Of a stretch of DNA of 5,418 nt, positions 1 to 5,418 are shown piece by piece. Position numbers and translations under genes: made by a program. The notes beneath the pieces were generated by a model. That model made no database searches and had not been told where the DNA came from. It saw only the letters and a program-made list of their open reading frames with translations. This DNA comes from Clostridia bacterium. Lineage in GTDB: Bacteria; Bacillota_A; Clostridia; UMGS1810. The first letter of the stretch is position 1; every line of letters starts with the position of its first letter. The stretch spans positions 1-5,418 of the forward strand of contig JAFSBJ010000084.1 in the NCBI GenBank assembly GCA_017437345.1. The letters are read 5' to 3'.

Positions 1-300
1 ATGGTTGGCGGTCTTGTTCGTCTTATGGTTGAGAAGCTTAAATATAAAAATGACGAAGAAAAAGAAAATGCAATCCAGTCCGGTGTTCTTTATTCATCAG
101 GTATGATAGCAGGTGAGGGAATACTTGGCATAATTCTTGCAGTTCTTGCCATTATAAAAATAAAAGGCACAGCAATCAGCGAAATGATAAATCTTTCAGA
201 TGCTATAAACCTTGGAAGTATAGGCGGTTTAGTGTTCTTTGTGCTTCTTACAGCTTCCTTCTTCGTATTTGCGTTTGCCGGAAAGAAAAATAACAGATAA
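1..300 (+). CDS. OPT-family oligopeptide transporter, C-terminal fragment (cut by window edge)
   Basis: This is the last 99 residues of a polytopic membrane transporter of the OPT (oligopeptide transporter) family, which imports small peptides or metal chelates by secondary transport. The visible part has the family's C-terminal signature: a GGLVRLMVEK loop, then GVLYSSGMIAGEGILGI, matching the RGVL-ASGLIAGEALMG-type motif known from OPT proteins. Two hydrophobic membrane segments lie near residues 34-55 and 73-94, and the protein ends in a short basic tail (GKKNNR). Full-length members run to about 500-700 residues, so the ATG at base 1 is almost certainly an internal methionine and the gene begins outside the window. 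It lies 56 bp upstream of the PqqD-like gene on the same strand, with a palindrome between them. The neighbouring dipeptidase makes peptide uptake the likeliest role. Family call is firm; substrate is inferred. Confidence 0.85.
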   Translation: MVGGLVRLMVEKLKYKNDEEKENAIQSGVLYSSGMIAGEGILGIILAVLAIIKIKGTAISEMINLSDAINLGSIGGLVFFVLLTASFFVFAFAGKKNNR

Positions 301-311
301 TAAATCATATA

Positions 312-333
312 GGGTGGAGCAGCTGCTCCACCC
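312..333 (+). terminator. GC-rich perfect palindrome after the transporter gene; weak terminator or attenuator
   Basis: A 22-bp perfect inverted repeat has arms GGGTGGAGCAG and CTGCTCCACCC. As RNA it can form a 9-bp GC-rich stem with an AGCT loop, followed by ATTTTAA. It starts 11 nt after the transporter stop. The U tract is short, so it may only partly stop transcription or may protect the upstream mRNA end. No separate promoter is evident between it and the next gene at 357, so some read-through into the downstream pair is likely. Confidence 0.6.
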
Positions 334-356
334 ATTTTAAAAACGGAGTATTTCAA

Positions 357-698
357 ATGAAAAAAAATAAAGCAAATTTTCTTGATTTTATTCCATATTA
401 TTCGCCAAAAATAACCCATAGCGAAAAGGATGGATTAATAACAGTTGATATGTATCATAAAGGCTTCTATGCACGCATAGCCCAGAAAATATTTCGCCGC
501 CCTTCTGTGAGCCATATAAAATTAGATACCTACGGAAGCTTTGTCTGGAAAAATATAAACGGTCAGAATTCTGTTGGTGAAATAGCTGATATTATAAAGG
601 CAGAATTCGGCGACAAAGTTGAGCCTCTTTATCCAAGGCTTGTTCAGTATATGAGAATTCTTTATAATAATAAATTTATATGCTATAAGGAGAAGTGA
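357..698 (+). CDS. PqqD-family protein (orphan, no radical SAM partner in view)
   Basis: A small 113-residue protein of the PqqD family. Characterised PqqD-like proteins are peptide chaperones that present a ribosomal precursor peptide to a radical SAM or similar maturase. The diagnostic part is residues ~55-110: LDTYGSFVWKNINGQNSV, then EIADIIKAEFGDKVEPLYPRL and a final NNKFI. This fits the family pattern of a 'SFVW..IDG..TV.EI' helix, a 'FG....pLY.RL' helix and a terminal hydrophobic strand. Residues 1-54 are basic and less conserved. ATG 357 is preceded by CGGAG at 344-348 with an 8-nt spacer. The stop is 1 nt before the pepD start, so the two are probably translationally coupled. No precursor peptide or radical SAM gene is seen here, so the role is unknown; a function linked to peptide uptake or hydrolysis is inferred from neighbours only. 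Confidence 0.75.
   Translation: MKKNKANFLDFIPYYSPKITHSEKDGLITVDMYHKGFYARIAQKIFRRPSVSHIKLDTYGSFVWKNINGQNSVGEIADIIKAEFGDKVEPLYPRLVQYMRILYNNKFICYKEK
687..692 (+). promoter_or_regulatory. Ribosome binding site for pepD
   Basis: AAGGAG lies inside the last codons of the PqqD-like gene, 7 nt upstream of ATG 700. It fixes the pepD start and supports coupled translation of the pair, since the upstream TGA (696-698) ends 1 nt before the ATG. Confidence 0.8.
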
Positions 699-699
699 A

Positions 700-2136
700 A
701 TGAGCGTTTTAAAAGGCATAGAGCCACAAAATGTTTTTAAATTCTTTGAAGAAATATCAAAAATCCCCCATGGTTCAGGCAATACAAAGCAAATAAGCGA
801 CTATCTCGTTTGCTTTGCCAAAGAAAGAAACTTTGAGTATTATCAGGATAAAATGAATAATGTTATCATAAAAAAGAAAGCAAGCTGCGGCTATGAAGAA
901 TCTGAACCCTTCATCATTCAGGCTCATATGGATATGGTCTGCGAAAAGGAAGCAAGCTGCACAAAGGATATGTCAAAAGAAGGCATTGATTTAATAGTTG
1001 ACGGTGATTTAATCACAGCCGATGGCACAACCCTTGGTGCAGATGACGGAATAGGCGTGGCTTATGCTTTGGCTGTTTTAGATGCTTCTGAGCTTTCCCA
1101 TCCTCCGATTGAGGCAGTATTCACAGTTGATGAGGAAATAGGTATGCTTGGAGCATTTGAGCTTGATGTTTCCATTTTAAAAGGAAAAAGAATGCTAAAT
1201 ATTGATGCCGGAAGCGAAACCACCATCACGGTCAGCTGTGCAGGCGGTGTAACATCAAAAAGCACATTTGAAATTAAAAGAGAAGATTTCCCCGGCGCCG
1301 CCCTAAATCTTAAAATATCAGGTTTGGAAGGCGGTCACTCCGGCGTTATGATACATAGGGGAGGAGCAAATTCCAATTCCCTTATGGGACGCCTTCTCTG
1401 GGATATCTCAAAGGATAATGATATTCGTCTTGCATCTGTTGAAGGCGGCTTTAAAGATAACGCCATCCCCGTTGAAACAAATGCTGTCATAGTCTGCAAA
1501 AATCCCGATTCCTGCAAGGCTGCTATTGAAAAGGTTGAAAAGGAATATAAAAACGAATATTCGGTAACCGATCCTGAGCTTAAAATAAGCATAGAAGAAT
1601 GTGAATATGTAAAGCCTCTTTGCCCGGATGACAGCAAAAAAATCATTCTGTTTTTAAATGCCGCTCCAAATGGTGTTCAGCAAATGAGTTCCAGAATAAA
1701 AGACCTTGTTCAGACATCGCTGAATTTTGCCATAACCTCATCATCTGATGATAAAATAGAATGTGTTATCTCTGCAAGAAGCTCTGTTGACAGTCAAAAA
1801 TATATGGTGATTGATAAATTGTATCAGCTCACCTTGTTCCTTGGCGGTAGTTCTGAAACCTGGGGCGATTATCCCGGCTGGGAATTTAAAGATAATTCCA
1901 AATTCAGAGATACCTTCTGCAAAGTATTTAAAAATAAATTTGGTTGTGAACCCAAAATAGAAGCTATCCATGCAGGGTTGGAATGTGGTCTTTTCTCAGG
2001 CAGAATAGAAGGACTTGAAGCCATATCCTATGAACCCTATATGTGGGATGTCCATACCCCCCGCGAAAGACTTTCAATTTCGTCAACACAAAAGGTGTGG
2101 GAGCTTTTGGTGGACTTATTGAGTGAGTTAAAATAA
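700..2136 (+). CDS. pepD: Aminoacyl-histidine dipeptidase (peptidase M20C, PepD/carnosinase type)
   Basis: A cytoplasmic metallodipeptidase of 478 residues, the usual length for PepD (E. coli about 485). The family hydrolyses Xaa-His and other dipeptides with two metal ions, freeing amino acids after peptide import. The metal and catalytic residues are recognisable: H76 and D78 in QAHMDMV, D115 in LGADDGIGVA, the pair E145/E146 in FTVDEEIGMLGA, D169 in LNIDAGSE, and H452 in WDVHTPRE. The lid-domain motif GGHSGVMIHRGGANS (211-225) is also present. No signal peptide is seen. ATG 700 has a good AAGGAG site and sits 1 nt after the PqqD-like stop. The last ~68 codons (from 1929) belong to a direct repeat with a second copy at 5079-5285, so this 3' end may have arrived with the restriction-modification insertion. 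The gene is intact and should be functional. Metal positions are assigned by motif, not alignment. Confidence 0.95.
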   Translation: MSVLKGIEPQNVFKFFEEISKIPHGSGNTKQISDYLVCFAKERNFEYYQDKMNNVIIKKKASCGYEESEPFIIQAHMDMVCEKEASCTKDMSKEGIDLIVDGDLITADGTTLGADDGIGVAYALAVLDASELSHPPIEAVFTVDEEIGMLGAFELDVSILKGKRMLNIDAGSETTITVSCAGGVTSKSTFEIKREDFPGAALNLKISGLEGGHSGVMIHRGGANSNSLMGRLLWDISKDNDIRLASVEGGFKDNAIPVETNAVIVCKNPDSCKAAIEKVEKEYKNEYSVTDPELKISIEECEYVKPLCPDDSKKIILFLNAAPNGVQQMSSRIKDLVQTSLNFAITSSSDDKIECVISARSSVDSQKYMVIDKLYQLTLFLGGSSETWGDYPGWEFKDNSKFRDTFCKVFKNKFGCEPKIEAIHAGLECGLFSGRIEGLEAISYEPYMWDVHTPRERLSISSTQKVWELLVDLLSELK

Positions 2137-2154
2137 ATAGTTTTCAAATAAAAA
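1929..2154 (+). repeat. Long direct repeat, left copy (3' end of pepD plus 18 bp downstream)
   Basis: This 226-bp segment recurs in the same orientation at 5079-5303 with four substitutions and one 1-bp gap (about 98% identity). Looser similarity may extend left to 1922. The two copies bracket the whole restriction-modification operon. The differences, left to right copy, are G1977/A5127, a C6 tract (2057-2062) against a C5 tract (5207-5211), C2064/T5213, G2121/A5270 and T2128/C5277. Similarity stops at 2154, where the downstream flanks differ completely. This copy keeps the pepD frame open. Confidence 0.95.
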
Positions 2155-2167
2155 ATAATTATTTTAT

Positions 2168-2207
2168 GACAGTCCTCAATAAACAGTATAGGTATTGACG
2201 GTCTGTC
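2168..2207. repeat. Imperfect stem-loop just past the left repeat
   Basis: Left arm GACAGTCCTCAATA (2168-2181) pairs with TATTGACGGTCTGTC (2193-2207) over 13 base pairs, with one mismatch and one bulged base, around an 11-nt loop. It begins 14 bp after the left direct repeat ends. It lacks a U tract, so it is not an obvious terminator. It could be an RNA stability element, a protein-binding site or the end of an inserted element. Confidence 0.55.
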
Positions 2208-2226
2208 AGGCTGGTATAGAGAGTTA

Positions 2227-2259
2227 AGCATATCACATTTATAGTGTGGTGTGCTTTTT
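2227..2259 (+). terminator. Rho-independent terminator downstream of pepD
   Basis: Arms AGCATATCACA (2227-2237) and TGTGGTGTGCT (2245-2255) form an 11-bp stem including two G-U pairs, with a 7-nt loop, followed directly by a T run (2255-2259). It lies 90 nt after the pepD stop and is oriented to end the + strand operon before it meets the converging restriction-modification genes. Confidence 0.75.
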
Positions 2260-2416
2260 CTCATATATGTGGTAAAATGTCACGCAATAGAGGTTAAAAA
2301 ATGCTCTGTTTTTACGGCTTTCAAAGCCTAAAACTTATATGGTAATGGATTTTTATATTCAAAACCTTAAAACTGGGGTTCTATCGTTCCGCAAAATATA
2401 AAAATGAACACTTTTT

Positions 2417-2454
2417 GAAAAAGGGGATTTAAGTCCGTTTTTCGTCTTAAATCC
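2417..2454 (-). terminator. Terminator for the restriction-modification operon
   Basis: On the - strand, a perfect 9-bp stem GGATTTAAG/CTTAAATCC (2454-2446 and 2433-2425) with a 12-nt loop is followed by CCTTTTT. It lies about 95 nt beyond the endonuclease stop. Together with the + strand terminator at 2227-2259 it insulates the two converging operons from each other. Confidence 0.7.
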
Positions 2455-2548
2455 TTCTTAACTGCCATATTGCGAAAAAGAACAGGTTTGTCATGGGCGA
2501 GCCTCGTGTATTTACCTTTGACTTACCTGCTTCTTTTTTGATAAATAA

Positions 2549-3655
2549 TTAAATCTTTCCGCTTATAATATCATTCCAAACTGTTTTATGTTGAAATTTT
2601 ATCGAATCATCATTTTTTAATAGTTCTACATAGTGGTCTATAAATTCTGCTGGATCTTCAACTAACCTCAAATAATATTTTAATGTTGTGTAAACACCAT
2701 TTACAATAACTTGACATCCGTGTATTTGACCTATCCGTTGTATCTCTTTTTCTATACTGTCCCAATCAGCAGAATCCATATTGGCTGTAGTTAAAAGATA
2801 ATATCTATCCGTATTATGTACTTTAAATTTTTCGTATGCATCTGCTACAAGTTGTTTAGTTATTTGTATTTCGTGTTTAATTTCAACACCCTCAAATGCA
2901 CTTCCATTTTCGTTATTTATGTCAACATCACCAATTCTGCCAGACTGCTTATCTGCAGAGTTGTGTGATTCTAAAGGGCATAATATCTTTCCACTATAAC
3001 GAGTTACTTGGTTCATCATACATTGATAAGCGGCATAAATTGCTAAAGTTGGTAATCTTGAAGCTCCTGACCCTGAATATCTGTATGTAAAATGTTTTTC
3101 AAGAACTTTAATAATATTAGCTATCGAAAGACTATGTGGCTTTGCCAATTCAATATTTAAACTATCTCTCTGTTTTATCAACAAAATAAAGAAATATAAC
3201 AATACCTCTTCAGCAGAAACATTTTTTTCTTGAACACAATCAATTATTTCGAGAAATTGAGTTTTAACTTTTGCAGGAGTTATTGCTCCAGGATAATTTA
3301 AGGTATATGGGTGAGCTTGTTCCAAAGAACGAGTTAACCATCCTGACTCTGCCATCGCAGGGAAAGAAACCTTTTTCAAAAATGGTGTAATTTCAGCCTT
3401 ATCAATCGTTCTTCCTGAAAAACCATTCTCCATTTTACTTTGATGATACCTAATATCTTGAGTAGGATTGTAAATTTTATGCGATAATAGAGTTATGATT
3501 ACCGTTATTACCGCCTTGTTTTTTTCAGAATTATCAACAAGATTTTCAATTTTTTCTAATATTTTACTTGCTAATTTAACAGATGTATCATTTGATGAAA
3601 TTTTTGATAATGCTTGGTCGTAAATTTTACTAATTATATCTGTATGTGTCATCAT
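2549..3655 (-). CDS. Type II restriction endonuclease, SacI-like family (tentative)
   Basis: A 368-residue protein co-transcribed with a C5 methyltransferase, hence its cognate endonuclease. The N-terminal half has a strongly patterned block, GFSGRTIDKAEITPFLKK then FPAMAESGWLTRSLEQ (78-113), which I associate with the SacI restriction enzyme family; this comes from memory, not a search. The central part carries a PD-(D/E)XK-like nuclease core: GDVDI (242-246, acidic D243/D245), then EGVEIK (255-260, E258 and K260). The C terminus has a VNGVYTTLKYYLRL block and ends HKTVWNDI. ATG 3655 is chosen because GGAGG (3665-3661) lies 5 nt upstream; ATG 3652 is equally possible at 8 nt. A longer frame from TTG 3667 would overlap that site and is unlikely. 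The gene overlaps the methyltransferase 3' end by 26 bp, implying coupled translation. If truly SacI-like, the target would be GAGCTC, which is unverified. Confidence 0.75.
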   Translation of the reverse strand: MMTHTDIISKIYDQALSKISSNDTSVKLASKILEKIENLVDNSEKNKAVITVIITLLSHKIYNPTQDIRYHQSKMENGFSGRTIDKAEITPFLKKVSFPAMAESGWLTRSLEQAHPYTLNYPGAITPAKVKTQFLEIIDCVQEKNVSAEEVLLYFFILLIKQRDSLNIELAKPHSLSIANIIKVLEKHFTYRYSGSGASRLPTLAIYAAYQCMMNQVTRYSGKILCPLESHNSADKQSGRIGDVDINNENGSAFEGVEIKHEIQITKQLVADAYEKFKVHNTDRYYLLTTANMDSADWDSIEKEIQRIGQIHGCQVIVNGVYTTLKYYLRLVEDPAEFIDHYVELLKNDDSIKFQHKTVWNDIISGKI

Positions 3656-4640
3656 TTTTTCCTCCAAAAAATTGCGTATTTATTTCTTCTGCAACAGCTT
3701 CTATCATTGGAACGCAAACAGAATTTCCAAGTTGCTTATACTGTTCCCCAACAGAACTTATCTTTTTGTAGTTTTCTGAAAAACCCATTATTCTCCAGCA
3801 TTCATTAAGAGTTAATTTTCGCACACGATTATCATTTGTGAGAATAAAGAATCTTCCTGATGTTTCTTGTGATGGTAATGTCGGATGTATACCATTTACC
3901 GAATATATTCTGTTTGGTTGCTTGTGAACTCGTGATAAATGTTCAGTACCGGGTCTTACGCCGACTTTTCGGATTGATTTATTTCTATATCCCACAAAAA
4001 TCAATCCAGATGATGGTTGTTGTTTTGGATTATCTATCAATGTATATTCATTTGGATTTAAGAACTCAAACTCACCTTCAACATCTAAAAACTCACGAAG
4101 CATTTTTCTTGGTAAAGTTTTAATTTTGCTAAAATCAAATTTCCCTAATCGAGAACCTATAATAATTATTCTCTCTCTATTTTGAGCAACACCAAAATCT
4201 GCACCATTTAAAACCTTCCAAGAAACTTCATATCCCAATTCAGTTAATTTATCTATAATAGTATGTAGCGTTTGCCCCTTGTCGTGATGCACTAAATGTT
4301 TTACATTCTCCAAAAAAACAACAGATGGTTTTTTCTCATTTATAATTCTGCATATTTCAAAAAACAAAGTTCCACGAGTATCTTCAAATCCTTTTTGCTT
4401 GCCAGAAATACTAAAAGGTTGACAGGGAAACCCTGCACATAATATATCGTGATTAGGTATTGATTTTTCGTTAATTTCAATTATATCACCATATGGTAAT
4501 TCACCAAAGTTTTCATAATATGTTTTCTGACATTCTGTGTTAATATCAGAAGAGAAAACACATTGGAAATTTTGTGTTTCCATTCCGATTCGTATTCCGC
4601 CAATACCACAAAATAAATCTATAAATTTAATTGCTGACAT
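3630..4640 (-). CDS. DNA (cytosine-5)-methyltransferase of a type II restriction-modification system
   Basis: A 336-residue enzyme that transfers a methyl group from S-adenosylmethionine to C5 of cytosine in its target, protecting host DNA from the adjacent endonuclease. The family motifs appear in order: motif I FIDLFCGIGGIRIGME (6-21, AdoMet loop); motif IV AGFPCQPFSISGKQKGF (69-85) with catalytic C73; motif VI FLENVKHL (109-116) with E111; motif VIII VAQNRERIIIIG (151-162); motif IX KLTLNECWRIMGF (275-287); and motif X QYKQLGNSVCVPMI (300-313). The variable target-recognition region is roughly 175-270 and includes NRIYSVNGIHPTLPSQ. Length is normal and nothing is missing. ATG 4640 has GGAGG (4652-4648) 7 nt upstream, within the end of the regulator gene, and lies 2 nt past that gene's stop. 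The 3' end overlaps the endonuclease. Target sequence cannot be read from the protein by eye. Confidence 0.96.
   Translation of the reverse strand: MSAIKFIDLFCGIGGIRIGMETQNFQCVFSSDINTECQKTYYENFGELPYGDIIEINEKSIPNHDILCAGFPCQPFSISGKQKGFEDTRGTLFFEICRIINEKKPSVVFLENVKHLVHHDKGQTLHTIIDKLTELGYEVSWKVLNGADFGVAQNRERIIIIGSRLGKFDFSKIKTLPRKMLREFLDVEGEFEFLNPNEYTLIDNPKQQPSSGLIFVGYRNKSIRKVGVRPGTEHLSRVHKQPNRIYSVNGIHPTLPSQETSGRFFILTNDNRVRKLTLNECWRIMGFSENYKKISSVGEQYKQLGNSVCVPMIEAVAEEINTQFFGGKNDDTYRYN
3661..3665 (-). promoter_or_regulatory. Ribosome binding site deciding the endonuclease start
   Basis: GGAGG on the - strand sits inside the last codons of the methyltransferase gene, 5 nt before ATG 3655 and 8 nt before ATG 3652. 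It argues against the upstream in-frame TTG at 3667-3665, which overlaps it. Confidence 0.8.
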
Positions 4641-4642
4641 TT

Positions 4643-4849
4643 TTATTCCTCCGAAATAAAATCCATTACATCATCTATGGTACATTTAAGAACATCACAA
4701 ATTTTTTCCAATGTTTCTATAGGTACTGATTCATCGCGACCTAGCTTTGCCATTGCATTTGTGCTTATGTTTGCAGCTATCCTTAACTGTGTTTTATTCA
4801 TCTTTTTGTCGATTATCATTTTCCATAATTTATTATAAGAACGAGCCAT
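4643..4849 (-). CDS. Small XRE/Cro-type HTH regulator, putative controller of the RM operon
   Basis: A 68-residue single-domain DNA-binding protein of the Cro/C1 helix-turn-helix type, close to the small HTH proteins often found directly before C5 methyltransferase genes in Bacillota. The HTH spans about residues 18-45 (NKTQLRIAANISTNAMAKLG), followed by ETLEKICDVLKCTIDDVMDF (45-64), the usual last helices of the fold. It is first in the operon, 2 nt ahead of the methyltransferase, so it probably acts as a controller (C) protein or autoregulator setting the timing or ratio of methyltransferase and endonuclease. The start ATG 4849 has only a modest AGG/AGGCAGG site, with an 8-nt spacer from the nearest AGG, much weaker than those of the two downstream genes. 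Fold is confident; the controller role is inferred from position. Confidence 0.87.
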   Translation of the reverse strand: MARSYNKLWKMIIDKKMNKTQLRIAANISTNAMAKLGRDESVPIETLEKICDVLKCTIDDVMDFISEE

Positions 4850-5078
4850 ATAAAGAGCCTGCCTTTTTACAAGATTTTATTATTTTTACATTATAACATA
4901 CAAAAGGAATTATTTCAATATTTTATTGAGATGGTAAATATTTTTTTGCAATTTTGAACATAAATTTTTCTATAAATTCATAGTTATAGGATGATTTATA
5001 TTTTCATAAATTTTTGTATATTTTTCTTCCTTTAATTGTGTCATAAATGAAAGAGAATATTTTTTGCTTTCAAGTGTG
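4850..5078. other. Very AT-rich spacer upstream of the RM operon
   Basis: Apart from the operon promoter, this spacer shows no gene or RNA. The line 4921-4980 has only 10 G/C of 60. It separates the RM promoter from the right copy of the pepD 3' end. An ATG at 5047 opens a frame running into the pepD fragment but has no ribosome binding site. Confidence 0.6.
4890..4918 (-). promoter_or_regulatory. Sigma-A-type promoter of the RM operon with extended -10
   Basis: Reading the - strand, TTGAAA (4918-4913) is followed by a 17-bp spacer and TATAAT (4895-4890), with TG at 4898-4897 giving an extended -10. The match to the housekeeping consensus is nearly perfect. Transcription should start near 4883, leaving a leader of about 34 nt before ATG 4849. 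An 8-bp direct repeat TGTAAAAA occurs at 4890-4883 and again at 4871-4864, a possible operator for the HTH protein. Confidence 0.8.
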
Positions 5079-5285
5079 TAAAAATAAATTTGGTTGTGAA
5101 CCCAAAATAGAAGCTATCCATGCAGGATTGGAATGTGGTCTTTTCTCAGGCAGAATAGAAGGACTTGAAGCCATATCCTATGAACCCTATATGTGGGATG
5201 TCCATACCCCCGTGAAAGACTTTCAATTTCGTCAACACAAAAGGTGTGGGAGCTTTTGGTGGACTTATTAAGTGAGCTAAAATAA
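5079..5285 (+). pseudogene. pepD: Truncated, frameshifted 3' fragment of pepD
   Basis: This corresponds to the last ~68 codons of the intact dipeptidase at 700-2136 and includes the region of metal ligand H452, but it lacks about 85% of the gene and all other active-site residues. A C tract of six in the intact gene is five here (5207-5211), so the frame shifts just after the HTP motif and ends early. The original stop would align with TAA 5283-5285. All four base differences are silent in the pepD frame (GGG/GGA, CGC/CGT, TTG/TTA, TTA/CTA), so this piece was under selection as coding DNA until recently. It may be the original end of the resident gene, displaced by the insertion. A fused 74-codon frame from ATG 5047 exists but lacks a ribosome binding site and is probably not translated. 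Confidence 0.9.
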
Positions 5286-5303
5286 ATAGTTTTCAAATAA
5301 AAA
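5079..5303 (+). repeat. Long direct repeat, right copy
   Basis: This is the second copy of 1929-2154 in the same orientation: 225 bp, four substitutions and one missing C. Weaker similarity may reach left to 5072 (AAGTGTGTA against AAGTATTTA). It closes the restriction-modification insert on its promoter side. Right of 5303 the sequence runs straight into a long palindrome, unlike the left copy. Confidence 0.95.
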
Positions 5304-5346
5304 GTGTGTGTAAATTAATTCTTGAGAATTAATTTACACACACTTT
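5301..5346. repeat. Long perfect inverted repeat, possible native pepD terminator
   Basis: Arms of 21 bp (5301-5321 and 5326-5346) are exact complements around a TTGA loop. The stem begins AAAGTGTGTG and its far arm ends CACACACTTT. It overlaps the last 3 bp of the right direct repeat. In its original setting it would lie 16 nt after the pepD stop, a sensible terminator position, though only TTT follows, so termination would be weak. It is absent from the left copy, which has a different hairpin downstream. Confidence 0.7.
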
Positions 5347-5384
5347 GGGGATAGGAAAAAAAGATTCAGAATTGTCAAATCGAA

Positions 5385-5413
5385 CTCAAAGCAAGGCTTT
5401 GCCTTGCTTTGAG
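5385..5413. repeat. 13-bp perfect hairpin at window end
   Basis: CTCAAAGCAAGGC (5385-5397) and GCCTTGCTTTGAG (5401-5413) are exact complements separated by TTT. The window ends 5 bp later, so a U tract cannot be judged on the + strand; none follows on the - strand. It may be a terminator, including one for a gene beyond the window, or a dispersed repeat. Confidence 0.55.
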
Positions 5414-5418
5414 CGGTA

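Follow-up and report, generated by a model that had tools for sequence, protein, structure and literature searches.

Phage 21 and e14 integrate at icd and carry a spare 3' end of this target gene. Two studies of the Kobayashi group, Nobusato 2000 and Furuta 2010, are said to describe the insertion of restriction-modification (RM) systems with long target duplication. Passages of two articles (PMC3874152, PMC3031569), both of which refer to Nobusato 2000 and Furuta 2010, describe RM systems as inserting with target duplications that are long, variable, and on the order of 100 bp, and the first of these (PMC3874152), in the part concerned, also presents RM systems as resisting their own loss by killing the cells that lose them. 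The DNA analyzed here, referred to as the window, was a stretch of 5,418 nt from a Clostridia bacterium (UMGS1810; assembly GCA_017437345.1, contig JAFSBJ010000084.1). It carries an RM operon between two copies of the 3' end of a peptidase gene, and comparison with relatives showed traces both of the site of arrival and of what was probably an earlier home of the operon.

Gene content and the duplicated pepD 3' end

The left part of the window carries, on the plus strand, an ORF with a PqqD domain (357-698) and, downstream of it, pepD (700-2136), an intact gene for a beta-Ala-His/aminoacyl-histidine dipeptidase of 478 aa (TIGR01893). An ORF at 1-300 resembles the C-terminal end of OPT oligopeptide transporters in Pfam, below cutoff. 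Comparison of the window with itself placed the final 208 nt of pepD and 18 nt beyond the gene (copy 1, 1929-2154, 226 bp, plus strand) in direct repeat with a second pepD 3' end (copy 2, 5079-5303, 225 bp, plus strand), which confirmed the initial annotation of the RM operon as bracketed by direct copies of the pepD end. Its description of an intact pepD upstream and a headless fragment downstream was likewise borne out, with the addition that the downstream copy is frameshifted by a missing base. The next-longest direct repeat, among the best 20 of 22 repeat families, was 27 bp at 70% identity.

The two copies are identical in 221 of 226 columns and differ by four transitions and the one base absent from copy 2. 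Identical runs of 48 and 79 bp precede this indel (2057/5207), and runs of 6, 56, 6, and 26 bp follow it; with 79 bp as the longest, an assembler using k-mers above about 80 would not be expected to confuse the copies. Read in the pepD frame, each of the four substitutions is synonymous; of the 205 transitions possible within the duplicated stretch, 68 are synonymous. The chance of an all-synonymous outcome is P = 0.012 for four neutral changes, 0.036 for three, and 0.11 for two. When the closest PepD relative among the species genomes (L001, see below) was used as the outgroup, one change was assigned to copy 1, two changes and the missing base to copy 2, and one change was ambiguous. The synonymous-only differences weakly favor copies of different allelic origin, or from different strains, over an in-place duplication that has drifted.

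Between the copies lie three minus-strand ORFs, all open at full length: a C-like gene (4643-4849, 68 aa) for an HTH_26 DNA-binding protein with a putative controller role, the M gene (3630-4640, 336 aa), and the R gene (2549-3667), which overlaps M and yields 372 aa from a TTG start. The product of M matched PF00145 (E = 8.7e-94 in Pfam), identifying it as the C5-cytosine DNA methyltransferase partner. An R relative that is 98% identical (P0001, on an NCBI contig of 66,445 bp) begins at an ATG internal to the window ORF, at 3655. The assignment of R to the SacI family of restriction endonucleases comes from its homologues, of which 3670 were found at E <= 0.001; all 120 of the 120 listed bear a precomputed PF09566 (SacI endonuclease) match. 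A direct Pfam scan for RE_SacI was weak, with one of 15 aligned sequences matching below cutoff (E = 0.0064) and the window R unmatched. SacI recognizes GAGCTC, and the zero occurrences of this sequence in the 5418 bases are uninformative at such a length. The GC content is 30.5% in the RM core and 40.0% in pepD.

Relatives of R were found in none of 16 family-level genomes (E <= 1e-30; the same 16 at E <= 1e-20) and none of 391 class genomes (E <= 1e-40), searches that ran without a positive control, so that their empty result shows little. With P0030 as the query, one of 398 phylum genomes matched, at 25% identity. In viral contigs, two stretches fit an R pattern and neither was a relative; the phage collection gave no match to R. 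Plasmid records gave seven matches (best E = 3e-19), four of them annotated as SacI family. In a Staphylococcus epidermidis plasmid (L080:3240-5360), the R relative lies within one CDS annotated as a DNA cytosine methyltransferase, apparently an M-R fusion, and an IS257 transposase gene lies on either side of this CDS.

The reported lack of any visible integrase, transposase, or tRNA was upheld: Pfam showed no integrase or transposase among the six window proteins (R itself had no Pfam match at E <= 0.001), and ARAGORN detected no tRNA or tmRNA in the window. Within the scope of the window, no mobile element carrying the RM cassette was seen.

A candidate empty site and the flanks of the probable insert

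A scan of species genomes with PepD returned five relatives, all of them metagenome bins by title, of which L001, a Clostridia bin from yak colon, was 81% identical and the other four 42-47%. A PepD relative of 97% identity (P0121) was present on an NCBI contig of 27,606 bp. A PepD with an odd C-terminus (P0125, on a 1,722-bp contig) was set aside, as it looks like a reading of the opposite strand of the gene. The 4-kb contig of L001 holds a PqqD-domain ORF at the place equivalent to that in the window, pepD with a single 3' end followed by a terminator hairpin, then a gene for an RlmL/THUMP methyltransferase on the other strand, and an RNase Z gene. No match to M was found in L001 at E <= 1e-10, in a genome of 1.4 Mb that is perhaps incomplete. 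The empty site that had been predicted, one pepD end joined directly to the palindrome of the window, was therefore recovered in part: RM-free L001 has the single pepD end, but a different hairpin and the RlmL/THUMP gene stand where the palindrome was expected, and the comparison rests on L001, with its PepD identity of 81%. Taken together, the single end and the missing M match in L001 and the lack of an R match in the family and class searches make the single-copy, RM-free state the likely ancestral one. The DNA past the repeated segment in L001 differs from both window flanks, which leaves position, rather than sequence, as the basis for deciding which copy keeps the native neighbor of pepD. 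By position, this would be copy 2, where a hairpin stands straight after AAAAAG.

The left part of the insert (2155-2543) is non-coding. In a search of the 16 family genomes, its segment 2343-2543 matched G005:C103:11147-11348 at 78% (E = 2.7e-37), directly past the stop codon of an ORF in which pstA and phoR appear fused; a weaker second match lies elsewhere in G005 (E = 7e-4). In a separate search of the family genomes, the segment 5016-5090 (minus strand), which overlaps the first bases of copy 2, matched G005:C103:12109-12182 at 82% (E = 2.8e-13), in the start region of the same fusion ORF. The start codon falls at 5044, and the homology spans just under 10 codons and then stops. The two matching sites of G005, a genome of the genus group of L001, are 760 bp apart, flank one ORF, and have the same order and orientation as in the window. 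Each is the best match for its stretch among the 16 genomes (31.7 Mb by rounded sizes, with some first-look candidates unscored).

The fusion ORF of G005 (L015:11346-12179) begins as PstA (TIGR00974, above cutoff), and over its final 35 residues it matches (63%) the end of a PhoR-type kinase from G009. No pstC was read upstream of it, and the ORF reflects either a degenerate pst locus or an assembly fault. The distribution of PstA is patchy, with 4 of the 16 family genomes positive.

Other pieces of 2155-2543 matched intergenic places in G009 and G003. Nothing in the closest genome, G001, matched the spacer at E <= 0.001, 2137-2600 had no match in plasmid and phage collections, and a spacer word was not found in viral contigs. 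A hairpin with the arms GGATTTAAG and CTTAAATCC is present in the spacer at 2425-2454. An intergenic repeat of about 385 bp is shared at 90% identity by G009 (L016:9407-9790) and G003 (L017:4302-4683); its short ORFs and complementary segments presumably resemble a type I toxin-antitoxin locus.

Judged from these alignments, neither 2155-2543 nor the segment immediately preceding copy 2 seems to belong to the RM system. From the collinear flank matches in G005, the RM core would extend from about 2544 to 5015 and occupy the place of the pst/pho remnant of G005. The view of the RM operon as the unit between the copies accordingly needed amendment: C, M, and R all lie between them, but the insert carries more than the operon. 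At the right joint, ATTTTTA is the only exact sequence common to pepD and the pst-type DNA of G005, which suggests use of microhomology. Gain driven by homology, which had been proposed as the simplest reading, was not borne out, as the right junction shares only these seven bases exactly.

A dispersed structured repeat at the right edge

Copy 2 ends at a perfect, terminator-like palindrome (5301-5346; 22-bp arms, 2-nt loop), followed on the plus strand by DNA (5347-5418) that is cut by the window end. When 4850-5418 was used as a query, many matches fell to about 5296-5418, and at least 12 of the 16 family genomes matched the query somewhere at E <= 0.01. The extracted copies consist of a terminator-like hairpin, corresponding to the palindrome, and a core of about 260 nt with paired ends, of which the window holds the first part.

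Structure was predicted for nine copies that were complete enough for the motif script; those truncated at contig ends were excluded, and two of the loci (L021 and L032) are near duplicates. In this prediction, 95.5% of cells were paired (84.5% in shuffles), 31 of 70 pairs had changed on both sides (16.2 in shuffles), and the covariation score was 0.382 (0.165 in shuffles; at most 0.080 in slid versions), with none of 500 shuffles reaching any of the three values; because the structure was predicted from the nine test copies themselves, it is favored in these controls. Further pair types were less clear (58, against 51.4 in shuffles, with 9 of 500 reaching this number). No Rfam family was detected at gathering score in the window, nor any Rfam 15 family in two loci that hold copies of the repeat; the permissive mode gave sub-threshold matches only, some of them on the upstream hairpin.

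A model of the 5' domain had hits in 8 of the 16 family genomes, with 82 in one of them. The class search gave 45 positive genomes of 291, including six that also belong to the 16; as the nine copies came from G002, G003, G005, G009, and G012, the hits in these genomes are partly by construction. In a set of 14 copies flanked on each side by an ORF of at least 120 aa, nine lie between convergent genes. Among 24 copies in loci L049-L079, examined for an internal ORF, 16 have the 3' motif 196-224 nt past the 5' motif, seven run off the contig end, and one (L079) showed no 3' motif.

The idea that long gene-end duplications are frequent at the left edge of the repeat found no support: none was seen beside 20 copies tested with the last 350 bp upstream. 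Direct repeats upstream were found beside 2 of the 20 copies (58 bp and 277 bp), in a sample in which the upstream DNA of only 15 of 20 exceeds 3.3 kb, the distance observed in the window. In these two cases, 681 and 309 bp separate the element from the end of the nearest ORF of at least 120 aa, so both repeats look intergenic. The dispersed element is a separate kind of repeat that does not belong to the RM system. The coincidence of its edge with the end of the pepD duplication is suggestive and may be due to chance. The best 10 of 160 entries in a literature search included nothing relevant on this repeat, which is no proof of its absence from print. It looks like a widespread structured element that has no family in Rfam and merits a study of its own.

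Proposed arrival and possible loss of the cassette

The best explanation, which we consider probable, is that the SacI-like RM operon entered in a chromosomal piece of about 2.9 kb from a related bacterium, joined at the pepD end. The operon would earlier have replaced pst/pho DNA in such a bacterium, and the piece with its flanks would later have been carried to the pepD end, with 226 bp of the pepD 3' end now on both sides. This would have left pepD whole upstream and a headless copy downstream beside what is probably the original flank. Integration would be the likeliest route, or else template-switch repair with re-entry into pepD 226 bp upstream of a break; the same product would result from one crossover with a circle that bears the pepD end. 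From these data, integration by a single crossover, template-switch repair, and recombinational import between strains are inseparable. We infer one single insertion event, with microhomology at the right joint and the ancestral flank past copy 2. Counted against this explanation are the PepD identity of only 81% in L001, whose downstream DNA matches neither flank of the insert, the rearranged state of the G005 locus itself, the missing spacer match in G001, and the synonymous-only pattern, which hints against an in-place origin of the copies. The earlier reading of an insertion with duplication of the pepD end thus fits the single end in L001, and as a whole is partly supported.

A larger tandem duplication extending into pepD might instead have come first, with the RM-bearing block later replacing the middle and removing the head of the second pepD. 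The headless copy 2 does abut pst-type DNA at a short shared run, as at a deletion joint; this order of events, however, requires two of them, and no further long duplication is among the repeats listed for the window, so that we regard it as unlikely. The whole 3' end on one side and the spare end on the other would also be expected of a relic of a site-specific integrative element that brought a spare target 3' end and lost its integrase, and the synonymous-only substitutions would suit an allele borne by such an element. The annotated ORFs of the block include no integrase or phage gene, however, 2137-2600 is unmatched in the phage and plasmid collections, and the block edges match a locus of chromosomal type, which leaves a relic of this kind very improbable.

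The synonymous-only substitutions fit equally with two strains whose copies were wrongly joined in an assembly or strain chimera. The metagenomic titles of the PepD relatives and the termination of the window inside a high-copy repeat agree with such a fault. Against it, the copies have no identical run longer than 79 bp and both inner joints lie outside any shared stretch of 79 bp, and a chimera has, in our estimate, only a slight chance of being the cause. As for the break presumed in the preferred insertion of a chromosomal piece, the hairpin of the structured RNA-like repeat could have been its site, if replication stalled or broke at the palindrome, an RM-bearing fragment was copied from elsewhere, and pepD was re-entered 226 bp upstream. 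We consider this quite unlikely; if true, such elements would be entry points for defense genes in these Clostridia.

The operon would function like other ordinary restriction systems, countering its own loss through the killing of cells that lose it. Recombination between the copies had been expected to delete the cassette and restore a clean pepD. Deletion products were built by script, joining pepD to copy 2 at two exchange points. An exchange after 2100 gave a protein of 478 residues with the normal end, but one after 1990 gave 473 residues with a changed C-terminus. As copy 2 is frameshifted, only exchanges downstream of the indel keep pepD intact; the expectation therefore holds for these, and an earlier exchange alters the PepD C-terminus. 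Because of the base missing from copy 2, pepD itself could be damaged when the cassette is lost by recombination.

In comparison with known systems, the RM operon resembles SacI-family Type II systems in its PF09566-bearing R homologues and its C5-cytosine methyltransferase, and has separate C, M, and R genes where the best plasmid match has the R relative inside a methyltransferase CDS. Like the window, phage 21 and e14 have a spare target-gene 3' end on the far side; the window differs in having no integrase among the three genes between the copies. The closest likeness is to RM insertion with long target duplication, as repeats of 226 and 225 bp lie on both sides of the operon, within the described order of 100 bp and above. 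Unlike those insertions, the window insert carries flanking DNA of another locus, its copies differ by synonymous substitutions and one frameshift, and its right end lies at a structured dispersed repeat. The direct repeats around the operon and the single pepD end of L001, whose site matches the expected empty one only in part, support an event of the kind already described, with two extras, the traces of an earlier home and the neighboring structured repeat. It adds a case of RM insertion from an uncultured, gut-type Clostridia lineage, and because arrival site and earlier-home traces are both readable, it becomes possible to test how RM systems move step by step in the absence of a transposase.
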